In this document: piece after piece, positions 1-64,000 of the stretch
Layout of the letters: each line of letters starts with the position of its first letter
Numbering within the stretch: the stretch's first letter is position 1
Source: Gimibacter soli
GTDB lineage: Bacteria > Pseudomonadota > Alphaproteobacteria > Sphingomonadales > Kordiimonadaceae
Assembly (NCBI RefSeq): GCF_028463845.1
Contig: NZ_CP116805.1
Coordinates: 620,001-684,000 of the forward strand
DNA length: 64,000 bases
Direction: 5' to 3'
Notes under the pieces: model-generated
Database searches by the model: none
The model's input: only the letters and a program-made list of their open reading frames with translations
Told to the model about the DNA's origin: nothing
Program-made: the position numbers and the translations under genes

Positions 1-133
1 CATCGCCGATCACTTTTCGGGCTGCCGCCACATCGCGCGCCAGCGCCCGGACCTCCCATCCGGATTGGCCCAAGAGGTTGATCAGATTGCGCCCCAGGAA
101 TCCGGTGCCGCCGGTGACAAATGCCTTTGCCAT
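1..133 (-). CDS. NAD-dependent epimerase/dehydratase, N-terminal fragment
   Basis: Only the first 44 codons lie inside the window; the gene continues past base 1. It starts MAKAFVTGGTGFLGRNLI, which carries the GxxGxxG dinucleotide-binding turn (TGGTGFLG, residues 7-14) at the very N terminus, as in extended short-chain dehydrogenases such as sugar-nucleotide epimerases and dihydroflavonol-reductase-like enzymes. The catalytic YxxxK motif and substrate region are outside the window, so the reaction cannot be named. The gene is divergent from the DUF481 protein at 262. Confidence 0.75.
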   Translation of the reverse strand, partial: MAKAFVTGGTGFLGRNLINLLGQSGWEVRALARDVAAARKVIGD

Positions 134-261
134 GATGTTGCCGCTGCCCCCCACAAAAAAGCCGGGATTTTGCCTTGAACTTGGCCACTATCCCCATTAA
201 GCCCGGATTATAGGGCCTTCTCGTGGGGCCGCACCCTGAAAATCGAGAGGACCAACATCCG

Positions 262-1269
262 ATGCCCCCAGCCGGTCAGACCAAAGCTGCCTACCTGTTT
301 TCGTGCGCCCTTGCCGTAGCGGCGATTTCCCTTCCCGCTGCTGCCGATATCCCGCCGGGTGCCAAGTCGATGCTTTCCACCGCAGCAAAGTCGGCCGAAC
401 CCAAGGTTTTTCAGACCGTCCTGCAAACTGCACTGGCAACCTGGCCGGGTGAGCGCGAGGCGATCCTCGCCTATGCCGATGCGCTGAACACCGATCTTCT
501 GACCGAACGCCAGCACACCGAGCTTACCGAAGTGCGCGAAGAGAAGGTTGCCGCCGAAGCGGCGCAGCGCGCGCGGGGCATGGTCTATTATATCGACCCC
601 AAGCTCTGGGCCGGCCAGATCGATTTCGGTGCGGGCAAGACATCGGGTGACAGTAGCGAAACGGCAGCAACGGTTGGAGTCAGCTTCAAGCGGACTTTCG
701 GCCCCAAGTGGGAACATGCGATCAACCTGCATTTCGACTATGCCCGCAACAACGAGGTCACGACCCGCGAGAAATATCTCGGCGACTATGAGGTCCTCTG
801 GAAGAACTGGGAGAAGCTTTATCTCCTCAGCTTCACGGCTTTCGAGGTCGACCAGTTCTCGGGTTACGACTACCGCATCCTGCAGAACGTCGGTTTCGGT
901 TACGAGGTCTTCAATAATGCGATCCAGCAGCTTCGCTTTGAAGGCGGCCCCGGTGTGCGCTTCAACAAGCTGAGCCTCACGAACGGTGCAATGCCGATCA
1001 CCGGCGACACCACCGAGACCGAAATCATCGCACGTCTCGCTGCTAGCTACAGCATCCAGCTGACCGAGGATATCTCGCTCAAGGACAAGGCAAGCGTGCT
1101 GCTCGGTGGCCTGTCGTCAAGCTTCGACAATCTTGTCGAGATGACAACGCGGATCAATTCGCACCTCGCCGGCAAGGCATCTTTCCAGTTCAAGCAGGAA
1201 AGCAATGCGCCCGAAGGCACGTCCGGCACCGATACGATCACGCGCCTGTCGCTGACCTATATGTTCTGA
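262..1269 (+). CDS. DUF481 (YdiY-like) outer-membrane protein
   Basis: The product is 335 aa. It begins with a Sec signal peptide (hydrophobic core FSCALAVAAISL, likely cut after PAAA, about residue 28). A short helical segment follows, and then a region of alternating beta strands from about residue 100, typical of the DUF481 / YdiY 'salt-induced outer membrane protein' family. The chain ends in phenylalanine (LTYMF), as expected for a beta-barrel recognised by the BAM machinery. The ATG at 262 is preferred over an in-frame GTG at 223 because AGAGG lies about 11 bases upstream and the signal peptide then starts properly. Function is unknown; family members are induced by osmotic or alkaline stress in some bacteria. 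Confidence 0.8.
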   Translation: MPPAGQTKAAYLFSCALAVAAISLPAAADIPPGAKSMLSTAAKSAEPKVFQTVLQTALATWPGEREAILAYADALNTDLLTERQHTELTEVREEKVAAEAAQRARGMVYYIDPKLWAGQIDFGAGKTSGDSSETAATVGVSFKRTFGPKWEHAINLHFDYARNNEVTTREKYLGDYEVLWKNWEKLYLLSFTAFEVDQFSGYDYRILQNVGFGYEVFNNAIQQLRFEGGPGVRFNKLSLTNGAMPITGDTTETEIIARLAASYSIQLTEDISLKDKASVLLGGLSSSFDNLVEMTTRINSHLAGKASFQFKQESNAPEGTSGTDTITRLSLTYMF

Positions 1270-1282
1270 GACTTTGCCGCGT

Positions 1283-1693
1283 TCAGCGGCGGATCGGGAT
1301 TGAGCGGGTCGGGGTTTCCTCGGCCGGCCGCGTCAGGTCGATATTCAGAAGCCCGTTTTCCATGAAAGCGTCGGCGACCTCGATCCCGTCGGCGAGGACA
1401 AACTTGCGCATGAACTGACGGGCAGCAATACCCCGGTGCAGGAAGGTGCGGTCGTCGCTGTCGTCTTCCTGCCGGCCCCGGATCACCAGCTGGCGGGCTT
1501 CAAGCTGGATATCGATATCGTCCTGGGTGAAACCGGCAACCGCGAGGCTGATGCGCAGGCGGCCATCCGGCAGTTCTTCGATATTATAGGGCGGGAAACC
1601 GTCTCCCGTGCCGCGCGACGCGCTATCCAGCATCTGCTCCAGCCGTTCGAAGCCCAGCAGAAACGGGCTGTTGAACGATGAATTGCGCGGCAT
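1283..1693 (-). CDS. Hsp20-family small heat-shock protein (IbpA-like)
   Basis: The product is 136 aa. The alpha-crystallin domain runs from about residue 30 to 125 (PPYNIEELPDGRLRISLAVAGF at its start, then ENGLLNIDLTRP as the conserved GxLxI-like end of the domain), with a short C-terminal IPI motif (RSIPIRR) that in this family docks neighbouring subunits. Small heat-shock proteins hold unfolding proteins in the cytoplasm without ATP. The ATG at 1693 is chosen because GAGAGGAG precedes it by about 8 bases; an upstream in-frame start at 1726 lacks such a site. The gene is convergent with the DUF481 gene, with 13 bases between the stops. Confidence 0.88.
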   Translation of the reverse strand: MPRNSSFNSPFLLGFERLEQMLDSASRGTGDGFPPYNIEELPDGRLRISLAVAGFTQDDIDIQLEARQLVIRGRQEDDSDDRTFLHRGIAARQFMRKFVLADGIEVADAFMENGLLNIDLTRPAEETPTRSIPIRR

Positions 1694-1784
1694 CGGCTGG
1701 CTCCTCTCCCTGTTGCACCTTCCCAAAAGTGGGGCGTCAACAGGGGGACGTCAAGGTTGCACGGCGCCGAATTCGGGCCGGCGA

Positions 1785-3101
1785 TTACTCGGCGTCAGTC
1801 GGCTTCTTGCCTTCCGAAGGCTCAGGCGGGCGGATCCAGCAATCGGTGCCGTTGGCCTTCAGCGCGTTGCACAGCTCCCGCGCTTCGGCAAGGGACTTCA
1901 GCGGACCGGCATTCAGACGGTAATAGAAGCCCGACGGCTTGGTGTCGCGCGTGCCGAAATCCACTTCCGAGCGGCGCGGTTCGATGCCGTTCAGGATATC
2001 CTGGTTGGCGGCATGAAGGAGATCCCAGCCCCGGATCAGTTCCTTGACGGTGCGATAGGCGGCGATCTGCAGCGCCCAGCCTTCGGATTCGAGGAGCGGC
2101 GGGATATCGCCCTGCTGGTAAGGCTTCTTCTCGGCGACCGGTGTCGCAGGGGCGGCGGGGGCTGCTGGCATCATCTCGACCGTATCGGCCGAAGCCGGAT
2201 CGGTCACCAGCCGGTTTGCCGCCGCATCGCGGTCTTCGGTATCGGTGAGGCGCAGGTTGCCCGGGGTGGCGCCATCGGTTGCGGGCGAAATGGCCCCGAT
2301 GGCGAGCGAGCGCATGCGCTCCTCCGGTGTCAATGACTTGATGGCATTATAGAAGCCGAAAGTGTCGGCAACGGTGGCGGCATCGAGGTCGAGCCGGGCC
2401 ATCCGTTCCGCATCCTTGTCACGGCCGGCCATCAGGTAGGCGAAGGCCAGATTCTGGCGGTCACGCGGGCCGCCTTCGGCGTTCGATACGATGGGCTCAA
2501 GGATCGCGATCGCTTCGTCAGGCTGGTCCCACGCGGCCAGCACCAGCGCCTTGTTGGATTGGCCAAGCGTATCGCCGGCGCTATCGAAACTTTCGACCGC
2601 ATCATCCAGCCGTCCAAGGGCGGCGAGCGCAATGCCGCGGCCCGAACGGGGACGCCCGTCGCCGGACATCCGGTTGGAGGCTTCGGTGAAGGCGGCCAGC
2701 GCCTGATCAAACTGCCCGAGCGACAGGAAGGTCTTGCCCATGGCGTGCCAGGCATCGCCCGAGGCATTCTTGTCATCGATCAGCGAGCGCAGCACCTTCA
2801 TCGCTTCTTCGGGCGATCCGGTGGCATTCAGGCTGGCGGCAAGGCCGACCCGGGCGCGGTCGCCATCGCTGCCGCCAAGTAGCGAGCGATAAAGCGGGAT
2901 GGCGGCGGCATGATTGCCTTCCGCTGCCAGCCGGTCGGCGACATCGATAAGGCTGCCGGTGGCGCCGCTGCTTTGCATCGCGGCGGAAGCTGCCTGCACA
3001 TCGGGGGTGGCACCGGCCGAGGTAGAATGTCCGGCGCATGCGGCAAGGGTAACAAGACAAGCGCCCGTCGCCATCAGCCTGAAGGAAGAGTTTGTCGTCA
3101 T
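1785..3101 (-). CDS. TPR and SPOR domain lipoprotein
   Basis: The product is 438 aa. A lipoprotein signal (LVTLAAC, Cys at about 22) anchors it in the envelope. Residues about 60-270 form tetratricopeptide repeats (for example AWHAMGKTFLSLGQFDQALAAFTEA), a Flp-pilus TadD-like arrangement. A Pro/Ala linker follows, then a C-terminal SPOR domain (GWALQIAAYRTVKEL to about residue 425) that in this family binds denuded septal peptidoglycan. No Tad or Flp pilus genes lie nearby, so a role in cell-wall or division-site scaffolding is an inference from the SPOR domain only. It stands alone on its strand. Confidence 0.78.
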   Translation of the reverse strand: MTTNSSFRLMATGACLVTLAACAGHSTSAGATPDVQAASAAMQSSGATGSLIDVADRLAAEGNHAAAIPLYRSLLGGSDGDRARVGLAASLNATGSPEEAMKVLRSLIDDKNASGDAWHAMGKTFLSLGQFDQALAAFTEASNRMSGDGRPRSGRGIALAALGRLDDAVESFDSAGDTLGQSNKALVLAAWDQPDEAIAILEPIVSNAEGGPRDRQNLAFAYLMAGRDKDAERMARLDLDAATVADTFGFYNAIKSLTPEERMRSLAIGAISPATDGATPGNLRLTDTEDRDAAANRLVTDPASADTVEMMPAAPAAPATPVAEKKPYQQGDIPPLLESEGWALQIAAYRTVKELIRGWDLLHAANQDILNGIEPRRSEVDFGTRDTKPSGFYYRLNAGPLKSLAEARELCNALKANGTDCWIRPPEPSEGKKPTDAE

Positions 3102-3211
3102 GGTCGCTCACCTGCCTGCATTGGCGCTGCCCTTTGCGGGTCTGCCATGTTCCCGAATAGACCTAACACATTGGTCCATTAAGGTTAAGAAATATGGAAG
3201 GAAAAGACAGA

Positions 3212-3240
3212 ATGGCCGGCTCCTTTTCGGGAACGGCCAT
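3212..3240 (-). terminator. Hairpin downstream of the RHH/ParA pair
   Basis: Seven-base arms ATGGCCG and CGGCCAT enclose a loop that can itself pair (TTCC with GGA). It lies 18 bases after the stop of the RHH-like gene. The following minus-strand sequence is T-rich but not a clean T run, so it is a probable rather than certain terminator. Confidence 0.4.
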
Positions 3241-3257
3241 CCTGATCGGGTGGAGGA

Positions 3258-3653
3258 CTATTTCTTGACGGCACCGCAGAGGCAGCCGCCTTTGCCTTCT
3301 TCAGCGGCAAGCAGGGCTTCGACGGCCTCATGCATCAGCGATTGCTGGGTGACGCCGCGACCGGCGGCCAGAAGGCGCAGCTTGATGTGCGTTTCGCGGT
3401 CGACCCTCAGTGTCTTCGAGACGGGTTTCGCGGGTTCTGCCTTCACCAGCACCGGGCGCTTTTCAGCCACCGGTTCGGGCCGCGGGGCGGCACGCTCGGG
3501 CGTGCGTTCCAGCGTCAGGCGCACCGGGCTTGCACCCGTGCCGGCGGCGGGACGGGCTGTCTGCTGCGGGGTCGGCTCGAAATGGATGCCGGCAGACGGG
3601 CGTGCCTGCCCTTTGCGGGCGAGAAGCGAGGCTGTAAGGGATGCCATAGCCAT
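3258..3653 (-). CDS. Small ribbon-helix-helix-like protein, ParA partner
   Basis: The product is 131 aa. The first 75 residues are Ala/Pro-rich and probably disordered. The C-terminal part, SKTLRVDRETHIKLRLLAAGRG followed by VTQQSLMHEAVEALLAAEE, fits a short beta strand plus two helices, the pattern of ribbon-helix-helix DNA-binding proteins. It ends in an unusual GGCLCG tail with two cysteines. It starts 27 bases after the ParA gene stops, on the same strand, with AAAGGA 9 bases before the ATG. By analogy with ParA/ParG-type or VirC1-type pairs it could be the adaptor that links the ATPase to DNA; this is inference. Confidence 0.6.
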   Translation of the reverse strand: MAMASLTASLLARKGQARPSAGIHFEPTPQQTARPAAGTGASPVRLTLERTPERAAPRPEPVAEKRPVLVKAEPAKPVSKTLRVDRETHIKLRLLAAGRGVTQQSLMHEAVEALLAAEEGKGGCLCGAVKK

Positions 3654-3679
3654 CGGATTCAGTCCTTTCCCTTTTTATC

Positions 3680-4393
3680 TCAGCTCACTGCATGCAGCGG
3701 CGACCCGCCGAAAGCGGCACGGCCAAAGGTCGCGCGCGGCTGGTGCACGGTCTTGAAGCCGGCCTTCACAGGCAGGCGGCGGATACGTTCGTCGATGAAA
3801 GTCCAGAGCGCTGCGATCTCTTCCGTCGATTTGGACGAGGGGGAAGCTTCCATCACGGTGCGGCCGTCGATCATGCTGGCAGCAAAATCCTGCCGGTTAT
3901 GGATGACGGTCGGGGCCACTGCACCGTGCGCAGAAAGCGCGATGGCGGCTTCGGTCGTCAGGCGGGCCCGCGGCGTGGCGGCATTGATGACGAACACCAG
4001 AGGCTTGCCGGCGCGTTCAACCAGATCGACGGTGGCACCGGCGGCGCGCAGGTCATGCGGGCTCGGGCGTGTCGGGATGATCACGAGGTCCGACTTCGCA
4101 ACCACGGCCTGGATCGAGCGGGTGATGGCGGGCGGGGTATCGATGATCACGAGCTGGAAGTTTTCCTCACGCAGCGCGTTGAGGTCTGCCTCAAGGTCAT
4201 AAATGCTGGTTTGTGCAAAAGCGGGGTCTGCCGTCTCCCGCGCATTCCACCATGCAGCGAGGCTGCCCTGGGGATCGGTATCAATCAGCGCAACCTTGCC
4301 TGCCCCCTGCCGGACGGCTTCGACTGCGAGATGCCCCGACAAGGTCGTTTTGCCGGAGCCGCCTTTCTGCGATGACACTGCCACTACACGCAT
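3680..4393 (-). CDS. ParA/MinD-family ATPase (orphan)
   Basis: The product is 237 aa, the short ParA type without an N-terminal HTH. The deviant Walker A is SQKGGSGKTT (residues 7-16), Walker A' is VALIDTDPQGS, and the Walker B-like segment is LVIIDTPPA. Such ATPases form dynamic dimers on DNA and position plasmids, chromosomes, chemoreceptor arrays or other cargo. No parB, rep or mobilisation genes accompany it, only the small RHH-like gene downstream. It is therefore an orphan ParA with unknown cargo, not the chromosomal parAB pair. GGAGA sits 6 bases before the ATG at 4393. Confidence 0.88.
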   Translation of the reverse strand: MRVVAVSSQKGGSGKTTLSGHLAVEAVRQGAGKVALIDTDPQGSLAAWWNARETADPAFAQTSIYDLEADLNALREENFQLVIIDTPPAITRSIQAVVAKSDLVIIPTRPSPHDLRAAGATVDLVERAGKPLVFVINAATPRARLTTEAAIALSAHGAVAPTVIHNRQDFAASMIDGRTVMEASPSSKSTEEIAALWTFIDERIRRLPVKAGFKTVHQPRATFGRAAFGGSPLHAVS

Positions 4394-4549
4394 CTTAAGT
4401 CTCCAATTTGCCTGTGGGGAGCGTCTGCCAACGACTCCCGCATGAGGAAACGATACTAATTGCGTTTAAATATGGATTTAACAGATGCGGAAAATTTGGT
4501 GCGAATACTGACAAAATCGGCGGCGAGCGACCCAAGTATTTGTGGCAGC

Positions 4550-4585
4550 GGCAAAAAGAAGCCCCAGTGGTAGCACCACCGGGGC
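4550..4585 (-). terminator. Intrinsic terminator of the ferredoxin operon
   Basis: A stem of GCCCC-x-GTGGT with ACCAC-x-GGGGC (4561..4585, 3-base loop, one mismatch) is followed on the minus strand by CTTCTTTTTG. It sits about 45 bases after the ferredoxin stop codon. Confidence 0.7.
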
Positions 4586-4629
4586 CAGATCAGGGGAATT
4601 GCCGGCAGAGCCGGACGGTAGAATGATGG

Positions 4630-4950
4630 TCAATACTGGCTTTCGGGCGTGTGGACTCGCAGTCCCTCAAGCTCTGCCGAGACATTGATCTGGCAGGAAA
4701 GGCGGGAATTTTCGCGCCGGTAGTCGTTCATTTCCAGCATCGAAATTTCCATATCGCTCGGCGGTGTCAGCTTGCCGGCGAAGGCCTCGTCCACATAGAC
4801 ATGGCAGGTGGCGCAGGCACAGGCGCCGCCGCAATCGGCAAGGATGCCATCCACGCCGTTTTGCATGGCATTTTCCATCACCGAAACGCCATCCTTGGCA
4901 TCGACGATGCGTTCCTCGCCTTCCGGGTTCACGAAGATGATCTTGGTCAT
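4630..4950 (-). CDS. [2Fe-2S] ferredoxin, putidaredoxin/adrenodoxin type
   Basis: The product is 106 aa, the usual length for class I P450 ferredoxins. The cluster ligands are Cys40, Cys46, Cys49 and Cys86 (C-x5-C-x2-C-x36-C), with an extra Cys44 inside the loop (CGGACACATC). It carries single electrons from an NAD(P)H-dependent ferredoxin reductase to a P450 or other oxygenase. It overlaps the stop of the reductase gene by four bases (ATGA), so the two are translationally coupled. The only P450 in the window, at 10527, is the likely electron acceptor; this is inferred. Confidence 0.92.
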   Translation of the reverse strand: MTKIIFVNPEGEERIVDAKDGVSVMENAMQNGVDGILADCGGACACATCHVYVDEAFAGKLTPPSDMEISMLEMNDYRRENSRLSCQINVSAELEGLRVHTPESQY

Positions 4951-6215
4951 TGGGCACCTACAGTCTTGAGGGTTTTGAGGATCTCGGGGATCGGCCGGGC
5001 TTCATCGGCGACCATCGCGGCGGTCAGCGGCAGGCCGGCCTTGAGCACCTGCTTGCCGAGCATGAAGGCCTGTGCGTCGTTGATGGCATCAACCGCGATG
5101 AAGGCGTCGTCCCTGAAATAGAAGACGGCGAACTTGCCGCTTTCAGGGGTGCCACGCACCACGGTTGAGGTGTGGCCGGTGAAAAGCCCGGCGGTCTGGA
5201 TCTTGGTCGAATATTGATCGGACCAGAACCAGGGCGCGTCATAGGCCGGGCGCGGATTACCGGTAATATGGCAGGCGGCGATTTCCGCCATCTCGATCGC
5301 ATTCGGCACGCTTTCAAGCCGCAGTCGGCCTTCCTGCCCGGCGAGCGGCCGGAAGGCACAGTCACCGATGGCATAGATGGCGGGGTCTGACGTCAGGCAG
5401 TCCTCGTCGACGCTGATGCCGTTGGCGCAGGCGATGCCCGCATCCGCCGCCAGTTCCTGATTGGGCAGGACGCCGATACCGACCATCAGAAGATCGGTCA
5501 CGAAGGTTTCGCCGCCTTTCATGACGATGCCGCTGATATGGCCGTCGGCGGTTACAAAACGCTCGACCTCGGCATTCAGACGCACATCCACACCGTGGCT
5601 TTGGTGCAGCGACAGGAAATAGTCGGAAATCGCCTCGCCGGTGACGCGCGACAGAAGCCTTGGCATGCGTTCAAGCACGGTGACCGCAATGCCCGCTTCG
5701 GCCAGCACGGCTGCAGCCTCGAGCCCGATATAGCCGCCGCCCAGCAGGGTGACATGGCGCAGGTCGCCGACGCGGGCTTTCAGCGCCTTGGCGTCATCGA
5801 TGCCGCGCATCACCTGCACGCCGCGAATGCCGGTCAGTTCGTCCAGCAGGCGCGGGCGGGTGCCGGTGGCGATCACCAGCCGGTCATAGCCATGCATTTT
5901 GCCGTCAGATGTTGTTACCACCCTGGCCGCGCGGTCGATGGCGGCGGCGCGGGTGCGGGTGACGAGGGCGACCTTCTTGTCGGTGTAAAAGCTTTCGGGC
6001 TTCAGATACAGGCGCGGCTCTTCCATCTCGCCCTTCAGGAAGGCTTTCGACAGCGGCGGGCGCTGGTAGGGCGGATAGGCCTCTTCGCCGATCAGGGTGA
6101 TCGCGCCTTCAAAGCCTTTCATCCTCAGCGAATGTGCAAGCTGGATCGCCGCCTGTCCGGCGCCGATCAAAAGGATATTGTTGATGCCGGCTTCCACCAT
6201 GCCCACCTGTCCCAT
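4947..6215 (-). CDS. Ferredoxin reductase, FAD/NAD(P)-dependent
   Basis: The product is 422 aa, the size of putidaredoxin or rhodocoxin reductase. It has an N-terminal FAD-binding motif (LLIGAGQAAIQLAHSLR), a central NAD-binding motif (VTLLGGGYIGLEAAAVLAEAG spans about 145-165), an ATG motif (RLVIATGTRPR) and the second FAD motif with AIGDCAF. The C-terminal reductase domain begins at about residue 325. It passes electrons from NAD(P)H to the ferredoxin encoded directly downstream. The ATG at 6215 is used; a second in-frame ATG at 6200 is a possible alternative. Confidence 0.92.
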   Translation of the reverse strand: MGQVGMVEAGINNILLIGAGQAAIQLAHSLRMKGFEGAITLIGEEAYPPYQRPPLSKAFLKGEMEEPRLYLKPESFYTDKKVALVTRTRAAAIDRAARVVTTSDGKMHGYDRLVIATGTRPRLLDELTGIRGVQVMRGIDDAKALKARVGDLRHVTLLGGGYIGLEAAAVLAEAGIAVTVLERMPRLLSRVTGEAISDYFLSLHQSHGVDVRLNAEVERFVTADGHISGIVMKGGETFVTDLLMVGIGVLPNQELAADAGIACANGISVDEDCLTSDPAIYAIGDCAFRPLAGQEGRLRLESVPNAIEMAEIAACHITGNPRPAYDAPWFWSDQYSTKIQTAGLFTGHTSTVVRGTPESGKFAVFYFRDDAFIAVDAINDAQAFMLGKQVLKAGLPLTAAMVADEARPIPEILKTLKTVGAQ

Positions 6216-6279
6216 CTTCCGTTCCGGCTATCCTGTAACCGGTGATGGTGGGGCGGCGCCTTGCAAATCCGGCCAACTT

Positions 6280-7329
6280 TCAGGCGGCAGTTTCCTTCGC
6301 GCCTGTATGCCGACGACGATATTCGGACGGCCCGACGCCGCCCGACCAGCGGCTGAAGGCGCGGGAGAAGGAAGCGGAATCGGCAAAGCCGATCAGGTAG
6401 CCGATTTCGGTCGCCGTCATCCGTGTGGTGGTCAGATAGTCCCGCGCGAGGGTGAAGTTGCGGGCGTCCAGAAGGTCCGAGAAGGAAACCCCTTCCGCCT
6501 TCAGCCGGCGATAGAGGGTCGCTTCCGACATGCCGATATGCTGCGCCACTTTCCGCGCCGTGATGGGCGGCGCGATGCGGTTGCCATAAAGGACATATTC
6601 GACCTGGTCACCCAGCGTCTTCATCCGCTGGATTGTTTCAAACTCGCGGTCGAGGAAGGTTTTCAGGATCGGCGAAAGGCTTTCATCCAGTACCTTGCCG
6701 CGCACCCGGTTGCAGGATGCGGGGATCGAGACGCAGTTATAATCCTGCCCGAAATAAACGGGCGCCTTGATCAGCTTTTCATAAACGCGCTTGTCGGCAA
6801 GCGGTGCGTGGCGGAAATAAACACCGCTGATCGGCACCTCGCCCTCCGCGAAAATGCGGATCAGGCGCTTGGTCAGCATCAGGGAAAACTCCACGTCCTG
6901 CCGACAATCGTGATCCTTCACATGCAGCAGCTGATAGACGAACGAGGTTTCCTCATTGTCCTGCACCACCTGCGCAAAGGTCACGCCCTGCAGGATATTG
7001 ATATAGTGGCTGAGATTCTGCATCGCCTCGAGGATGGTTTTCGACGACAGGAACAGGAAGCCGATGGCGCCCAGCGTTTCGGGCCCCGCCGACCGTGCAA
7101 GATGAAGGCCGAGCGTGGGGTTGCCCGATTGCTGCGCCGCCAGTTCCATGAAGCGCAGATAGGCCTTCAGTGGCACCTCGCCGTTCGTGCGCAGCACATC
7201 CTGCGGATCGATGCCGGAAGCGCGCATCAGGGCGTCCGGATCAAGGTCATGCTCAAGGAGCGGAATCCTGAGGCTGCGGATCACGGTTGACCAGATAAGC
7301 GGCTCCAGCCGTCCTTCGCTTGCCAGCAT
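6280..7329 (-). CDS. AraC-family regulator (arabinose-binding-like sensor domain)
   Basis: The product is 349 aa. Residues about 20-210 resemble the AraC 'arabinose-binding' domain of OruR/ArgR-like regulators. The C terminus holds the double HTH (ARKVAQHIGMSEATLYRRLKAEG and the AraC signature with IGFADSASFSRAFSRWSG). A longer frame starts at 7479, but AGGCAGGGA directly before the ATG at 7329 decides for the shorter product, which also leaves room for a shared promoter. It is divergent from a second AraC regulator at 7467. It lies between the ferredoxin operon and the catabolic genes, so it is a likely local activator; the inducer is unknown. Confidence 0.85.
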   Translation of the reverse strand: MLASEGRLEPLIWSTVIRSLRIPLLEHDLDPDALMRASGIDPQDVLRTNGEVPLKAYLRFMELAAQQSGNPTLGLHLARSAGPETLGAIGFLFLSSKTILEAMQNLSHYINILQGVTFAQVVQDNEETSFVYQLLHVKDHDCRQDVEFSLMLTKRLIRIFAEGEVPISGVYFRHAPLADKRVYEKLIKAPVYFGQDYNCVSIPASCNRVRGKVLDESLSPILKTFLDREFETIQRMKTLGDQVEYVLYGNRIAPPITARKVAQHIGMSEATLYRRLKAEGVSFSDLLDARNFTLARDYLTTTRMTATEIGYLIGFADSASFSRAFSRWSGGVGPSEYRRRHTGAKETAA

Positions 7330-7361
7330 TTCCCTGCCTTTCGTGCCATCTCGCCCTAATG

Positions 7362-7398
7362 TGATAGAATATATCATCAGATTGATAGAGATAATCAA
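7362..7398. promoter_or_regulatory. Two tandem palindromes between divergent AraC genes
   Basis: TGATA-N5-TATCA (7362..7376) is followed five bases later by TTGAT-N7-ATCAA (7382..7398). Both lie in the 137-base gap between the two divergent AraC-family genes, in an otherwise A+T-rich stretch. They are candidate operators for one or both regulators. Confidence 0.5.
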
Positions 7399-7466
7399 GC
7401 GAACTGTCACAAGCCCTTCATACTCGACACCATGGCCGTGGGGGCCTTGCGTGAAGGGGAAGAAGA

Positions 7467-8474
7467 ATGCGTGCAGCATTTGTCAATGCATCCGCGCTTG
7501 GTGACTGGAAAGGCGTGCTGGCGCAGCGCGGCCTCGATTATTCACAGATCGATGCACTGCTGAAGGTGCCGAACACCATGGGCGATACCTACGGTCATCA
7601 GGTGATCGATCTTCGCAAATTTGTGGAAACCGTGGAAACTGCGGGCAAGATCAAGAACCGTTCGGGCATGTCCTGGTCGGTGGGGCTTGCCTCCAACTAT
7701 GCCAAACGCGGCAAGGTGGGGCATGCGATCCTCGGCTCCCGCACGCTTGGTACGGCGTTTCACCGGCTCGTCAAATATTATCCGCTCATTCAGGATCACA
7801 CCGACCTCAACCTGAAGGTCGGCGAAAGCTGGACGACGCTTGGCTACCGCATCCTCGATCCCGATATCTGGCCGCGGACCGAAGACGCGCTCTATTCGCT
7901 TGGTGTCTTTGCCTCGTTCGTGAAAACGGTGGCGCCGGACGCCTGGAACAGCGTTGAAATCTCGGTCGAGGCCGACAAGGACCTCATCCGCAACGACCTG
8001 TCGGACGTGGTGCAGACGAACGTGATTTACGGCGCCGAATCGAACGCCATCCGCTTCCCGACGCAGCTGATGAACCGCGATTTCGGCCTGTTGCCGGCGG
8101 TCGATAATGACGCGATCAACCGCCTGTCGCGGCTCCTCACCGAGAAGACCCGCAAGCTGCCGATGAGCGACCGGACCCGCCACCTGATCTTCCAGGGCCT
8201 GAGCGTGGGCCGGGTCAATCAGGATCATGTTGCAAAGGAACTTGGCGTGTCGCGCCGCACGCTTCGCCGCAAGCTGGCGGTTGAAGGTGAAAGCTTCCAG
8301 TCGATCCTTGACGAATGCCGCATCCGCGCCGCGATGCTGGAGTTCCGGGTGAGCCCCGGCCAGTCGCTTTCGGAAATGGCGCTGAAGCTCGGTTATTCCG
8401 AACACAGCACTTTCTCCCGCGCTTTCATGCGCTGGGCCGGGATCGCGCCGCAAGAGTTCCGCAAGCTGATGTAG
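7467..8474 (+). CDS. AraC-family regulator
   Basis: The product is 335 aa. The N-terminal sensor region (about 15-200) has the arabinose-binding-like fold of the neighbouring regulator but little direct identity with it. The C-terminal HTH_18 domain reads HVAKELGVSRRTLRRKLAVEG and MALKLGYSEHSTFSRAFMRWAG. AAGGGGAAGAAG lies just before the ATG. It is followed by a strong intrinsic terminator and is thus probably monocistronic. With two different AraC proteins side by side, separate control of two branches of the island is possible. Confidence 0.88.
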   Translation: MRAAFVNASALGDWKGVLAQRGLDYSQIDALLKVPNTMGDTYGHQVIDLRKFVETVETAGKIKNRSGMSWSVGLASNYAKRGKVGHAILGSRTLGTAFHRLVKYYPLIQDHTDLNLKVGESWTTLGYRILDPDIWPRTEDALYSLGVFASFVKTVAPDAWNSVEISVEADKDLIRNDLSDVVQTNVIYGAESNAIRFPTQLMNRDFGLLPAVDNDAINRLSRLLTEKTRKLPMSDRTRHLIFQGLSVGRVNQDHVAKELGVSRRTLRRKLAVEGESFQSILDECRIRAAMLEFRVSPGQSLSEMALKLGYSEHSTFSRAFMRWAGIAPQEFRKLM

Positions 8475-8504
8475 TGCAGCATCCCGCAGCATGACCGCAA
8501 TCGC

Positions 8505-8527
8505 AAAGCCCGCTCCGGCGGGCTTTT
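8505..8527 (+). terminator. Intrinsic terminator after AraC gene
   Basis: A perfect 9-bp stem (AAAGCCCGC with GCGGGCTTT) and a 4-base loop are followed by a T run, 30 bases after the stop codon at 8474. Confidence 0.85.
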
Positions 8528-8560
8528 CTATGCTGGCGTGAAACTGCCAGGAGACATTTC

Positions 8561-9397
8561 ATGCCGCATCTTCTGTTGATGGAAGGCAACCCGGCTGGCG
8601 TGCGTGCCAAAGCCGACAAGCTTCAGGTCCGCTCGGCGAGCGAGGTTTACGCGACCGCCATCCACGCTCATTTCCCCGATATCCGCCTGACCGTGATCAA
8701 CGCCGCCGACCCCGACGCCGCCTTGCCCGAGGGCATGGGGCTTGGCGATTTCGACGGGATGGTGATCAGCGGATCGAGCCTTCGGGCGTTCGAGGATGAT
8801 CCCGGCATCACCCGCCAGATCGATCTCCTGAAGGCTTATTGCGAAACGGGGAAGCCGGTGCTGGGCAGCTGCTGGGGCCTGCAGATCGCGGCAATTGCTG
8901 CAGGCGGCGAAGTGGCGCCGAGCCCCATCGGCCGCGAGATCGGTTTCGCCCGCAAGCTGACGCTGACGCCGGCGGGGCAGGTCCATCCCTATTTCAACGG
9001 CAAACCGGCAAGCTTCGATGCGCCCTGCATCCATTATGACGAAGTAAGCCGCCTGCCCGCTGGTGCCACGCTCCTCTGCGGCAATGCCCACAGCCCGGTG
9101 CAAGGCGCCGTGATCCCGATTGCAAAATCGGAAGTCTGGGCCGTGCAATATCACCCCGAGTTCGATCTCGCCCAGATGTCCATGCTGTTCCGCCTGTATG
9201 GCCGGGACCTGATGGAGCAGGGTTTTTTTGAAACCGAAGACCAGGCGGCAAGCTACCGCGGCCATATCGATGCGCTGGTCGCGGACCCCGCAAACAAGTC
9301 GGCCGCATGGCAGCTCGGGATTGACGCGGACATCATCGACGATGAAAAGCGCCGCGCCGAGATCATCAACTGGGTGCGCCACCGCATCCTCAAATAA
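8561..9397 (+). CDS. Class I glutamine amidotransferase-family hydrolase
   Basis: The product is 278 aa, a stand-alone GATase1 domain. The catalytic triad is visible: Cys104 in GSCWGLQ, and His198 and Glu200 in QYHPEF. There is no synthetase domain, so it does not feed ammonia in cis. Stand-alone proteins of this type act as gamma-glutamyl amide hydrolases (PuuD-like, or the AtdA2/TdnT proteins next to aniline dioxygenase). A glutamine-synthetase-like ligase is encoded at 11834, which makes a glutamylation/deglutamylation pair plausible. CAGGAGA precedes the ATG by 7 bases. The gene ends at a perfect hairpin shared with the convergent dioxygenase gene. Confidence 0.85.
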   Translation: MPHLLLMEGNPAGVRAKADKLQVRSASEVYATAIHAHFPDIRLTVINAADPDAALPEGMGLGDFDGMVISGSSLRAFEDDPGITRQIDLLKAYCETGKPVLGSCWGLQIAAIAAGGEVAPSPIGREIGFARKLTLTPAGQVHPYFNGKPASFDAPCIHYDEVSRLPAGATLLCGNAHSPVQGAVIPIAKSEVWAVQYHPEFDLAQMSMLFRLYGRDLMEQGFFETEDQAASYRGHIDALVADPANKSAAWQLGIDADIIDDEKRRAEIINWVRHRILK

Positions 9398-9408
9398 TGC
9401 CAATGAAA

Positions 9409-9441
9409 AAGGCCGGACAGGGGTGCAATCTGTCCGGCCTT
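9409..9441. terminator. Shared terminator hairpin of two convergent genes
   Basis: A perfect 12-bp stem (AAGGCCGGACAG with CTGTCCGGCCTT) has a 9-base loop. On the minus strand it runs into TTTTT, so it is strongest for the dioxygenase gene; it can also stop transcripts of the amidotransferase gene. Confidence 0.78.
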
Positions 9442-9468
9442 CAGCTGTCGGGATAGGATCGAGGGGGA

Positions 9469-10344
9469 TCAGCCCGTCCAGCCGTTTTCGGGACGGTCGA
9501 ACCAGACATGCACCTGGCTTGTCCCGATGGAATTCTCGTAATCACTGAACAGCCGGCCCTTGCCGTGGCAGTCACGCCCGCCGATAGCGGCTGCCATCAT
9601 CAGATAGTGGCCGAACCCGCCCTCGGGGCGGTGCTTGTAAAACTCGGGCATTGTGTCGATGACGCGGGCATGGTCGCCCTTGGCGAACCAGTCGATTCGC
9701 TCAAGGTCTGCCTCACGCGCGGCGGCGGTGAAGATATGCTTCGGGTCGGATGCTTCGTGCTTCGCCAGTTCCTTCAGGGGATAGAAGGTGTGGCTCATCG
9801 AACCGCTGGCCAGCAGCACCACGCGCTTGCCGGATTTGCGGATGGCCTCGCCCACCCCGCGCCCGACCGAGAGATAATCGTCGGCGTCGGCGGTCATGCA
9901 CACGCCAATGCTCAGCCATTCTTCGCCTTTTTCGAGATAATGGGCGAGGTTCACGGTCGGATAATGGATCGGCAGGTAGGGATCATCAATCGGCGTGCAG
10001 GGTGTGCCCTCGGCCTTCACGCATTCGGCGATCGACCGCGCGAGATCGGGGTTGCCCTTGAGGTCATAGGGCACCTGACACATGCCGCGCGGCAATTCTT
10101 CGGACGTATATTTGCCGGTGCGGCGCGCGTGCGCGGTGACGATGAATTCAACCGTCGTCGCCCAGTGGGTGTCGAACACGATCACCGTATCGGGCTTCAG
10201 CACATCCAGTACTTCCTCGCGCAGCCGGTGAAAGCCGGTGACGAGGGAGATTTCCTTTCCCTCGTTCAGCTCATAGCGGATTTCCTGCGGCAGCATGATG
10301 GTCGGCACGTGTGATACAAGGCCGGCCCCGACAACTTCTCCCAT
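9469..10344 (-). CDS. LigB-superfamily extradiol dioxygenase, HpaD-like
   Basis: The product is 291 aa. It resembles E. coli-type HpaD (3,4-dihydroxyphenylacetate 2,3-dioxygenase) at several blocks: IVFDTHW, YTSEELPRG, LKGNPDLARSIAE, LLASGSMSHTF and MPEFYKHRPEG. The iron ligands of the class III extradiol enzymes line up as His12, His60 and Glu241, and His185 matches the catalytic acid/base. It should use Fe(II) and O2 to open a catechol ring at the bond next to the diol. The exact catechol is not known. It is a single-gene unit divergent from the P450 operon, with a 182-base gap between. Confidence 0.88.
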   Translation of the reverse strand: MGEVVGAGLVSHVPTIMLPQEIRYELNEGKEISLVTGFHRLREEVLDVLKPDTVIVFDTHWATTVEFIVTAHARRTGKYTSEELPRGMCQVPYDLKGNPDLARSIAECVKAEGTPCTPIDDPYLPIHYPTVNLAHYLEKGEEWLSIGVCMTADADDYLSVGRGVGEAIRKSGKRVVLLASGSMSHTFYPLKELAKHEASDPKHIFTAAAREADLERIDWFAKGDHARVIDTMPEFYKHRPEGGFGHYLMMAAAIGGRDCHGKGRLFSDYENSIGTSQVHVWFDRPENGWTG

Positions 10345-10485
10345 CCCGTCTCTCCTTGGTGATCAGGAACCATGATGGGAATTTAACGCAACAGATGCAA
10401 AGCAACAGGGGTGGGGGCCTATTCTGTCCACATCTGCTAAGACGGGCTTCTGTGGCCCCGGTAACGTCCTCTCAATGGCCTTTTT

Positions 10486-10502
10486 GCTGCACTTGTTGCA
10501 GC
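10486..10502. promoter_or_regulatory. Palindrome upstream of the P450 operon
   Basis: GCTGCA-N5-TGCAGC is a perfect inverted repeat ending 24 bases before the P450 start codon, in the gap shared with the divergent dioxygenase gene. It is a candidate operator; no protein can be assigned to it. Confidence 0.35.
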
Positions 10503-10526
10503 GCGTTAGCTTGAGGGGACTATTCT

Positions 10527-11807
10527 ATGAGCAGCGCCTGGAAATACCCGTTCGTTCAATCGGCGGACCCGCATATCGACCTGTCGTCACAGGATGCCTT
10601 CAACCAGGGGGCACCCTTGTCCACTTTCGCCCGCATGCAGGATGAAGGCGAAATCACCTGGACCGAAGAAACCGGTGGTCGCGGCTTCTGGTCGGTAACG
10701 CGCCTTGAAGACATCATGGCGCTGAACCGCCAGCCCGATCTCCTGAGCTCCGCGAAGGGCATCCGGATCGAGGACCAGACGGAAGAAGAGTATGAAGCGC
10801 GCAAGACGTTTCAGGAAACCGACCAGCCCGAGCATACCTATTTCCGCATGCTGGTGAACAAGGCCTTCTCGCGCAACCAGGTGGCGCTTTTCGAGGATCA
10901 GATCCGCGAAATCACCGGCGACCTGATCGACAAGTGCCTGCAGATGGGCGAATTTGACGCGACCCACGAAATCGCCCGCCAGCTGCCGATGCGGATGCTT
11001 GGCCAGATCATCGGCGTGCCGCAGGAAGACACCGACTGGCTCGTTGAAAAGGGCGATGCGCTGATTTCGAACGCCGATCCCGAATATACCGATTTCGTGG
11101 TCGACAAGATCGACACCGAAGAATATCGCCTGCTGCCCTTCCGCTCGCCGGCCGCGATCGAGCTTTTCGATTATGCGAACGACCTCTTGAAGCGGATGGA
11201 CGAGGGCGAAAGCTTCGGGGTTCTCAATCTCGTGCTGCAGAAAACCAAGGACGGTCGCAGCATGTCGCATGATGAGTTCCGCAACTTCTTCTGCCTTCTG
11301 GTGGCGGCCGGCAACGATACGACGCGCTACAGCATCGCGGCATCGATCCACGCGCTTGCCAACCAGCCGTCGCTGCTGCAACAGCTCAAGGATAATCTCG
11401 GCAACGAGGAATTCATGATGACAGCAGCGGACGAGATGATTCGCTGGGCCTCGCCCACCACCCACTTCCGCCGCACTGCCACCCGCGATTTCGAGCATGG
11501 CGGCAAGACGGTGAAAAAGGGCGACAAGGTGGTGCTGTGGTTCACCGCCGGGAACCGTGACACGCGCGCCTTTGACAATCCGAACGAGATTGACCTGACC
11601 CGCAAGCCGAACCGGTTTGTCTCCTTCGGGCAGGGCGGCCCGCACGTGTGCCTTGGCATGTGGCTCGCCAAGCTTGAAGTGCGGATCGTGCTGGAGGAAC
11701 TGGCGCGGCGCGTCGGCACACTCGAACAGACGGCCAATCACGATTACCTCAGGTCCAACTTCATCCTCGGGATCAAGCATCTGCCCGTGCGCATGACGGC
11801 AGCCTGA
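10527..11807 (+). CDS. Cytochrome P450
   Basis: The product is 426 aa, a soluble bacterial P450. The oxygen-activation helix reads VAAGNDTTR (residues 259-267), the ExxR pair is Glu303 and Arg306, and the heme-ligating loop is FGQGGPHVCLG with Cys375. The AGNDTT form and surrounding blocks recall the CYP125/CYP142 to CYP108 group of class I enzymes that oxidise sterols, terpenes or aromatics; the substrate is unknown. It would take electrons from the ferredoxin pair at 4630-6215. It heads an operon with the glutamine-synthetase-like gene (26 bases downstream) and an aldehyde dehydrogenase. Confidence 0.95.
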   Translation: MSSAWKYPFVQSADPHIDLSSQDAFNQGAPLSTFARMQDEGEITWTEETGGRGFWSVTRLEDIMALNRQPDLLSSAKGIRIEDQTEEEYEARKTFQETDQPEHTYFRMLVNKAFSRNQVALFEDQIREITGDLIDKCLQMGEFDATHEIARQLPMRMLGQIIGVPQEDTDWLVEKGDALISNADPEYTDFVVDKIDTEEYRLLPFRSPAAIELFDYANDLLKRMDEGESFGVLNLVLQKTKDGRSMSHDEFRNFFCLLVAAGNDTTRYSIAASIHALANQPSLLQQLKDNLGNEEFMMTAADEMIRWASPTTHFRRTATRDFEHGGKTVKKGDKVVLWFTAGNRDTRAFDNPNEIDLTRKPNRFVSFGQGGPHVCLGMWLAKLEVRIVLEELARRVGTLEQTANHDYLRSNFILGIKHLPVRMTAA

Positions 11808-11833
11808 GCGGACAGGACAGGGGAAGCAGGATC

Positions 11834-13129
11834 ATGGACGCTCAGACAATGAAACGTATCCGCGTGCTTTTTGCAGACCAGCTCAATCTGGCACGCGGCA
11901 AGTATATTCCGGAAGATTTCGCACAAGGCGGGGCCGCGCGCTTCTGCATCGGCACCTATGCCGTCACCTACGCCCGCAACATCGTGGACGCCCCCGGCGC
12001 CGGTGTGCTTGAAGGCCTGCCCGATATCGAAGCGGTTTTCGACCCCGCCAGCTATCGCCCCGGATGGGAGCCGAATACCCAGATCGCGCTTGGCGATGTG
12101 CATATGCACCACAAGCCTTCACCGCTTTGCGGCCGCTCTGCGCTCAAGAAGGCGATTGCGGCATGGAAGGCCAAAGGCCTCAACCCGATGATCGGGCTTG
12201 AGGGCGAGGCCTATATCTTCCAGCGCGGTGAAAATGGCGAATGGGTGCCCTACGATACGCCCGGTGCGTTTGTTTACGGCACCGGCCCCTTCACCGACCC
12301 CGCCGGGCTTATCGACGAGGTCTGGGCCAAGGCGCAGGAGATCGGCATCAGGGTCGAATCCTTCAATTCGGAATATGACAGCCCTCAGTTCGAACTGACG
12401 CTTGGCTATACCGATGCCCTGAAGGCCTGTGACGATTTCTTCCTGTTCCGCCAGATGGCGCGGGAAGTGCTTTACAAGCGCGGCTATCTCCTCAGCTTCC
12501 TGCCGAAACCCATCGCGGGTATCGCCGGTAGCGGGCTTCATGTGAACCTCAGCTTCCAGGATAAGGACGGCAACAATGTGATGGCCGATGCCACGGGGCG
12601 CGACCAGCTTTCAGACCTTGTGAAAGGCTGTATCGCCGGCCTTGTGCATCACCACGAAAGCCTGAGCGCCATGCTCGCCCCTATCGTCAATTCCTATGAC
12701 CGGCTACAGCCCGGTGCGCTCAGCGGTTATTGGGCGAACTGGGGTTACGATCACCGCGGTGTGGCGGTGCGTGTGTCGGCTGAGACCGGCAAGGCGGCGC
12801 GGATCGAACACCGGCTTGGTGATTGCGCGGCCAGCCCCTATGCAGCGGTGGCGGCGATCCTGAATGCTGCCTACCTCGGTTTCGAGGAAGGCTATGACCT
12901 GCAACCGGCTGAAGACGGCGACGGGATCGAGACGATCAACACGACCACGCGGCATGTGCCCGCGTCGCTCGGCGAAGCGCTCGGATATCTGAAAAAGGAT
13001 ACTGCCTTTACCGACCGCATGGGCCAGACGCTTATCGACAATTATATTGCGATCAAGGAAGCCGAGATCGAGGAAGTGGCGGGCAAAGACGCCGCCGGCA
13101 TCTTCGACTATTATGCTCCCTTTATCTGA
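11834..13129 (+). CDS. Glutamine-synthetase-like gamma-glutamyl ligase
   Basis: The product is 431 aa with a full GS fold. It matches the GS ATP-site signature (KPIAGIAGSGLHVNLS, residues 225-240) and keeps the acidic metal ligands (Glu123/Glu125 in GLEGEAY; Glu180 and Glu187 in SEYDSPQFE), an NSYDRLQPG loop and IEHRLGDCAASPY near the end. The second His of the common HxH motif is Asn238. It is not the assimilatory GlnA: it lacks the adenylylation-site region and is built like PuuA/IpuC/AtdA1-type enzymes that glutamylate amines. Its place between a P450 and an aldehyde dehydrogenase supports a catabolic role; the amine substrate is unknown. Confidence 0.85.
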   Translation: MDAQTMKRIRVLFADQLNLARGKYIPEDFAQGGAARFCIGTYAVTYARNIVDAPGAGVLEGLPDIEAVFDPASYRPGWEPNTQIALGDVHMHHKPSPLCGRSALKKAIAAWKAKGLNPMIGLEGEAYIFQRGENGEWVPYDTPGAFVYGTGPFTDPAGLIDEVWAKAQEIGIRVESFNSEYDSPQFELTLGYTDALKACDDFFLFRQMAREVLYKRGYLLSFLPKPIAGIAGSGLHVNLSFQDKDGNNVMADATGRDQLSDLVKGCIAGLVHHHESLSAMLAPIVNSYDRLQPGALSGYWANWGYDHRGVAVRVSAETGKAARIEHRLGDCAASPYAAVAAILNAAYLGFEEGYDLQPAEDGDGIETINTTTRHVPASLGEALGYLKKDTAFTDRMGQTLIDNYIAIKEAEIEEVAGKDAAGIFDYYAPFI

Positions 13130-13145
13130 GACCGGAACAAGATCG

Positions 13146-14606
13146 ATGCGTGACAGATTCAGCGTTGGCGACGTGCAGATCAGCCCCGACCATTATATCG
13201 GCGGCAAGCGCGTTTCCTCGCCCGAAACATTCGAAACCCGCAGTCCGATGGACTGGGATCTGCTTCTGGGCAATATCTCGCGCGGGGACGCAAAAACGGC
13301 AGACCTCGCCTTGCAGGCTGCGACCGATGCCTTCCCGGCGTGGGCAGCACTTTCCCCGAAGGAACGGGGCGCCTACCTGCACCGGCTGGCGGACCTGATT
13401 GAGGAAAACAAGGACGCCATCGCCTATGCCGAATGCATGGATATGGCGATGCTTCTGGAAAGCCTGCAGCTTCGGCTCGTGCCGCGCGGCGCGCTCAATT
13501 TCCGCAATTATGCCGATCTCGCGATCGAGCATGAGGAACGCGTGTGGGATTCGAAAGGCACCCACAACAGGGTGATCCGCATGCCGGCAGGCCCGGCGGT
13601 GATCATCACCCCGTGGAACGCGCCCTTCATGCTGTCCACCTGGAAATGCGCGCCCGCCCTTGCCGCCGGCAATACGGTGGTGCTGAAGCCCGCTGAATGG
13701 TCACCGCTGTCGGCAAGCCTGCTCGCTGACATGGCCGACAAGGCAGGCTTCCCGCCGGGCGTGTTCAACGTGGTTCAAGGCTATGGGGCGGAGGTCGGCA
13801 ACGCGCTTGTCTCCGACCCGCGCGCCAAGCGTATTTCCTTCACGGGGTCGGTGCCCACGGCCCGCGTCATCGGCAAGGCGGCGGCAGAGAATGTCGTGCC
13901 GTTTACCGCCGAGCTTGGTGGCAAGTCGTGCCTTCTCGTGTTCGCCGACGCCGACATCGACGCTGCCGCCAAAAAGGCCGCCGGCCAGTTTGACGACAGC
14001 GGCCAGGTTTGCATGGCGGGCACGCGGATTATCGTCGAGGAATCGATTGCCGAGGAATTCGAGCGCCGCTTCCACGAATATACAGACAAGCATGCGATGG
14101 GCGACAGCCGCGACAAGGCGACCACCATGTCGGCCATGATCCACCCCATCCACATCGCCCGCGTTGAAGGCTTTGTGGACCGCGCCCGCGCGAACGGCGA
14201 CACCATCGTGCGCGGAGGCAAACGCCATATCGACGGCAAGCTCTGGTACGAGCCGACGCTGATCAAACCGAAAAGTAACCAGTCGGAAGTGGTGCAAAGC
14301 GAGGTCTTCGGGCCCGTCCTCACCTTCCAGACCTTCAAGACGGAAGAAGAGGGCGTGGCCCTTGCCAACTCCACCGTCTATGGCCTTTCGGGCATCGTCT
14401 ATACGGGCTCCCGCGAGCGCGCGGAACGGGTCGGCCGCATGGTGCGCGGCGGCACGGTCTGGGTGAATACCTTCCTCGTGCGCGACCTGACGGCCCCCTT
14501 TGGCGGCATCGGCCTCAGCGGCCTTGGCCGCGAGGGCGGGCACTATGCCCTCGAATTCCACTCTGACCTCAAGACCCTGCAAATCCTCGAAGGCTCCACC
14601 CGTTAA
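13146..14606 (+). CDS. Aldehyde dehydrogenase (semialdehyde dehydrogenase type)
   Basis: The product is 486 aa, a standard NAD(P)-dependent ALDH. The N-anchor motif is TPWNAPFM, the catalytic Glu256 is in AELGGKS, and the nucleophile Cys289 is in DSGQVCMAG. HpaE-type 5-carboxymethyl-2-hydroxymuconate semialdehyde dehydrogenases look similar, and the HpaD-like dioxygenase nearby would produce such a semialdehyde; oxidation of a glutamylated aminoaldehyde (PuuC-like) is the other option. The ATG at 13146, 16 bases after the ligase stop, is used rather than a far upstream start that would overlap the ligase gene. It ends the P450 operon. Confidence 0.92.
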   Translation: MRDRFSVGDVQISPDHYIGGKRVSSPETFETRSPMDWDLLLGNISRGDAKTADLALQAATDAFPAWAALSPKERGAYLHRLADLIEENKDAIAYAECMDMAMLLESLQLRLVPRGALNFRNYADLAIEHEERVWDSKGTHNRVIRMPAGPAVIITPWNAPFMLSTWKCAPALAAGNTVVLKPAEWSPLSASLLADMADKAGFPPGVFNVVQGYGAEVGNALVSDPRAKRISFTGSVPTARVIGKAAAENVVPFTAELGGKSCLLVFADADIDAAAKKAAGQFDDSGQVCMAGTRIIVEESIAEEFERRFHEYTDKHAMGDSRDKATTMSAMIHPIHIARVEGFVDRARANGDTIVRGGKRHIDGKLWYEPTLIKPKSNQSEVVQSEVFGPVLTFQTFKTEEEGVALANSTVYGLSGIVYTGSRERAERVGRMVRGGTVWVNTFLVRDLTAPFGGIGLSGLGREGGHYALEFHSDLKTLQILEGSTR

Positions 14607-14629
14607 GGGGCCACTCGGGAGCTTTCATC

Positions 14630-14670
14630 ACACCCGGCTTGCGGCACCTGCCGTTTGCCGGGTGTTTTTT
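14630..14670 (+). terminator. Intrinsic terminator of the P450 operon
   Basis: The outer 9-bp stem ACACCCGGC / GCCGGGTGT encloses a smaller CGGCA / TGCCG hairpin and is followed by six T. It lies 24 bases after the aldehyde dehydrogenase stop. Confidence 0.87.
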
Positions 14671-14672
14671 CT

Positions 14673-15011
14673 TCAGTCGAAGATATCGAGACGCAGAGCG
14701 TGGGGCGTGCCCAGCCAGATCACGCCGGTCGTATGGTCGCGGCGCATGTCGTTGCTGACCGGATGGATCATCACGGTCAGGGGGCCGCGCTTTTCTTCCA
14801 GCCATTCGATGACGGCGTCAAGGCGTGGGGCGGGGACTGTCAGCTGGCAGCTGCCGATGGGATGCGGGCCGATGGGCCCGTCATGCAGGCGGCCCATCGG
14901 GATGCGCCATGCCCGTTTGGCGGCGAGACACAGGGTCTCGGCCACCGTTCGTTCGCCCGTGCCGTAATAGACATGGGCATGATAAAGCGCTGTCGGGAGC
15001 GACGGGGCCAC
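14673..15011 (-). CDS. DOPA 4,5-dioxygenase family protein
   Basis: The product is 112 aa, the usual length of the DOPA_dioxygen family (PF08883). It shows the family's histidine pattern: YHAHVYY near residue 12, GPHPIGSCQ at about 47, MIHPVSNDMRRDHTTGVIWLG near the end. Fungal members open the DOPA ring in betalain synthesis; bacterial members are mostly uncharacterised and can cleave catechols. It starts with GTG, 14 bases after the stop of the acetoacetate-decarboxylase-like gene, on the same strand. It is unrelated in sequence to the LigB-type dioxygenase at 9469, so the island carries two ring-cleavage families. Confidence 0.78.
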   Translation of the reverse strand: MAPSLPTALYHAHVYYGTGERTVAETLCLAAKRAWRIPMGRLHDGPIGPHPIGSCQLTVPAPRLDAVIEWLEEKRGPLTVMIHPVSNDMRRDHTTGVIWLGTPHALRLDIFD

Positions 15012-15025
15012 GCGTGCGGCCCCGT

Positions 15026-15826
15026 TCAGAAGTCCGGCAGGGTTTTGCGCGCGAGCGTCGTCCCGGCTTTCCAGGAAACGCAGACCTCGTGCCAGTAGGC
15101 CCCGATCTTTTCAAGGATCGGCAGGCTGGTCAGTTCCTCCACCGGGCTGTCGAACAGCGAAAGTTCGAAATCACCCTTGAAGCAGCGCCCCATCTGGGCA
15201 TCGAAGCCCGACATGGTGACGACCTCGGAAAGGCTGTCGGTGCCGTTCGTTTCAATCGCCGGGTACCAGCGGTTATGCGCCATCGGCAGGCCGTTCACGA
15301 AGCCGGGCTTTTCAGCTGTACCGGTGATGGTGAACACGCCTTCGGCGAGGCGGCGGTCATAGGCCGCGAGCGTGGCGCCGAACTTGCCGCCGACCTCGAG
15401 CCGGGGGCCGGCTTTGCCGAGGGTGACCGGGCGGCTCATATGGATGGAGCCGAGCTTTTTGGGGTAGCCCTGATGCTGGCCGCGGATGATGGCGAAATCC
15501 TTGTCCACCCAGATGAAGGCGCAGCGGCTGTAATGCTTGCCCTGAAACTTGCAGCGGATAACGACGAACATTTCCTTGTACTGGCAGCGCACCGGATCGA
15601 GGATTTCATTGAAATCGTCCGAACAGCTTTGCCAGTCGGCCCAGATGGCGGCAACCGCACCCGGGTCCTCGTCAGCAAGTTCGAACCCTTCAGGGAGAAG
15701 GGCGGCAATCGCCTTGGGGTCGGTGCGATATTCAAAGGTAATCAGCTCGCCCGAATAGTGCCAGGGCACAGGCGGCAGGATGGCGGATTTGCCCGAAGCG
15801 GTGCGCGGATAATAGAAGCCGGACAT
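15026..15826 (-). CDS. Acetoacetate decarboxylase-fold protein
   Basis: The product is 266 aa. It matches the ADC family along its length, including the paired lysines of the active site (GYPKKLGSIHMSRP, Lys123/Lys124), the second being the site where the canonical enzyme forms a Schiff base. It could decarboxylate or otherwise act on a beta- or vinylogous keto acid from ring cleavage. Distant ADC-fold proteins catalyse hydration or aldol reactions instead, so the reaction is open. The ATG at 15826 with GAGGAAAGAGA before it is favoured over a GTG at 15853. It is first in a two-gene operon with the DOPA-dioxygenase-like gene and divergent from the FAH gene. Confidence 0.82.
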   Translation of the reverse strand: MSGFYYPRTASGKSAILPPVPWHYSGELITFEYRTDPKAIAALLPEGFELADEDPGAVAAIWADWQSCSDDFNEILDPVRCQYKEMFVVIRCKFQGKHYSRCAFIWVDKDFAIIRGQHQGYPKKLGSIHMSRPVTLGKAGPRLEVGGKFGATLAAYDRRLAEGVFTITGTAEKPGFVNGLPMAHNRWYPAIETNGTDSLSEVVTMSGFDAQMGRCFKGDFELSLFDSPVEELTSLPILEKIGAYWHEVCVSWKAGTTLARKTLPDF

Positions 15827-16014
15827 GGGAATTCTCTTTCCTCGGATGGTCACTGTTGTTGATTGGACTATCTGTCATGCCCGCGCCGCACGCCAGCAAG
15901 GGCGCGGATTATGGCCTCATATGCTAAGAAAAATGCTGGCTTCGGCCTATTGTGATCCCATGCAAAACTGCGGCCCTCCTGTGCGGGGCGACCGCTGCGA
16001 ATGAGGGAAGCATC

Positions 16015-16899
16015 ATGACTGTTGAATATCGCAAGATCCTCCTGGACGGCTATCCGATCCTTGCCACCCGCGAAGGCGACCAGCTTGTCACCCGTGATGG
16101 CCGCAAGGTCCATGTGGACGAGGCCGTTCACCTGCCGCCGGTGGAGCCGCGCAAGATCATCTGCGTGCATCTGAATTATCACAGCCGCGTCGACGAGTTC
16201 ATGACCAAGCTTGGCTCCTCGCCCACCTATTTCCACAAGCCGGTGACGGCGCTGAATACCCACAAGGGCGATGTGGTGCGCCCCAAGCGCTGCAAATATC
16301 TGAATTATGAAGGCGAGATCGCCATCGTGATCGGCAAGCATTGCCGCAACATTTCGCCCGCTGAAGCGGGCGATTATATCGCCGGCTATGCCGTTTCGAA
16401 TGACTATGGCCTGCATGATTTCCGCGATACGGATGCGGGCTCCATGCTCAGGGTGAAAGGCTCCGATACGCTCTGCCCCATCGGGCCGGGGCTCGTCACC
16501 GGTTGGGACTATAAAAACAAGATGATCCGCACTTATGTGAACGGCAAGCTTGTGCAGGAAGACAATACGGATAACATGGAGTGGGACATGCACTATCTGG
16601 TGGCCGATATTGCCCGCAATATCACGCTGGAGCCCGGTGATGTCCTCCTGTCTGGCACACCGGCAAACAGCCGTCCCGTGCAGCCCGGCGACATTGTCGA
16701 AGTCGAGGTCGATGGCCTTGGCAAGCTGACGAACCGCATTGTTGAAGGCCCCTGGCCGATCCGCGATGATGTGGGCGCCCAGCCGACCGAATCGGAAGAA
16801 GTGATTTCGACGGCGATGGGCGGCGACTGGGAATTCCGCGGCAAGCGCGCTGCGGGCGGACAAGGCGCCCAATTCTACAAATCGACCCTCGAGGACTGA
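16015..16899 (+). CDS. Fumarylacetoacetate hydrolase-family protein (HpaG/HpcE-like)
   Basis: The product is 294 aa. The FAH C-terminal catalytic domain covers about residues 50-270: the metal site is YEGEIAIVIGK, with FHKPVTAL, NDYGLHDF, GPGLVTG and LLSGTPANSRP downstream. Enzymes of this type in meta-cleavage pathways decarboxylate and isomerise the opened ring acid (HpaG) or hydrate or hydrolyse it. GAGGGAAG precedes the ATG. It heads an operon with the second aldehyde dehydrogenase, 32 bases downstream. Confidence 0.9.
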   Translation: MTVEYRKILLDGYPILATREGDQLVTRDGRKVHVDEAVHLPPVEPRKIICVHLNYHSRVDEFMTKLGSSPTYFHKPVTALNTHKGDVVRPKRCKYLNYEGEIAIVIGKHCRNISPAEAGDYIAGYAVSNDYGLHDFRDTDAGSMLRVKGSDTLCPIGPGLVTGWDYKNKMIRTYVNGKLVQEDNTDNMEWDMHYLVADIARNITLEPGDVLLSGTPANSRPVQPGDIVEVEVDGLGKLTNRIVEGPWPIRDDVGAQPTESEEVISTAMGGDWEFRGKRAAGGQGAQFYKSTLED

Positions 16900-16931
16900 G
16901 CCTCGAAGGGCCTGACACAAGAGGAAGCATC

Positions 16932-18365
16932 ATGACCCTGCCTGACGCCACCCGTTTCTATATCGACGGCAAATGGGTAGAGCCCGAACCCGGCGCGACA
17001 CTGGCTCCTGTCGTCAATCCGGCAACAGGCGGGGAAGTCTGCAAGATCGCCCTTGGCACCAAGGCGGATGTTGAAAAGGCAGTGATGGCAGCGCGTGCCG
17101 CTTTCCCGGCTTTCGCCCGCACGAGCGTGGCCGAACGCCGCGAGCTGCTGGCCGCGATCAACGCCAAGCTCATCGAACGCAATGACGAGATCGCCAAGGC
17201 GATCTCGGTCGCCATGGGCGCCCCGATGGGGCTCGCCATCCATGCGCAGGCGCCTTCGGGCCCGCAGCATTTCGAACAGATCCTGACCGAGATCGACAAT
17301 TACAAGTTCGAGGAAGACATGGGCACCACCCGCATCCGGCACGAGCCGATCGGGGTCTGTGCGCTCATTACCCCCTGGAACTGGCCGATGAACCAGATCG
17401 CCACCAAGGTCGCACCGGCGATTGCGGCTGGCTGCACGATGGTGCTGAAGCCGAGCGAACTGGCGCCCCTTGATGCCGTGATCCTCGCCGAGATCATCGA
17501 CGAGATCGGCCTGCCGAAAGGTGTGTTCAACCTGGTGCATGGCGACGGCCCCGGTGTGGGTTCCTCGCTTGTCAGCCACCAAGAGGTCGACATGGTCTCC
17601 TTCACGGGCTCGACCCGCGCCGGCATCGCCATTTCGGAAGCGGCTGCCAAAACCGTGAAGCGTGTGTCGCTGGAGCTTGGCGGCAAGTCCGCCATGATCG
17701 TGATGCCGTCGGCCGATATCAAGACCGCCATCGCCACCTCGGTGCGCGAGGTGATGGTCAATTCCGGCCAGTCGTGCAACGCCCGCACCCGCATTCTCGT
17801 GCCGAAAGACAGGTATGCCGAGGCAGCAGCCGTTGCCGCCGAAGCCGCGAAAGGCCTTACGGTCGGCAAGCCGGAGGACAAGGTGAACCTTGGGCCCGTG
17901 GCCAACCGCAACCAGTATGAAAAGGTCGTCTCGCTGATCCGCAAGGGTGCTGCGGAAGGCGCCACTTTGCTCGCCGGTGGCCCCGACAAGCCCGCAGGCC
18001 TTGAGGACGGTTTCTTCGTGGTCCCCACCGTGTTCGGCGATGTGACGCCCGACATGACAGTGGCACGGGAAGAGATTTTCGGGCCCGTGGCCTGCCTCAT
18101 GACCTATGACACGCTCGATCAGGCGGTCGATATCGCGAACGACAGCGAATATGGCCTGTCGGGCGGGGTGTGGGCGGCCAGCCGCGAGGAAGCGGCCGAG
18201 GTGGCCGCGCGCCTGCGCACTGGCATGGTGCATATCAACGGCGCCGGGCTTGATAGCGCTGCGCCCTTTGGCGGATACAAGATGTCCGGCAATGGCCGCG
18301 AATGGGGCAAATACGGCCTCGAAGACTATCTCGAGCTGAAATCGGTTTACGGCGCGAACGGCTGA
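16932..18365 (+). CDS. Aldehyde dehydrogenase
   Basis: The product is 477 aa. It has TPWNWPMNQ, catalytic Glu248 (LELGGKS) and nucleophile Cys282 (NSGQSCNA). The NSGQSC form is common in gamma-aminobutyraldehyde- and betaine-aldehyde-like enzymes and in benzaldehyde/vanillin-type enzymes, so it is a different subgroup from the HpaE-like enzyme at 13146 (DSGQVC). It is second in the operon with the FAH-family gene. Its stop codon lies inside a perfect 10-bp hairpin. Confidence 0.92.
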   Translation: MTLPDATRFYIDGKWVEPEPGATLAPVVNPATGGEVCKIALGTKADVEKAVMAARAAFPAFARTSVAERRELLAAINAKLIERNDEIAKAISVAMGAPMGLAIHAQAPSGPQHFEQILTEIDNYKFEEDMGTTRIRHEPIGVCALITPWNWPMNQIATKVAPAIAAGCTMVLKPSELAPLDAVILAEIIDEIGLPKGVFNLVHGDGPGVGSSLVSHQEVDMVSFTGSTRAGIAISEAAAKTVKRVSLELGGKSAMIVMPSADIKTAIATSVREVMVNSGQSCNARTRILVPKDRYAEAAAVAAEAAKGLTVGKPEDKVNLGPVANRNQYEKVVSLIRKGAAEGATLLAGGPDKPAGLEDGFFVVPTVFGDVTPDMTVAREEIFGPVACLMTYDTLDQAVDIANDSEYGLSGGVWAASREEAAEVAARLRTGMVHINGAGLDSAAPFGGYKMSGNGREWGKYGLEDYLELKSVYGANG

Positions 18366-18377
18366 TCGCCGTTCGCG
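18353..18377. terminator. 10-bp perfect hairpin over the aldehyde dehydrogenase stop
   Basis: CGCGAACGGC-TGATC-GCCGTTCGCG, with the TGA stop codon (18363..18365) in the loop. There is no T run, so termination is uncertain; it lies between convergent genes only 23 bases apart. Confidence 0.45.
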
Positions 18378-18388
18378 ATCCCCTCCCT

Positions 18389-19588
18389 TCAAGCTTCTTG
18401 CAACAGCCGGGCGGCGGCCTTCGCCTTTTCCGCCCGGCTGTGCGCCATGATCGGCACGATCAGCAGCGCATAGCCGATGATGAAGAAGACGACGCTTGAA
18501 AGCTCGACCCCGAAATAGTTGCCGTCGCCGACGATCTGCGAGGCGATATAAGGGCCGATGGCGAGACCCGTCATCTGGATCGCGAGCGCGAAACTCATCA
18601 CCCGGCCGCGCAGGTCGAAGTCCGAAATGGCAGCAAGGATGAAGGGCAGAACCTTGTTCCAGGCGAGATTGAAGCCGCACACAGCGACCAGATAGGTCAG
18701 CGGCCCCGGCCCCGGCATCAGGATCGCGATGAAGGCAGCCCCGCCGAGCACGCCAAGCGTGATGGGGGCAAACCGCCCCACCGCTTTCGAGGAAATGATG
18801 ACGGCGAGGAAGGCCCCGATCACCCCGAAAATCTGGGAGAGGAACAGGTCGTTCGCGACCGTCTGATCGGATAGCCCGGCGTCGATCCCGATCAGGAACA
18901 GGTACGCCCAGACGATCCCCTGTGAGATATTATAGGCAAGAAAGCCGACAAGGGTCGGCACCAGCAGCCGGAAATTGATGGGCTCGTGGACCTCTGTCTC
19001 GGGCGGCGTTTCATGCGGGGCAACGGGGATGAAAGGCACAGCCAGAAGGCCGAGTGCGGAAGCCACCGCAAAGGCGATGAAAAGCCCCGAAAGCCCGATG
19101 GTATCCAGAAGATAGGGGATCATCAGCAGCCCGAGCGCGCCGTAGGATAGAAGCACGGTGAGGTAAATACCGAGGTTGAAATCGGTGCGCTTCGTGAGGC
19201 CGATGGCCGCGAAACTCAGCGAAATCAGCCCGCCGTGCCCGAAGCCGGCGATGAAGCGCGCGATCCCGAGCGAATGAAAGTCGGTCATGAAGGCCGAAAG
19301 TATGTCGCCGCCTGCCCCCACAAGTGCACAGAGCGCAAGGCAGACCCGCCAGTTGCTGCGCAGCGACAGGACCGCGAGAAGAATCGTGGATGCCGCGATC
19401 CCGAACATCTCGTAAGCCGCAAGCTCGCCCGCCTGCCCTTCGCTAAATTTCAGGATCTCGACAAAGCCGCCGACCAGCCCCGGCTGGATGATGAAGGATA
19501 TGTTGGCAGCAAGGCCGAGCAGTACGGCAGCCGTCACTGAGGACGGCGCATCCGGGCTGTAGCCGCTTTTCACCTGAAACAAACGCAT
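18389..19588 (-). CDS. MFS transporter
   Basis: The product is 399 aa with 12 predicted membrane helices, for example SVTAAVLLGLAANISFIIQP-type segments throughout. It has no recognisable large soluble domain. A cytoplasmic loop (PVAPHETPPETEVHEPINF) separates the two six-helix halves at about residue 190. It probably moves a substrate or intermediate of the neighbouring catabolic genes across the inner membrane. GGAGGTG lies 5 bases before the ATG. It is divergent from the TonB receptor gene, with a shared 222-base promoter region in which I see no clear palindrome. Confidence 0.88.
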   Translation of the reverse strand: MRLFQVKSGYSPDAPSSVTAAVLLGLAANISFIIQPGLVGGFVEILKFSEGQAGELAAYEMFGIAASTILLAVLSLRSNWRVCLALCALVGAGGDILSAFMTDFHSLGIARFIAGFGHGGLISLSFAAIGLTKRTDFNLGIYLTVLLSYGALGLLMIPYLLDTIGLSGLFIAFAVASALGLLAVPFIPVAPHETPPETEVHEPINFRLLVPTLVGFLAYNISQGIVWAYLFLIGIDAGLSDQTVANDLFLSQIFGVIGAFLAVIISSKAVGRFAPITLGVLGGAAFIAILMPGPGPLTYLVAVCGFNLAWNKVLPFILAAISDFDLRGRVMSFALAIQMTGLAIGPYIASQIVGDGNYFGVELSSVVFFIIGYALLIVPIMAHSRAEKAKAAARLLQEA

Positions 19589-19810
19589 GAACGCACCTCC
19601 CCTATGAGACGGGCAGTTTCACCATAGGGCAGGTGCGCGGCATGACAAATGTGGCCTTTTTGCCAATTGCGGGGCGGGAAGCGACATGCAGGCCCTTCAA
19701 ATGTCCGAATTTGACAAGCGGCGTGCACTATCAAGAGGAAGGCTTGAGCGTTACCCGAAGTGCGGGAAGTGACACGCGACATATAAAATCCAGGGAGGCT
19801 TGTAACCGTG

Positions 19811-22186
19811 ATGCAGATTGAAAAGGGGCATTCGGGCTTGAGGCGGCAATTGCTGGCGTCATCGGCCGTAGCAGTGCTGGTGGCGGTGGCGCCCGCCGCG
19901 CACGCGCAGCTCATTGAGGAAATCGTTATCTCCGCGCAAAAGCGCGAGCAGAATATGCAGGAAGTGGGCGTTTCGCTGACCGCATTCAGCGGCGACGCGC
20001 TCAAGGAATTCGGCTTCAACGACAGCACGCAGATTGTGGCGCAGGTGCCAGGCCTGAATGTCGGCACGCCGGTGGGCGAGGGCAACAACCCGTCCTTCAC
20101 GCTGCGCGGTGTGGGCCTCAATGACTTCAACGACAATAACGAAGGCCCGATTGCCGTTTATCTGGATGATGTCTATCAGGCGGCCCTGCCGGGCCTCACC
20201 TTCCAGCTTTTTGACGTGGAACGGGTGGAAGTGCTGCGCGGGCCGCAAGGCACGATCTATGGACGTAACGCCACGGGTGGCCTGATCAAGTTTGTCTCCC
20301 GCAAGCCGACGGAAGAGACCGAAGGCTATATCGACGTGGAAGGCGGCGCCTACGAAAGCCTCAATGTGAAATCGGCCATCTCCGGCGCGCTGGGTGATGG
20401 CGTGCGCGGGCGTCTGGCGGCGGCCTATGGCCGCAACGGCGGCTATGTTGAAAACCGTATGGGGCCCACCACGAACGAAGCCAACAGCATCGCTCTCCGC
20501 GGCCAGATCGAGTTCGACGTTGGCGATGACGGCCTTCTCAACCTGAAGGGCATCTATTCGCGCTCGAAGACCGATGCGCCGCAGTATCAGCATCAGGCGA
20601 CACTTGGTGCGACGGGGGCTGACAACCTGCCCTTCTGCCCGACCGATGTGCCGCGCGACAATTATTGCTATGCCGACACGGATGATGACGTGCATGCGGG
20701 CGAATATGACCGCCACGGCGACCTGAAGATCGAGGTGAAGGGCGTTCACGCCACCTACGAGCATGATTTCGGCGGGATCGAGCTCACCAACACCTTCTCG
20801 TACCAGAATACCGAGAAATTCCACGAGGAAGACACGGACGTTGGCCCCAATCCGGGGATCGAGCCGACCTTCCGGTCGGAAAATGACGCCCTTTCGAACG
20901 AACTGCGCCTGATGGGCCGCTATGACAAGGGCTTCTGGCAGGTTGGTGTCTTCTATCTCGATACCAAAGTGAAAAGCGCGAATGACTTGCCGGTATACTG
21001 GCGCGGTGACTTCGCGGCACTTCTGGATAGCGATCCTGCTGTTTTTGGCGGCGCGCTGGAGGCCTTCACGCCGGGCTACGACAAGGGGCCGGGCCTTGTT
21101 CCCGCCATCTATTATGACGTGGACTATACCCAGAAGACCAAATCCTACGCCGGATTCGCGCAGGTTGAATATCTGCTGACCGAAGAACTGAACCTGACGG
21201 CAGGTATCCGTTACACCAAGGAAAAGCGGAACTTCGATTATATCAACCGCGCCCCTGAAGGGTATCTCCTGAACAATCTGCTCGCCGGCCTTGGCGAAGC
21301 AAACTTCATGAGCCTTCATGCCGGCGATGTGAACGGCTTTGCAGCCGCCCTCGGCGCAGGTGACCCGGATGTCGTGTCTGCCGATGCGTCGCGGATCAAC
21401 GACGATAACGTGATCGGCAAGGTCTCGCTCGACTGGCAGGTGGATAACCGGACGCTTCTTTATGTCACCTGGAGCAAGGGCTTCAAGGCGGGTGGCTTCA
21501 ATGCCGGCTTCATCGACCAGACCGACTTCCTGACCTCCGATCAGGTGGCGTTCGACCCCGAGGTGCTGACGTCTTACGAGACCGGTGTGAAATGGACGTC
21601 ATCTGACAATGCCCTGCGCATCAACGCCTCCGGCTTCTATTATGACTATAACGACTTCCAGGCCCTGACCTTCCAGGGGCTGTCGCAGTTCATCACCAAT
21701 GCGTCGGCCAAGTTTTATGGCGGCGAGGCGGAGATCGGCATGCGGCCGGTCGAGAATCTCGATATCCAGCTGGGTGTCAGCTATCTCGATACCGATGTGG
21801 ACGGCGTGACTGTTCAGGGTGAAACCGCCGATAACCGTCGTGCGGTGCTGGCGCCCAAATTTACGGCAAACGGCTTCATCGCCTACACGATCCCGATGGA
21901 TAACGGTGACGAGATCATCCCGTCGGCGAGCTTCAATTACCAAAGCAGCCACTATTTCGATATCACCAACAGCGATATCTCGAAACAGAAGGGCTATATG
22001 CTCGTCGACATGCGTCTTGCCTATCGGATGGAAGACAAGGGGCTGGAGTTCGCAGCCTTCGCCAAGAATGTGTTCGACAAGGAATACAAGGTTTACACCT
22101 TCGATTTCACCGGACCCGGCGGCTACAACCAGCTTTTCTACGGCAAGCCGCGTTGGTGGGGTGTTTCGGTCGGTTATCGCTTCTGA
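19811..22186 (+). CDS. TonB-dependent outer-membrane receptor
   Basis: The product is 791 aa. A signal peptide ends in PAAHAQ (about residue 35), followed at once by a TonB-box/plug start (EEIVISAQKREQNMQEV), the plug (VEVLRGPQGTIYGRNATGG) and a C-terminal 22-strand barrel finishing in aromatic GVSVGYRF. The sequence style (SAQKREQNMQEVGVSL) is typical of receptors for plant- or pollutant-derived organics in sphingomonads and relatives rather than siderophore receptors, but the ligand cannot be told. An in-frame GTG directly before the ATG (19808) is an alternative start. It ends at a clear terminator. Confidence 0.93.
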   Translation: MQIEKGHSGLRRQLLASSAVAVLVAVAPAAHAQLIEEIVISAQKREQNMQEVGVSLTAFSGDALKEFGFNDSTQIVAQVPGLNVGTPVGEGNNPSFTLRGVGLNDFNDNNEGPIAVYLDDVYQAALPGLTFQLFDVERVEVLRGPQGTIYGRNATGGLIKFVSRKPTEETEGYIDVEGGAYESLNVKSAISGALGDGVRGRLAAAYGRNGGYVENRMGPTTNEANSIALRGQIEFDVGDDGLLNLKGIYSRSKTDAPQYQHQATLGATGADNLPFCPTDVPRDNYCYADTDDDVHAGEYDRHGDLKIEVKGVHATYEHDFGGIELTNTFSYQNTEKFHEEDTDVGPNPGIEPTFRSENDALSNELRLMGRYDKGFWQVGVFYLDTKVKSANDLPVYWRGDFAALLDSDPAVFGGALEAFTPGYDKGPGLVPAIYYDVDYTQKTKSYAGFAQVEYLLTEELNLTAGIRYTKEKRNFDYINRAPEGYLLNNLLAGLGEANFMSLHAGDVNGFAAALGAGDPDVVSADASRINDDNVIGKVSLDWQVDNRTLLYVTWSKGFKAGGFNAGFIDQTDFLTSDQVAFDPEVLTSYETGVKWTSSDNALRINASGFYYDYNDFQALTFQGLSQFITNASAKFYGGEAEIGMRPVENLDIQLGVSYLDTDVDGVTVQGETADNRRAVLAPKFTANGFIAYTIPMDNGDEIIPSASFNYQSSHYFDITNSDISKQKGYMLVDMRLAYRMEDKGLEFAAFAKNVFDKEYKVYTFDFTGPGGYNQLFYGKPRWWGVSVGYRF

Positions 22187-22212
22187 TCCGGCCCATCCAG
22201 AACAAGCTACCG

Positions 22213-22242
22213 AAGACCCGCCAACCCGGCGGGTCTTTGCTT
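22213..22242 (+). terminator. Intrinsic terminator after the TonB receptor
   Basis: A 10-bp stem (AAGACCCGCC / GGCGGGTCTT) with a 5-base loop is followed by TTTGCTTTTT, 27 bases after the stop. Confidence 0.83.
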
Positions 22243-22281
22243 TTTCAGCGCGCGGATGCATCGGCGCTTGACTCATATTTC

Positions 22282-22327
22282 TATTAAGGATATTAAATAT
22301 CCATAAGGATAAAAAATATCCTTAATA
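22282..22327. promoter_or_regulatory. Nested palindromic operator upstream of the ahpD-like/rrf2 pair
   Basis: Two copies of GGATA-N5-TATCC (22288..22302 and 22307..22321) have centres 19 bases apart, about two helical turns. The outer arms TATTAAGGATATT (22282..22294) and AATATCCTTAATA (22315..22327) form a further 13-bp perfect inverted repeat. The site ends 43 bases before the start codon of the AhpD-like gene. It is probably the binding site of the Rrf2 regulator encoded in the same operon. Confidence 0.7.
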
Positions 22328-22370
22328 AGTGATCTTCATCACCAGAGCTGCTCAAGAAAGGACCCGAGTC

Positions 22371-22850
22371 ATGTCAGCACGTCTCAACTATTTCGCCCTC
22401 TCCGGCAGCACCGCCAAAGGCTATCTCGATTTCAGCACTGCCCAGCATGGCGGCTCGATCGAGGAAAGCGCGCGTCACCTTGTCGATATTCGTGTGTCGC
22501 AGCTCAATGGCTGTGCCTTTTGTCTGGACATGCACGTCAAGGAAGCCAAAATCGACGGCGAACGTGAACTGCGCTTGCATCACCTGGCGATCTGGCGGGA
22601 ATCCCCCCTTTTCACCCCGCGTGAGCGCGCCATTCTGGAATGGGCCGAACTCTTGACCAAACTGCCGCCTGAAGGTGTTTCCGACGAAGCCTTTGCTGCC
22701 GTGCGTGCGCACCTCAGCGACAAGGAAATTTCCGATCTCACCTTCATTGTGCTGACCGTCAACGGCTGGAATCGCCTCAGCATCGCCTTCCGCCCGGTGC
22801 CGGGTTCGAACGACAAGATGTTCGGCCTCGACAAGGCCGGCCTTGCCTGA
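22371..22850 (+). CDS. AhpD/carboxymuconolactone decarboxylase-family protein
   Basis: The product is 159 aa. It carries the AhpD catalytic signature CAFCLDMH (Cys48, Cys51, His55), preceded by a conserved Glu in SIEESARHL. Such proteins reduce peroxides or recycle AhpC-like peroxidases through the CxxC pair; true carboxymuconolactone decarboxylases lack the CxxC. AAGAAAGGA lies before the ATG at 22371. It overlaps the Rrf2 gene by one base (TGATG), which means coupled translation. Confidence 0.87.
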   Translation: MSARLNYFALSGSTAKGYLDFSTAQHGGSIEESARHLVDIRVSQLNGCAFCLDMHVKEAKIDGERELRLHHLAIWRESPLFTPRERAILEWAELLTKLPPEGVSDEAFAAVRAHLSDKEISDLTFIVLTVNGWNRLSIAFRPVPGSNDKMFGLDKAGLA

Positions 22851-23341
22851 TGCAGCTTCGCAACCAGGTCGAATGGGCACTCCATTGCTGCGGCATCCTT
22901 GCCGGGGTGCCCGACGACCGCTACCTGCCGACCAAGGCTTTGGCGGAATTCCACGGCGTGCCGAAGGAATATCTGTCCAAGGCCTTGCAGGCCTTGTCGC
23001 AGGCCGGGCTGGTGGAAAGCACGCTGGGGCCGTCCGGCGGTTACCGGCTGGCGCGGCCGCCCGAGGCGATCAGCTTCCTTGATATCGTTGAAGCGGTGGA
23101 AGGCAAGGCTTCCACCTTCGTCTGCACCAACATCCGTTTCAACAACCCTTGTGTGCCAACGGACGATTGCGCTGCCGCAAGCCGCCCCTGCGCCATTGCG
23201 CGCGTGATGTGGGAAGCCGACAAGGCGTGGCGCGACCGGCTGAAGGCTACCACCTTGGCGGACCTTGGAAAAACGCTGGTCACCGATCTGGATGAGGCAA
23301 CACGGGACCGCATTGCGGACTGGGTTCAAACACACAGCTGA
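22850..23341 (+). CDS. Rrf2-family regulator with Fe-S cysteines
   Basis: The product is 163 aa. The N-terminal winged HTH includes LPTKALAEFHGVPKEYLSKAL and the GGY wing (GPSGGYRLARPP). Three cysteines, Cys92, Cys101 and Cys107 (C-x8-C-x5-C), match the position of the cluster ligands in IscR, NsrR and RirA, though the spacing differs from each. It could sense nitric oxide, iron status or oxidants through a labile cluster and repress its own operon from the GGATA-N5-TATCC sites. Which signal is not decidable from sequence. Confidence 0.88.
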   Translation: MQLRNQVEWALHCCGILAGVPDDRYLPTKALAEFHGVPKEYLSKALQALSQAGLVESTLGPSGGYRLARPPEAISFLDIVEAVEGKASTFVCTNIRFNNPCVPTDDCAAASRPCAIARVMWEADKAWRDRLKATTLADLGKTLVTDLDEATRDRIADWVQTHS

Positions 23342-23437
23342 GAGATAGATTGGATTTTAGGCATATTTCAGCGAGATTTTAACATACGCCCATTATAGTG
23401 CCTGTGGGGTCGAGATGGTTGGGATGTGGAGGTTTGT

Positions 23438-25339
23438 GTGTTTACTTTCCCTGAACTATCTCTCGCCGGCAACAAGACCGGCAACGACAGCTTTATCCTT
23501 GAGGCCATTCGGAACGCTCTGGCGACCATCGAATTTGAGCCTGATGGAACAATCATCACCGCGAACGACAGCTTCCTGACCCTGATGGGGTACGGGCTGG
23601 ATGACGTGCGCGGCAAGCATCATCGCATCTTTCTGGAGGCTGCCTATGCGGCCTCGGAAGATTATGTATCCTTCTGGCAAGGCCTGAAGCGCGGCGAGGC
23701 CGCTGTCGCCGAATTCAAACGGATCGGCAAGGATGGCAATCCCGTGTGGATCAGGGCGTCCTATTGCCCGGTCAAAGACAAAGGCGGCAAGGTCATCCGT
23801 ATCGTCAAGGTCGCGATGGACGTGACCCGCGATGTGCTTGAAAGCGCCGATGCCAAAGGCCAGCTGGATGCTATCTCGCGCTCGCAGGCCGTCATCAGCT
23901 TCGCGCCGGATGGCACGATCCTCGATGCCAACGAGAATTTCCTGAGGGCAACGGGGTATGCCCGCGACGAAATTGTCGGCCATCAACACCGCATGTTCGT
24001 GTGCCCGGAAGAGGCACGCACATCGGACTATGCCGCTTTCTGGGAAAAGCTGGCGGCCGGAAACTTTGATGCCGGCCAGTATCGCCGCATCGCAAAGGAA
24101 GGCCGGGAAATCTGGCTGCAGGCAACCTACAATCCGATCTTCGATCCTGAAGGCCGGGTTGTGAAGGTGGTGAAATATGCTTGGGATGTGACCGAAGAAG
24201 TGCTGAGGAACGCCGATTATAAAGGCCAGATCGAGGCTATCGGCAAGGCGCAGGCCGCGATCAGCTTCGACCTTGACGGCAATATTCTGGACGCCAACGA
24301 AAACTTCCTGCAGGCGGTTGGCTACAGCCTTGCCGAGGTCAAGGGCAAACACCACCGCATGTTCGTGGAGCCGGGTGAGGCTCAGACGCCGGCTTATGCT
24401 GAATTGTGGAAGCAGCTTCGTTTTGGCCGGTTCCAGGCAGGCGAATTCAAGCGTGTCGGCAAGGGCGGGAAGGATGTCTGGATCCAGGCGAGCTATAATC
24501 CGATCCTCGATCCAACAGGCCGCCCCTTCAAAGTCGTGAAGTTTGCGACGGACATCACAAAGCGGGTGGAACTGCGGCTTGAAACCCGCCGTGTCGGAGC
24601 GCTTGTGGATCAGAATCTGACCAGAATCCTCGATAGTGTCAGCGATGCGAGCGAACAGTCGGTCTCTGCGTCGGCGGCGTCCGACCAGACGCTGGCGACC
24701 GTTCAGTCGGTGGCGGTAGCAACAGAAGAGTTCGAGGCAACAAGCCGCGAGATCGCTATCAATATGGACCGCTCCCGCGAGCAGGTGACTCGTGTGATGG
24801 AAGAAACCCAGACGGCGGACGAGCATGCGGACAGCCTCGTGAAAGCGGCTGAAGCCATGGGCAATATCATCAGCGTGATCGAGGATATCGCCGGGCAGAT
24901 CAATCTGCTGGCCCTGAATGCCACCATCGAATCGGCCCGCGCGGGCGATGCCGGCCGTGGTTTTGCGGTGGTCGCGAACGAGGTGAAATCGCTTGCCAAT
25001 CAGGTGGCGGGTGCCACGGCCCAGATTTCGGAAGAAATCGGCAGCATGCAGGGTATCAGCCGTGATGTGGTGGGCTGCCTGACCGCCATCCGGACAAGCG
25101 TCAACCATGTCGAGAACAGCGTGACGAGCGTTTCGAGCGCGGTTGAGGAACAGGCTGCGACCTCGCAGGAAATTTCCCGCAACATGCAGGTGGCTGCCGG
25201 CGCGGTTGAAGAGTTCGCGGCCAATCTCCGGGCGATCACCGATGCAATCACGCAGTCGAACGAACTGGCGACCGAAGGCACGAACCTTTATCGGTCCTTG
25301 CAGGACAAAACGCAGGTCCAGTCGCAGGCAGCGGCCTGA
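23438..25339 (+). CDS. Soluble methyl-accepting chemotaxis protein with three PAS domains
   Basis: The product is about 633 aa. Three tandem PAS domains (about 10-130, 135-255, 257-377) share repeated blocks such as ANENFL, GKHHRMF and VWIQASYNPI, clearly products of internal duplication. They are followed by an MCP signalling domain whose hairpin tip reads [20 protein letters not shown]. No membrane segment is present, so it is a cytoplasmic receptor of the BdlA/Aer-like kind, probably redox- or ligand-sensing. The GTG at 23438 has GGAGG 5 bases upstream and is preferred over the GTG at 23426, which would place the SD inside the gene. Confidence 0.88.
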   Translation: MFTFPELSLAGNKTGNDSFILEAIRNALATIEFEPDGTIITANDSFLTLMGYGLDDVRGKHHRIFLEAAYAASEDYVSFWQGLKRGEAAVAEFKRIGKDGNPVWIRASYCPVKDKGGKVIRIVKVAMDVTRDVLESADAKGQLDAISRSQAVISFAPDGTILDANENFLRATGYARDEIVGHQHRMFVCPEEARTSDYAAFWEKLAAGNFDAGQYRRIAKEGREIWLQATYNPIFDPEGRVVKVVKYAWDVTEEVLRNADYKGQIEAIGKAQAAISFDLDGNILDANENFLQAVGYSLAEVKGKHHRMFVEPGEAQTPAYAELWKQLRFGRFQAGEFKRVGKGGKDVWIQASYNPILDPTGRPFKVVKFATDITKRVELRLETRRVGALVDQNLTRILDSVSDASEQSVSASAASDQTLATVQSVAVATEEFEATSREIAINMDRSREQVTRVMEETQTADEHADSLVKAAEAMGNIISVIEDIAGQINLLALNATIESARAGDAGRGFAVVANEVKSLANQVAGATAQISEEIGSMQGISRDVVGCLTAIRTSVNHVENSVTSVSSAVEEQAATSQEISRNMQVAAGAVEEFAANLRAITDAITQSNELATEGTNLYRSLQDKTQVQSQAAA

Positions 25340-25360
25340 CGCACCGGAATATATTGAAAG

Positions 25361-25388
25361 AAAAGGCGGGGCTTTGGCCTCGCCTTTT
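25361..25388. terminator. Bidirectional terminator, MCP and ArsR genes
   Basis: An 11-bp stem (AAAAGGCGGGG / CCTCGCCTTTT, one G-T pair) has flanking A and T runs and lies between the convergent MCP and ArsR genes. Confidence 0.8.
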
Positions 25389-25392
25389 GATT

Positions 25393-26073
25393 CTAGCCGA
25401 TCAGTTCCCTGAACCGGCGCTCGCCAGTGCCTGAAAAAATGATCGCCCGTGTTGCAGGCTGGCGTTGCGCCCAGCCGAGCGCAAAGAACTGGTCGAGGAT
25501 CAGTTTGCCGGCGCTGCCTGCAAGATGATGGCGCCGCACGCTCCAGTCCAGACAGGTGCGGCATTCAGGGCGGTTTGACCTCGGCAGGCTTGCCGGAGTG
25601 AGGCCAATGACGGACAGTTGCTCCCATCCCCGGGATGAGATAACGAGCCTGGCGCCCGTGTCCATCAGCCATTTGTCAGCGATCATCCGGTCGAGAAGCG
25701 CCACACCCATGTCGCCTGCCAGATGGTCGTAACAAACGCGGGCTTTGCGCATGGCAGCGTCCGTGGGGCCTGTGCGGGTGCGCTTGCCGGTGCCACTTGT
25801 GTCTGCAACTCGCATCAGCGCTTCAAGGAGGGCGGCAACGTCGCGACCGGCCAGCCGGTAATAATGGTGCCTTCCCTGTACCTCGCGCTCGATCAGGCGC
25901 CCCTCCATCAGCCGGGCAAGATGTGAACTCGCCGTCTGCTTGGTGATGCCGGCCTCGATGGCCAACTCACCGGCCGTCAGCGCACGACCGTCCATCAGGG
26001 CGTTCAGCATATTGCCGCGGGCGGGGTCGCCAACGAGGGCAGCAATCCGGGAAATGTCGGGGCCTTCTTTCAT
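25393..26073 (-). CDS. ArsR-family transcriptional regulator
   Basis: The product is 226 aa, about twice the minimal ArsR length. The winged HTH occupies about residues 5-90 (ELAIEAGITKQTASSHLARLMEG as recognition region, then HHYYRLAG wing). No metal-binding ELCVCDL motif is present. The C-terminal extension has Cys pairs (ECRTCLDW) and a conserved 'R.C.DHLAG..GV' segment (ARVCYDHLAGDMGVAL), seen in a subgroup of ArsR-like repressors with an extra ligand domain. It is divergent from the NIPSNAP/monooxygenase pair, with a palindrome directly in front of it, so it probably represses that pair and itself. Confidence 0.85.
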   Translation of the reverse strand: MKEGPDISRIAALVGDPARGNMLNALMDGRALTAGELAIEAGITKQTASSHLARLMEGRLIEREVQGRHHYYRLAGRDVAALLEALMRVADTSGTGKRTRTGPTDAAMRKARVCYDHLAGDMGVALLDRMIADKWLMDTGARLVISSRGWEQLSVIGLTPASLPRSNRPECRTCLDWSVRRHHLAGSAGKLILDQFFALGWAQRQPATRAIIFSGTGERRFRELIG

Positions 26074-26074
26074 A

Positions 26075-26092
26075 GTTCGACCCTAATCGAAC
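26075..26092. promoter_or_regulatory. Candidate ArsR operator
   Basis: GTTCGA-N6-TCGAAC is a perfect inverted repeat beginning one base upstream of the ArsR start codon, within the 76-base divergent gap to the NIPSNAP gene. Confidence 0.5.
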
Positions 26093-26149
26093 CATTATGT
26101 CTGCGCAATCGGTTAGAAGGGCATCACCATCCGGCAAGGAGATGTGCCC

Positions 26150-26482
26150 ATGATAACCTGTTTCATCCGCTACGAGATTGATCCGTTCCGAAAGGATCTG
26201 TTTGAACGTTATGCCCGTGGCTGGGGCGAGGCGATCCCGCGTTGCGGGGCCGACCTCATCGGCTATTTTGCGCCGCACGAGGGCTCGACCACCGTGGCAT
26301 ACGGGGTCTATTCCCTCCCGTCGCTCGCCGATTACGAGGCCTACAAAACCCGGCTTGCGGCCGATCCCGCAGGGCGGGAAAATTACGAGTTTGCGCGAGC
26401 CGAAGGTTTCATCCGGCGGGAGGACAGACTGTTCCTGAAGCTTGCTTCTGCGCCTCACGGGGTGAAGGGAGGCGTGCAATGA
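26150..26482 (+). CDS. NIPSNAP-family protein
   Basis: The product is 110 aa. A single ferredoxin-like alpha/beta-barrel domain of the NIPSNAP type (ITCFIRYEIDPFRKDLFERYA, then GYFAPHEGSTTVAYGVYSLPS). Function of bacterial NIPSNAP proteins is largely unknown; many sit beside dimeric ABM-type oxygenases. The ATG at 26150 has AAGGAG 8 bases upstream, which rules out the GTG at 26144. Its stop overlaps the next start (ATGA), so the pair is co-translated. Confidence 0.83.
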   Translation: MITCFIRYEIDPFRKDLFERYARGWGEAIPRCGADLIGYFAPHEGSTTVAYGVYSLPSLADYEAYKTRLAADPAGRENYEFARAEGFIRREDRLFLKLASAPHGVKGGVQ

Positions 26483-26832
26483 TCGCCGTCCTTTTTGAAG
26501 CTGTGGCGAGCGACGCCCACACGCACGAATATTTCGATCTGGCAGGTCAGTTGCGCCCGCTTCTTGATGAAATCGATGGCTTCATCTCAATCGAGCGGTT
26601 CGAAAGCATCACGACGCCGGGCAAGGTTCTGTCCCTGTCTTTCTGGCGGGACGAGGAAGCCATCCAGGCATGGCGACGGACGGTCGCGCACCGCAAGGCG
26701 CAGGCGGTCGGGCGGCACCATGTATTTGATGACTACCGGCTGCGGATCGCTCACGTGGTGCGCGATTACGGCCTGAACGACCGGACGGAGGCCCCCGACG
26801 ACAGCCGGGAGGCCCACGGCGAACATGGCTAA
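26479..26832 (+). CDS. Antibiotic biosynthesis monooxygenase (ABM) domain protein
   Basis: The product is 117 aa. The ABM fold is shown by IAVLFEAVASDAHTHEYFDLA, then GFISIERFESITTPGKVLSLSFW and the amphipathic helix AIQAWRRTVAHRKAQAVGR, ending with DYRLRIAHVVRDYG. Relatives include quinol monooxygenases and heme-degrading enzymes, but many members are only putative. It is translationally coupled to the NIPSNAP gene and probably controlled by the divergent ArsR protein. Confidence 0.85.
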   Translation: MIAVLFEAVASDAHTHEYFDLAGQLRPLLDEIDGFISIERFESITTPGKVLSLSFWRDEEAIQAWRRTVAHRKAQAVGRHHVFDDYRLRIAHVVRDYGLNDRTEAPDDSREAHGEHG

Positions 26833-26925
26833 GTCGGCCTGAATATGCCATCTGCCGGACGGGTGACAAAGACGGAACCATCGGTCTATTGTTCCTTCAT
26901 GGCTCGGTATGAAGGAACGCTCCCT

Positions 26926-27447
26926 ATGCATCTGGTTTTTCTCTACGGCCCCCCGGCGGCAGGAAAATATACCGTTGCCAGGCTTCTGGCGGCGGAAACC
27001 GGCTATGCGCTTTTCCATAATCATCTGGTGGTGGATGCGGTTGCGGCCGTCTTCCCCTTTGGCAGCGAAAGCTTCGTGCGCCTGCGTGAGGATTTCTGGA
27101 TGAAAAGCTTTGAGGCGGCAGCGCGCGAGGAACGCTCGCTGATCTTCACCTTCCAGCCGGAAGGCTCCGTCGCCCCCGATTTTGCAGGGCGTGTCGCCGA
27201 TCTGGTGCGCGGAGCGGGCGGAAAGGTCACATTCGTGCATCTCACCCTGTCGCGTGAGGAACAGGTTGCCCGGGTCGACAATGCCGACCGCGCGAAGTTT
27301 GGAAAACTTCGGGATGTAGTGCTGTTGAAGGCGTTGCAGGACGAATTCACGGCCTGCGAACGCGCGATGCCGACGCCGGACCTGACGATCGATACCGCCC
27401 GTGTGCCGCCCGAAGAAGCGGCGGCGATGATCAGGGCAGTCCTTTAA
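26926..27447 (+). CDS. P-loop kinase-like ATPase
   Basis: The product is 173 aa. The Walker A loop is near the N terminus (YGPPAAGKYTVARLL), and the size and layout resemble small AAA/shikimate-kinase-like phosphotransferases (chloramphenicol phosphotransferase-like fold). A conserved HNHLVVDAV follows, plus a basic lid region (KFGKLRD). The substrate is unknown. GAAGGAACG precedes the ATG at 26926 by about 6 bases. Confidence 0.72.
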   Translation: MHLVFLYGPPAAGKYTVARLLAAETGYALFHNHLVVDAVAAVFPFGSESFVRLREDFWMKSFEAAAREERSLIFTFQPEGSVAPDFAGRVADLVRGAGGKVTFVHLTLSREEQVARVDNADRAKFGKLRDVVLLKALQDEFTACERAMPTPDLTIDTARVPPEEAAAMIRAVL

Positions 27448-27698
27448 GGCGGGTGGGGCATCCTGCGCCCCATTCGTGACAGATTTCCTGATTATCTCTT
27501 CAAATAACATTGAGTTGCCTTCGGCGCGCACCTGTCCCACAGTGCGCGCGCCGGCATGAAGCACCTCCCCGCTCTTGCCGTGCGGACTGACGGCGCCCCG
27601 CCGTTTTCCCCGCATTCGCCTTCAGGCTGCCGTTCCTGCAACGGGTTCGGCGCATGCCTTTTTCACTGTTGCCCCATCCTGTGAAGGAGATTTCGAAA

Positions 27699-28349
27699 AT
27701 GACCGACCAGACCCCGACCTTCGAACTGCCGCCGCTCCCCTACGGCCACGCAGACCTCGCGCCCGCGCTTTCGGAAGAAACGCTGCAGGTTCACCACGGC
27801 AAACACCATGCCCGCTATGTGACGGTGCTGAACGGCTTCATCGCCGACAAGGGCCTGACCGCCACCTCGATCGAGCAGGTGACGAAAGACGCGCATGCCA
27901 AGGGCGACAAGCCGGTCTTCAATAACGCGGCACAGGCCTGGAACCATGCCTTCTTCTGGGAAAGCATGAGCCCCAAGGCAACCGCACCTGCCGGTGCGCT
28001 TCTTGATGCCATCAACGCGGCTTTCGGTAGCGTGGAAGAGCTGAAAAAGCGCTTCGTGGCTGAAGGCGTCGGCCATTTCGGCTCCGGTTGGGCGTGGCTC
28101 ATTGTGCGCGCTGGCAAGCTTGAGGTCGTCTCGACCCATGATGCCGGCCTGCCGATTCTGGAAGACGGTGTGACCGCCCTTCTGGCCTGCGACGTGTGGG
28201 AACATGCCTACTATATCGACTACCGCCAGGACCGCCCGACGTGGCTCGGCAACTGGTTCGACAAGCTCGCCAACTGGGATTTCGCGGCCCGGCAATTTGC
28301 CGCCGCAATCGAAGGCGGCGAAGGCTGGCGCTACCCCGCGCCGAAATAA
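27699..28349 (+). CDS. sodB: Superoxide dismutase, Fe type
   Basis: The product is 216 aa. Metal ligands are His32 (HHGKHHARY), His83 (WNHAFFW), Asp165 and His169 (DVWEHAYY). Gln79 in NNAAQAWNH is the residue that marks Fe- over Mn-type enzymes. It dismutates superoxide in the cytoplasm; there is no signal peptide. AAGGAG lies 9 bases before the ATG. The preceding 250 bases (27448..27698) contain no gene I can support. A strong terminator follows. Confidence 0.95.
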   Translation: MTDQTPTFELPPLPYGHADLAPALSEETLQVHHGKHHARYVTVLNGFIADKGLTATSIEQVTKDAHAKGDKPVFNNAAQAWNHAFFWESMSPKATAPAGALLDAINAAFGSVEELKKRFVAEGVGHFGSGWAWLIVRAGKLEVVSTHDAGLPILEDGVTALLACDVWEHAYYIDYRQDRPTWLGNWFDKLANWDFAARQFAAAIEGGEGWRYPAPK

Positions 28350-28372
28350 GCGACAAGACCTATCCGAGAAGA

Positions 28373-28401
28373 GGCCCGCCCAATCTGGCGGGCCTTTTTT
28401 C
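28373..28401 (+). terminator. Intrinsic terminator of sodB
   Basis: A 9-bp stem (AGGCCCGCC / GGCGGGCCT) with a 6-base loop is followed by TTTTTT. Confidence 0.92.
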
Positions 28402-28542
28402 TTGGGGATGCGCTGGCGGCGTCAATCTACTATTGATTGATATTTTCGGGCGCCAGCAGTAGATTCCCGGTTTCTTTACAGCCGACAGTTTCAGCGTGAC
28501 GACAAGTGTTCCGGTATTCCGCAATCCAAGGGAGGCCCCGGC

Positions 28543-30540
28543 ATGACCGCTCGCCCTCGTTCGTCAGTAGCCAGCAACAAGGAAATCAGCAGCCCGACGC
28601 TTACCGCGGCGGAAGACGTGCGCGTCCTGAGCGTACGCCCGGACACGCTTGATTTCCGGGACCGCATGTTCGAACCGACACTCGTTGAAGTGCCGCTTCG
28701 ACGAACCCTCGATGATTATTGCAGCGCCGGTGTGCCGATCCTTGATCAGGGCCGCGAAGGCGCCTGCACCGGCTTCGGGCTTGCCACGATGGTTCACTAT
28801 CTGCTGCGCACCCGCAAGGTTGAACGCTCCGAAGATATGGTCAGCCCCAACATGCTCTATGACATGGCCCGTCGGTACGATGAATGGGCCGGTGAAAACT
28901 ACAGCGGCTCCAGCTGCCGGGGCGCCATCAAGGGATGGTTCAAGCACGGCGTGTGCGACACCAAACTGTGGCCCAAGTCGCTTGGCGAAGCGGCGGTTGT
29001 GAACCATGCAATCGCCACCGATGCCTCGCGCCGGCCGCTCGGCGCCTATTTCAGGGTCAATCATCAGGATCTTGTGGCCATGCACTGCGCGATCACGGAA
29101 GCGGGCATCCTTTATGCCAGTGCCGCCGTGCATCAGGGCTGGCAACGGGTCGGCAAGGACGGGGTGATTGCCTATCCGGGCGGCAACATGATCGGCGGGC
29201 ACGCCTTCGCCATTGTTGCTTATGACGAAGAAGGGCTTTGGATCCAGAATTCATGGGGCACCAAATGGGGCAAGAAAGGCTTTGCCCGGATTTCCTATGA
29301 AGACTGGCTGGCGAACGGCAGCGATGTGTGGGCGGCCCGGCTTGCGGTGCCCACTCGGCGTGGTGCGGTCGATGCTGTCAGCAGCCTGGCGCACGGTGCG
29401 GCCCAGATTCCGGCGCTCGCCCTCAGCGAGTTGCGCCCGCATGTCATCAATGTCGGTAATGACGGCAAGCTTGACCCCAAAGGGGATATCGGCACAACGC
29501 CCGAAACGCTGGCCGAAATCGTGCGGGGTGACATCCCCCGTCTGACCAAGGGCTGGTCCAAGCGGCGTATTGTCCTTTATGCCCATGGCGGCCTTGTGGG
29601 CAAATCGAACGCCTTGCAGCGGGTCAATGATTACCGTGCCGCCATGCTCGGGGCCGAATGCTATCCGCTTGCCTTCATCTGGAAGACCGATTTCTGGACC
29701 ACGGTGCGCAATATCCTCGCGGATGCCAATCGTCAGCGGCGGCCCGAAGGCTTCATCGACGACAGCCGGAATTTCATGCTCGACCGGCTGGACGATCTCC
29801 TTGAGCCGGCCGCTCGCACGCTCGGCGGAAAAGCCGTCTGGAACGAAATGAAGGAGAATGCCGAGCTCGCGACCCTGCGCAAGCCGGGGGACGGCGCGGC
29901 GCGGCAACTTGCCGATCTCCTGGCTGCCGACAAGGATATCGAGCTGCATCTGGTGGCCCACAGCGCCGGCAGCATTTTCTTCGCCCGCTTCGTCGAATAC
30001 TGGACGAAGACGCTTGGCCTGCCCGTCGCCACCTGCACCCTGTGGGCGCCGGCCTGCACGACGGCGCTGTTCAAGAAACATTATCTGCCGGCGATAGACA
30101 GCGGGAAGATCGAACGCTTCACCCTTTTCACGCTGACCGACCAGACCGAGCAGAATGACAATTGCGCCAAGATCTATAACAAGTCGCTGCTCTATCTTGT
30201 CTCCAACGCCTTCGAGGAACGGTTCCGGATTCCGATTTTCCGGCCGGACGGCGAAGCGATCCTCGGCATGGAAAAATTTGTCGAGAAAGACAAGGCGATC
30301 AAGGCCCTGTTCAAGGGCAAGAAGGCCGTACACGAATGGATCCGCTCACCGGCCGGCTTGCCGGAAGGCGATCCTTATGCCTCGGAAGCCCAGCATCACG
30401 GCGATTTCGATGACGACCGCTTCACCGTGAAGGCGACGCTTGCGCGCATTCTGGCCGCCAAGAAAGGCTTCCACGGGACCGTCAGCTTCGCCCGCTCTGC
30501 CTCCTCCCGCCGCTCAATGCGCGAACGACTGAGCGACTGA
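28543..30540 (+). CDS. Papain-like cysteine protease fused to an alpha/beta-hydrolase
   Basis: The product is 665 aa. Residues about 50-270 are a C1-family protease with a complete active site: Gln69 (LDQG), nucleophile Cys75 (GACTGF), His220 (GGHAF) and Asn236 (QNSWGTKWG). From about residue 340 a second enzyme fold begins, with an oxyanion-type HGG (VLYAHGGLVG) and a nucleophile elbow with Ser474 (LVAHSAGS), as in lipase- or esterase-like hydrolases. No signal peptide, membrane helix or inhibitory propeptide is evident, so the protein is probably cytoplasmic or exported by a non-Sec route. It is not in an operon. The biological role is unknown. Confidence 0.85.
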   Translation: MTARPRSSVASNKEISSPTLTAAEDVRVLSVRPDTLDFRDRMFEPTLVEVPLRRTLDDYCSAGVPILDQGREGACTGFGLATMVHYLLRTRKVERSEDMVSPNMLYDMARRYDEWAGENYSGSSCRGAIKGWFKHGVCDTKLWPKSLGEAAVVNHAIATDASRRPLGAYFRVNHQDLVAMHCAITEAGILYASAAVHQGWQRVGKDGVIAYPGGNMIGGHAFAIVAYDEEGLWIQNSWGTKWGKKGFARISYEDWLANGSDVWAARLAVPTRRGAVDAVSSLAHGAAQIPALALSELRPHVINVGNDGKLDPKGDIGTTPETLAEIVRGDIPRLTKGWSKRRIVLYAHGGLVGKSNALQRVNDYRAAMLGAECYPLAFIWKTDFWTTVRNILADANRQRRPEGFIDDSRNFMLDRLDDLLEPAARTLGGKAVWNEMKENAELATLRKPGDGAARQLADLLAADKDIELHLVAHSAGSIFFARFVEYWTKTLGLPVATCTLWAPACTTALFKKHYLPAIDSGKIERFTLFTLTDQTEQNDNCAKIYNKSLLYLVSNAFEERFRIPIFRPDGEAILGMEKFVEKDKAIKALFKGKKAVHEWIRSPAGLPEGDPYASEAQHHGDFDDDRFTVKATLARILAAKKGFHGTVSFARSASSRRSMRERLSD

Positions 30541-30575
30541 GGGTATAGCCAGCGCGGGCCCCTCCAACTCGCCCT

Positions 30576-31949
30576 TCAGGCTGGCTTGCGCACCGCGATC
30601 AGGGCAGCAAGGGCAGCGAAGAGGGTTGCCACAAGGAAGGTCGTCTGCAGGCCGCCTGCCGCGAACACCGACCCGAGGACCGCGGCGCCTGTAATGAAGC
30701 CGAGGCTGCGGGAGAGATTGAGAAGGGCCGAGGTCATGCCGCGCTGGTCGGCGGCGGCCTCCTGCATGACCATCGTATTGTTGGCGGTGTGGAAGAAAGC
30801 ATAGCCGAGCGTGACGGCCATCAGCGGGCCGATATAGCCGGGGACCCCAAGCGACGCAGGCGCCGTGGCAAGGGCGAGGGCGCCAGCCGTCATCAGGGTC
30901 AGCCCCCCGATCTGGCTGCGGCGGACACCGAACCTGTCAGCTGCGCGCCCTGCCGGCACACCGGCAAGCGCGACCATCAGTGGCCCGGCAGACATCACGA
31001 GGCCAACCGACGCTGTATCGAGGCCAAGGCCGTGCGCCAGATAGAAGGGGCCGACCACAAGCGATGCCATCATGATGGCGGAGACGAGGCAATTCATCAC
31101 AAGGCCGGCGCTCAAAACCGGGTTCCGGAACAGGCCGGGGCGGATCAGCGGGTGTGCCGTCTTCCTCTCGAACCGGACAAAAACTAACCCGCCCGCGACC
31201 GCCGCACCCACAAGGCCAGCGTTCACGAGGGCGGAACCCCCGGCGCCGGTCATGGCCAGCGCATAGGCCGCAAGGACAGCGGCGAGGAGGAGGGTGCCGA
31301 CCGTATCGAATTGGCGAGGGTCGAACCGGGATGCAGGGGCTTCGGCGGGTACGCTGCGCGCGATCAGGGCGAGCGCGGCGACACCGAGGGGGAGATTGAC
31401 CAGAAAGATCGACGGCCAGCCGAAAGCTGAGACCATGAAACCGCCAAGCGTGGGGCCAAGCGTGGTGCCCGCCGCCGACATGGTCGCGAGGAGGCCCATC
31501 GCTGCGCCGGCGCGTTCCTTCGGCACCGCGGCCCCGACAAGCGCCATTGTCATGGCCATCATGACCGCCGCCCCGACCCCCTGCGCCACGCGCGCGGCAA
31601 GAAGCCAGTGGGTTGACGGCGCAGCGGCGCAAAGGGCCGACGCCAGCATGTAAAGAAGGATGCCGCCCATCAGCAGGCGGCGCCGGTCCATCATGTCGCC
31701 GAGCCGCCCAACCCCGGCCATGAAGGCGGTCATCGACAGGAGATAGGCGAGAACAATCCACTGGGCTGTATCAAAGGTGGCACCGAACGCTTCGGTCAGG
31801 GTCGGCAAGGCCACATTGACAATACCGGTGCCCACGGCCGCGATGAGCATCGAAAGGGAAAGGCTGACGAGTGCTAGCTTTGCGTTGCCTGAGGGGGCGG
31901 CAGGCATGGCATCGGGGCCTTCAAGGCCTATTGTTGCACTGTTGTTCAT
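30576..31949 (-). CDS. MFS drug-efflux transporter (EmrB/QacA type, DHA2)
   Basis: The product is 457 aa. It has the N-terminal substrate-efflux motifs of DHA2 exporters (ALPTLTEAFG, then GVGRLGDMMDRRRLLMGG as motif A, and a GPTLGGFM-type motif C), with 14 hydrophobic segments expected. The ATG at 31949 is used; a longer frame to 32129 would read through the shared operator. It is divergent from a MarR regulator with an 18-bp perfect inverted repeat between them, so it is very likely repressed by MarR and induced by a toxic compound. Confidence 0.87.
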   Translation of the reverse strand: MNNSATIGLEGPDAMPAAPSGNAKLALVSLSLSMLIAAVGTGIVNVALPTLTEAFGATFDTAQWIVLAYLLSMTAFMAGVGRLGDMMDRRRLLMGGILLYMLASALCAAAPSTHWLLAARVAQGVGAAVMMAMTMALVGAAVPKERAGAAMGLLATMSAAGTTLGPTLGGFMVSAFGWPSIFLVNLPLGVAALALIARSVPAEAPASRFDPRQFDTVGTLLLAAVLAAYALAMTGAGGSALVNAGLVGAAVAGGLVFVRFERKTAHPLIRPGLFRNPVLSAGLVMNCLVSAIMMASLVVGPFYLAHGLGLDTASVGLVMSAGPLMVALAGVPAGRAADRFGVRRSQIGGLTLMTAGALALATAPASLGVPGYIGPLMAVTLGYAFFHTANNTMVMQEAAADQRGMTSALLNLSRSLGFITGAAVLGSVFAAGGLQTTFLVATLFAALAALIAVRKPA

Positions 31950-31961
31950 GGAATTCACCAA

Positions 31962-32005
31962 TTCCTGTTGAATATATGCGTGCGCATGCATATATTCAAC
32001 AGGAA
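31962..32005. promoter_or_regulatory. 18-bp perfect inverted repeat, MarR/MFS operator
   Basis: The arms TTCCTGTTGAATATATGC (31962..31979) and GCATATATTCAACAGGAA (31988..32005) are separated by 8 bases, in the 72-base gap between the divergent MFS and MarR genes. The length and symmetry fit a MarR-dimer operator. Confidence 0.75.
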
Positions 32006-32021
32006 GCAGAGAGTCAAGTGG

Positions 32022-32462
32022 ATGAACGGAATGAATGGATATCTGGCCCTTTTTGATCGGCTCGGGCAGCTTGGGCGGCAGCGCTACCGCATGGCGGAAG
32101 ACTATTTTGCGCGGCTCGGGCTCAATCACACGGAAGCGCGTCTCCTGACGCTTCTGACCCAGGCGGGTGGCCGGGCGACGCAGGATGCCCTCGCAGGCCA
32201 GCTTTATATCGATCGCAGTAATGTGGGGCGGGCCCTAAAAGCGCTGGAGGCGCGCGACTATGTAGCGCGGCAGAAGGATGCGAAAGACAAGCGCGCCAAC
32301 TTTGTGCAGATCACCGCAAAAGGCAGCGCAGCGGCGGGTGAAATTGCCAGTCTGAAGGGTGAAATGGCGGCGGCCTTCTTCAACGGCCTCGAGGAATCAG
32401 AAGCGGCAATGATCGCCGGTCTCCTCGGTCGGGTGGAGCCATTTGGGGCCAATACGGCGTAA
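32022..32462 (+). CDS. MarR-family transcriptional regulator
   Basis: The product is 146 aa. The winged HTH of MarR type covers about residues 30-110 (LNHTEARLLTLLTQAGGRATQDALAG as the first helices, then DRSNVGRALKALEARDYVAR as recognition helix and KDKRANFVQITAKG as wing). The exact start is uncertain: ATG at 32022 or 32031; an ATG at 31968 would lie inside the operator. It probably controls the divergent efflux gene and itself. Confidence 0.88.
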   Translation: MNGMNGYLALFDRLGQLGRQRYRMAEDYFARLGLNHTEARLLTLLTQAGGRATQDALAGQLYIDRSNVGRALKALEARDYVARQKDAKDKRANFVQITAKGSAAAGEIASLKGEMAAAFFNGLEESEAAMIAGLLGRVEPFGANTA

Positions 32463-32489
32463 TAGCATGTGAAGCGAAGGGGGGCTGAC

Positions 32490-32903
32490 ATGAAAGATAC
32501 AGCAAAGGGATATTGCAATTGCGGCGCGGTCGCCTTCGAGATCGAAGGCGCCATCAGGGACATCTATATGTGCCACTGTTCGATCTGCCGCCGGTGGACC
32601 GGGCACGCTGGTGTCGCGGTGGTGGTTGTGCCGAAAGCGACTTTCCGCTGGGTGCGGGGGCAGGATCAGATCGGATCATGGTCTAAGCCGGATGCGGACT
32701 GGCAAAGCTCGTTCTGCAAGACATGCGGATCGGCGCTCCCTGGCACCAATGATCCTTCAACCGTGTTCATTCCTGCCGGACTGATTGCAGGCGGCGCCGA
32801 GAAACTGAAAGTGGCCCATCATATATGGGTTGGCTCCAAAGCGCCGTGGGACGAGATCAATGATGAGGCCAAGCAACATCCTGAGGCGTTCATAAGTAGC
32901 TGA
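32490..32903 (+). CDS. GFA/CENP-V domain protein
   Basis: The product is 137 aa. Zinc-site cysteines are arranged as in the glutathione-dependent formaldehyde-activating (GFA) family: GYCNCGAVAFEI, MCHCSICRRWTG and FCKTCGSALPG. Most members have no proven formaldehyde activity; some dehalogenate or detoxify electrophiles through glutathione. GAAGGGGGG precedes the ATG at 32490. It follows the MarR gene by 27 bases on the same strand and may be co-transcribed. Confidence 0.88.
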   Translation: MKDTAKGYCNCGAVAFEIEGAIRDIYMCHCSICRRWTGHAGVAVVVVPKATFRWVRGQDQIGSWSKPDADWQSSFCKTCGSALPGTNDPSTVFIPAGLIAGGAEKLKVAHHIWVGSKAPWDEINDEAKQHPEAFISS

Positions 32904-33011
32904 GGCCGATACACGTTCCGCAGCATCAGCCCTGTTCCGTAACGGTTACAAAAAAATGGTCGCACTAAGGTCTATTTAAACTATTTCCGCCTATTATTGG
33001 CCAAGAGATGT

Positions 33012-33030
33012 CCAATTGGCCCCCAATTGG
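33012..33030. promoter_or_regulatory. Duplicated CCAATTGG palindrome
   Basis: CCAATTGG-CCC-CCAATTGG: two copies of an 8-base palindrome three bases apart, in the 278-base intergenic region upstream of the PAS/MCP pair. Nothing else gene-like was seen in 32904..33181. Confidence 0.3.
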
Positions 33031-33096
33031 GCGATACAAAGCCGGTCGCCCCATCTTCTCCCTGCGACAATTCTTGCGAAGACTCCGGAACAAGGA

Positions 33097-33124
33097 ACAC
33101 ACTAATAACAATTTATTAGTGTGT
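33097..33124. promoter_or_regulatory. 12-bp perfect inverted repeat upstream of the PAS sensor
   Basis: ACACACTAATAA-CAAT-TTATTAGTGTGT ends 57 bases before the PAS gene start. With a 4-base loop and A+T-rich arms it could be an operator or a hairpin in the 5' untranslated region. Confidence 0.5.
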
Positions 33125-33181
33125 GCGTGCCATTCTGGGACGATCAAGATATGATTCTTGAGAATTCGACAGGATTCGCCA

Positions 33182-33709
33182 ATGTTTGATCGCCCCTCCC
33201 CCCTTAACGAAGAAATCAAGTTCGGCGTCGATGAAATCATCGTCTCCAAAACCGACACTCGCGGTTATCTGACCTATGCCAACGATGTTTTTTGCCGTGT
33301 CGCTGAAATGTCGACGCACGATGTGATTGGCAAGCCGCACGCTATTATCCGCCATCCCGATATGCCGCGCGCGGTGTTCAAGCTTTTGTGGGAAACCATC
33401 AAAGGCGGGAACGAGATCTTCGCCTATGTGAAGAACATGTCGGCAACGGGTCGTTATTACTGGGTCATTGCCCATGTTACCCCCAGTTTTGCGCCGGATG
33501 GCAGTATCAGTGGCTTCCATTCCAACAGGCGATGCCCATCCCGCAAAGGTATCAGCGACATCGAACCCCTGTATCAGCGTCTTCTGGATGAAGAACGGAA
33601 GCATTCGAACCCCAAGGACGGCCTCGCCGCCAGTTATCAGTATCTGACGGACATGCTGGCCGAGAAGCAGGTTTCCTATTCCAAGTTCATCTGGTCGACA
33701 GGGGAATAA
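33182..33709 (+). CDS. PAS-domain sensor protein (Aer-like N-terminal half)
   Basis: The product is 175 aa. One PAS domain (about residues 15-125) resembles the FAD-binding PAS of the aerotaxis receptor Aer: [33 protein letters not shown], and [12 protein letters not shown]. The C-terminal 50 residues are helical. It lacks a kinase or MCP output of its own. The stop codon overlaps the next gene's start by one base (TAATG), and the next gene is an MCP without a sensor, so together they look like one receptor split into two chains. Confidence 0.85.
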
Positions 33710-34947
33710 TGATGTTTTCCTTCAACAAAACGTCTTTTAACGGTGAAGAGCTTGCAGCCCTGAAGGCGGAACTCGCAGCCCTGCGCGAAGAAAACCGACT
33801 TTACCGTGATGCTTTCGCCGAAGTTCGCTCGGTCGCGGCTCGGGCTGCCAAGGGCGATCTCTCTGCGCGTATTGTCCATTGGGACGATTTCGGTGACCTG
33901 ACAGAGACGCTTGCCGCCTTCAATCATGCGCTCGATATGGCAGACGCGTTTGTGCGGGAAGCAGGTGAGGCCTTGAACGCGGCGCTTGAGAAGCAATTTT
34001 ACCGGGTCTTCCTTACGCAAGGCATTCTTGGTGATTTTGGGCGCGGCGCCGAGATCATCAACGTTGCATCCGCCAAGATGAAAGAAGCCGACCGCGCCAA
34101 GAAGCAATTCGTCAGCGATATCAGCAAGGCGTTCGAGCAAGACGTGCTCAGCATTGTCTCTGCCCTTGCCAGCAGTGCCCGACAAACATCGGAAGCTGCC
34201 GCCCGACTGATCGAACATTCCAACAATAACCAGACACAGGCAACAACGGTTGCCTCGGCGGCCGAGCAGGCAACCGTCAACGTTCAAACCGTCGCTGCGG
34301 CAGCAGAACAACTGACGGCTTCGGTGGAAGAAATCGCCCAGCAGGTCAGCGCGTCATCGCAGAAGACCGGCCTCGCCGAGCATGAGGCGAACGGTGCATC
34401 AACCACCATCAGTCTCCTGAACGAGGCCTCGACCTCAATCGGCCAGGTGGTCAGCCTGATCAATGACATTGCAGATCAGACCAACCTGCTTGCCCTTAAT
34501 GCAACGATCGAGGCGGCGCGTGCCGGCGACGCGGGGAAGGGCTTTGCCGTTGTGGCCTCGGAGGTCAAGTCACTTGCTGGTCAGACCGCCAATGCGACAA
34601 AGGATATTGCCTCGAAGGTCAAGGAAATCCAGACCAAGACGACGGTTTCCGTCGATGCGGTCGAAAAGATCAGGTCGCTGATCACCTCGCTCAACGAGAT
34701 TGCCGGGGCAATCGCTTCGGCGACCGAAGAGCAGAGCGCTGCCACGATGGAAATCAGCCGCAATATTCAGGAAGCATCACAGGGTACAGCCGAAGTGTCC
34801 CGCAGCATCGCAGCGGTGAATGATACCGTAGGACGGGCCATGCGCCGCGCCATGGAAGTACGTCAGGCGGCTGAGCATATGCAGGTGGAGGTGACAAACC
34901 TCAACAGCAAATCGGAAGCGTTCATCCGGTCGATCTCCGAGATGTGA
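33709..34947 (+). CDS. Cytoplasmic methyl-accepting chemotaxis protein without sensor domain
   Basis: The product is 412 aa (or 411 from the second ATG at 33712). The N terminus is a coiled coil ([19 protein letters not shown]), followed by HAMP-like helices (about 35-120) and an MCP signalling domain with tip [20 protein letters not shown]. No transmembrane helix is present. It is coupled to the Aer-like PAS protein upstream and probably signals to CheA/CheW encoded elsewhere. Confidence 0.88.
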
Positions 34948-34978
34948 AGGACACGGATGCTGAGCTGTCAAAAACAGA

Positions 34979-35005
34979 AAGCTCGCCTTCTGGCGGGCTT
35001 TTTCA
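34979..35005. terminator. Terminator between MCP and solute-binding protein genes
   Basis: AAGCTCGCC-TTCT-GGCGGGCTT forms a 9-bp stem (one G-T pair), followed by TTTTT on the plus strand. It separates convergent genes and touches the end of the minus-strand gene. Confidence 0.75.
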
Positions 35006-35842
35006 TGGCTGTTGCGGCGTGGGATTGTTGGGATCGAAGGGCAGCAGGAAGTGGGCTTCGATGCCGTACTTCCGGGGGATAGAAGCCAGCGGTTCTGCTG
35101 GATCGGCCAGCAAGCCGGAGATGGCCGTGTCGAACGCTTTCGCATGCGCGGCGTCCCTGAAGCACAGGAATTGCGGCAGGGAGCGATAGAATTTGATGGG
35201 CGAAACCCGGTATCCGCCTGTATTGCGCTCTTGCGGCTGCTGCAAAAAATAGGAAATGCCGGTGTGATCCCCGACAAAGGCATCAAGCCTGCCGTTCTCC
35301 AGCATCCGCACGGCGCTTTCGAGGGTGCTGACCTCCGAGACCTGCTGGAAGTCCCAGTTCTCGTCAGCCAGTTCAGGCAATGCCTTCAGGGCACCCCGGA
35401 AAATCCCGATGCGGCTGCTTTGCAGGTTCGAAGGCGTGTGGGGCTTCGGATTTTCAGGGTTCGCTGCAACGAAAAGCGCATCCCGCCAGTGGCGATAGGG
35501 CAAGGATTGGTGGCATTCAAGCCCTTCGGCGATATTCCATGCCGAGATGGCATCAAGCTTGGTCTGTTGCCAGACGCGTCGATGCCGATTGAGCGGCATA
35601 TCGAGATAGTCCGCCGCAAAGCCCATTTTGGCAAAGGCCATATTCAGTATTTCAATCTCCAGGCCCTTTTGTGCCACGAAATCTATGACATAGGGTGCTG
35701 CTTTGGAGGAGAGGCCAATCTGAAGGCGCGGCTCGCCGCTGGAAGCGTTTGAGGCAGGAACAGGCACAACCGCGATGCAGAAAAACGAAAGGGCGAGCGC
35801 CGCATACGTGTAGCGAGAAAAGAAATCACGAAGAGCCACCAT
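35003..35842 (-). CDS. Periplasmic solute-binding protein (family 3-like)
   Basis: The product is 279 aa. A signal peptide (YAALALSFFCIAVVPVPASNAS, about residues 10-31) is followed by a two-lobed binding fold: LQIGLSSKAAPYVIDF, LDAISAWNIAEG, IGIFRGALKALPEL and GRLDAFVGDHTGISYFLQ. It resembles the amino-acid-type SBP_bac_3 proteins, but no ABC permease or ATPase gene is adjacent, so it may serve as a sensor partner instead. The ATG at 35842 is used because the signal peptide follows directly and GGAG lies upstream. Confidence 0.78.
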   Translation of the reverse strand: MVALRDFFSRYTYAALALSFFCIAVVPVPASNASSGEPRLQIGLSSKAAPYVIDFVAQKGLEIEILNMAFAKMGFAADYLDMPLNRHRRVWQQTKLDAISAWNIAEGLECHQSLPYRHWRDALFVAANPENPKPHTPSNLQSSRIGIFRGALKALPELADENWDFQQVSEVSTLESAVRMLENGRLDAFVGDHTGISYFLQQPQERNTGGYRVSPIKFYRSLPQFLCFRDAAHAKAFDTAISGLLADPAEPLASIPRKYGIEAHFLLPFDPNNPTPQQP

Positions 35843-35887
35843 GTCCGCTCCGCATAAGGCTGTGGTTTGATTTCTCGACCCCAATAG

Positions 35888-35922
35888 ATTTGCCGAAATT
35901 TTGGCAAATAATTCCAATTATT
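35888..35922. promoter_or_regulatory. Two palindromes upstream of the solute-binding protein
   Basis: ATTTGCC-N8-GGCAAAT (35888..35909) overlaps AATAATT-CC-AATTATT (35907..35922), 46 bases upstream of the solute-binding protein start. The stretch is A+T-rich compared with its surroundings; candidate operator and promoter. Confidence 0.4.
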
Positions 35923-36001
35923 GCAAGGTAACGGCCCCCTCTGAAGCGAAAGGCCACGGCACCTTCGGTCTCGTTTGGCAAATTTTCCGAAAAGCGGATC
36001 T

Positions 36002-36685
36002 TCAGATTTTGAGGTCTTGGCCGGAAAACTGCTGGCTGGAGAAGATGGTGTTCATGATGCGATCTTCGGCCTGGCTGAGGATATCATGGACAATGGCCCG
36101 GACGCGGCTCGGCTCGTCGCAGCGCATCACCTCGATCGCCATGACATGCTGGTCGGCAGTGTAGGGCATGCTTTTCAGCCTTTTGAGATAAAGCCAGTAA
36201 ATCCGCATGGCCCCGTCCTCCAGCTGGTGAACCCAATCATGCATCAGCGGAAAGCCGACGCTTTCGCACAGGGCGATATTGATTTCCTTGTTCTTTTTCA
36301 ACAGCGCAAGGGCTTCATCATCAGTTGACGGGCGCAACAGTGCTTCGATCTCGTGGCTCAGTTCTTCCAGCCGCTTGAAGTCGGCTGTGGCGGCGGCAAG
36401 GGACAGGATCGACGGCAGCAACATCTTGCGCAGGGTGAAATTCTGCTTGATCTCATGGAGTGTGAGCGGCGCCACAATCGTGATGCGCGGCGACAGGTTG
36501 ACCATGAATTGCTGGCTGACCAGCCGTTCGATCAGGGTGCGGGCAACCGTGCGGCTGATGCCGAACATGTCACTCAGCAGATTTTCCGAAACCTTCTGGC
36601 TCGGCGCCAGCTGCTGCGTGACAATCGCATCCATGATCGCTTGATAGGCGTCACCAGCTTCACTGATCCGGGTTTGGTCGTTCAT
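36002..36685 (-). CDS. GntR-family (FadR/FCD-type) regulator
   Basis: The product is 227 aa. The N-terminal wHTH reads IVTQQLAPSQKVSENLLSDM and ISRTVARTLIERLVSQQFM. The C-terminal all-helical FCD-like domain (about 90-215) has a possible metal-site histidine (MHDWVHQLEDG). The family usually senses organic acids. The ATG at 36685 has GAGGA 9 bases upstream and is preferred to a TTG at 36694. The likely target is the neighbouring solute-binding protein gene downstream on the same strand, but this is only positional. Confidence 0.83.
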   Translation of the reverse strand: MNDQTRISEAGDAYQAIMDAIVTQQLAPSQKVSENLLSDMFGISRTVARTLIERLVSQQFMVNLSPRITIVAPLTLHEIKQNFTLRKMLLPSILSLAAATADFKRLEELSHEIEALLRPSTDDEALALLKKNKEINIALCESVGFPLMHDWVHQLEDGAMRIYWLYLKRLKSMPYTADQHVMAIEVMRCDEPSRVRAIVHDILSQAEDRIMNTIFSSQQFSGQDLKI

Positions 36686-36840
36686 GTCGAGCAATCCTCA
36701 AGAATCAAATTCATAGGTTGCCCTGAATGACCAGAAGGGCGACCCCGAGAGTACTAACTTGATAAGAACACGACAAGGGAAAGCGTCGCTGAAGATCCGG
36801 GCGGAAATTCACCCTGATACGATCTGGTCCCCAAAAAGCA

Positions 36841-36868
36841 AAAGACCCGCCTTTAGGGCGGGTCTTTT
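36841..36868 (-). terminator. Intrinsic terminator of tRNA-Ala
   Basis: An 11-bp stem (AAAGACCCGCC / GGCGGGTCTTT) with a 5-base loop begins two bases after the tRNA end on the minus strand and is followed there by TTTTGCTTTTTGG. Confidence 0.87.
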
Positions 36869-36870
36869 CA

Positions 36871-36946
<76 letters not shown>

Positions 36947-36991
36947 GTCGACTATGGGATGCCCGGGGCTGCGGCCTCGGGAACGGCGCGG

Positions 36992-37020
36992 ACTATAGTC
37001 AGGGACTTCGGTCCGCGCAA
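36992..37020 (-). promoter_or_regulatory. Sigma-70-type promoter of tRNA-Ala
   Basis: On the minus strand TTGCGC, a 17-base spacer and TATAGT lie 46 bases upstream of the mature tRNA end. Confidence 0.7.
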
Positions 37021-37028
37021 GGGTTTTT

Positions 37029-37062
37029 TTCAAGGGGTTGAGGCTGATGTCAACCCCTTGAA
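37029..37062 (-). terminator. 13-bp perfect hairpin after the TIGR02300-type gene
   Basis: TTCAAGGGGTTGA and TCAACCCCTTGAA are separated by 8 bases, 9 bases after the stop codon on the minus strand. It is followed by A rather than T in that direction, so it may stop ribosome-free RNA polymerase poorly; it also separates the gene from the tRNA promoter. Confidence 0.45.
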
Positions 37063-37071
37063 GAATATCGA

Positions 37072-37407
37072 TTATTCGTCGTCCGAAAGTGACGAATCGA
37101 CCATGCCGGTCACTTCATCGTCGTCATCGTCGTCGAGGCTTACGATATCGTCATCGTCGCCGCCGAGATCGATGTCGTCATCGTCGTCGAGCAGGTCTTC
37201 GTTGTCGGTCTCGTCATCTTCCTTCGGCGCTGCCTTGGCGGCGGCGGCCTTGTCGATGATGACCGGCTGCTTGGCTTTCAGAATCGGTTCCGGCGTCCAT
37301 GTGGTGCCGCAATCGATGCAGGTTGCCGGATCGTCTTTTTGCAGGTCGTAGAAGCGCGTGCCGCATTTCGGGCAGGTGCGCTTTGTACCCCATTCGGGTT
37401 TTGCCAC
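37072..37407 (-). CDS. TIGR02300 (FYDLN acid) family protein
   Basis: The product is 111 aa. The N terminus has two zinc-ribbon-like CxxC pairs (CPKCGTRFYDL and CIDCGTTW) around the FYDL motif. The C terminus is extremely acidic with long Asp runs (from about residue 65). The family is nearly restricted to Alphaproteobacteria and sits beside aroA, as here (divergent). The function is unknown. The GTG at 37407 is chosen because it gives the usual MAKPEWGTKRTC start and has TGGAGA 6 bases upstream; a GTG at 37419 is an alternative. Confidence 0.88.
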   Translation of the reverse strand: MAKPEWGTKRTCPKCGTRFYDLQKDDPATCIDCGTTWTPEPILKAKQPVIIDKAAAAKAAPKEDDETDNEDLLDDDDDIDLGGDDDDIVSLDDDDDDEVTGMVDSSLSDDE

Positions 37408-37531
37408 GGCTGTCTCCACTCTATCTTGAGCGCATTAAAGCTTGATTTCGGCGCTTCCCTTGCCATGATCCACCGCGCCTGTCAAAGATTCCTTTCGTGC
37501 TCATCCCGAAAGTCCGCCTGAAAGTCTGCCC

Positions 37532-38881
37532 GTGTCTGCACATCACTTCCCCGACGCTGCCCCTGAGCCCCTCGTTTCCGCCCCCGGCCGTGCCCTTGAA
37601 GGCGCCGTCCGCATTCCGGGCGACAAGTCGGTCTCGCACCGCTCGATCATGCTCGGCGCGCTTGCCGTCGGCAAAAGCCGGGTAAGCGGCCTTCTGGAGG
37701 GCGAAGACGTGATGGCAACCGCCGCCGCGATGCGCGCCATGGGTGCCACGGTCACCCGCAAGGGCGAAGGCGAGTGGGAGATCGACGGTGTCGGTGTCGG
37801 CGGCCTGCTGGAGCCCGACGACGTGATCGACATGGGCAATTCAGGCACGTCCACGCGCCTTATCATGGGGCTGATCGCCACGCACCCGATCCAGGTGACG
37901 ATGACGGGCGACGCGAGCTTGCGCAAACGCCCGATGGGCCGGGTGATCGATCCACTGACCGACATGGGCGCCAGCGTCCATGCCCGCACAGGAGGGCGCC
38001 TGCCGCTGGTGATCAAGGGGACGGACATGCCGCTTCCCATCGATTACACAACCCCGATGGCCTCGGCGCAGGTAAAATCGGCGGTGCTTCTTGCCGGCCT
38101 CAACACCCCGGGCATCACAACCGTGCGCGAAAAGGTGGCAACACGGGATCATACCGAACGGATGCTCTCCTCCATGGGGGCCGATATCCGGGTCGAAGAC
38201 GGGACGGAAGGCCGCGTGGTGAAACTCGTCGGCCAGCCCGAACTCAGCCCCATCCATATGGAAGTGCCGGGCGATATTTCTTCGTCCGCCTTCCCGATGG
38301 TCGCGGCCTCCATCGTGCCGGGCTCGGACGTGCTGATCCGCAATGTGGGGCTCAATCCCCTGCGCACCGGCATCATCTTCGCCCTGCGCGAGATGGGCGC
38401 CGATATCACGGTCGAGAATGAACGCGTGCTTGGCGGTGAGCCGGTCGGTGACCTGCGGGTGCGTGCGGCCCGCCTTAAAGGGGTTCAGGGCCTGTCGGTT
38501 GACCCGTCCACGATGATCGACGAATTCCCGGTGCTGTTCGCCGCCGCTGCGGTCGCCGAGGGCGACAGCCGGTTCGACGGATTGCACGAGCTGCGCGTGA
38601 AAGAATCAGACCGCCTTGCCGCCATGGCTGCAGGCCTGAAGGCCAACGGTGTGGAGGTCGAAGAATTCGACGATGGCATCATCATCAAGGGCTGCGGTGG
38701 CAATGTGCCGGGTGGCGGCACGGTCGAAACCCATCTTGATCACCGCATCGCCATGAGCTTTGCCATTCTTGGCCAGCGTGCCGACAAGCCCGTGACCATC
38801 GATGACGCCCGCGCCATCCGCACGAGTTTCCCGGTCTTCATTGAAATGATGAAGGGGCTGGGGGCAGGGCTCGAGGCCTAG
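37532..38881 (+). CDS. aroA: 3-phosphoshikimate 1-carboxyvinyltransferase (EPSP synthase)
   Basis: The product is 449 aa. It carries out step 6 of the shikimate pathway, joining phosphoenolpyruvate to shikimate 3-phosphate. Conserved sites include IPGDKSVSHRSIMLGALA near the N terminus, MGNSGTSTRLIMG for the PEP loop, RDHTERML, and the C-terminal ELRVKESDRL and DHRIAMSF motifs. The layout fits alphaproteobacterial type enzymes; the GNSGTSTR loop differs from the GNAATGCR loop of the tolerant CP4 enzyme. The start is GTG with a weak SD. Its stop overlaps the stop of the convergent VOC gene by three bases. Confidence 0.95.
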   Translation: MSAHHFPDAAPEPLVSAPGRALEGAVRIPGDKSVSHRSIMLGALAVGKSRVSGLLEGEDVMATAAAMRAMGATVTRKGEGEWEIDGVGVGGLLEPDDVIDMGNSGTSTRLIMGLIATHPIQVTMTGDASLRKRPMGRVIDPLTDMGASVHARTGGRLPLVIKGTDMPLPIDYTTPMASAQVKSAVLLAGLNTPGITTVREKVATRDHTERMLSSMGADIRVEDGTEGRVVKLVGQPELSPIHMEVPGDISSSAFPMVAASIVPGSDVLIRNVGLNPLRTGIIFALREMGADITVENERVLGGEPVGDLRVRAARLKGVQGLSVDPSTMIDEFPVLFAAAAVAEGDSRFDGLHELRVKESDRLAAMAAGLKANGVEVEEFDDGIIIKGCGGNVPGGGTVETHLDHRIAMSFAILGQRADKPVTIDDARAIRTSFPVFIEMMKGLGAGLEA

Positions 38882-39375
38882 GCCCCGCCTTCCTTGAACT
38901 GGGCGAAGGTGACGATGTGGCCGCCGGGCTCGCGGTAGCCGATCTCGGTGGCGCCGTAGAAGGTTTCGCGCTTTTCCATCACCACCGGTTCACCGGCGAG
39001 GGCTGCCTCGATGCTGTCGATATTATCGACTTCGATGAACAGAAGCACCGGGCTGCCGGCTTCAGCGCCTTCCTTGAAGACGTCCGAATCGCCGATCAGG
39101 CTTTCACGGGTCTGGAACATCAGCTGCGTGGGGCCCTGTTGCAGGATCACGAAGCCCTTGTGGTCGCCTTCGGGCACGCTCACCGTTTCCGCGAAGCCGA
39201 CCTTGGCGAAAAAGGCCGCAGAAGCCTCTACCCGGTCAACCGGCAGCACAGGTGTGGCGGAGCGAATCATCCCTTGCTTTCCTGTCTCGTCGGCGCGCAG
39301 GGCGCCGATCGTGATGGCCAGAAGGCCAATAAATCCAATCAGCAGAACGACCAAAGGCCGAAACGGCTTCTCCAT
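38878..39375 (-). CDS. VOC (glyoxalase/bleomycin-resistance fold) protein with membrane anchor
   Basis: The product is 165 aa. One N-terminal hydrophobic helix (PLVVLLIGFIGLLAITIGAL, residues 6-25) is followed by a VOC domain (SATPVLPVDRVEASAAFFAKVG, then PVLLFIEVDN and FYGATEIGYREPGGHIVTFA). VOC proteins bind a metal and catalyse isomerisation, epimerisation or oxygenation, or sequester drugs; the ligands here resemble bleomycin-resistance-like members. A membrane anchor is unusual. GGGGGATA precedes the ATG at 39375. Confidence 0.78.
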   Translation of the reverse strand: MEKPFRPLVVLLIGFIGLLAITIGALRADETGKQGMIRSATPVLPVDRVEASAAFFAKVGFAETVSVPEGDHKGFVILQQGPTQLMFQTRESLIGDSDVFKEGAEAGSPVLLFIEVDNIDSIEAALAGEPVVMEKRETFYGATEIGYREPGGHIVTFAQFKEGGA

Positions 39376-39488
39376 GCAGATATCCCCCGATAGCAGGACA
39401 GGGAGTGTGACGTGGATGGGCGCTTGCCGCAAGGGGCTGGCGTTCGCGCGTGCGACCGCTTATGGAAGGCGAAACGGAAAGGACCGCC

Positions 39489-40160
39489 ATGCCGCCCTCT
39501 GACGCTGCCTTTGTGATCGCTATCGATGGCCCCGCCGCTGCGGGCAAGGGTACGCTCGCGCGCCGGCTGGCCGATCATTATGGCTTTGCCTTCCTTGATA
39601 CCGGGTCGCTTTACCGCGCCGTCGGCCTGCAGATGATCATCGAGGGCAGCGATCTTGATGACGCCCAGAAAGCCACGGAAACCGCAGCCCGCCTTGATCT
39701 TGGCCTGATCGGCGACCCGCGCCTGAGGGCCGAGGAAACCGGCGGGGCGGCCTCCCGCGTGGCGGCGGTGCCGGGGGTGCGCGCTGCGCTTCTCGATTTC
39801 CAGCGGCAGTTTGCGGGGCATCCGCCGGGGGATACGGCTGGCGCGGTGCTCGATGGCCGTGATGTCGGTACGGTGATCTGCCCCGACGCGCCCGTGAAGC
39901 TGTTCGTGACGGCCTCCGCTGAGGAACGCGCCCGCCGCCGCACGCTTGAAATGGAGGGTCGCGGCGAGGCCGCTGACTATGCCGCCATTCTTGAAGACGT
40001 GAAGGCCCGCGACGCCCGCGACATGGGCCGCAAGGACGCCCCCCTGAAGCCCGCCGAAGATGCGCTCTTGCTTGATACGACCAATTTGGCTATAGACGCC
40101 GTGTTTTTACGGGCCAAGAGCTTCATCGATGGCAAGCTGTCCTCCAGAGACGGCGCCTGA
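39489..40160 (+). CDS. cmk: Cytidylate kinase
   Basis: The product is 223 aa. It phosphorylates CMP/dCMP with ATP. The P loop is IDGPAAAGKGT (residues about 11-21), followed by FLDTGSLYRAVG, the CMP-binding LDGRDVGTVICPDA and LFVTASAEERARRR. GGAAAGGA lies before the ATG at 39489. The pairing with rpsA downstream is conserved in many proteobacteria. Confidence 0.95.
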   Translation: MPPSDAAFVIAIDGPAAAGKGTLARRLADHYGFAFLDTGSLYRAVGLQMIIEGSDLDDAQKATETAARLDLGLIGDPRLRAEETGGAASRVAAVPGVRAALLDFQRQFAGHPPGDTAGAVLDGRDVGTVICPDAPVKLFVTASAEERARRRTLEMEGRGEAADYAAILEDVKARDARDMGRKDAPLKPAEDALLLDTTNLAIDAVFLRAKSFIDGKLSSRDGA

Positions 40161-40266
40161 GGCGAGACGGACGGGCTCCAATAATTCCGATGACCTGAGA
40201 GGGTGGTTTCCGGTGGATGCCGGAGACTGGCCCATTTGGTGTTTGAGGCCTGAATCGTACCCTGAG

Positions 40267-40342
40267 CCGGCAGGATGGTCCTGTCCGGGGGGAAACCGAC
40301 GATCAGGAAGACCGCCGGACACAACCGGTTGGCAGGTAACCG
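40267..40342 (+). promoter_or_regulatory. Structured leader of rpsA
   Basis: The 197 bases between cmk and rpsA hold a 9-bp hairpin CCGGCAGGA-TGG-TCCTG(T)CCGG (40267..40288, one bulged T) and a second one, CGGTT-N7-AACCG (40326..40342), ending 15 bases before the start codon and just upstream of AAAGGACC. Such structure fits translational autoregulation by S1, known in enterobacteria, but is not proven here. Confidence 0.4.
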
Positions 40343-40357
40343 AACAAAGGACCAAAT

Positions 40358-42052
40358 ATGAGCAACTTCAACCCGAGCCTCGCCGATTTCGAGGCAATGC
40401 TGAATGAAACCCTTCCCGCCGAAGGCGGCTTTGACGGCCAGGTCGTCAAAGGCAAGGTCGTCTCGATCGAGAACGACTTCGCAATCATCGATATCGGTCT
40501 CAAGGCCGAAGGTCGCGTTCCCCTGAAAGAATTCGCAGCTCCCGGCGCCCAGGCCGAAATCGCCGTTGGCGATGACGTCGAAGTGTTTGTCGAGCGCGTC
40601 GAGAACGCCCTTGGCGAAGCCATCCTGTCGCGTGACAAGGCTCGCCGCGAAGAAGCCTGGGAAACCCTCGAGAAATCGTTCGAAGGCGATGCCCGTGTCA
40701 ACGGCGTCATCTTCGGTCGCGTCAAAGGCGGCTTCACCGTGGACCTCAACGGCGCCGTGGCATTCCTGCCGGGCAGCCAGGTCGACATCCGTCCGATCCG
40801 CGACATCACCCCGCTGATGAACATCAAGCAACCCTTCCAGATCCTGAAAATGGACCGTCGCCGTGGCAACATCGTTGTGTCGCGCCGCGCCGTGATGGAA
40901 GAAGATCGTGCTGGCCAGCGTGCTGAACTCCTTGGCAAGCTCAAGGAAGGCGACACCGTTGACGGCGTGGTCAAGAACATCACCGATTACGGTGCGTTCG
41001 TTGACCTCGGCGGCATCGATGGCCTGCTGCATGTCACCGACATCAGCTGGCGCCGTGTCAACCACCCGAGCGAAGTTCTCACTGTCGGTGAGACCGTGAA
41101 GGTTCAGGTTGTCCGCATCAACCCGGAAACCCAGCGCATCAGCCTCGGCATGAAGCAACTGGCGGACGATCCGTGGGATGGCATCGATGCCAAGTACCCG
41201 GTCAATGCCAAGTTCAAGGGCACCGTCACCAACATCACCGACTACGGCGCGTTCGTTGAGCTCGAAGCCGGTGTTGAAGGCCTCGTGCACGTTTCCGAAA
41301 TGAGCTGGGTGAAGAAGAACGTCCATCCGGGCAAGATCGTCTCCACCAGCCAGGAAGTTGACGTGATGATCCTCGAGGTTGATCCCTCGAAGCGTCGCAT
41401 CAGCCTCGGCCTCAAGCAGTGTGGCGAGAATCCGTGGGACGCCTTCTCGGCGAAATACCCGGCCGGCACCGAAATCGAAGGCGAAGTCAAGAACATCACC
41501 GAGTTCGGTCTGTTCATCGGCCTCGACGGCGACGTGGACGGCATGGTTCACCTTTCGGACCTCGATTGGGACCGTTCGGGCGAAGAAGCCATCCAGGACT
41601 TCAAGAAGGGCGACGTTGTCAAAGCTGTCGTTCTCGACGTCGATGTCTCGAAAGAGCGCATCAGCCTCGGCATCAAGCAACTCTCGGGTGATCCGTTCGC
41701 CAACGTCAAAGACCGCAAGCGTGGCGAGACCGTCACTTGCGTTGTCAAGGTTGTGAACGAGAACGGCATCGAGGTTGAAGTTGGCGATACCGGCATGACT
41801 TCGTTCATCCGTCGCGGCGATCTCGCCCGTGACCGTGGCGACCAGCGCCCCGAGCGTTTCGCTGTTGGTGACAAGGTCGACGCCATGATCACCGGCACCG
41901 ACCGTTCGAGCCGCAAAGTCAATCTCTCGATCAAGGCTCTGGAAGTCGCAGAAGAGAAAGCTGCCGTCGAACAATATGGTTCGGCTGACAGCGGTGCTTC
42001 GCTCGGCGATATCCTGGGTGCCGCCCTCGAGAAAGCCAAGTCGGGCGAATAA
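40358..42052 (+). CDS. rpsA: 30S ribosomal protein S1
   Basis: The product is 564 aa with six S1 (OB-fold) repeats; repeats 3-6 show the repeated [34 protein letters not shown] and [16 protein letters not shown] blocks. S1 binds mRNA upstream of the start codon and helps the 30S subunit unfold it. Codon choice shifts to CGT, GTT and GCT compared with its neighbours, as expected for a highly expressed gene. AAAGGACC lies 6 bases before the ATG. Confidence 0.97.
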
Positions 42053-42080
42053 GCCCCGACCGGCTGATCAAGCCATCACG

Positions 42081-42120
42081 AAAGGCCGTCCCGCACCGCG
42101 CGGGGCGGCCTTTTGCCTTT
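42081..42120 (+). terminator. Intrinsic terminator of rpsA
   Basis: A 13-bp stem (AAAGGCCGTCCCG with CGGGGCGGCCTTT, one G-T pair) is followed by TTTTGCCTTTTTG. Confidence 0.88.
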
Positions 42121-42329
42121 TTGTGGGGTGCCGGGAAGCGCCTTTTCAGCACATTTTGGGCCTGATGATCGGAAAGTCCTGTCATATGAAAGGCTTATCT
42201 TGACGATAGGCACTTTGGATGGCACGCTTGGGCCAAGGTCGTGACTGAGTCCGTTGCCGAAGATCGCCGTTGCTGCAAGGGCAGGCGTCCGCCACCGGGT
42301 TGACGCCCGGGGCCCAAGGGAGGTTCTGA

Positions 42330-42608
42330 ATGATTAAGTCCGAGTTGATTGCCAAGATCGCCGAGGCGAATCCTCACCTCTACCACCGCGATGTCGAGCG
42401 CATCGTGTCCACGATTTTCGATGAAATCACGTCAGCGCTTGCGCGGGGCGACCGGGTCGAACTCCGCGGCTTCGGGGCTTTCTCGGTAAAGGAGCGGCCA
42501 GCCCGCACCGGGCGCAACCCGCGTACCGGCGATCAGGTGGACGTGGCCGAAAAGCGCGTGCCCTATTTCAAGACGGGCAAGGACCTGCGCGAGCGGCTGA
42601 ACAAGTAA
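42330..42608 (+). CDS. ihfB: Integration host factor subunit beta
   Basis: The product is 92 aa. A typical HU/IHF fold: [23 protein letters not shown] at the N terminus, then [26 protein letters not shown], the beta-arm with the DNA-intercalating proline. With IhfA it bends DNA sharply at specific sites. GGGAGG lies 6 bases before the ATG. The location after rpsA is conserved in proteobacteria. In the 277 bases upstream (42053..42329) I see the rpsA terminator and a small CCGGG/CCCGG hairpin, nothing else. Confidence 0.95.
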
Positions 42609-42627
42609 CTCCCGGCCGGACCCTGAC

Positions 42628-42987
42628 GTGACCGCCTTCATTGCACTGCTGCGACGCCTTTTCTGGGGCATCCTTGCTGTTCTCTTGGTCTTTTTCGCGA
42701 TCAACAACCGCGCGCCGGTGACGATTGCGTTCGAGCCCTTCCCCTTCACCGTCACGATGCCGCTGTGGCTCGTGCTGTTTGTCGGCATCTTCATCGGCCT
42801 TGCTGTCGCCGGGATGGTGACAAGCTGGCTCCGGCTCAAGGGCTTCACGGCACGGCGCAAGGCGGAACGGCGGGCCAAATCGCTGGAAGGCGAGATGGCG
42901 GACCTCACTGCCCGCGCGCAGGATGCCGAGCGCAGCGCCACCGAAAATGCCATCGTGGTTGGACAGACGGGACCGGTGCGGCGCTGA
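42628..42987 (+). CDS. lapA: LapA (DUF1049) family membrane protein
   Basis: The product is 119 aa, starting with GTG. Two transmembrane helices (LFWGILAVLLVFFAI and PLWLVLFVGIFIGLAVAG) flank the characteristic NNRAPVTIAFEPFPF loop, and a cytoplasmic coiled coil follows. In enterobacteria LapA works with LapB to set LpxC levels. It is 19 bases after ihfB and probably in the same operon. Confidence 0.8.
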   Translation: MTAFIALLRRLFWGILAVLLVFFAINNRAPVTIAFEPFPFTVTMPLWLVLFVGIFIGLAVAGMVTSWLRLKGFTARRKAERRAKSLEGEMADLTARAQDAERSATENAIVVGQTGPVRR

Positions 42988-43065
42988 GGGCTAATCGGTC
43001 TGGCTCTTGTCGTGCCGCCCGCCCTTCGCTATAGGACGCGGACGAGCGAACCGAGGAGACACGCC

Positions 43066-43788
43066 ATGCCTTTTGAGCCGAAGACCCCAGCCGAACGCAT
43101 CTTCTGTGCCCTCGACACCACCGACCCCGCCGCTGCAGCGGCCCTTGCCGCCAAACTCAAAGGCACGGTCGGCGGTATCAAGCTCGGCCTCGAATATTAT
43201 TGCTCGACGGGGGCGGACGGCTTCAAGGCTGTGGCCCAGACCGGCATGCCGATCTTTCTGGACCTGAAGTTCCACGACATCCCGAACACGGTGGCCGGTG
43301 CGATCCGCGCTGTCGCTCCCCTCGCCCCGAAGATCCTGACGATCCACACGCAGGGCGGGCCGGAAATGATGCGCCGCGCCGCCGCAACCGCCGCCGAGGA
43401 AGCCGCCCGCCTCGGGGTCGAGCGCCCCGTCGTGGTGGCGGTGACGATCCTGACGAGCCTTGACGGGCGCGACCTCAATGCGATCGGCGTCGACCATGCG
43501 GTCGATGATCAGGTGGTGCGGCTCGCGGCCTTGGCCGACGAATGCGGTGTGGACGGTATCGTCTGCAGCCCAAAAGAAATCCGCCTTGTGCGCGCCGCCA
43601 CGCGTGAGGACTTCACCCTTGTGGTGCCCGGCATCCGCCCCGCCGGCAGTGCCGTAGGCGACCAGAAGCGTGTGATGACCCCGAAAGAAGCGGTGGACGC
43701 GGGCGCCAGTGTGCTGGTGATCGGCCGCCCGATCACCGAAGCCGCCGACCCCGCCGCCGCTGCCAAGGCAATTGCCGCGTCGCTCTAA
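43066..43788 (+). CDS. pyrF: Orotidine 5'-phosphate decarboxylase
   Basis: The product is 240 aa. It makes UMP from OMP. The catalytic DxKxxD motif is DLKFHDIPNT (about residues 67-76), with CALDTTD at the N terminus and VVPGIRPAG and VIGRPITEA in the phosphate-binding loops. GAGGAGAC precedes the ATG. Its TAA stop overlaps the stop of the convergent DUF3052 gene by three bases. Confidence 0.95.
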   Translation: MPFEPKTPAERIFCALDTTDPAAAAALAAKLKGTVGGIKLGLEYYCSTGADGFKAVAQTGMPIFLDLKFHDIPNTVAGAIRAVAPLAPKILTIHTQGGPEMMRRAAATAAEEAARLGVERPVVVAVTILTSLDGRDLNAIGVDHAVDDQVVRLAALADECGVDGIVCSPKEIRLVRAATREDFTLVVPGIRPAGSAVGDQKRVMTPKEAVDAGASVLVIGRPITEAADPAAAAKAIAASL

Positions 43789-44198
43789 CGCAGCTCTTTC
43801 CGGATCACCAGCTTCAGCCCGGACCAGACCGCATCGACGGCGCACACTTTCACGTCCACAAGGCCTTTGGGCAGAACATCGGCGCGGATCGTGTCTTCAG
43901 TAATGTCGGTCGACACTTTCGAGGCTTTCTTCGGCCACGACAGCCAGATCATGCCGTCATGTTTAATGGCGGCGATCAGGCTTGGCAGGTCTGCCTGTAT
44001 GGCAGCCCTTTCGGTATAGAAAGCATGGATGAAGTCGGCATTGCCAGCGGCAAGGCCAGCTTCTTCAATTGGCTGCGGCATCGGGGCCATCAGGGCGGGA
44101 TAGTGGTCGGGCGGGTTCACGAACACCGCGCGCATGCCGGACCTCAGCCCGAGCTTCGCGGCAAGCGGTTTGCCGGAATATCCCGCCGTTGCCGTCAC
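43785..44198 (-). CDS. DUF3052-like protein
   Basis: The product is 137 aa, starting with GTG. It resembles the DUF3052 family (TATAGYSGKPLAAKLGLRSGMRAVFVNPP, then IHAFYTERAAIQADL and DGMIWLSWPKKASK). Members are small single-domain cytoplasmic proteins of unknown function. Its start overlaps the stop of the upstream PAS-like gene (GTGA), so it is translated as part of that pair. Confidence 0.75.
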   Translation of the reverse strand: MTATAGYSGKPLAAKLGLRSGMRAVFVNPPDHYPALMAPMPQPIEEAGLAAGNADFIHAFYTERAAIQADLPSLIAAIKHDGMIWLSWPKKASKVSTDITEDTIRADVLPKGLVDVKVCAVDAVWSGLKLVIRKELR

Positions 44199-44734
44199 GG
44201 CACCCTCACCAAGGACACGTCGGTCAGCCGGGTGAAGCCGGTCGGTAGGGCCTTTTCAGCCGGAATGTCCGCCGCCTTGGCATAGGTAACGCCGTTATCG
44301 ACGCTGACGAAACGGGTAACGGGCTTGTCGGCCTCGACGATAGGCAGGCAAAGATACCGGCTGCGCACCGGCGTTTGGCCGCTGACCACGCGTCGTTCCA
44401 CAAAGCCGACCGATCCACAGGGCGTGGCGGCCATCCTGGCAAACATCTGGCGGATGAAATCGCGGTGGCTTTCCACATACACCTCAATGAAGTCCTTTGG
44501 CAGACCGCTTGCGGTCGCCTCGCGCTCCTTGATGTTGGCGCCGACGAAGCTTGCAGACAGGTTGCCTTCTTCAAAGCTGAAGATCATGCATTTCGCGGCG
44601 AACGCCTTGTCGGCGGCGAGGATGTCCAGAAGGTCGGGCGCGCCGTCATGCTTGTGCCAGAGGTCCCACAGGCGGCGGCGCGGGACAGAAAGGCTGCTTG
44701 TATCAAGCGGGCGGAAGGTCAGGTTTTTCGGCAT
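44195..44734 (-). CDS. Hypothetical protein, weakly PAS_5-like
   Basis: The product is 179 aa. I do not recognise it firmly. The segment SVPRRRLWDLWHKHDGAPDLLDI and the later RYLCLPIVEADKPVTRFVSV weakly recall alphaproteobacterial PAS_5 proteins. There is no signal peptide or membrane helix. The ATG at 44734 lacks a strong SD. It overlaps the DUF3052-like gene by four bases. Confidence 0.55.
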   Translation of the reverse strand: MPKNLTFRPLDTSSLSVPRRRLWDLWHKHDGAPDLLDILAADKAFAAKCMIFSFEEGNLSASFVGANIKEREATASGLPKDFIEVYVESHRDFIRQMFARMAATPCGSVGFVERRVVSGQTPVRSRYLCLPIVEADKPVTRFVSVDNGVTYAKAADIPAEKALPTGFTRLTDVSLVRVP

Positions 44735-44795
44735 GATGGGCCTGTCAAACTCGTTACAAATATACGCGGATTGCTGGTCTGGCGGAAGGCCTACC

Positions 44796-45662
44796 TTATT
44801 GGACGCGCTGCACCATGAAGCCTTTTTGTTGCAGCAGTTCAACAAGTGATTCCTTGCCGACAAGGTGCCCGGCGCCGACAGCGACCATGATGGTGCCCGG
44901 TCGTTGCATGCGGCCCGCCAGTGCCTCCGCCCATGTGCGGTTGCGGTCATGGAGGATACGGTCGGCAAGTTCGGGCGATTCTGCCATCGATTCGTTCAGC
45001 ACTTCATCAAGGGTTACGGTGTCGCCGGTTGCCCACGCTTTTTCCATCCGCGCGAAATAGCCTTCGGCATCGTTCAGGTCGCGCAGGGTGACGAGAAGGA
45101 GGGTGCGTTCCTCTTCGGGCGTCAGCTCCCCGAAGAGGCTTGCCTGAAAGGCCGCGGTTTCAAGCCCGGCGACAGGCATGCCGCGGCGGGTGGCTTCGTC
45201 AGCCAGGGATTTGTCCGCGCCGGAGCTCGGGTCATAGCCCGCCCGCACAAGCGTGACGACACTCAGGGACATGCTGGTGAACCACGGTCGGGCCTGATCG
45301 AAGGCACCATCAGGCAGGCCAAGGGTGCGCGAAACTCGCATCACATCGCTATAAAGGCCTTCGCCAACGGCATTGCGCAGTGTTTCGCCCTCGGGCAGGC
45401 GGCCGGCAGTAGCCATCAGCGGGCCGGCGGCGGCGATCTGGTCGGGGGCGAGCTCCAGCATCAGGCCATTGGATGCCCCGAGCGCATCGGTGAGCGTCGG
45501 CGTCACCCAGTTGGTGCCCTTCTTGATCAGATGCAGCGTGCCGAACAGGTAAATCGTCGTGTCCTCATCCGCCATCTTCCACAGGGCAGGTCCTTCCGCC
45601 CGGACGGGCAAGGCGGCAAAGATGATCAGGAAAACCAGCGATAAACGGCGGAAAAGGTTCAT
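44796..45662 (-). CDS. TraB/GumN-family protein
   Basis: The product is 288 aa. A signal peptide (LSLVFLIIFAALPVRAEG, cut near residue 23) is followed by the family's conserved start (ALWKMADEDTTIYLFGTLHLIKKG, with the GTLH motif) and its end (VAVGAGHLVGKESLVELL, with the GAxH motif). Distant members are Tiki-like metalloproteases, for which GTLH and GAGH supply metal ligands. It is probably periplasmic or envelope-bound. Divergent from the metallopeptidase-like gene at 45774. Confidence 0.87.
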   Translation of the reverse strand: MNLFRRLSLVFLIIFAALPVRAEGPALWKMADEDTTIYLFGTLHLIKKGTNWVTPTLTDALGASNGLMLELAPDQIAAAGPLMATAGRLPEGETLRNAVGEGLYSDVMRVSRTLGLPDGAFDQARPWFTSMSLSVVTLVRAGYDPSSGADKSLADEATRRGMPVAGLETAAFQASLFGELTPEEERTLLLVTLRDLNDAEGYFARMEKAWATGDTVTLDEVLNESMAESPELADRILHDRNRTWAEALAGRMQRPGTIMVAVGAGHLVGKESLVELLQQKGFMVQRVQ

Positions 45663-45773
45663 TTCAGGACACTTTCTTCTGCATTCTGCGACACACAGGT
45701 TCACATTCTTCTACGCTGCAGCCATCATCGCAAGCGCTGTGCCAGATAAGAATGCGGCGTTGAGGGGAGTTTG

Positions 45774-46892
45774 ATGTTCAATCATGTAAAAATATGGGCC
45801 GGTGCGGCCCTTTTTCTGGTCGCGGGTGCGGCAGAGGCCCAGTCGGTCAAGGTGAATGTGGATGCTTCCTACGCCCAGTATCTTCTGGACATGGTCTGTT
45901 CCGGCAAAGCGGTGGATGAGGCGTATCTGAGGGCTTTGCCGGTGTTGCAGGGCCAGATCAAACACCATTCCGAAGTCCAGCCGCTGCGCAATATGGACTC
46001 TTTCCTCGCCGGACTGAAGGACGCGTCCGACTGCAAAGTACCGGAGAAGGATCTCTTCCGTTTCGGAGCGCTGGTGAAGGAGAAGGCCAAGTTTCAGGCA
46101 GCGGTTGATTTTTTCAAGGCGCGCGATGCCGAAATCGGCGCGTATATAGTGGACAAGGTAAGTCCCTATGTTCCGGCGGGCCTCGATTACACCGGCAATC
46201 TGGTGCTTTCAGTTGTCGGCAACCCGTGCGGCGGGTTTGCCACAAGCGGCTATTTCTACCTCGCGCTCAACTGCCTGAAGGAAAATACCGAGGGTGAGTA
46301 TGCGGCCGCCAAGGTGGTGTCCGCGCATGAGGTTTATCACGACATCCAATACAGGTTTTTCTATCCGGTACCGCTTGAAATGGGTGAGGTGAAAACGCGG
46401 GATCAGGCTTTCACCTACATTTTCAAAGGGCTACTGCACGAGGGCACGGCGGAATATGTGGCGAACAGCCATGAAATGGCAGGCGAGGGGACGCTGACCG
46501 ACACGCTGAACCAGTTTTCGGCGGCGGGTTACGCGCAGCTTTCGCTCAACACCCGCTTTTTCAGCGACAGCGCAGATATCCTGATGGGCGGCGATGATAT
46601 CGAGCGGCGGACAAAGGATGTGTTCTTCCTCGGGCTGACTGGTATCGGCCGGCAGGCGTTTTACTATGTGGGCGCAGGCATGGCGCGCCATATTGAAACG
46701 GCCTACGGCCGTCCCGCTCTTCTTTGCGTTATGAAACAGCCGCCTGAGCAGTTCGTGAGGGCTTATCAGCAGGCGGTGGCGAAGGCGCCCGGAGAAGGGA
46801 CCGAGCCCATGGGTAGCACGATGATGGCTGCGGCAAACCGGCTGAGCGATACCCGGGATGCGAAGCTCAGGTTCGAGGCCTGTCGTTCCTGA
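45774..46892 (+). CDS. Secreted putative zinc metallopeptidase
   Basis: The product is 372 aa. A signal peptide (WAGAALFLVAGAAEA, cut before Q) is followed by a mixed domain with the zinc motif HEVYH (His185, Glu186, His189) and, 33 residues later, HEGTAEYV with Glu223/Glu227 as possible third ligand, a gluzincin-like layout as in DUF2268/DUF5700-type proteins. Three Cys occur near the N terminus and a pair around NPCGGF and LNCLKE, fitting an oxidising compartment. The ATG at 45774 has GAGGGGAG upstream. Its target is unknown. It could form an envelope pair with the divergent TraB/GumN protein. Confidence 0.65.
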   Translation: MFNHVKIWAGAALFLVAGAAEAQSVKVNVDASYAQYLLDMVCSGKAVDEAYLRALPVLQGQIKHHSEVQPLRNMDSFLAGLKDASDCKVPEKDLFRFGALVKEKAKFQAAVDFFKARDAEIGAYIVDKVSPYVPAGLDYTGNLVLSVVGNPCGGFATSGYFYLALNCLKENTEGEYAAAKVVSAHEVYHDIQYRFFYPVPLEMGEVKTRDQAFTYIFKGLLHEGTAEYVANSHEMAGEGTLTDTLNQFSAAGYAQLSLNTRFFSDSADILMGGDDIERRTKDVFFLGLTGIGRQAFYYVGAGMARHIETAYGRPALLCVMKQPPEQFVRAYQQAVAKAPGEGTEPMGSTMMAAANRLSDTRDAKLRFEACRS

Positions 46893-46926
46893 TGGCCCCG
46901 GGGTGCCCCAAAACGCCTGAATCCCC

Positions 46927-46955
46927 TTGCATTCGGGTTCTCTCGAGTCTATAAG
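46927..46955 (+). promoter_or_regulatory. Promoter of rpmI-rplT(-pheST)
   Basis: TTGCAT, 17 bases, TATAAG, giving an expected 5' leader of about 80 bases before rpmI. Confidence 0.75.
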
Positions 46956-47044
46956 GCCGCTTCTCAAAGCGAGGCTTCCGGCTGATAAATGGGCTGCCGT
47001 GGGGCTTCAGAAGCGAAACCTGAACTGAAAAGTGAGGACAGCAA

Positions 47045-47248
47045 ATGCCCAAGATGAAAACTAAATCGAGCGTGAAAAAGCGCTTCTCCACGACCGCCAC
47101 TGGCAAGGTCCGCGCTACGCAAGCCGGCAAACAGCACGGCATGATCAAGCGCACCAACAAGCAGATCCGTAACCAGCGCGGCACCACCATCCTCGCGGAA
47201 TGCGATGCGAACATCGTTCGCCAGTTCATTCCTTACGGTCTGAAATAA
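47045..47248 (+). CDS. rpmI: 50S ribosomal protein L35
   Basis: The product is 67 aa, typical length. It begins [20 protein letters not shown] and ends IRQFIPYG-like ([10 protein letters not shown]). Highly basic. The gene infC, usually upstream in enterobacteria, is not here; the gene has its own promoter. GAGGACAGCAA precedes the ATG. Confidence 0.95.
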
Positions 47249-47268
47249 GAAGGTCAGGAGAAGTATAA

Positions 47269-47628
47269 ATGGCACGCGTTACTCGTGGTTTGACGTCCCA
47301 CGCACGTCACAAAAAAGTTCTTGAAGCCGCCAAAGGTTACCGTGGTCGTCGCAAGAATACGATCAAGGTTGCCCGTCAGGCAGTAGAGAAAGCCGGTCAG
47401 TACGCTTACCGCGACCGCAAGGCTCGCAAGCGTAACTTCCGCGCCCTGTGGATCCAGCGTATCAACGCCGGTGCCCGCGCTCTCGGCCTGCCCTACGGCC
47501 AGTTCATGCACGGCCTGCAGCTCGCTGGTGTCGAGCTCGACCGCAAGGTTCTCTCGGACCTCGCGATCCATGAGCCGACTGCGTTTGAAGCGCTGGTGAA
47601 TCAGGCCAAGGCTGCCCTCACCAAGTAA
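47269..47628 (+). CDS. rplT: 50S ribosomal protein L20
   Basis: The product is 119 aa. It starts [20 protein letters not shown] and has the conserved [21 protein letters not shown]20 is an early assembly protein of the 50S subunit and in some bacteria represses its own operon. It is 20 bases after rpmI with AGGAG upstream. Confidence 0.96.
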
Positions 47629-47671
47629 GGCGCTGGCGCGCACTAGCCGCGCTACGCAGAGGAAATCAGAG

Positions 47672-47700
47672 GGGGCCGGGCGTCATGTCTGGCCCCTTTT
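47672..47700 (+). terminator. Terminator between rplT and pheS
   Basis: GGGGCC (47672..47677) and GGCCCC (47691..47696) enclose a partly pairing loop and are followed by TTTT. It may be partial, since pheS lies only 85 bases downstream. Confidence 0.6.
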
Positions 47701-47784
47701 GCTTGTCCGGGCTTTATTCGCCCACGGTCAGCGGCTATAGATCGCCGACCACCGATTTTCACCCACCAATTTTGCGGGGACAGG

Positions 47785-48864
47785 ATGCAGAGCGAGATCG
47801 ATCGGCTGAAAACCGAGCTCACCGCCGCCATCGAAGCGGCAGGAGACCTCGGCGCGCTCGAGGAAGTACGGGTCGCGGCCCTTGGCAAGAAGGGCAGCGT
47901 GTCTGGCCTCATGAAGAATCTGGGCGGCATGAGCCCCGAGGAACGTCAGGTCATGGGCCCGGCGCTCAATGGCCTGAAGGACCTCGTTGGCGACCTGATC
48001 GGCACCAAGAAGGACGCCCTTGAGGGTGCGGCCATGGATGCCCGTCTCGCTGGTGAACGCGTGGACGTGTCGCTCCCTGTGATGGGCCGCCCGCAAGGCA
48101 CCATCCATCCGATCAGTCAGGTGATGGACGAGATTGCCGAGATTTTCGCGAACCTCGGTTTCGATGTCGCGGAAGGCCCCGATCTCGAAAGCGACTTCCA
48201 CAATTTCACCGCGCTCAATATCCCGGAAACGCACCCCGCCCGGCAGATGCACGATACCTTCTATCTGAAGCCGGACGAAAACGGCGAGCGCAAGGTCCTG
48301 CGCACGCACACGAGCCCGGTGCAGATCCGCACGATGCTGTCGAAACAGCCGCCGATCCGCATCATTGCGCCCGGCCGTACGTATCGTTCTGATTCGGATG
48401 CGACCCACACGCCGATGTTCCATCAGGTCGAAGGCCTTGTGATCGACACCGACACGCATCTCGGGCACCTCAAAGGCACGCTCGAAGCCTTCCTGAAGGC
48501 TTTCTTCGAGGTGGACGCAGTGACCCTGCGCCTGCGCCCCAGCTATTTCCCCTTCACCGAACCCTCGATGGAAGTGGATGTGCAATGCTCGTTCGATGGC
48601 GGCACCGTGAAAATCGGCGACGGCAACGACTGGCTCGAAATTCTCGGCTCCGGCATGGTGCACCCGAAGGTGCTCGAGGCCTGCAACCTCGACCCCGCCA
48701 AATATCAGGGCTTCGCCTTCGGCTGCGGGATCGACCGTCTGGCCATGCTGAAATACGGCATGAATGACCTTCGCGCCTTCTTCGATGCCGATCTGCGCTG
48801 GCTCAAACATTATGGTTTCCGCACGCTCGCCATGCCGACGCTTGCAGGAGGGCTCTCCCAATGA
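47785..48864 (+). CDS. pheS: Phenylalanyl-tRNA synthetase alpha subunit
   Basis: The product is 359 aa. The N-terminal coiled coil binds tRNA. The class II catalytic core has motif 2 ([20 protein letters not shown]) and motif 3 ([17 protein letters not shown]). It forms an (alpha-beta)2 tetramer with PheT and charges tRNA-Phe. The stop overlaps the pheT start (ATGA). Confidence 0.96.
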
Positions 48865-51245
48865 AATTCACCCTTTCCTGGCTGAAGGATCACCTTGAAA
48901 CGTCGGCGAGCCTCGACGAGATCCTGAAAACCCTGAATGCCATCGGCCTTGAGGTCGAAGGCGTTGAAAACCCGGCTGAAAAACTTGGCGCCTTCAAGGT
49001 TGCCGAAGTGATCGAGGCCGTGCCGCATCCGGACGCCGACAAGCTGCGTGTTTGCACGGTCAACACCGGCACGGAAACCATCACGGTCGTTTGCGGTGCG
49101 CCCAACGCGCGTACCGGCATGAAGGCTGTGCTCGGCCGCCCCGGCGACTATGTGCCCGGCCTTGATGTGACGCTCGCTCTCCGCAAGGTGCGCGGTGTGG
49201 AATCGAACGGCATGATGTGCTCGTCCGCCGAGCTGGAACTTGGCGACGACAGCTACGGCATCATCGACCTGCCCGCTGACGCACCCGTTGGTGCCACCTA
49301 TGTGGATTATGCCGGCCTCAATGACCCGGTTATCGAGATCGCCATCACGCCGAACCGTCAGGATTGCCTCGGCATCCATGGCATCGCCCGCGATCTGGCC
49401 GCTGCCGGCCTCGGCACGCTGAAGCCTTACAAGGTACCGGCGATTGCCGGCGGCTTTGAAAGCCCCGTGCAGGTTGCGGTGAAGGGCGACGGCACGCCCT
49501 ATTACATCGGCTATTATGTCAAGGGCGTGAAGAACGGCGCGAGCCCGGCCTGGGTTCAGAAACGCCTGAAGGCCATTGGCCTGCGGCCCATCTCGGCGCT
49601 TGTCGATATCACCAACTATATCTCCTACGATTTCGGCCGCCCGCTGCACGTCTATGACGCTGCGAAAGTCACCGGCACCATCGTCACCCGCGCGGCCGAG
49701 AAGGGCGAAAGCTTCCTCGCGCTCAATGACGCTACCTACACCGCTGAAGGCGGCGAGGCGGTGATCGCGGACGACAAGGGTGTTCTCGGCTTTGCCGGCA
49801 TCATCGGCGGCGACGCCAGCGGTGTCAGCGAAACGACGACCGACGTGATCCTTGAAATCGGCTATTTCGAGCCGATCCGGGCGGCCCTCACCGGCCGCGC
49901 CCACAATGTGTTCACCGATGCGCGCTACCGCGCCGAGCGCGGCCTTGATGCGCACTTCATGGAAGACGGGGCGAAAATCGCCGTGCAGATGATCCTCGAT
50001 TTCTGCGGCGGCGAGGCTTCGAAGCCGTTTGTGGATGGCACCCTGCCGGTGTTCGACCGCACTGTGCCTTTCCGCTCGGGCCGTGTGGCGTCGCTTGGCG
50101 GGCTCGATGTGCCCGTGAACCAGAGCCTCTCGATCCTCGAAAAGCTTGGCTTCCAGGTGGAAGGCAACGACCCCTTCACCGTCCGTGTGCCTTCGTGGCG
50201 GCGTGACGTGGAAGGCGAGGCCGATATCGTCGAGGAAGTGCTCAGGATCGTCGGCTACGACAATATCCCGTCGGCACAGCTGCCCGCGACCGACCACAAG
50301 GCCGGCACCACGCTGTCCGACCGTCAGAAGCGCGCTCGTGCGGCCAAGCGTCGGCTGGCCGGTGAAGGCCTATACGAGGCGGTTACCTGGAGCTTCATGA
50401 AGCGCGAGCACGCGGTGCATTTCGGCGGTGGCGGCGATGATCTCATCGTTGATAACCCGATCAGCTCCGAGCTCGATTGCATGCGCCCGAGCGTGCTGCC
50501 GAACCTCCTGAAGGCGGCGCAGCGCAATCGCGACCGCGGGGTCGAGGCTGTGGCGCTGTTTGAGGTTGGCCCGGTCTACGAAAACGCCGAGGACGCCGGC
50601 CAGCTTCTGGTTGCCGGCGGCGTGCGCACGGGCCAAACGGGGGCTCGTCACTGGGCGGTGAAAGCCAAGGCCGTTGACGTGTTCGACGCCAAGGCTGACG
50701 CCATCGCGGCGCTTGAAGCCGTCGGTGCGCCGGTCGCCAACCTGCAGGTCTTCACCGAAAGCGCGCCCTGGTACCATCCGGGCCGCTCGGGCACCCTGCG
50801 CCTTGGGCCCAAAACGGTTCTGGCCGCGTTCGGTGAACTGCATCCGCGTGTCCTGAAGGAACTGGATGTGGACGGCCCGGCGGTTGGTTTCGAGGTCTAT
50901 CTTGACCGCGTGCCGACGCCGAAAAAGGCTGGGCCGGGCAAAGGCGCGCTGGAGATTTCGAACCTGCAGCCCGTGTCGCGCGATTTCGCCTTCCTGATGG
51001 CAGCCGACAAGCCGGTGGCCGACCTTGTGAAAGCCGTGAAGGGTGCCGACAAGGTCTTCATCACCGATGTGGGCGTGTTTGACCTTTACGAAGGCAAGGG
51101 CGTGCCCGAGGGCGAGAAATCGGTGGCGATCAGCGTGGCGCTGGAGCCGAAGGACGAGACTTTCTCGGACAAGGCAATCGAGGCGATTGGCGCCAAGATC
51201 ATCGCGGCAGCTGAAAAAGCGGTGGGCGCGCGGCTCCGGACCTGA
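48861..51245 (+). CDS. pheT: Phenylalanyl-tRNA synthetase beta subunit
   Basis: The product is 794 aa, normal length. It has the N-terminal tRNA-binding EMAP-like domain (about 40-150), the B3/B4 editing domain (about 210-390), B5 (about 400-480), and a C-terminal anticodon-binding FDX-ACB domain ([10 protein letters not shown]-like block [16 protein letters not shown]). It is coupled to pheS by a 4-base overlap. Confidence 0.96.
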
Positions 51246-51286
51246 CCCATATCGGGAATTTCCCGCCGTTTCCAATAACCTGCATC

Positions 51287-51322
51287 GATCGGGGCTTGCA
51301 TTATGGCCCCGATCCGTTTTCT
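51287..51322 (+). terminator. Intrinsic terminator of pheST
   Basis: A 9-bp stem (GATCGGGGC / GCCCCGATC) with a 10-base loop is followed by CGTTTTCTT, 41 bases after the pheT stop. Confidence 0.8.
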
Positions 51323-51390
51323 TATGGTGCATGGGGAACGGTTGCGGGGGGCGCCGGCGACGGTCGCTCCCGTGTGTGCGGAAGTAAAAC

Positions 51391-52416
51391 GTGGCTGAGA
51401 AGGCGAAGGGTTCGAAAACGAAACTGCCGCTAAAATGGCGTTTGAAAGCTTGGTGGGAGGGCTATGACCCTGCTGAGCTTGAAAAGCGTTATCTTGCCAG
51501 CCTGCCGCCGGAAGACGCGCCGCCCGCTGCGCCGCCTGCACCGAAAAAGCCTGCAGAAGCACCGAAGCCTGCCGCTCTTGCCACGACGGTCGAGGAAATC
51601 GACCCTGTCCAGAATGCAGCCGACCGCATCAATATCGCCCAGTATATCTGGGGCGAGGGATATTGCGGCCCCGGCGGGCCCGACTATATCGTCGCGCTGT
51701 CGAAGCTTCTCGCGCTGTCGCCTGAAATGTCCATGCTGTTTCTGTCTGCCGGCCTTGGCGGGCCTGCCCGCGTGCTTGCCGACAAGTTCGGCGTATGGGT
51801 GACGGGCTATGAAGAAGACGAGCATCTGGCAGCCAAGGCCAAGGAACTGTCAAAGATGGCCGGCATGGAGCGCAAGGCCGCTGTCGAGCATTATGTTCCG
51901 AACAGCGAGTTTCAGGGCTTCGACCGCAAGTTTGACCGGGCGATGGCCAAGGAAGCGCTATACACGGTCGAGGACAAGGATGCCCTTATCGCCCATGTGG
52001 AAGACAAGCTGAAGCCGGGCGGCCTGTTCCTTATCACCGATTATGTGATTGCCGAGGATTCGGTCGTCGCCAAGGAAAACTTCCGCGAATGGAAGGTGGC
52101 TGAACGCTCCACACCCTATATGGTCACGCCGAAGGAGCTTGAGGCCAAGCTGAAGAATGTGCGCATGCAGGTGCGGGTGTCCGAAGATATCACCGCCCAG
52201 TATGTGGAAATGATCAACAAGGCCTGGGCCGGTGCGGATGAAGTTGCCGCGAAGCTGGCCAAGCTTGATGATGGCGCCCGCCTTATTCAGGTGCTGATGC
52301 GCGAGGCCGAATACTGGACCCGCCGCAAGTCGCTTCTGGAATCCGGCGACATGCGCCTGTGGCGGATCGTGGCGAACAAGAAGGCTGGCGGACCGTCGAT
52401 GATGTCCGACTGGTAG
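51391..52416 (+). CDS. SAM-dependent methyltransferase
   Basis: The product is 341 aa, starting with GTG preceded by GGAAG. The first 65 residues are basic and Pro/Ala-rich. A Rossmann-type methyltransferase domain covers about 75-240: MLFLSAGLGGPARVLADKFG with the glycine-rich SAM loop, VTGYEEDEHLAAKAKE, and LKPGGLFLITDYVI. The set resembles phosphoethanolamine/sarcosine-type N-methyltransferases (UbiE/PMT-like), but the substrate is not known. Confidence 0.82.
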   Translation: MAEKAKGSKTKLPLKWRLKAWWEGYDPAELEKRYLASLPPEDAPPAAPPAPKKPAEAPKPAALATTVEEIDPVQNAADRINIAQYIWGEGYCGPGGPDYIVALSKLLALSPEMSMLFLSAGLGGPARVLADKFGVWVTGYEEDEHLAAKAKELSKMAGMERKAAVEHYVPNSEFQGFDRKFDRAMAKEALYTVEDKDALIAHVEDKLKPGGLFLITDYVIAEDSVVAKENFREWKVAERSTPYMVTPKELEAKLKNVRMQVRVSEDITAQYVEMINKAWAGADEVAAKLAKLDDGARLIQVLMREAEYWTRRKSLLESGDMRLWRIVANKKAGGPSMMSDW

Positions 52417-52420
52417 GGAA

Positions 52421-53308
52421 CTATCTGGCCGTTCTGGCCAGATAGATGCCGGCAAAGATGGCGAGTGCGCCGATACCCTGCAGGGCGCCGAGGGCTTCCC
52501 CGAACAGAATGAAGGCAAGGAGTGCCGCAACAACAGGCTGGATCAGCAATGTTGCCGCCCCGACCGCTGCCCGCACATGGGCAAGCCCGTAAACGATCAG
52601 CCCCTGCCCCAGAACGTGCGTGACGACGGCGAGGCCGACAAGCGGCCACCAGGCGGCAAGGCCCGTCGGCCACGTGGCGCCGTCTTCCATCATCGCAAGC
52701 GGGAAAAGGAACAGGCAGGTCGTCACGCTTGTCCCGATCATCACGGCGAGCGTGGAAATGCGCGTCCGGATCCGCGAGGTTGAAAGGATATAGCCCGCAT
52801 AGCCAACAGCCGCCGCGATGCCGAGGAGATCACCCGTGATATAGGCGGGGTTGAGCTCGGCATTCTGGCCGACGAGCATCCCCATGCCGGCAAGGCAAAG
52901 GGTGAGGCCACCGAGGAAGCGCCGCCCGAAGCGCTCGCCAAAGAACAGGAAACCCCCAAGCGAGGTGAAGACCACGGCAAGGTTGGCGAGGAGCGTTGCG
53001 TTCGCCACCGTCGTCTTCTGCACCGACCAGTGCCAGAAGCCGAGATCGATGGCGAGCCAAAGGCCAACCAGAAGCAGCGGGCCGAAATAGCGCAGCGTAT
53101 CCTGCACGGCCTGTCGCACTGCCGCCACGCCGCCGGTGGCGAACCCCCAGAGGAGGGCAGCGGGCAATGCCAGCGCCATGCGCCAGAAGGCGGCGGAGGC
53201 CGGGGTGACGGTTGAATAGCGCATCCAGATGGGCGCCGTGCCGATGGCGACCGCCCCTGCAATCAGCGCCAAAAAAGCTTTGCGGTCGAGATTGTTCGCG
53301 CTATCCAT
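52421..53308 (-). CDS. EamA-family (DMT) transporter
   Basis: The product is 295 aa with ten predicted transmembrane helices in two EamA repeats (first half starts FLALIAGAVAIGTAPIWMRYS; second half contains IAAAVGYAGYILSTSRIR). Members export metabolites, amino acids or drugs. The stop lies 4 bases from that of the methyltransferase gene, so the two are convergent. The ATG at 53308 is used, with GGAAC upstream. Confidence 0.87.
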   Translation of the reverse strand: MDSANNLDRKAFLALIAGAVAIGTAPIWMRYSTVTPASAAFWRMALALPAALLWGFATGGVAAVRQAVQDTLRYFGPLLLVGLWLAIDLGFWHWSVQKTTVANATLLANLAVVFTSLGGFLFFGERFGRRFLGGLTLCLAGMGMLVGQNAELNPAYITGDLLGIAAAVGYAGYILSTSRIRTRISTLAVMIGTSVTTCLFLFPLAMMEDGATWPTGLAAWWPLVGLAVVTHVLGQGLIVYGLAHVRAAVGAATLLIQPVVAALLAFILFGEALGALQGIGALAIFAGIYLARTAR

Positions 53309-53430
53309 ACAGGCAGTTCCCCGAGACCAAACAAACACGCCGGTATCACGGCAGTATGAACATCCGCAAGCCTTGAAAGTCGGGTGGCGTACGTCCATGA
53401 TCGGCGCCCGTAGAGGAAGAGGGACCCCCC

Positions 53431-55377
53431 ATGAGTGAAGAACTTGTCATTCCGGTGAAGCCAGCCGCGCGCGCCGTCACCCGCTGCACGGCCGAAGACT
53501 ATGAAGCGCGTTACAAGGCGTCGGTCGACGACCCGGAAGCCTTCTGGTTCGAGGAAGGCAAGCGTATCGACTGGGTGAAGCCTTACAGCCGCGCCAAGCA
53601 CACGAGCTTCGAGGGGCAGGTTTCGATCCGCTGGTACGAGGACGGCACGCTGAACGCGTCGGTCAACTGCATCGACCGCCACCTGCCATCGCGCGCCAGC
53701 GATACCGCGATTCTGTGGGAAGCCGACACGCCGGGCGACGTGCGCCGGATCAGCTATCAGGACCTGCATGACGAGGTCTGCCGCTTTGCCAATGTGATGA
53801 AAAAGCACGGCGTGACGAAGGGGGACCGGGTCACCATCTATATGCCGATGATCCCCGAGGCGGCCTTCGCGATGCTCGCCTGCGCGCGGATCGGCGCTGT
53901 GCATTCCGTGGTCTTCGGCGGCTTCTCGCCCGATGCGCTCGCTGGCCGGATCGAGGATTGCCGGTCGACCTTCGTGATCACGGCGGACGAGGGCGTGCGC
54001 GGCGGCAAGCATGTGCCGCTGAAATCGAATGTCGATAAGGCGCTCGGCAAGGTTTCGGGTGTCCGGAATGTGCTCGTCGTCAGGCATACCGGCGGCGAGA
54101 TCGGCTGGGTCGAGGGCCGTGATGTCTGGTATCATGTCGAAGCCAAAAAGGTGGACGCAACCTGCCCGCCCGCCGAGATGAGCGCCGAAGACCCGCTTTT
54201 CATCCTTTATACCTCAGGCTCCACGGGCAAACCGAAGGGCGTGCTGCACACCACAGGCGGCTATATGGTCTGGGCTTCGATGACCTTCGACTATGTTTTC
54301 GACTACAAGCCAGGCGAGCTCTTCTGGTGCACGGCCGATGTGGGCTGGGTGACCGGCCACAGTTATATCGTCTATGGCCCGCTTGCGATGGGCGCGACGA
54401 CCCTGATGTTTGAAGGCATCCCGACATGGCCCGATGCCGGTCGCTTCTGGGATGTGATCGAGCGCCACAAGGTGAATATCTTCTACACGGCGCCGACGGC
54501 CATACGCGCGCTGGAACGCCTTGGCGATGACTTCGTGACGAAATACGACCGCTCCAGCGTGCGGCTCCTGGGGTCGGTGGGTGAGCCCATCAACCCCGAA
54601 GCGTGGCTCTGGTATTATCGCACCGTGGGCGAGGAACGCTGCCCGATCGTCGATACATGGTGGCAAACCGAAACCGGCGGCGTGATGATCTCGCCTCTGC
54701 CGGGGGCGACCGACCTGAAACCGGGCTCGGCCTCGAAACCTTTCTTCGGCGTGCAGCCTGCCCTTGTGGACGGTGACGGCAAGTTCCTCGAAGGGGCGAC
54801 GTCCGGCAACCTTGTGATCAAGGACAGCTGGCCGGGGCAGGCGCGCACGGTTTACGGCGATCATGACCGCTTCATCCAGACCTATTTCTCCACCTACAAG
54901 GGGCTCTATTTCACCGGCGACGGCTGCCGCCGCGATGCGGACGGCTATTACTGGATCACGGGCCGGGTGGATGACGTGCTGAACGTTTCAGGCCACCGTC
55001 TGGGCACGGCGGAGATCGAATCGGCGCTTGTGGCCCACACCTGTGTCAGCGAAGCGGCGGTTGTCGGCTTCCCGCACGATATCAAGGGGCAGGGCATCTA
55101 TGCCTATGTCACCCCGCCCGTGGGCACTGAGCCCAGCGAGGAGCTGCGGAAAGCGCTTGTCCAGTGGGTGCGGCAGGAGATCGGCCCGGTGGCAACGCCC
55201 GATGTCATCCAGTTCGCGCCCGGCCTGCCGAAGACGCGTTCGGGCAAGATCATGCGCCGTATCCTTCGGAAGATTGCCGAAAATGACGTGTCGAACCTTG
55301 GCGATACCTCGACGCTCGCGGACCCGGGCGTGGTTGACGACCTGATCGCCAACCGGGTGACACCCAACAAGGGCTAA
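53431..55377 (+). CDS. acs: Acetyl-CoA synthetase (AMP-forming)
   Basis: The product is 648 aa, typical Acs length. It converts acetate, ATP and CoA to acetyl-CoA. Adenylate-forming motifs are [11 protein letters not shown], the [12 protein letters not shown] region and [11 protein letters not shown]. The C-terminal Lys606 in TRSGKIMRR is the residue acetylated in well-studied Acs proteins. AGGAAGAGGGA precedes the ATG. The gene stands alone and faces the histidine kinase gene. Confidence 0.96.
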
Positions 55378-55385
55378 GGGTCGCC

Positions 55386-57719
55386 TCAGATCATCTCACG
55401 GGCAGCTGGCGGCGCCGGTTTGCCCGTCGATTTGGCCGCCCCGCCTGTCAGCGCCTTGCTGATGGTGGCCGAGAGAAGCGACAGCTTGATCGGCTTCGAG
55501 ATATAGCCGTTCATCCCGGCTTCTTTCACCGACTTCTCCATCTCCGCCGAGGCATCGGCGGTGATGGCGATCACCGGCACGCCGGGGGCGAGGCCTTCCT
55601 CATGGCGGCGGCGATTGAATTCGAAGCCGGAGAAATCGGGCAGGTTGATATCGAGAAGAATGAGATCGACCCGGCGGCCACGCAAAAGGTCCAGCCCTTC
55701 GCCCGACGTGTTGGCGAAGATCAACGAGCACTCGGGGAAATTGGCAAAGATGCGCTCCATGATCCGCTGGTTGAGGATCATGTCTTCCACATAAAGGACG
55801 GTCTTGCCCTTGAGGACGAGCGGATCGAGCCATACGCCGGCAGGCGCTGCGGCGCGGACCGGTACGGCGGCTTCACGGGCCAGCGGCAGGGTGAACCAGA
55901 AGGTGCTGCCGACGCCGGGCACACTCGTGACCCCGATCCGGCCCTTCATCTGCTCGATCACCTTTTTGGAGAAGGCGAGGCCGATGCCCGAGCCTTCGAT
56001 GCCGGTCTGTTCGGCGCCTAGGCGGTTGAAAGGTTCCCAAAGCTCGTCGATCCGCTGCGGATCGATGCCACGGCCGGTATCGCGGATCTCGACATAAAGC
56101 CGGTCGTCCTCCATGCGGGCGAGCACGAAAATCTGGCCGCCGACACGGTTATATTTCACCGCGTTTGACAGGATATTGGTCATCACCTGCCGGGCACGCG
56201 TCGGATCGGTCCAGATGGGTGGCAGGGACTTCATATCGGTTTCGACGACGATATTTATGTCGGCCCGGCGGGCAAAATCGCCAACCATGGCGAGGCTGTC
56301 TTCAACAAGCGTGGCGACCGGCACCTGCTGCGGCGAGATCGACAGTTCGCCAACGTCAAGCTTGGCATATTCGAGCACCTCGTTCAGAAGCGACAGGAGA
56401 TGCTCGCCGCTCTTGATGATGTAATCGACCTGCTCCGAAAGCTCGCGGTCGTTCCTGATCTGCCGGGCCTCGCGCACCAGCTGCCCGAAGCCGAGCACGG
56501 CATTGAGCGGGGTGCGAAGTTCGTGGCTCATGGACGAGAGAAACACCGATTTCGCATGGTTTGCGGCCTCGGCCCGGTCGCGTGCGATCTTCAGGTGATG
56601 TTCCTGCTCGGCCGCGCGGTTCGAGGCGCGGGTGTTGAAATACATGAGGCCCAGAAGGAAGGTGAGGCTGGCGGCGGCAAGTGCCCGGATCATCGCGACG
56701 GCGAAATCAAGCCCTTCGAAGGCGCTTGCGGCATCCACTTCGGTGCCAAGCCCCATGCCGAGGCCGTGGTTCCATGTCCAGGCACCGATCACCCTCTCGC
56801 CCCGAATGTCCGTGTAAGGTGTCATGCTATAGGCACTGACCCCGCCGAGCGCGCTTTCCGCCATGCGGGTCAGCTTCGGCTTCTCGCCGGCCTTGCCGCT
56901 CGCGGGTTCGGTCATGCGCTGCCAGTTGATCCGCGCCCCCAAGGACGTGCCCTGATGGCTGCCAAGCGAATCGATGGCGGGATCGTTGAGGATCATGCCG
57001 CTGGCGTCGAAGGCATAATTGTGAAGCGCCGGCCCCTGCGCACCGGCGGCGAACAGCGGCAGGAAATCCTGTGCGGGATCGATCCGGGCCAAGAGGATGG
57101 CCACCACGCTCAGGTCATCGTCAAAGATCGGGGCGATGCCGAGGATATAATCGACATTCTGTTTGACCCGCCCGTCCAGATCGACCATTTCGCCGTCATG
57201 ATGCAGGGGATGCGTCACAGTTGTCGCGCCAGTCAGCGCCCGGGCGATCAGCCCCGGCAGGCGGTCTGTCACCGGGCTGGTGACGCCCAGAAGCCCGCGG
57301 TCGAGCGAGGCGATGCCGGTGCCATCCGGCGCCAGCACCTGGAAGCCGCTGTAACCGTAGATCGACAGCCACGGTGAAAGCTGCACGCGCAAGGCGCGCT
57401 GTTCGGGTGCTTCGGCCAGTTGCATGGCGAGGTCGGCACCCTCTTCGGCGTCTGCCTTGATCTGCAGAAGCGTGCGGACCGGCTGGCGGATGGCGGCGAG
57501 GGTGGAGATATTGACGAGGTTGCGTTCCTGTTCGCTGTACCAGCGTTCCACCCCGTCCTCGGTCTGGGCAAGCGTGGCTTCAATGGTGGCAAGCGTGCGT
57601 TCGTGCATTTTGGCGCGCAGCACGGTTTCAGCCACCAGCACCGCCAGGATCATCAGGAGGCTGACAAGGATATAGGCGATCGTACCGTGCCGGTTTTTTA
57701 TCGTCACACTGTCATCCAT
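55386..57719 (-). CDS. Hybrid sensor histidine kinase (Cache-like, HisKA, HATPase, REC)
   Basis: The product is 777 aa. It has two transmembrane helices (about 14-32 and 337-357) enclosing a periplasmic Cache-like sensor domain. In the cytoplasm follow a HisKA domain ([18 protein letters not shown], His at about 399), an HATPase domain ([30 protein letters not shown]) and a C-terminal receiver domain ([13 protein letters not shown], phospho-acceptor Asp). It receives an external signal and phosphorylates its own receiver, and then presumably a phosphotransfer protein elsewhere. Convergent with acs; no response-regulator gene is nearby. Confidence 0.9.
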
Positions 57720-57828
57720 AAACCGAAATCGCCTGTCTGTTCACGAGGATATGATGCCAAATTGTTTAACAAAAAGCAGTCTCTGCACCTATCGTGTCAA
57801 GCCGAACGCGAGGATACAAGGAACGAGA

Positions 57829-58509
57829 ATGATTACGCTTTATACAGCCGCAACGCCGAACGGTCACAAGGTTTCGATTGCGCTCGAGGAATTGGGTATC
57901 GACTATGAGTTGCGCCATCTCGATTTTAGCGCGAAGGAACAGAAGAGTCCCGAGTTCCTTAAAATCAATCCTAATGGCAGAATTCCGGCCATTGTGGACC
58001 ATGAGGCCGGCGATCTGACCATTTTCGAATCCGGCGCCATCCTTCTTTATCTTGCAGACAAATATGGCAAGTTGATAGCGCCCGAAGGCCCGGCGCGCTG
58101 GGCGGCCATCCAGTGGCTGATGTTCCAGATGGGCGGCGTTGGCCCCATGCAGGGGCAGGCGAACGTCTTCTTCCGCTATATGCCGGAGAAAATCCCGGTT
58201 GCTATCGACCGTTACCAGAATGAAACGCGCCGCCTGTATGAAGTGCTGAACACGCGGCTAGGGGAAGCCGACTATCTGGCCGGCAGCGACTATTCGATCG
58301 CCGATATCGCCACCTTCCCGTGGGTGAAGGTACATGACTGGGCCGGGGTGTCGGTCGACGGGCTGGAGCATCTGCAACGCTGGATCGCCGCGATTGATAC
58401 CCGCCCGGCGGTGCAGCGCGGGTTCCAGCGCCCGCCGCGCGCTGACCTGAAGGCCAAAGAGGAACAGGACAAATTTGCCAAGTCGGCGCAGGCAATTCTG
58501 CAGCGCTGA
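57829..58509 (+). CDS. Glutathione S-transferase (Ure2p/YfcG-like)
   Basis: The product is 226 aa. The N-terminal thioredoxin-like domain ([20 protein letters not shown], then [13 protein letters not shown] and [15 protein letters not shown]) and the helical C-terminal domain fit the nu/Ure2p-like class, several members of which act as disulfide-bond reductases. AAGGAACGAG precedes the ATG at 57829. The next gene follows after 22 bases on the same strand. Confidence 0.9.
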
Positions 58510-58531
58510 CGGTCAATACAAGGGGAAGAAC

Positions 58532-59350
58532 ATGAAAAAACTGATGATTGCGGCAGCGTTCCTGCTGTCCGGCGCCGCGTCGGCCACTGATATGAGCGTC
58601 GAATGGGCGGTGAACGAGAATCCGTGGCGTACGGCTGAAGAGAAGGTTCGTGACGCGGATCGCCATCCGGCTGAAACGCTCGCCTTCTTTGGCGTAACGC
58701 CGTCCTCGACCGTTGCCGAGGTCAATCCGGGCGGTGGCTGGTACAGCCGTATCCTCGCGCCGCTTGTGAAGGAAAAAGGCCGCTATGTGGGACTGGAGCA
58801 TAACCCTGCGGTCTATGCAGACGCCGGCAACTATGCGGCTGGTCTTGCCAAATACCCCGAAAAGTTTGCTGCCGCCAAGGACATGTACGGCGACAAGGCC
58901 GTTGCAGGCTTTATCCCGCTGCGCGGTGAAGCGGTCACAGCTCCCGGCAGTGTTGACGTGGTGATGGTGGTGCGCGCCATGCACAACTGGGCGCGGCGCG
59001 GCTTCATGGAAGAAGCCCTGAAGGATGTTCACGGCCTGTTGAAATCGGGCGGCGTTCTGGCGGTTGTCCAGCACCGCGCAGCGGAAGATGCCGCGGGCGA
59101 CTGGCAGGAGACCACCAAACAGGGCCGCTGGAAGCAGAGCGAGCTTGTCAAAGTGATCGAATCGCATGGTTTCAAGCTGGAAGCCGCGAGCGAGATCAAC
59201 GCCAACCCGCGTGACAAGAACGAATATCCGGCCGGTGTCTGGGCGCTGCCGCCCAACTATAACGGCGCTGATACCGACGAGGAAAAGGCGGCCCGCGATG
59301 CCATCGGCGAATCCGACCGCATGACGCTGAAGTTCGTGAAGGTCGGCTAA
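58532..59350 (+). CDS. COG4798-type methyltransferase-like protein with signal peptide
   Basis: The product is 272 aa. It starts MKKLMIAAAFLLSGAASATD, a clean Sec signal peptide. The mature part has a class I methyltransferase fold (VAEVNPGGGWYSRILAPLVKEKG, YVGLEHNP, VDVVMVVRAMHNW). The usual SAM-loop glycines are present as NPGGG. A secreted SAM-dependent enzyme is puzzling because SAM is not known in the periplasm. AAGGGGAAG precedes the ATG. It ends at a terminator. Confidence 0.82.
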   Translation: MKKLMIAAAFLLSGAASATDMSVEWAVNENPWRTAEEKVRDADRHPAETLAFFGVTPSSTVAEVNPGGGWYSRILAPLVKEKGRYVGLEHNPAVYADAGNYAAGLAKYPEKFAAAKDMYGDKAVAGFIPLRGEAVTAPGSVDVVMVVRAMHNWARRGFMEEALKDVHGLLKSGGVLAVVQHRAAEDAAGDWQETTKQGRWKQSELVKVIESHGFKLEAASEINANPRDKNEYPAGVWALPPNYNGADTDEEKAARDAIGESDRMTLKFVKVG

Positions 59351-59373
59351 AGCAGAATCCCCATCGGATTCGC

Positions 59374-59405
59374 AGGGCGGCGATTGCCGCCCTGTTGCTT
59401 TTTGG
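59374..59405 (+). terminator. Intrinsic terminator
   Basis: An 8-bp stem (AGGGCGGC / GCCGCCCT) with a 4-base loop is followed by GTTGCTTTTTGG, 24 bases after the methyltransferase-like gene stop. Confidence 0.75.
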
Positions 59406-59453
59406 GGCATGATGCGGGAAGCGGCGGACGGGGTCGCACAAGCGAGGGACGGG

Positions 59454-59990
59454 ATGGGAAACCTTTTTCTTCTGAGACACGCCAAATCCGACTGGGGCGA
59501 TGCGAGCCTTGCGGATTTCGACAGGCCAATCAATGCGCGCGGTCAGGCCGCTGCCGACATGATGGGCCGCTATCTGAAGGATGAGGGGATCGTGCCCGAT
59601 CTGGTGCTGGTATCGTCGGCGGTGCGCACCCGTCAGACGATCGACCGGGTGATGGACGCCGCCGGCGCCAACTGGGCGGTCCAGTATGACGATGCCCTGT
59701 ATCTTGCCGACCCGATCACCATCTTTGCCGCCATCCATGCCGTGCCTGACGGGGTGAAGACCCTGATGATCGTGGGCCACAATCCGGGGCTAGAGGAAAC
59801 AGCAAGGCGCCTCGCGGGCCGTGCACCGCACGAGCTTCTGTACCGCCTCCGCGAAAAATATCCGACCGCGACCCTCGCCGGGTTTGAGACGAAGGTGCCC
59901 TGGCACAGGCTGGCACCCGCCCATTCGCTGCTCACCCGGCTTGTCCGTCCGGCAGACCTCAGCCCGGTTGCTGATCGCGGCGCACTATAA
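59454..59990 (+). CDS. SixA-like histidine phosphatase
   Basis: The product is 178 aa. The phosphohistidine-phosphatase signature is LLRHAKSDW (RHxK form, typical of SixA) at the N terminus, followed by SSAVRTRQT and VGHNPGLEE with the second catalytic histidine. SixA removes phosphate from phosphotransfer-protein histidines such as ArcB or PTS proteins. GAGGGAC precedes the ATG. Confidence 0.88.
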   Translation: MGNLFLLRHAKSDWGDASLADFDRPINARGQAAADMMGRYLKDEGIVPDLVLVSSAVRTRQTIDRVMDAAGANWAVQYDDALYLADPITIFAAIHAVPDGVKTLMIVGHNPGLEETARRLAGRAPHELLYRLREKYPTATLAGFETKVPWHRLAPAHSLLTRLVRPADLSPVADRGAL

Positions 59991-60079
59991 CCATCGATCA
60001 GCCGCGCCGTCTGCCCTAACGCCTTGCTCCGAAATCTGTTATACTGGCGTTTAGTGGGGGTTGAGAGTGGAGGGTTGAT

Positions 60080-60622
60080 ATGAGCATCTTCGAATCACCA
60101 ATCAGCCGCACGCGGCTTTCAAGGGTTTCGGGCGTCCTCGCGGCAGCCATGGTTTGGGCCGGTCTTTCCATGCCGGTTTCGGCCCATGTCATTGACGTGG
60201 TGCTGGCGCCATCGTCGCTTCTGACCAAGGGGAACGAAGCCGTTACGCTTGGCAACAGCGAAAGCGCCCGGGACTATTATCGCACCGCGCTCCGGTCCAA
60301 TCTGAACGACAGGCAGCGCTCGCTTGCCCACAATGGCATGTGCGTTTCCTTCATCATGGAAGAACGCTGGAGTGAAGCGATGGTGGAATGCGACCGGGCA
60401 ATCCGGCTGCGCCCCAACAACTGGCGCTTCTACAACAACCGCGGCAACATCTTCCTGGAGCAGGGTGACTTCGCAAAGGCGCGTGCTGAATATGAGCGCG
60501 GGCTCGATATCGCGCCTGAGGCAGAGATTATCGTCCGGAACATGTTGATCGTGGAACTGCGCGAGAATGCCAAAGGTGGCAACGCGGATGTCCGCCTGAC
60601 GCCGGCCCAGCGCTATTTGTGA
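60080..60622 (+). CDS. Secreted TPR protein
   Basis: The product is 180 aa. A signal peptide (LAAAMVWAGLSMPVSAHV) precedes about three tetratricopeptide units (WSEAMVECDRAIRLRPNNWRFYNNRGNIFL, then GDFAKARAEYERGLDIAPEAE). Probably a periplasmic scaffold; the partner is unknown. The GGTTGA before the ATG is a weak SD. Confidence 0.78.
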   Translation: MSIFESPISRTRLSRVSGVLAAAMVWAGLSMPVSAHVIDVVLAPSSLLTKGNEAVTLGNSESARDYYRTALRSNLNDRQRSLAHNGMCVSFIMEERWSEAMVECDRAIRLRPNNWRFYNNRGNIFLEQGDFAKARAEYERGLDIAPEAEIIVRNMLIVELRENAKGGNADVRLTPAQRYL

Positions 60623-60716
60623 CGGTTCACAGCACTTTCCTCACGGCTCGTCGCGCCCGGACTTTACCCCTTGCCGCGCAAGGTGTTATGAGGAACAGGT
60701 CGATCAGGGCGGAGCC

Positions 60717-61388
60717 GTGCGGTTGAAAAGGGTTTCTCGGATTGCCGGAATGGTGATGGCGCTGGCGCTTGCCGCTTGCGACGTTCCCGCACGCCCGGCC
60801 GCCGGCCCCAATGCCGAGGTCGGCACCCGCGCAATGATCAGCCGCCACGGGCAGGAGCTGGTTGCTGTTGTTACCCGCGTGCAGGACAAGCTGGTTACCA
60901 CCGAATTCCAGTGGCGCGGCGAACTGATGGCGGCGCGCAATCTTTACCGCGGCCTTTATCCCGTCAGCGGCACCGAATATGGCTACCAGTTCGAACTTGA
61001 TTTCGATGACGCGCTCCTTGAGCGCCTTTTCCCCCTGAAGGTCGGCAACGAAACCTCGTTCGGCGGCAATCTGAAGCTTATCGACCAGGGCAACGCCATC
61101 GACGTGTGGGTGCATATGGTGGTGACGGATGAACGCACGGTCGACCTGCCGTCGGGCTCTTACCCCGTTTTCGTGGTGGAAGTCACCAGCCGCTACGGCG
61201 ATGGCCGCGACGCCAAGACCAAGCTCAACACGCTCTATTTCTCGCCCGAGCTTTCGATGGTCCTCAAATCCGTGATGCGCGAAGACGGTCGCCAGACCTA
61301 TTGGCGGGTCGTTTCCATCGACAAGCGCGGCGGCAGCGTCCAGCCGACCCCTGCCCAGCAGCGCAATTCCGGCACGGTGATGATTTAG
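60717..61388 (+). CDS. Putative lipoprotein
   Basis: The product is 223 aa, starting with GTG (GGCGGAG upstream). The lipobox is LAAC (MVMALALAACD, Cys21). The rest has mainly beta-strand character (FELDFDDALLERLFPLKVGNE, then TVDLPSGSYPVFVVEVTSRYG) and no family I can name. It may be a surface- or periplasm-facing envelope protein. Its stop overlaps the stop of the convergent Rieske gene by three bases. Confidence 0.72.
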   Translation: MRLKRVSRIAGMVMALALAACDVPARPAAGPNAEVGTRAMISRHGQELVAVVTRVQDKLVTTEFQWRGELMAARNLYRGLYPVSGTEYGYQFELDFDDALLERLFPLKVGNETSFGGNLKLIDQGNAIDVWVHMVVTDERTVDLPSGSYPVFVVEVTSRYGDGRDAKTKLNTLYFSPELSMVLKSVMREDGRQTYWRVVSIDKRGGSVQPTPAQQRNSGTVMI

Positions 61389-61765
61389 ACCGTGTAAACC
61401 CCGCCGTCCCTGATCTCGTGGGCGACGGGGCGCAGCGACTGGCCCTTGCAGGGGCCGAGCGTGCAATAGCCGTCCTCGATACGGAAGCGGGCGCCGTGGG
61501 TGCGGCAGATGAGATGCGCGCCCGTAAGGTCCATGAAACGATCGTCAAAAAGATTGAGCGGCGTGCCGGCGTGCGGGCAGCGGTTCTCGTAAACGCCGAT
61601 CACATCGCCGACTTTCTGCACGAAGACGCGGACCAGAAACTGGTCTTCCCTGAAGCTGATATCTTTGCCGCCATGGGCCGGCAGGTCGGCGATGACGGCA
61701 AGCAGCGTGCCCGGCGGCGGCCCGCCCGGCAGATCATCCAGATAAAGCGCGGGAAGCGGGCTCAA
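61385..61765 (-). CDS. Rieske [2Fe-2S] domain protein
   Basis: The product is about 126 aa. The Rieske cluster motif is CPHAGTPL and, 17 residues later, CRTHGARF (C-x-H ... C-x2-H). It is a stand-alone ferredoxin-like Rieske protein with an unusual Pro/Gly-rich N-terminal stretch. The start is uncertain: TTG at 61765 with GAGGCAG upstream is preferred, TTG at 61789 would overlap the EVE gene. No ring-hydroxylating oxygenase gene lies close by. Confidence 0.8.
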   Translation of the reverse strand: MSPLPALYLDDLPGGPPPGTLLAVIADLPAHGGKDISFREDQFLVRVFVQKVGDVIGVYENRCPHAGTPLNLFDDRFMDLTGAHLICRTHGARFRIEDGYCTLGPCKGQSLRPVAHEIRDGGVYTV

Positions 61766-61775
61766 GGGAACTGCC

Positions 61776-62183
61776 TCAAAGCCCGCCAAGCTTCAGGAAA
61801 AGCGCAGCCGCGGCGTCGTCAATGGGCATCACCGAAAGACGCGACTGTTTGACAAGCGCCAGATGCTCGAACCGCGCATCGGCCTTGATGGCGGCAAGCG
61901 TCAGCGGCGTTTTGAACCGGGTGCCGGCTTCCATATCAACGAGCACGAAACGGCCTTTTTCGTCCTCGGGGTCGCCGTACGGCCCTTTGGCGACGCGGGC
62001 CGTGCCGACAACGGCCTTTTCCTTGCCGGTATGATAGAAGAATACATCGTCGCCTTCCGCCATCGCCGCCATATGCTTCTGGGCCTGAAAGTTGCGCACG
62101 CCTGTCCACGGGCTTGGGCCTGCCTTCGCCTGATCGTCGAAGGACCATTCCTCGGGTTCGGTTTTGACCAGCCACCAGCTCAT
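61776..62183 (-). CDS. EVE-domain protein
   Basis: The product is 135 aa. It starts MSWWLVKTEPEEWSFDDQ and has GVRNFQAQKHMAAMAEGDDVFFYHTGKEK, matching the THYN1-like EVE domain that in some cases binds modified bases in DNA or RNA. No restriction genes are nearby. It forms a compact minus-strand unit with the YciI-like gene upstream (10-base gap) and the Rieske gene downstream. Confidence 0.9.
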   Translation of the reverse strand: MSWWLVKTEPEEWSFDDQAKAGPSPWTGVRNFQAQKHMAAMAEGDDVFFYHTGKEKAVVGTARVAKGPYGDPEDEKGRFVLVDMEAGTRFKTPLTLAAIKADARFEHLALVKQSRLSVMPIDDAAAALFLKLGGL

Positions 62184-62193
62184 GGCGCGATCC

Positions 62194-62496
62194 TCAGCTT
62201 GCTGCCGGAACCCATTCGCCGAGAACACCCTTCCAGGGGCGGATCTCGACGCGCTCGAAAAGGCCGGCGCTTGAATAGGGGTCATTGTCAGCGAACAGCT
62301 TCACCGCGCCTTCGCTTGCCGCATCGATCACGATGAGGCTGCCAACGGGATGCGGGTCATCGCCGGGGCTGAGGAGCGGGCCGGCTACCTTCACGCGGTT
62401 GCCCGCGTCCTTCAGGTAACGCAGGTGGGCCGGGCGGGTCTCGGCGCGGATGGCGCTTGAGCCGGGCTTGTCGTAGCACAGAACCATGAACAGCAT
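62194..62496 (-). CDS. YciI-family protein
   Basis: The product is 100 aa. The family's conserved His and Asp residues are in RPAHLRYLKDAG and FADNDPYSSAGLF. The fold is ferredoxin-like; function is mostly unknown, with a dehydrochlorination role shown for one TftG protein. AAGGAG precedes the ATG at 62496. It is 19 bases after gpsA on the same strand. Confidence 0.88.
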   Translation of the reverse strand: MLFMVLCYDKPGSSAIRAETRPAHLRYLKDAGNRVKVAGPLLSPGDDPHPVGSLIVIDAASEGAVKLFADNDPYSSAGLFERVEIRPWKGVLGEWVPAAS

Positions 62497-62515
62497 GGGG
62501 TGTCTCCTTGGCTGG

Positions 62516-63517
62516 CTATTCGCGGGTGAAGGGGCGGGCAAGCAAGGCTTTGGTCACCTCGGCGACCGGCGCCCCTTCCTTCAGTATCTTGTAAACGGCT
62601 TCGGTGATCGGCATGTCGATGCCTTCGCGCTTGGCGATCACATGCAGGATTTCGACCGTATGGGCGCCTTCGGCAACGGTGCGGCGCTCTGCCATGATAT
62701 CGGCCATGGTGCGGCCTTCGCCGATCTCGTAGCCGAGGCTCATGTTGCGGCTGGATTGGCTCACGCACGTCAGCACAAGGTCGCCAAGGCCGGATAGTCC
62801 CATCAGCGTTTCTGTTTCGGCACCGAAATGGGTGCCGAAACGTGCCATCTCGGCCAGTCCACGGGTGAGGAGGGCTGCACGCGCATTCTCGCCCATCTTG
62901 AGGCCGGCGACGATGCCTGTGGCAATCGCCATCACATTCTTCACGGCGCCGCCGATCTGCGCGCCGATCACATCGTCCGACAGATACGGGCGGAAGATCG
63001 GCAGGCCCATGGCGGCAACGAGCGCCTTGCCGATGGCCTCGTCCTTGGTGGCCAGCGTGAGTGCGGAAGGCAGGCCGCGGGCCAGCTCAGCCGCGAAGGT
63101 CGGGCCCGAAAGCACGGCAACCGGGCGGCCTGGCATGGTCTCGGCCAGTACGTCCGACAGGAACATGCCGGTTTTCACCTCGATACCCTTGGCGCAGATG
63201 ATGACCGGCACGCCGGGCCTCAAGTGCGGCTGCAGCTTTTCGGAAAGCGGGCGCAGGTGCTGCGCGGGGCAAACCATCAGCACGGCATCGCGGTCGGCGA
63301 GCGCGGCGAAATCGCCCGTCGCCTTCAGCGCGGGATCAAGCGGGACGCCCGACAGGAACATCTTGTTTTCATGGGTATTGTTGATGGCGTCCACGACCTC
63401 GGGCTCGAAGGCCCAGATCAGGGTATCAAGCCCGGCGCGCGCGCTGGTGGCGGCAAGTGCTGTGCCCCATGCGCCGCCCCCGAGGACGCCCATCTTGCGG
63501 ATTGTCATGTCCCCCAC
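62516..63517 (-). CDS. gpsA: Glycerol-3-phosphate dehydrogenase [NAD(P)+]
   Basis: The product is 333 aa from GTG, or 330 from an ATG at 63508. It reduces dihydroxyacetone phosphate to sn-glycerol-3-phosphate for phospholipid synthesis. Motifs are VLGGGAWGTALA (NAD binding), CAKGIE, LSGPTFAAELARGLPSA and GAVKNVMAIATGI with the catalytic lysine, plus GLSGLGDLVLTC. AGGGGAG lies 6 bases before the GTG, which is why it is preferred. It is followed by YciI, EVE and Rieske genes in the same direction. Confidence 0.95.
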   Translation of the reverse strand: MGDMTIRKMGVLGGGAWGTALAATSARAGLDTLIWAFEPEVVDAINNTHENKMFLSGVPLDPALKATGDFAALADRDAVLMVCPAQHLRPLSEKLQPHLRPGVPVIICAKGIEVKTGMFLSDVLAETMPGRPVAVLSGPTFAAELARGLPSALTLATKDEAIGKALVAAMGLPIFRPYLSDDVIGAQIGGAVKNVMAIATGIVAGLKMGENARAALLTRGLAEMARFGTHFGAETETLMGLSGLGDLVLTCVSQSSRNMSLGYEIGEGRTMADIMAERRTVAEGAHTVEILHVIAKREGIDMPITEAVYKILKEGAPVAEVTKALLARPFTRE

Positions 63518-63633
63518 TCTATTCTCCCCTGAACTGTTGCGGTGCGGGTTGTGCTGCGCACGAGATTGCCGCGAAGCGACCGTCGCGGCAAGGACTTATG
63601 GCTGAGCGGGCCGAAGTGAAGTGCGTTTCAGGC

Positions 63634-64000
63634 TCACGCCTTAGCGCCTTTGCGGCCGGCACCGACGAGCGGTTCGGCGTCGCTATCGAGCGGCCAGCGC
63701 GGACGCGGGCTGACGTCACGGTCGTCAATATCGGGCTCGGCGATGAACCGTTCGAGCCCCGCCCAGGCGATCATGGCGCCGTTATCGGTGCACAGCGCCA
63801 TCGGCGGCGCGTGGAAAACCATGCCGGTTTCTTCCGCCACAGCGGTGAGCCGCGTCCGAAGCGCCTTGTTGGCAGCTACCCCGCCGGCGACCACCAGCGG
63901 GAAGGTGCCGTCTCCGTGTACTTCGCGGAAGTCGGCGATGGCGTGGCGCAGCCGGTCCACCAGACAGTCGCCGATAGCCTTCTGGAAGCCGGCGCAAATG
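63634..64000 (-). CDS. tsaD: tRNA threonylcarbamoyladenosine synthase TsaD, C-terminal part
   Basis: The last 121 codons lie in the window; the gene begins beyond base 64000. The segment LVVAGGVAANKALRTRL and MALCTDNGAMIAWAGLERF are hallmarks of the ASKHA-fold TsaD/Kae1 family that makes t6A37 in ANN-reading tRNAs. It runs in the same direction as gpsA, 116 bases upstream of it, a common pairing in Alphaproteobacteria. Confidence 0.93.
   Translation of the reverse strand, partial: ICAGFQKAIGDCLVDRLRHAIADFREVHGDGTFPLVVAGGVAANKALRTRLTAVAEETGMVFHAPPMALCTDNGAMIAWAGLERFIAEPDIDDRDVSPRPRWPLDSDAEPLVGAGRKGAKA

Follow-up and report, generated by a model that had tools for sequence, protein, structure and literature searches.

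The gene at positions 28543..30540 (+) of the window, a stretch of 64,000 nucleotides from Gimibacter soli, encodes a papain-like C1 peptidase fused in one chain to a lipase-like alpha/beta-hydrolase (ABH). Sequence comparison assigned it to a family that has this architecture, keeps its active sites, has spread horizontally and is repeatedly paired with further peptidases, a second lipase family and wall hydrolases. We propose that the C1-ABH family is a conflict effector, spread horizontally and probably intracellular, that would bring about envelope lysis or self-killing through joint action of the peptidase and the lipid hydrolase; the probability that we give this reading is about 0.42. 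The author of an earlier note on the same DNA knew of no named family with this architecture, and none turned up in Pfam, NCBIfam, PADLOC or the literature searched.

The gene is a stop-free ORF of 665 aa with an ATG start. A likely ribosome-binding site, GGGAGG (28530..28535, +), was read directly from the sequence 7 nt ahead of the ATG. Full-length homologues, found in other members of the phylum and on plasmids, were up to 56% identical to the window protein. Its N-terminal half is a papain-like C1A peptidase domain of xylellain type (residues ~34-270; 28642..29352, +). Pfam Peptidase_C1 (PF00112) matched residues 65-252 with an E of 2.6e-7, above the cut-off, and the closest PDB sequence match was xylellain (3ois, E 3.3e-10), to which the predicted fold of this half aligned with a Z of 18.7 and an rmsd of 3.3 over 201 residues. 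The oxyanion-hole residue Gln69 (28747..28749), the nucleophile Cys75 (28765..28767), the catalytic His220 (29200..29202) and the catalytic Asn236 (29248..29250), all on the + strand, were invariant in 35/35 aligned fusions; these are exactly the four residues that the earlier note had picked out. Active site, profile and modelled fold place the window protein in papain family C1A, xylellain type. By a simple hydropathy scan, the window protein and most relatives lack a signal peptide and any TM-like stretch. The claim that a signal peptide is absent is thus borne out, and an ordinary secreted protease was rejected on this ground. The accompanying claim that there is no propeptide is less sure, because a conserved N-terminal strip, RPDTLDFRDRMFEP, can be aligned to xylellain's N-terminal region.

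The peptidase domain is followed by an inter-domain linker (residues ~271-300; 29353..29442, +), which coincides with a low-confidence stretch of the model (268-297), and by the ABH domain (residues ~301-640; 29443..30462, +), delimited from the alignment, DUF900 matches in relatives and fold matches. The window protein itself had no ABH match in Pfam or NCBIfam (the latter gave no match of any kind), and in Pfam this is because it is too divergent. The Pfam profile DUF900 (PF05990), an alpha/beta hydrolase of unknown function, matched 7/27 full-length homologues with a best E of 1.6e-7 and did not match the window protein. Because the whole-protein AlphaFold model, built from a 7-row alignment, was poor overall (57.4), the ABH half was folded separately. 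The resulting model of 365 residues had a mean pLDDT of 61.7, with well-built core blocks at 80-94. Structural re-alignment against lipases, esterases and thioesterases gave Z of ~10-11.4 in the top rows, with TesA thioesterase, A. fulgidus lipase, LCAT, PlaB phospholipase and monoglyceride lipases as matches. Plain Foldseek with the same model returned nothing significant (best E 0.03), and the fold was therefore called from the re-alignment, from motif conservation and from the Pfam matches of the relatives. By these motifs and the core fold of a model of moderate confidence, the C-terminal half belongs to the alpha/beta-hydrolase superfamily, and not to a non-hydrolase fold.

Site conservation was read from the 35 aligned fusions, 30 of which form a main clade with an active-looking ABH. 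Within this clade, the HGG oxyanion motif His348-Gly349-Gly350 (29584..29592, +) was kept in 29-30/30 proteins, and the hydrolase nucleophile Ser474 (29962..29964, +) was Ser in 30/30, as expected from the earlier description of a complete hydrolase site; position 474 was Gly throughout the divergent subclades. The nucleophile elbow reads A-H-S-A-G in the window protein, whereas most relatives have G-H-S-A-G. His619 (30397..30399, +), invariant in 30/30 main-clade proteins and in 2/2 amidase-ABH-caspase proteins, is likely the catalytic His of the hydrolase, giving a plausible triad. Candidate acids for this triad are Asp533 or Glu536 (30139..30150, +), both invariant in the 30 main-clade proteins; Glu536 is also kept in the amidase-ABH-caspase proteins. 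A helical, low-confidence stretch between core strands (residues ~385-445; 29695..29877, +) may represent a lid or insertion of the hydrolase. The window protein also has a conserved C-terminal block, LxDxxExxD...YxKSLLYLV...HGxFD.

The whole fusion was kept in >40 relatives, which reside in genomes, on rhizobial megaplasmids and on one viral-collection contig. A chance or frameshift fusion was rejected in view of these >40 independent full-length homologues. The homologues overwhelmingly keep the fusion and do not carry the halves as separate ordinary genes; separate relatives of each half do occur, as stand-alone ABH genes and as stand-alone phage-encoded C1 domains. The full-length fusion was present in 11/385 genomes of the class (the window genome included), in ~12/398 genomes of the phylum and in none of 29 relatives from the same taxonomic family. 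It was found on rhizobial, Microvirga, Ideonella, Eleftheria and Palleronia replicons, with many copies on megaplasmids, and also in Campylobacterota and Bacteroidota MAGs. Judged from these sequences, the C1-ABH family is horizontally spread and patchy across phyla.

At the window locus, the gene lies in a segment (28350..30575) that is missing from a same-genus sibling, and this segment is a one-gene insertion between SOD (27654-28349) and MFS (30576-32129). In the sibling (L178), SOD (2985-3680) and MFS (3742-5295) are separated by 61 bp, and the flanks of the two genomes are 89-91% identical. The inserted gene came without an immunity gene, and the window locus holds no partner or defence gene. 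Its GC and GC3 match those of the flanks, and by composition it is thus not a very recent foreign arrival.

Among phages and viral contigs, one full fusion was found, on the viral-collection contig, ~5 kb from an integrase. ABH relatives were absent from 50,697 phage records, and one was found in viral contigs. The window gene was rejected as a phage gene because phages show stand-alone C1 relatives only and the phage records hold no ABH relative. Two stand-alone papain domains were located on viral contigs (L075 1139-1912 and L076 8000-8741), one of which is 245 kb long. Both share ~50% identity with the peptidase domain of the window protein, and the C1 tree places them within the clade of fused domains.

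Ten fusions kept the full papain site, but Gly replaced Ser474 and both HGG and His619 were lost. Trypsin is present in three of the ten. Each of the seven others (7/7) has a GDSL-caspase gene directly downstream on the same strand, with the GDSL motifs retained where aligned; in Palleronia, the fusion and its GDSL-caspase gene are joined across the origin of the record. GDSL was nearby in only 4/32 fusions whose ABH looks active (Fisher P 0.001, or 0.018 once related fusions were collapsed). The simplest reading of these sequences is that a lipid-ester hydrolase would be an essential part of the device, supplied by either the ABH or the GDSL family.

In several relatives, a third and exchangeable domain is joined to the chain. 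GH19 precedes the C1 domain in L063, PG_binding_1 and GH19 are present in L066, and a PF11860 muramidase is N-terminal to C1 in L067. The N-terminus of L045, with which its close relative L043 was grouped, gave a weak Phage_lysozyme match and is lysozyme-like. L033, L072 and L175 lack C1 and have the order Amidase_2-ABH-caspase. Where tested, these wall-hydrolase parts matched phage endolysin families. On the ABH tree, the wall-hydrolase fusions need 4 changes, of which at least 3 are forced by well-supported branches. As the wall-hydrolase families are unrelated, these independent captures were taken as a functional signal. Trypsin is N-terminal to C1 in L029, L036 and L197. Beside this trypsin-C1-ABH gene, and divergent from it, lies a signal-peptide-like ORF of ~2300 aa (L029 1-6984, L036 1-6803 and L197 1-2849, -). 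This ORF is constant in Paracoccus and Roseivivax and had no Pfam match in L029, where it was tested.

Similar activities are encoded next to the fusion. Upstream of C1-ABH, a wall-hydrolase gene carries Amidase_2 and PG_binding in R. etli, CHAP/NlpC in S. meliloti, and DUF2272 and SH3 in R. gallicum. C1-ABH is adjoined by a GDSL-lipase domain alone in L046 and L047 and by a GDSL-caspase fusion in L034, L038, L193-L196 and L199; the neighbouring GDSL is fused to caspase and Peptidase_M15 in L073 and to trypsin in L048. In one neighbour cluster, the part common to six members was the GDSL domain, with caspase in some only. Elsewhere, the same GDSL family occurs in plasmid genes annotated as amidase, as subtilase or DUF882 protein, or as trypsin. 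It was present in 7/385 genomes, 5/7 of which also hold C1-ABH (11/385; hypergeometric P 1.4e-7, or 3e-6 after thinning one same-genus pair), and the two were not adjacent in 2/5 of the co-holding genomes. A caspase gene follows the stand-alone ABH gene in 4/4 loci, one of which also has PLD and trypsin genes. Since ~67 caspase genes were counted in 23 family-holding genomes, chance alone would put a caspase next to the gene in well under one of ~20 loci. A background was computed for the GDSL co-occurrence and the caspase density only, the other neighbourhood counts are raw, and some of the plasmids in the neighbourhood sets are related. Only a minority of loci had a caspase, GDSL or wall-hydrolase partner. 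The earlier note mentions neither the exchangeable third domain nor the caspase and GDSL genes nor the insertion of a single gene, because these lie outside the window.

Further genes were observed in these neighbourhoods. A third gene of 535-659 aa lies after stand-alone ABH and caspase (L173 8677-10656, L174 9453-11183 and L176 3079-4686); it had no Pfam match in L174 and L176, and the similarity among the three was marginal. An animal-haem-peroxidase gene adjoins C1-ABH in L031 (6025-7908) and L048 (6194-8095) and lies near it, together with P450, in L030 (10777-13679) and L035 (11671-14588). DUF3616 genes were seen in a C1-ABH neighbourhood (L035 5026-6141) and in a GDSL-caspase neighbourhood (L192 9739-10704).

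One locus resembles a defence operon. In Campylobacteraceae (L002), a ComEC-like MBL protein, a caspase and C1-ABH are encoded in an operon with 10-bp gaps, and the best PDB matches of the MBL-fold protein were ComEC competence nucleases. No nuclease was found beside C1-ABH at the window locus or at any other locus read except L002. In the window genome, a subtilase (S8-like) gene overlaps an MBL gene (G000:C1 ~3280857-3283185; L204 6858-9186, -), and this MBL gene is 36% identical to the L002 protein. The genome of the window therefore holds a protease-nuclease pair of its own, far from the C1-ABH gene. In another genome (G436; L205 6337-8605), a gene recognised by eye as a patatin-like phospholipase overlaps a homologue of the L002 MBL gene, and this genome also carries a C1-ABH fusion. 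GDSL-amidase and GDSL-caspase modules were observed beside Lamassu-type LmuA, or beside LmuB and SIR2, on conjugative rhizobial plasmids (L187, L192).

The earlier note had considered an effector or toxin, a defence enzyme or a maturation factor. Of these, the comparative evidence points more towards an effector, of conflict or self-lysis, and nothing was found for a maturation factor. With no signal peptide, no T6SS in the window genome, no immunity gene and this set of hydrolases, an intracellular effector fits best. We envisage that the papain-type protease, switched on by a trigger, would process the hydrolase or set it free, or else that the protease would attack proteins in parallel with it. 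Acyl esters in membrane lipids would be the substrate of the ABH. In relatives, the cell wall would be digested simultaneously, either by a captured endolysin domain or by the product of a neighbouring gene, and caspase, trypsin or subtilase would replace or accompany the papain domain. The purpose of such a device, presumably cytosolic, could be host suicide against phage or plasmids. A cytosolic wall hydrolase would need a route across the membrane, which counts against the envelope-lysis reading. A more far-reaching version, which we put forward only tentatively, is a combinatorial immunity or self-lysis system, in which a lipid hydrolase (ABH or GDSL), a peptidase (papain, caspase, trypsin or subtilase) and a peptidoglycan hydrolase (at least 5 unrelated families) would be interchangeable and proteolysis would unleash destruction of the whole envelope.

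The lack of signal peptides would also suit an effector that is exported or injected, delivering peptidase, lipase and wall hydrolase into rivals by a contact-dependent or phage-tail-like route. Wall hydrolases, ABH lipases, and papain-like and caspase-like peptidases are known classes of polymorphic and T6SS toxins (PMC3482391), and one upstream neighbour in L001 has an Ntox23-type toxin domain. However, Hcp was absent from the window genome, where T6SS delivery was rejected for this reason, and present in only 6/22 genomes tested. Secretion or immunity genes, which the earlier note had suggested seeking beside homologues, did not recur (PAAR, VgrG, RHS or small immunity-like genes), and the window gene arrived alone. 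We consider delivery into rivals rather unlikely.

The family could instead be an enzyme for entry or exit of a phage or mobile element, endolysin-like or polyvalent-protein-like, that would breach envelopes on behalf of the element and that later settled in chromosomes. The captured endolysin domains, the nesting of viral stand-alone C1 domains inside the fused clade, the full fusion near an integrase, the many megaplasmid copies and the joining of lysozyme and peptidase domains in polyvalent proteins (PMC5512222) point in this direction. This reading is nevertheless improbable: ABH relatives are missing from the phage records and number one in viral contigs, most copies lie in bacterial genomes or plasmids without surrounding phage structural genes, and an entry enzyme would not be expected to have caspase and GDSL partners. 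We give similarly low odds to an intracellular enzyme without a role in conflict, for example in lipid remodelling or lipid-mediator synthesis, where fatty acids freed by the ABH would be oxidised by haem peroxidase or P450 under regulation by the peptidase. The likeness of the ABH to lipases and thioesterases and the haem-peroxidase genes adjoining C1-ABH, or near it with P450, are consistent with such a role, but the peroxidase is found in only 4/~40 loci and is missing from the window and most others, and the wall hydrolases, caspases and patchy spread would be left unexplained.

If the preferred reading of a conflict or self-lysis effector is true, the family would represent a modular bacterial device with which one transcript or chain destroys lipid, protein and wall, built through repeated capture of endolysins and proteases. 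Protease-activated effectors, a theme in which nucleases are set free by proteases, would then come to include lipases and wall hydrolases. Such a device would also account for many rhizobial-megaplasmid proteins whose sole annotation is 'C1 family peptidase', 'N-acetylmuramoyl-L-alanine amidase' or 'caspase family protein'.

The window protein had no match up to E 1 in PADLOC 2.0.0 (2023), and the family is in no defence library used. In the Canu antiphage pair, an MBL-fold nuclease is activated by a caspase (PMC12799240). The L002 operon resembles it in gene types, with a ComEC-like MBL protein and a caspase ahead of C1-ABH, whereas the paired effector here is a lipase-like enzyme and the window gene has no adjoining nuclease. 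Joint action of caspase and ABH pairs in conflict systems has been predicted (Kaur et al. 2020; PMC7159879). The MoxR-vWA (VMAP) systems of that study likewise pair a peptidase with an ABH of the same superfamily, a likeness at superfamily level; here, in contrast, the ABH usually shares its chain with a papain domain as the peptidase, and wall hydrolases are often present as well. The MoxR-vWA-VMAP core was not found among the flanking ORFs read at the window locus, where a single gene is inserted between SOD and MFS. Polyvalent proteins, which occur in phages and conjugative elements (PMC5512222), also combine several enzymatic domains per chain, including peptidase and lysozyme, but the proteins of the present family are smaller and mostly chromosomal or megaplasmid-borne, and the terms trypsin, caspase and hydrolase are absent from that paper. 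With DUF900 and lipase- or thioesterase-like ABHs, the family shares the HGG motif, the G-H-S-A-G elbow and the core fold, whereas the window protein falls below the DUF900 profile and has a conserved C-terminal block, and the partner set is conserved. Xylellain (3ois) is similar in sequence, fold and the four catalytic positions, and its N-terminal region aligns with the PDxxDxRD strip; short C1A peptidases of this type are also carried by phages (PMC10380794). Xylellain is a single-domain enzyme, whereas the peptidase of the family described here is fused to an ABH, often together with a third hydrolase.
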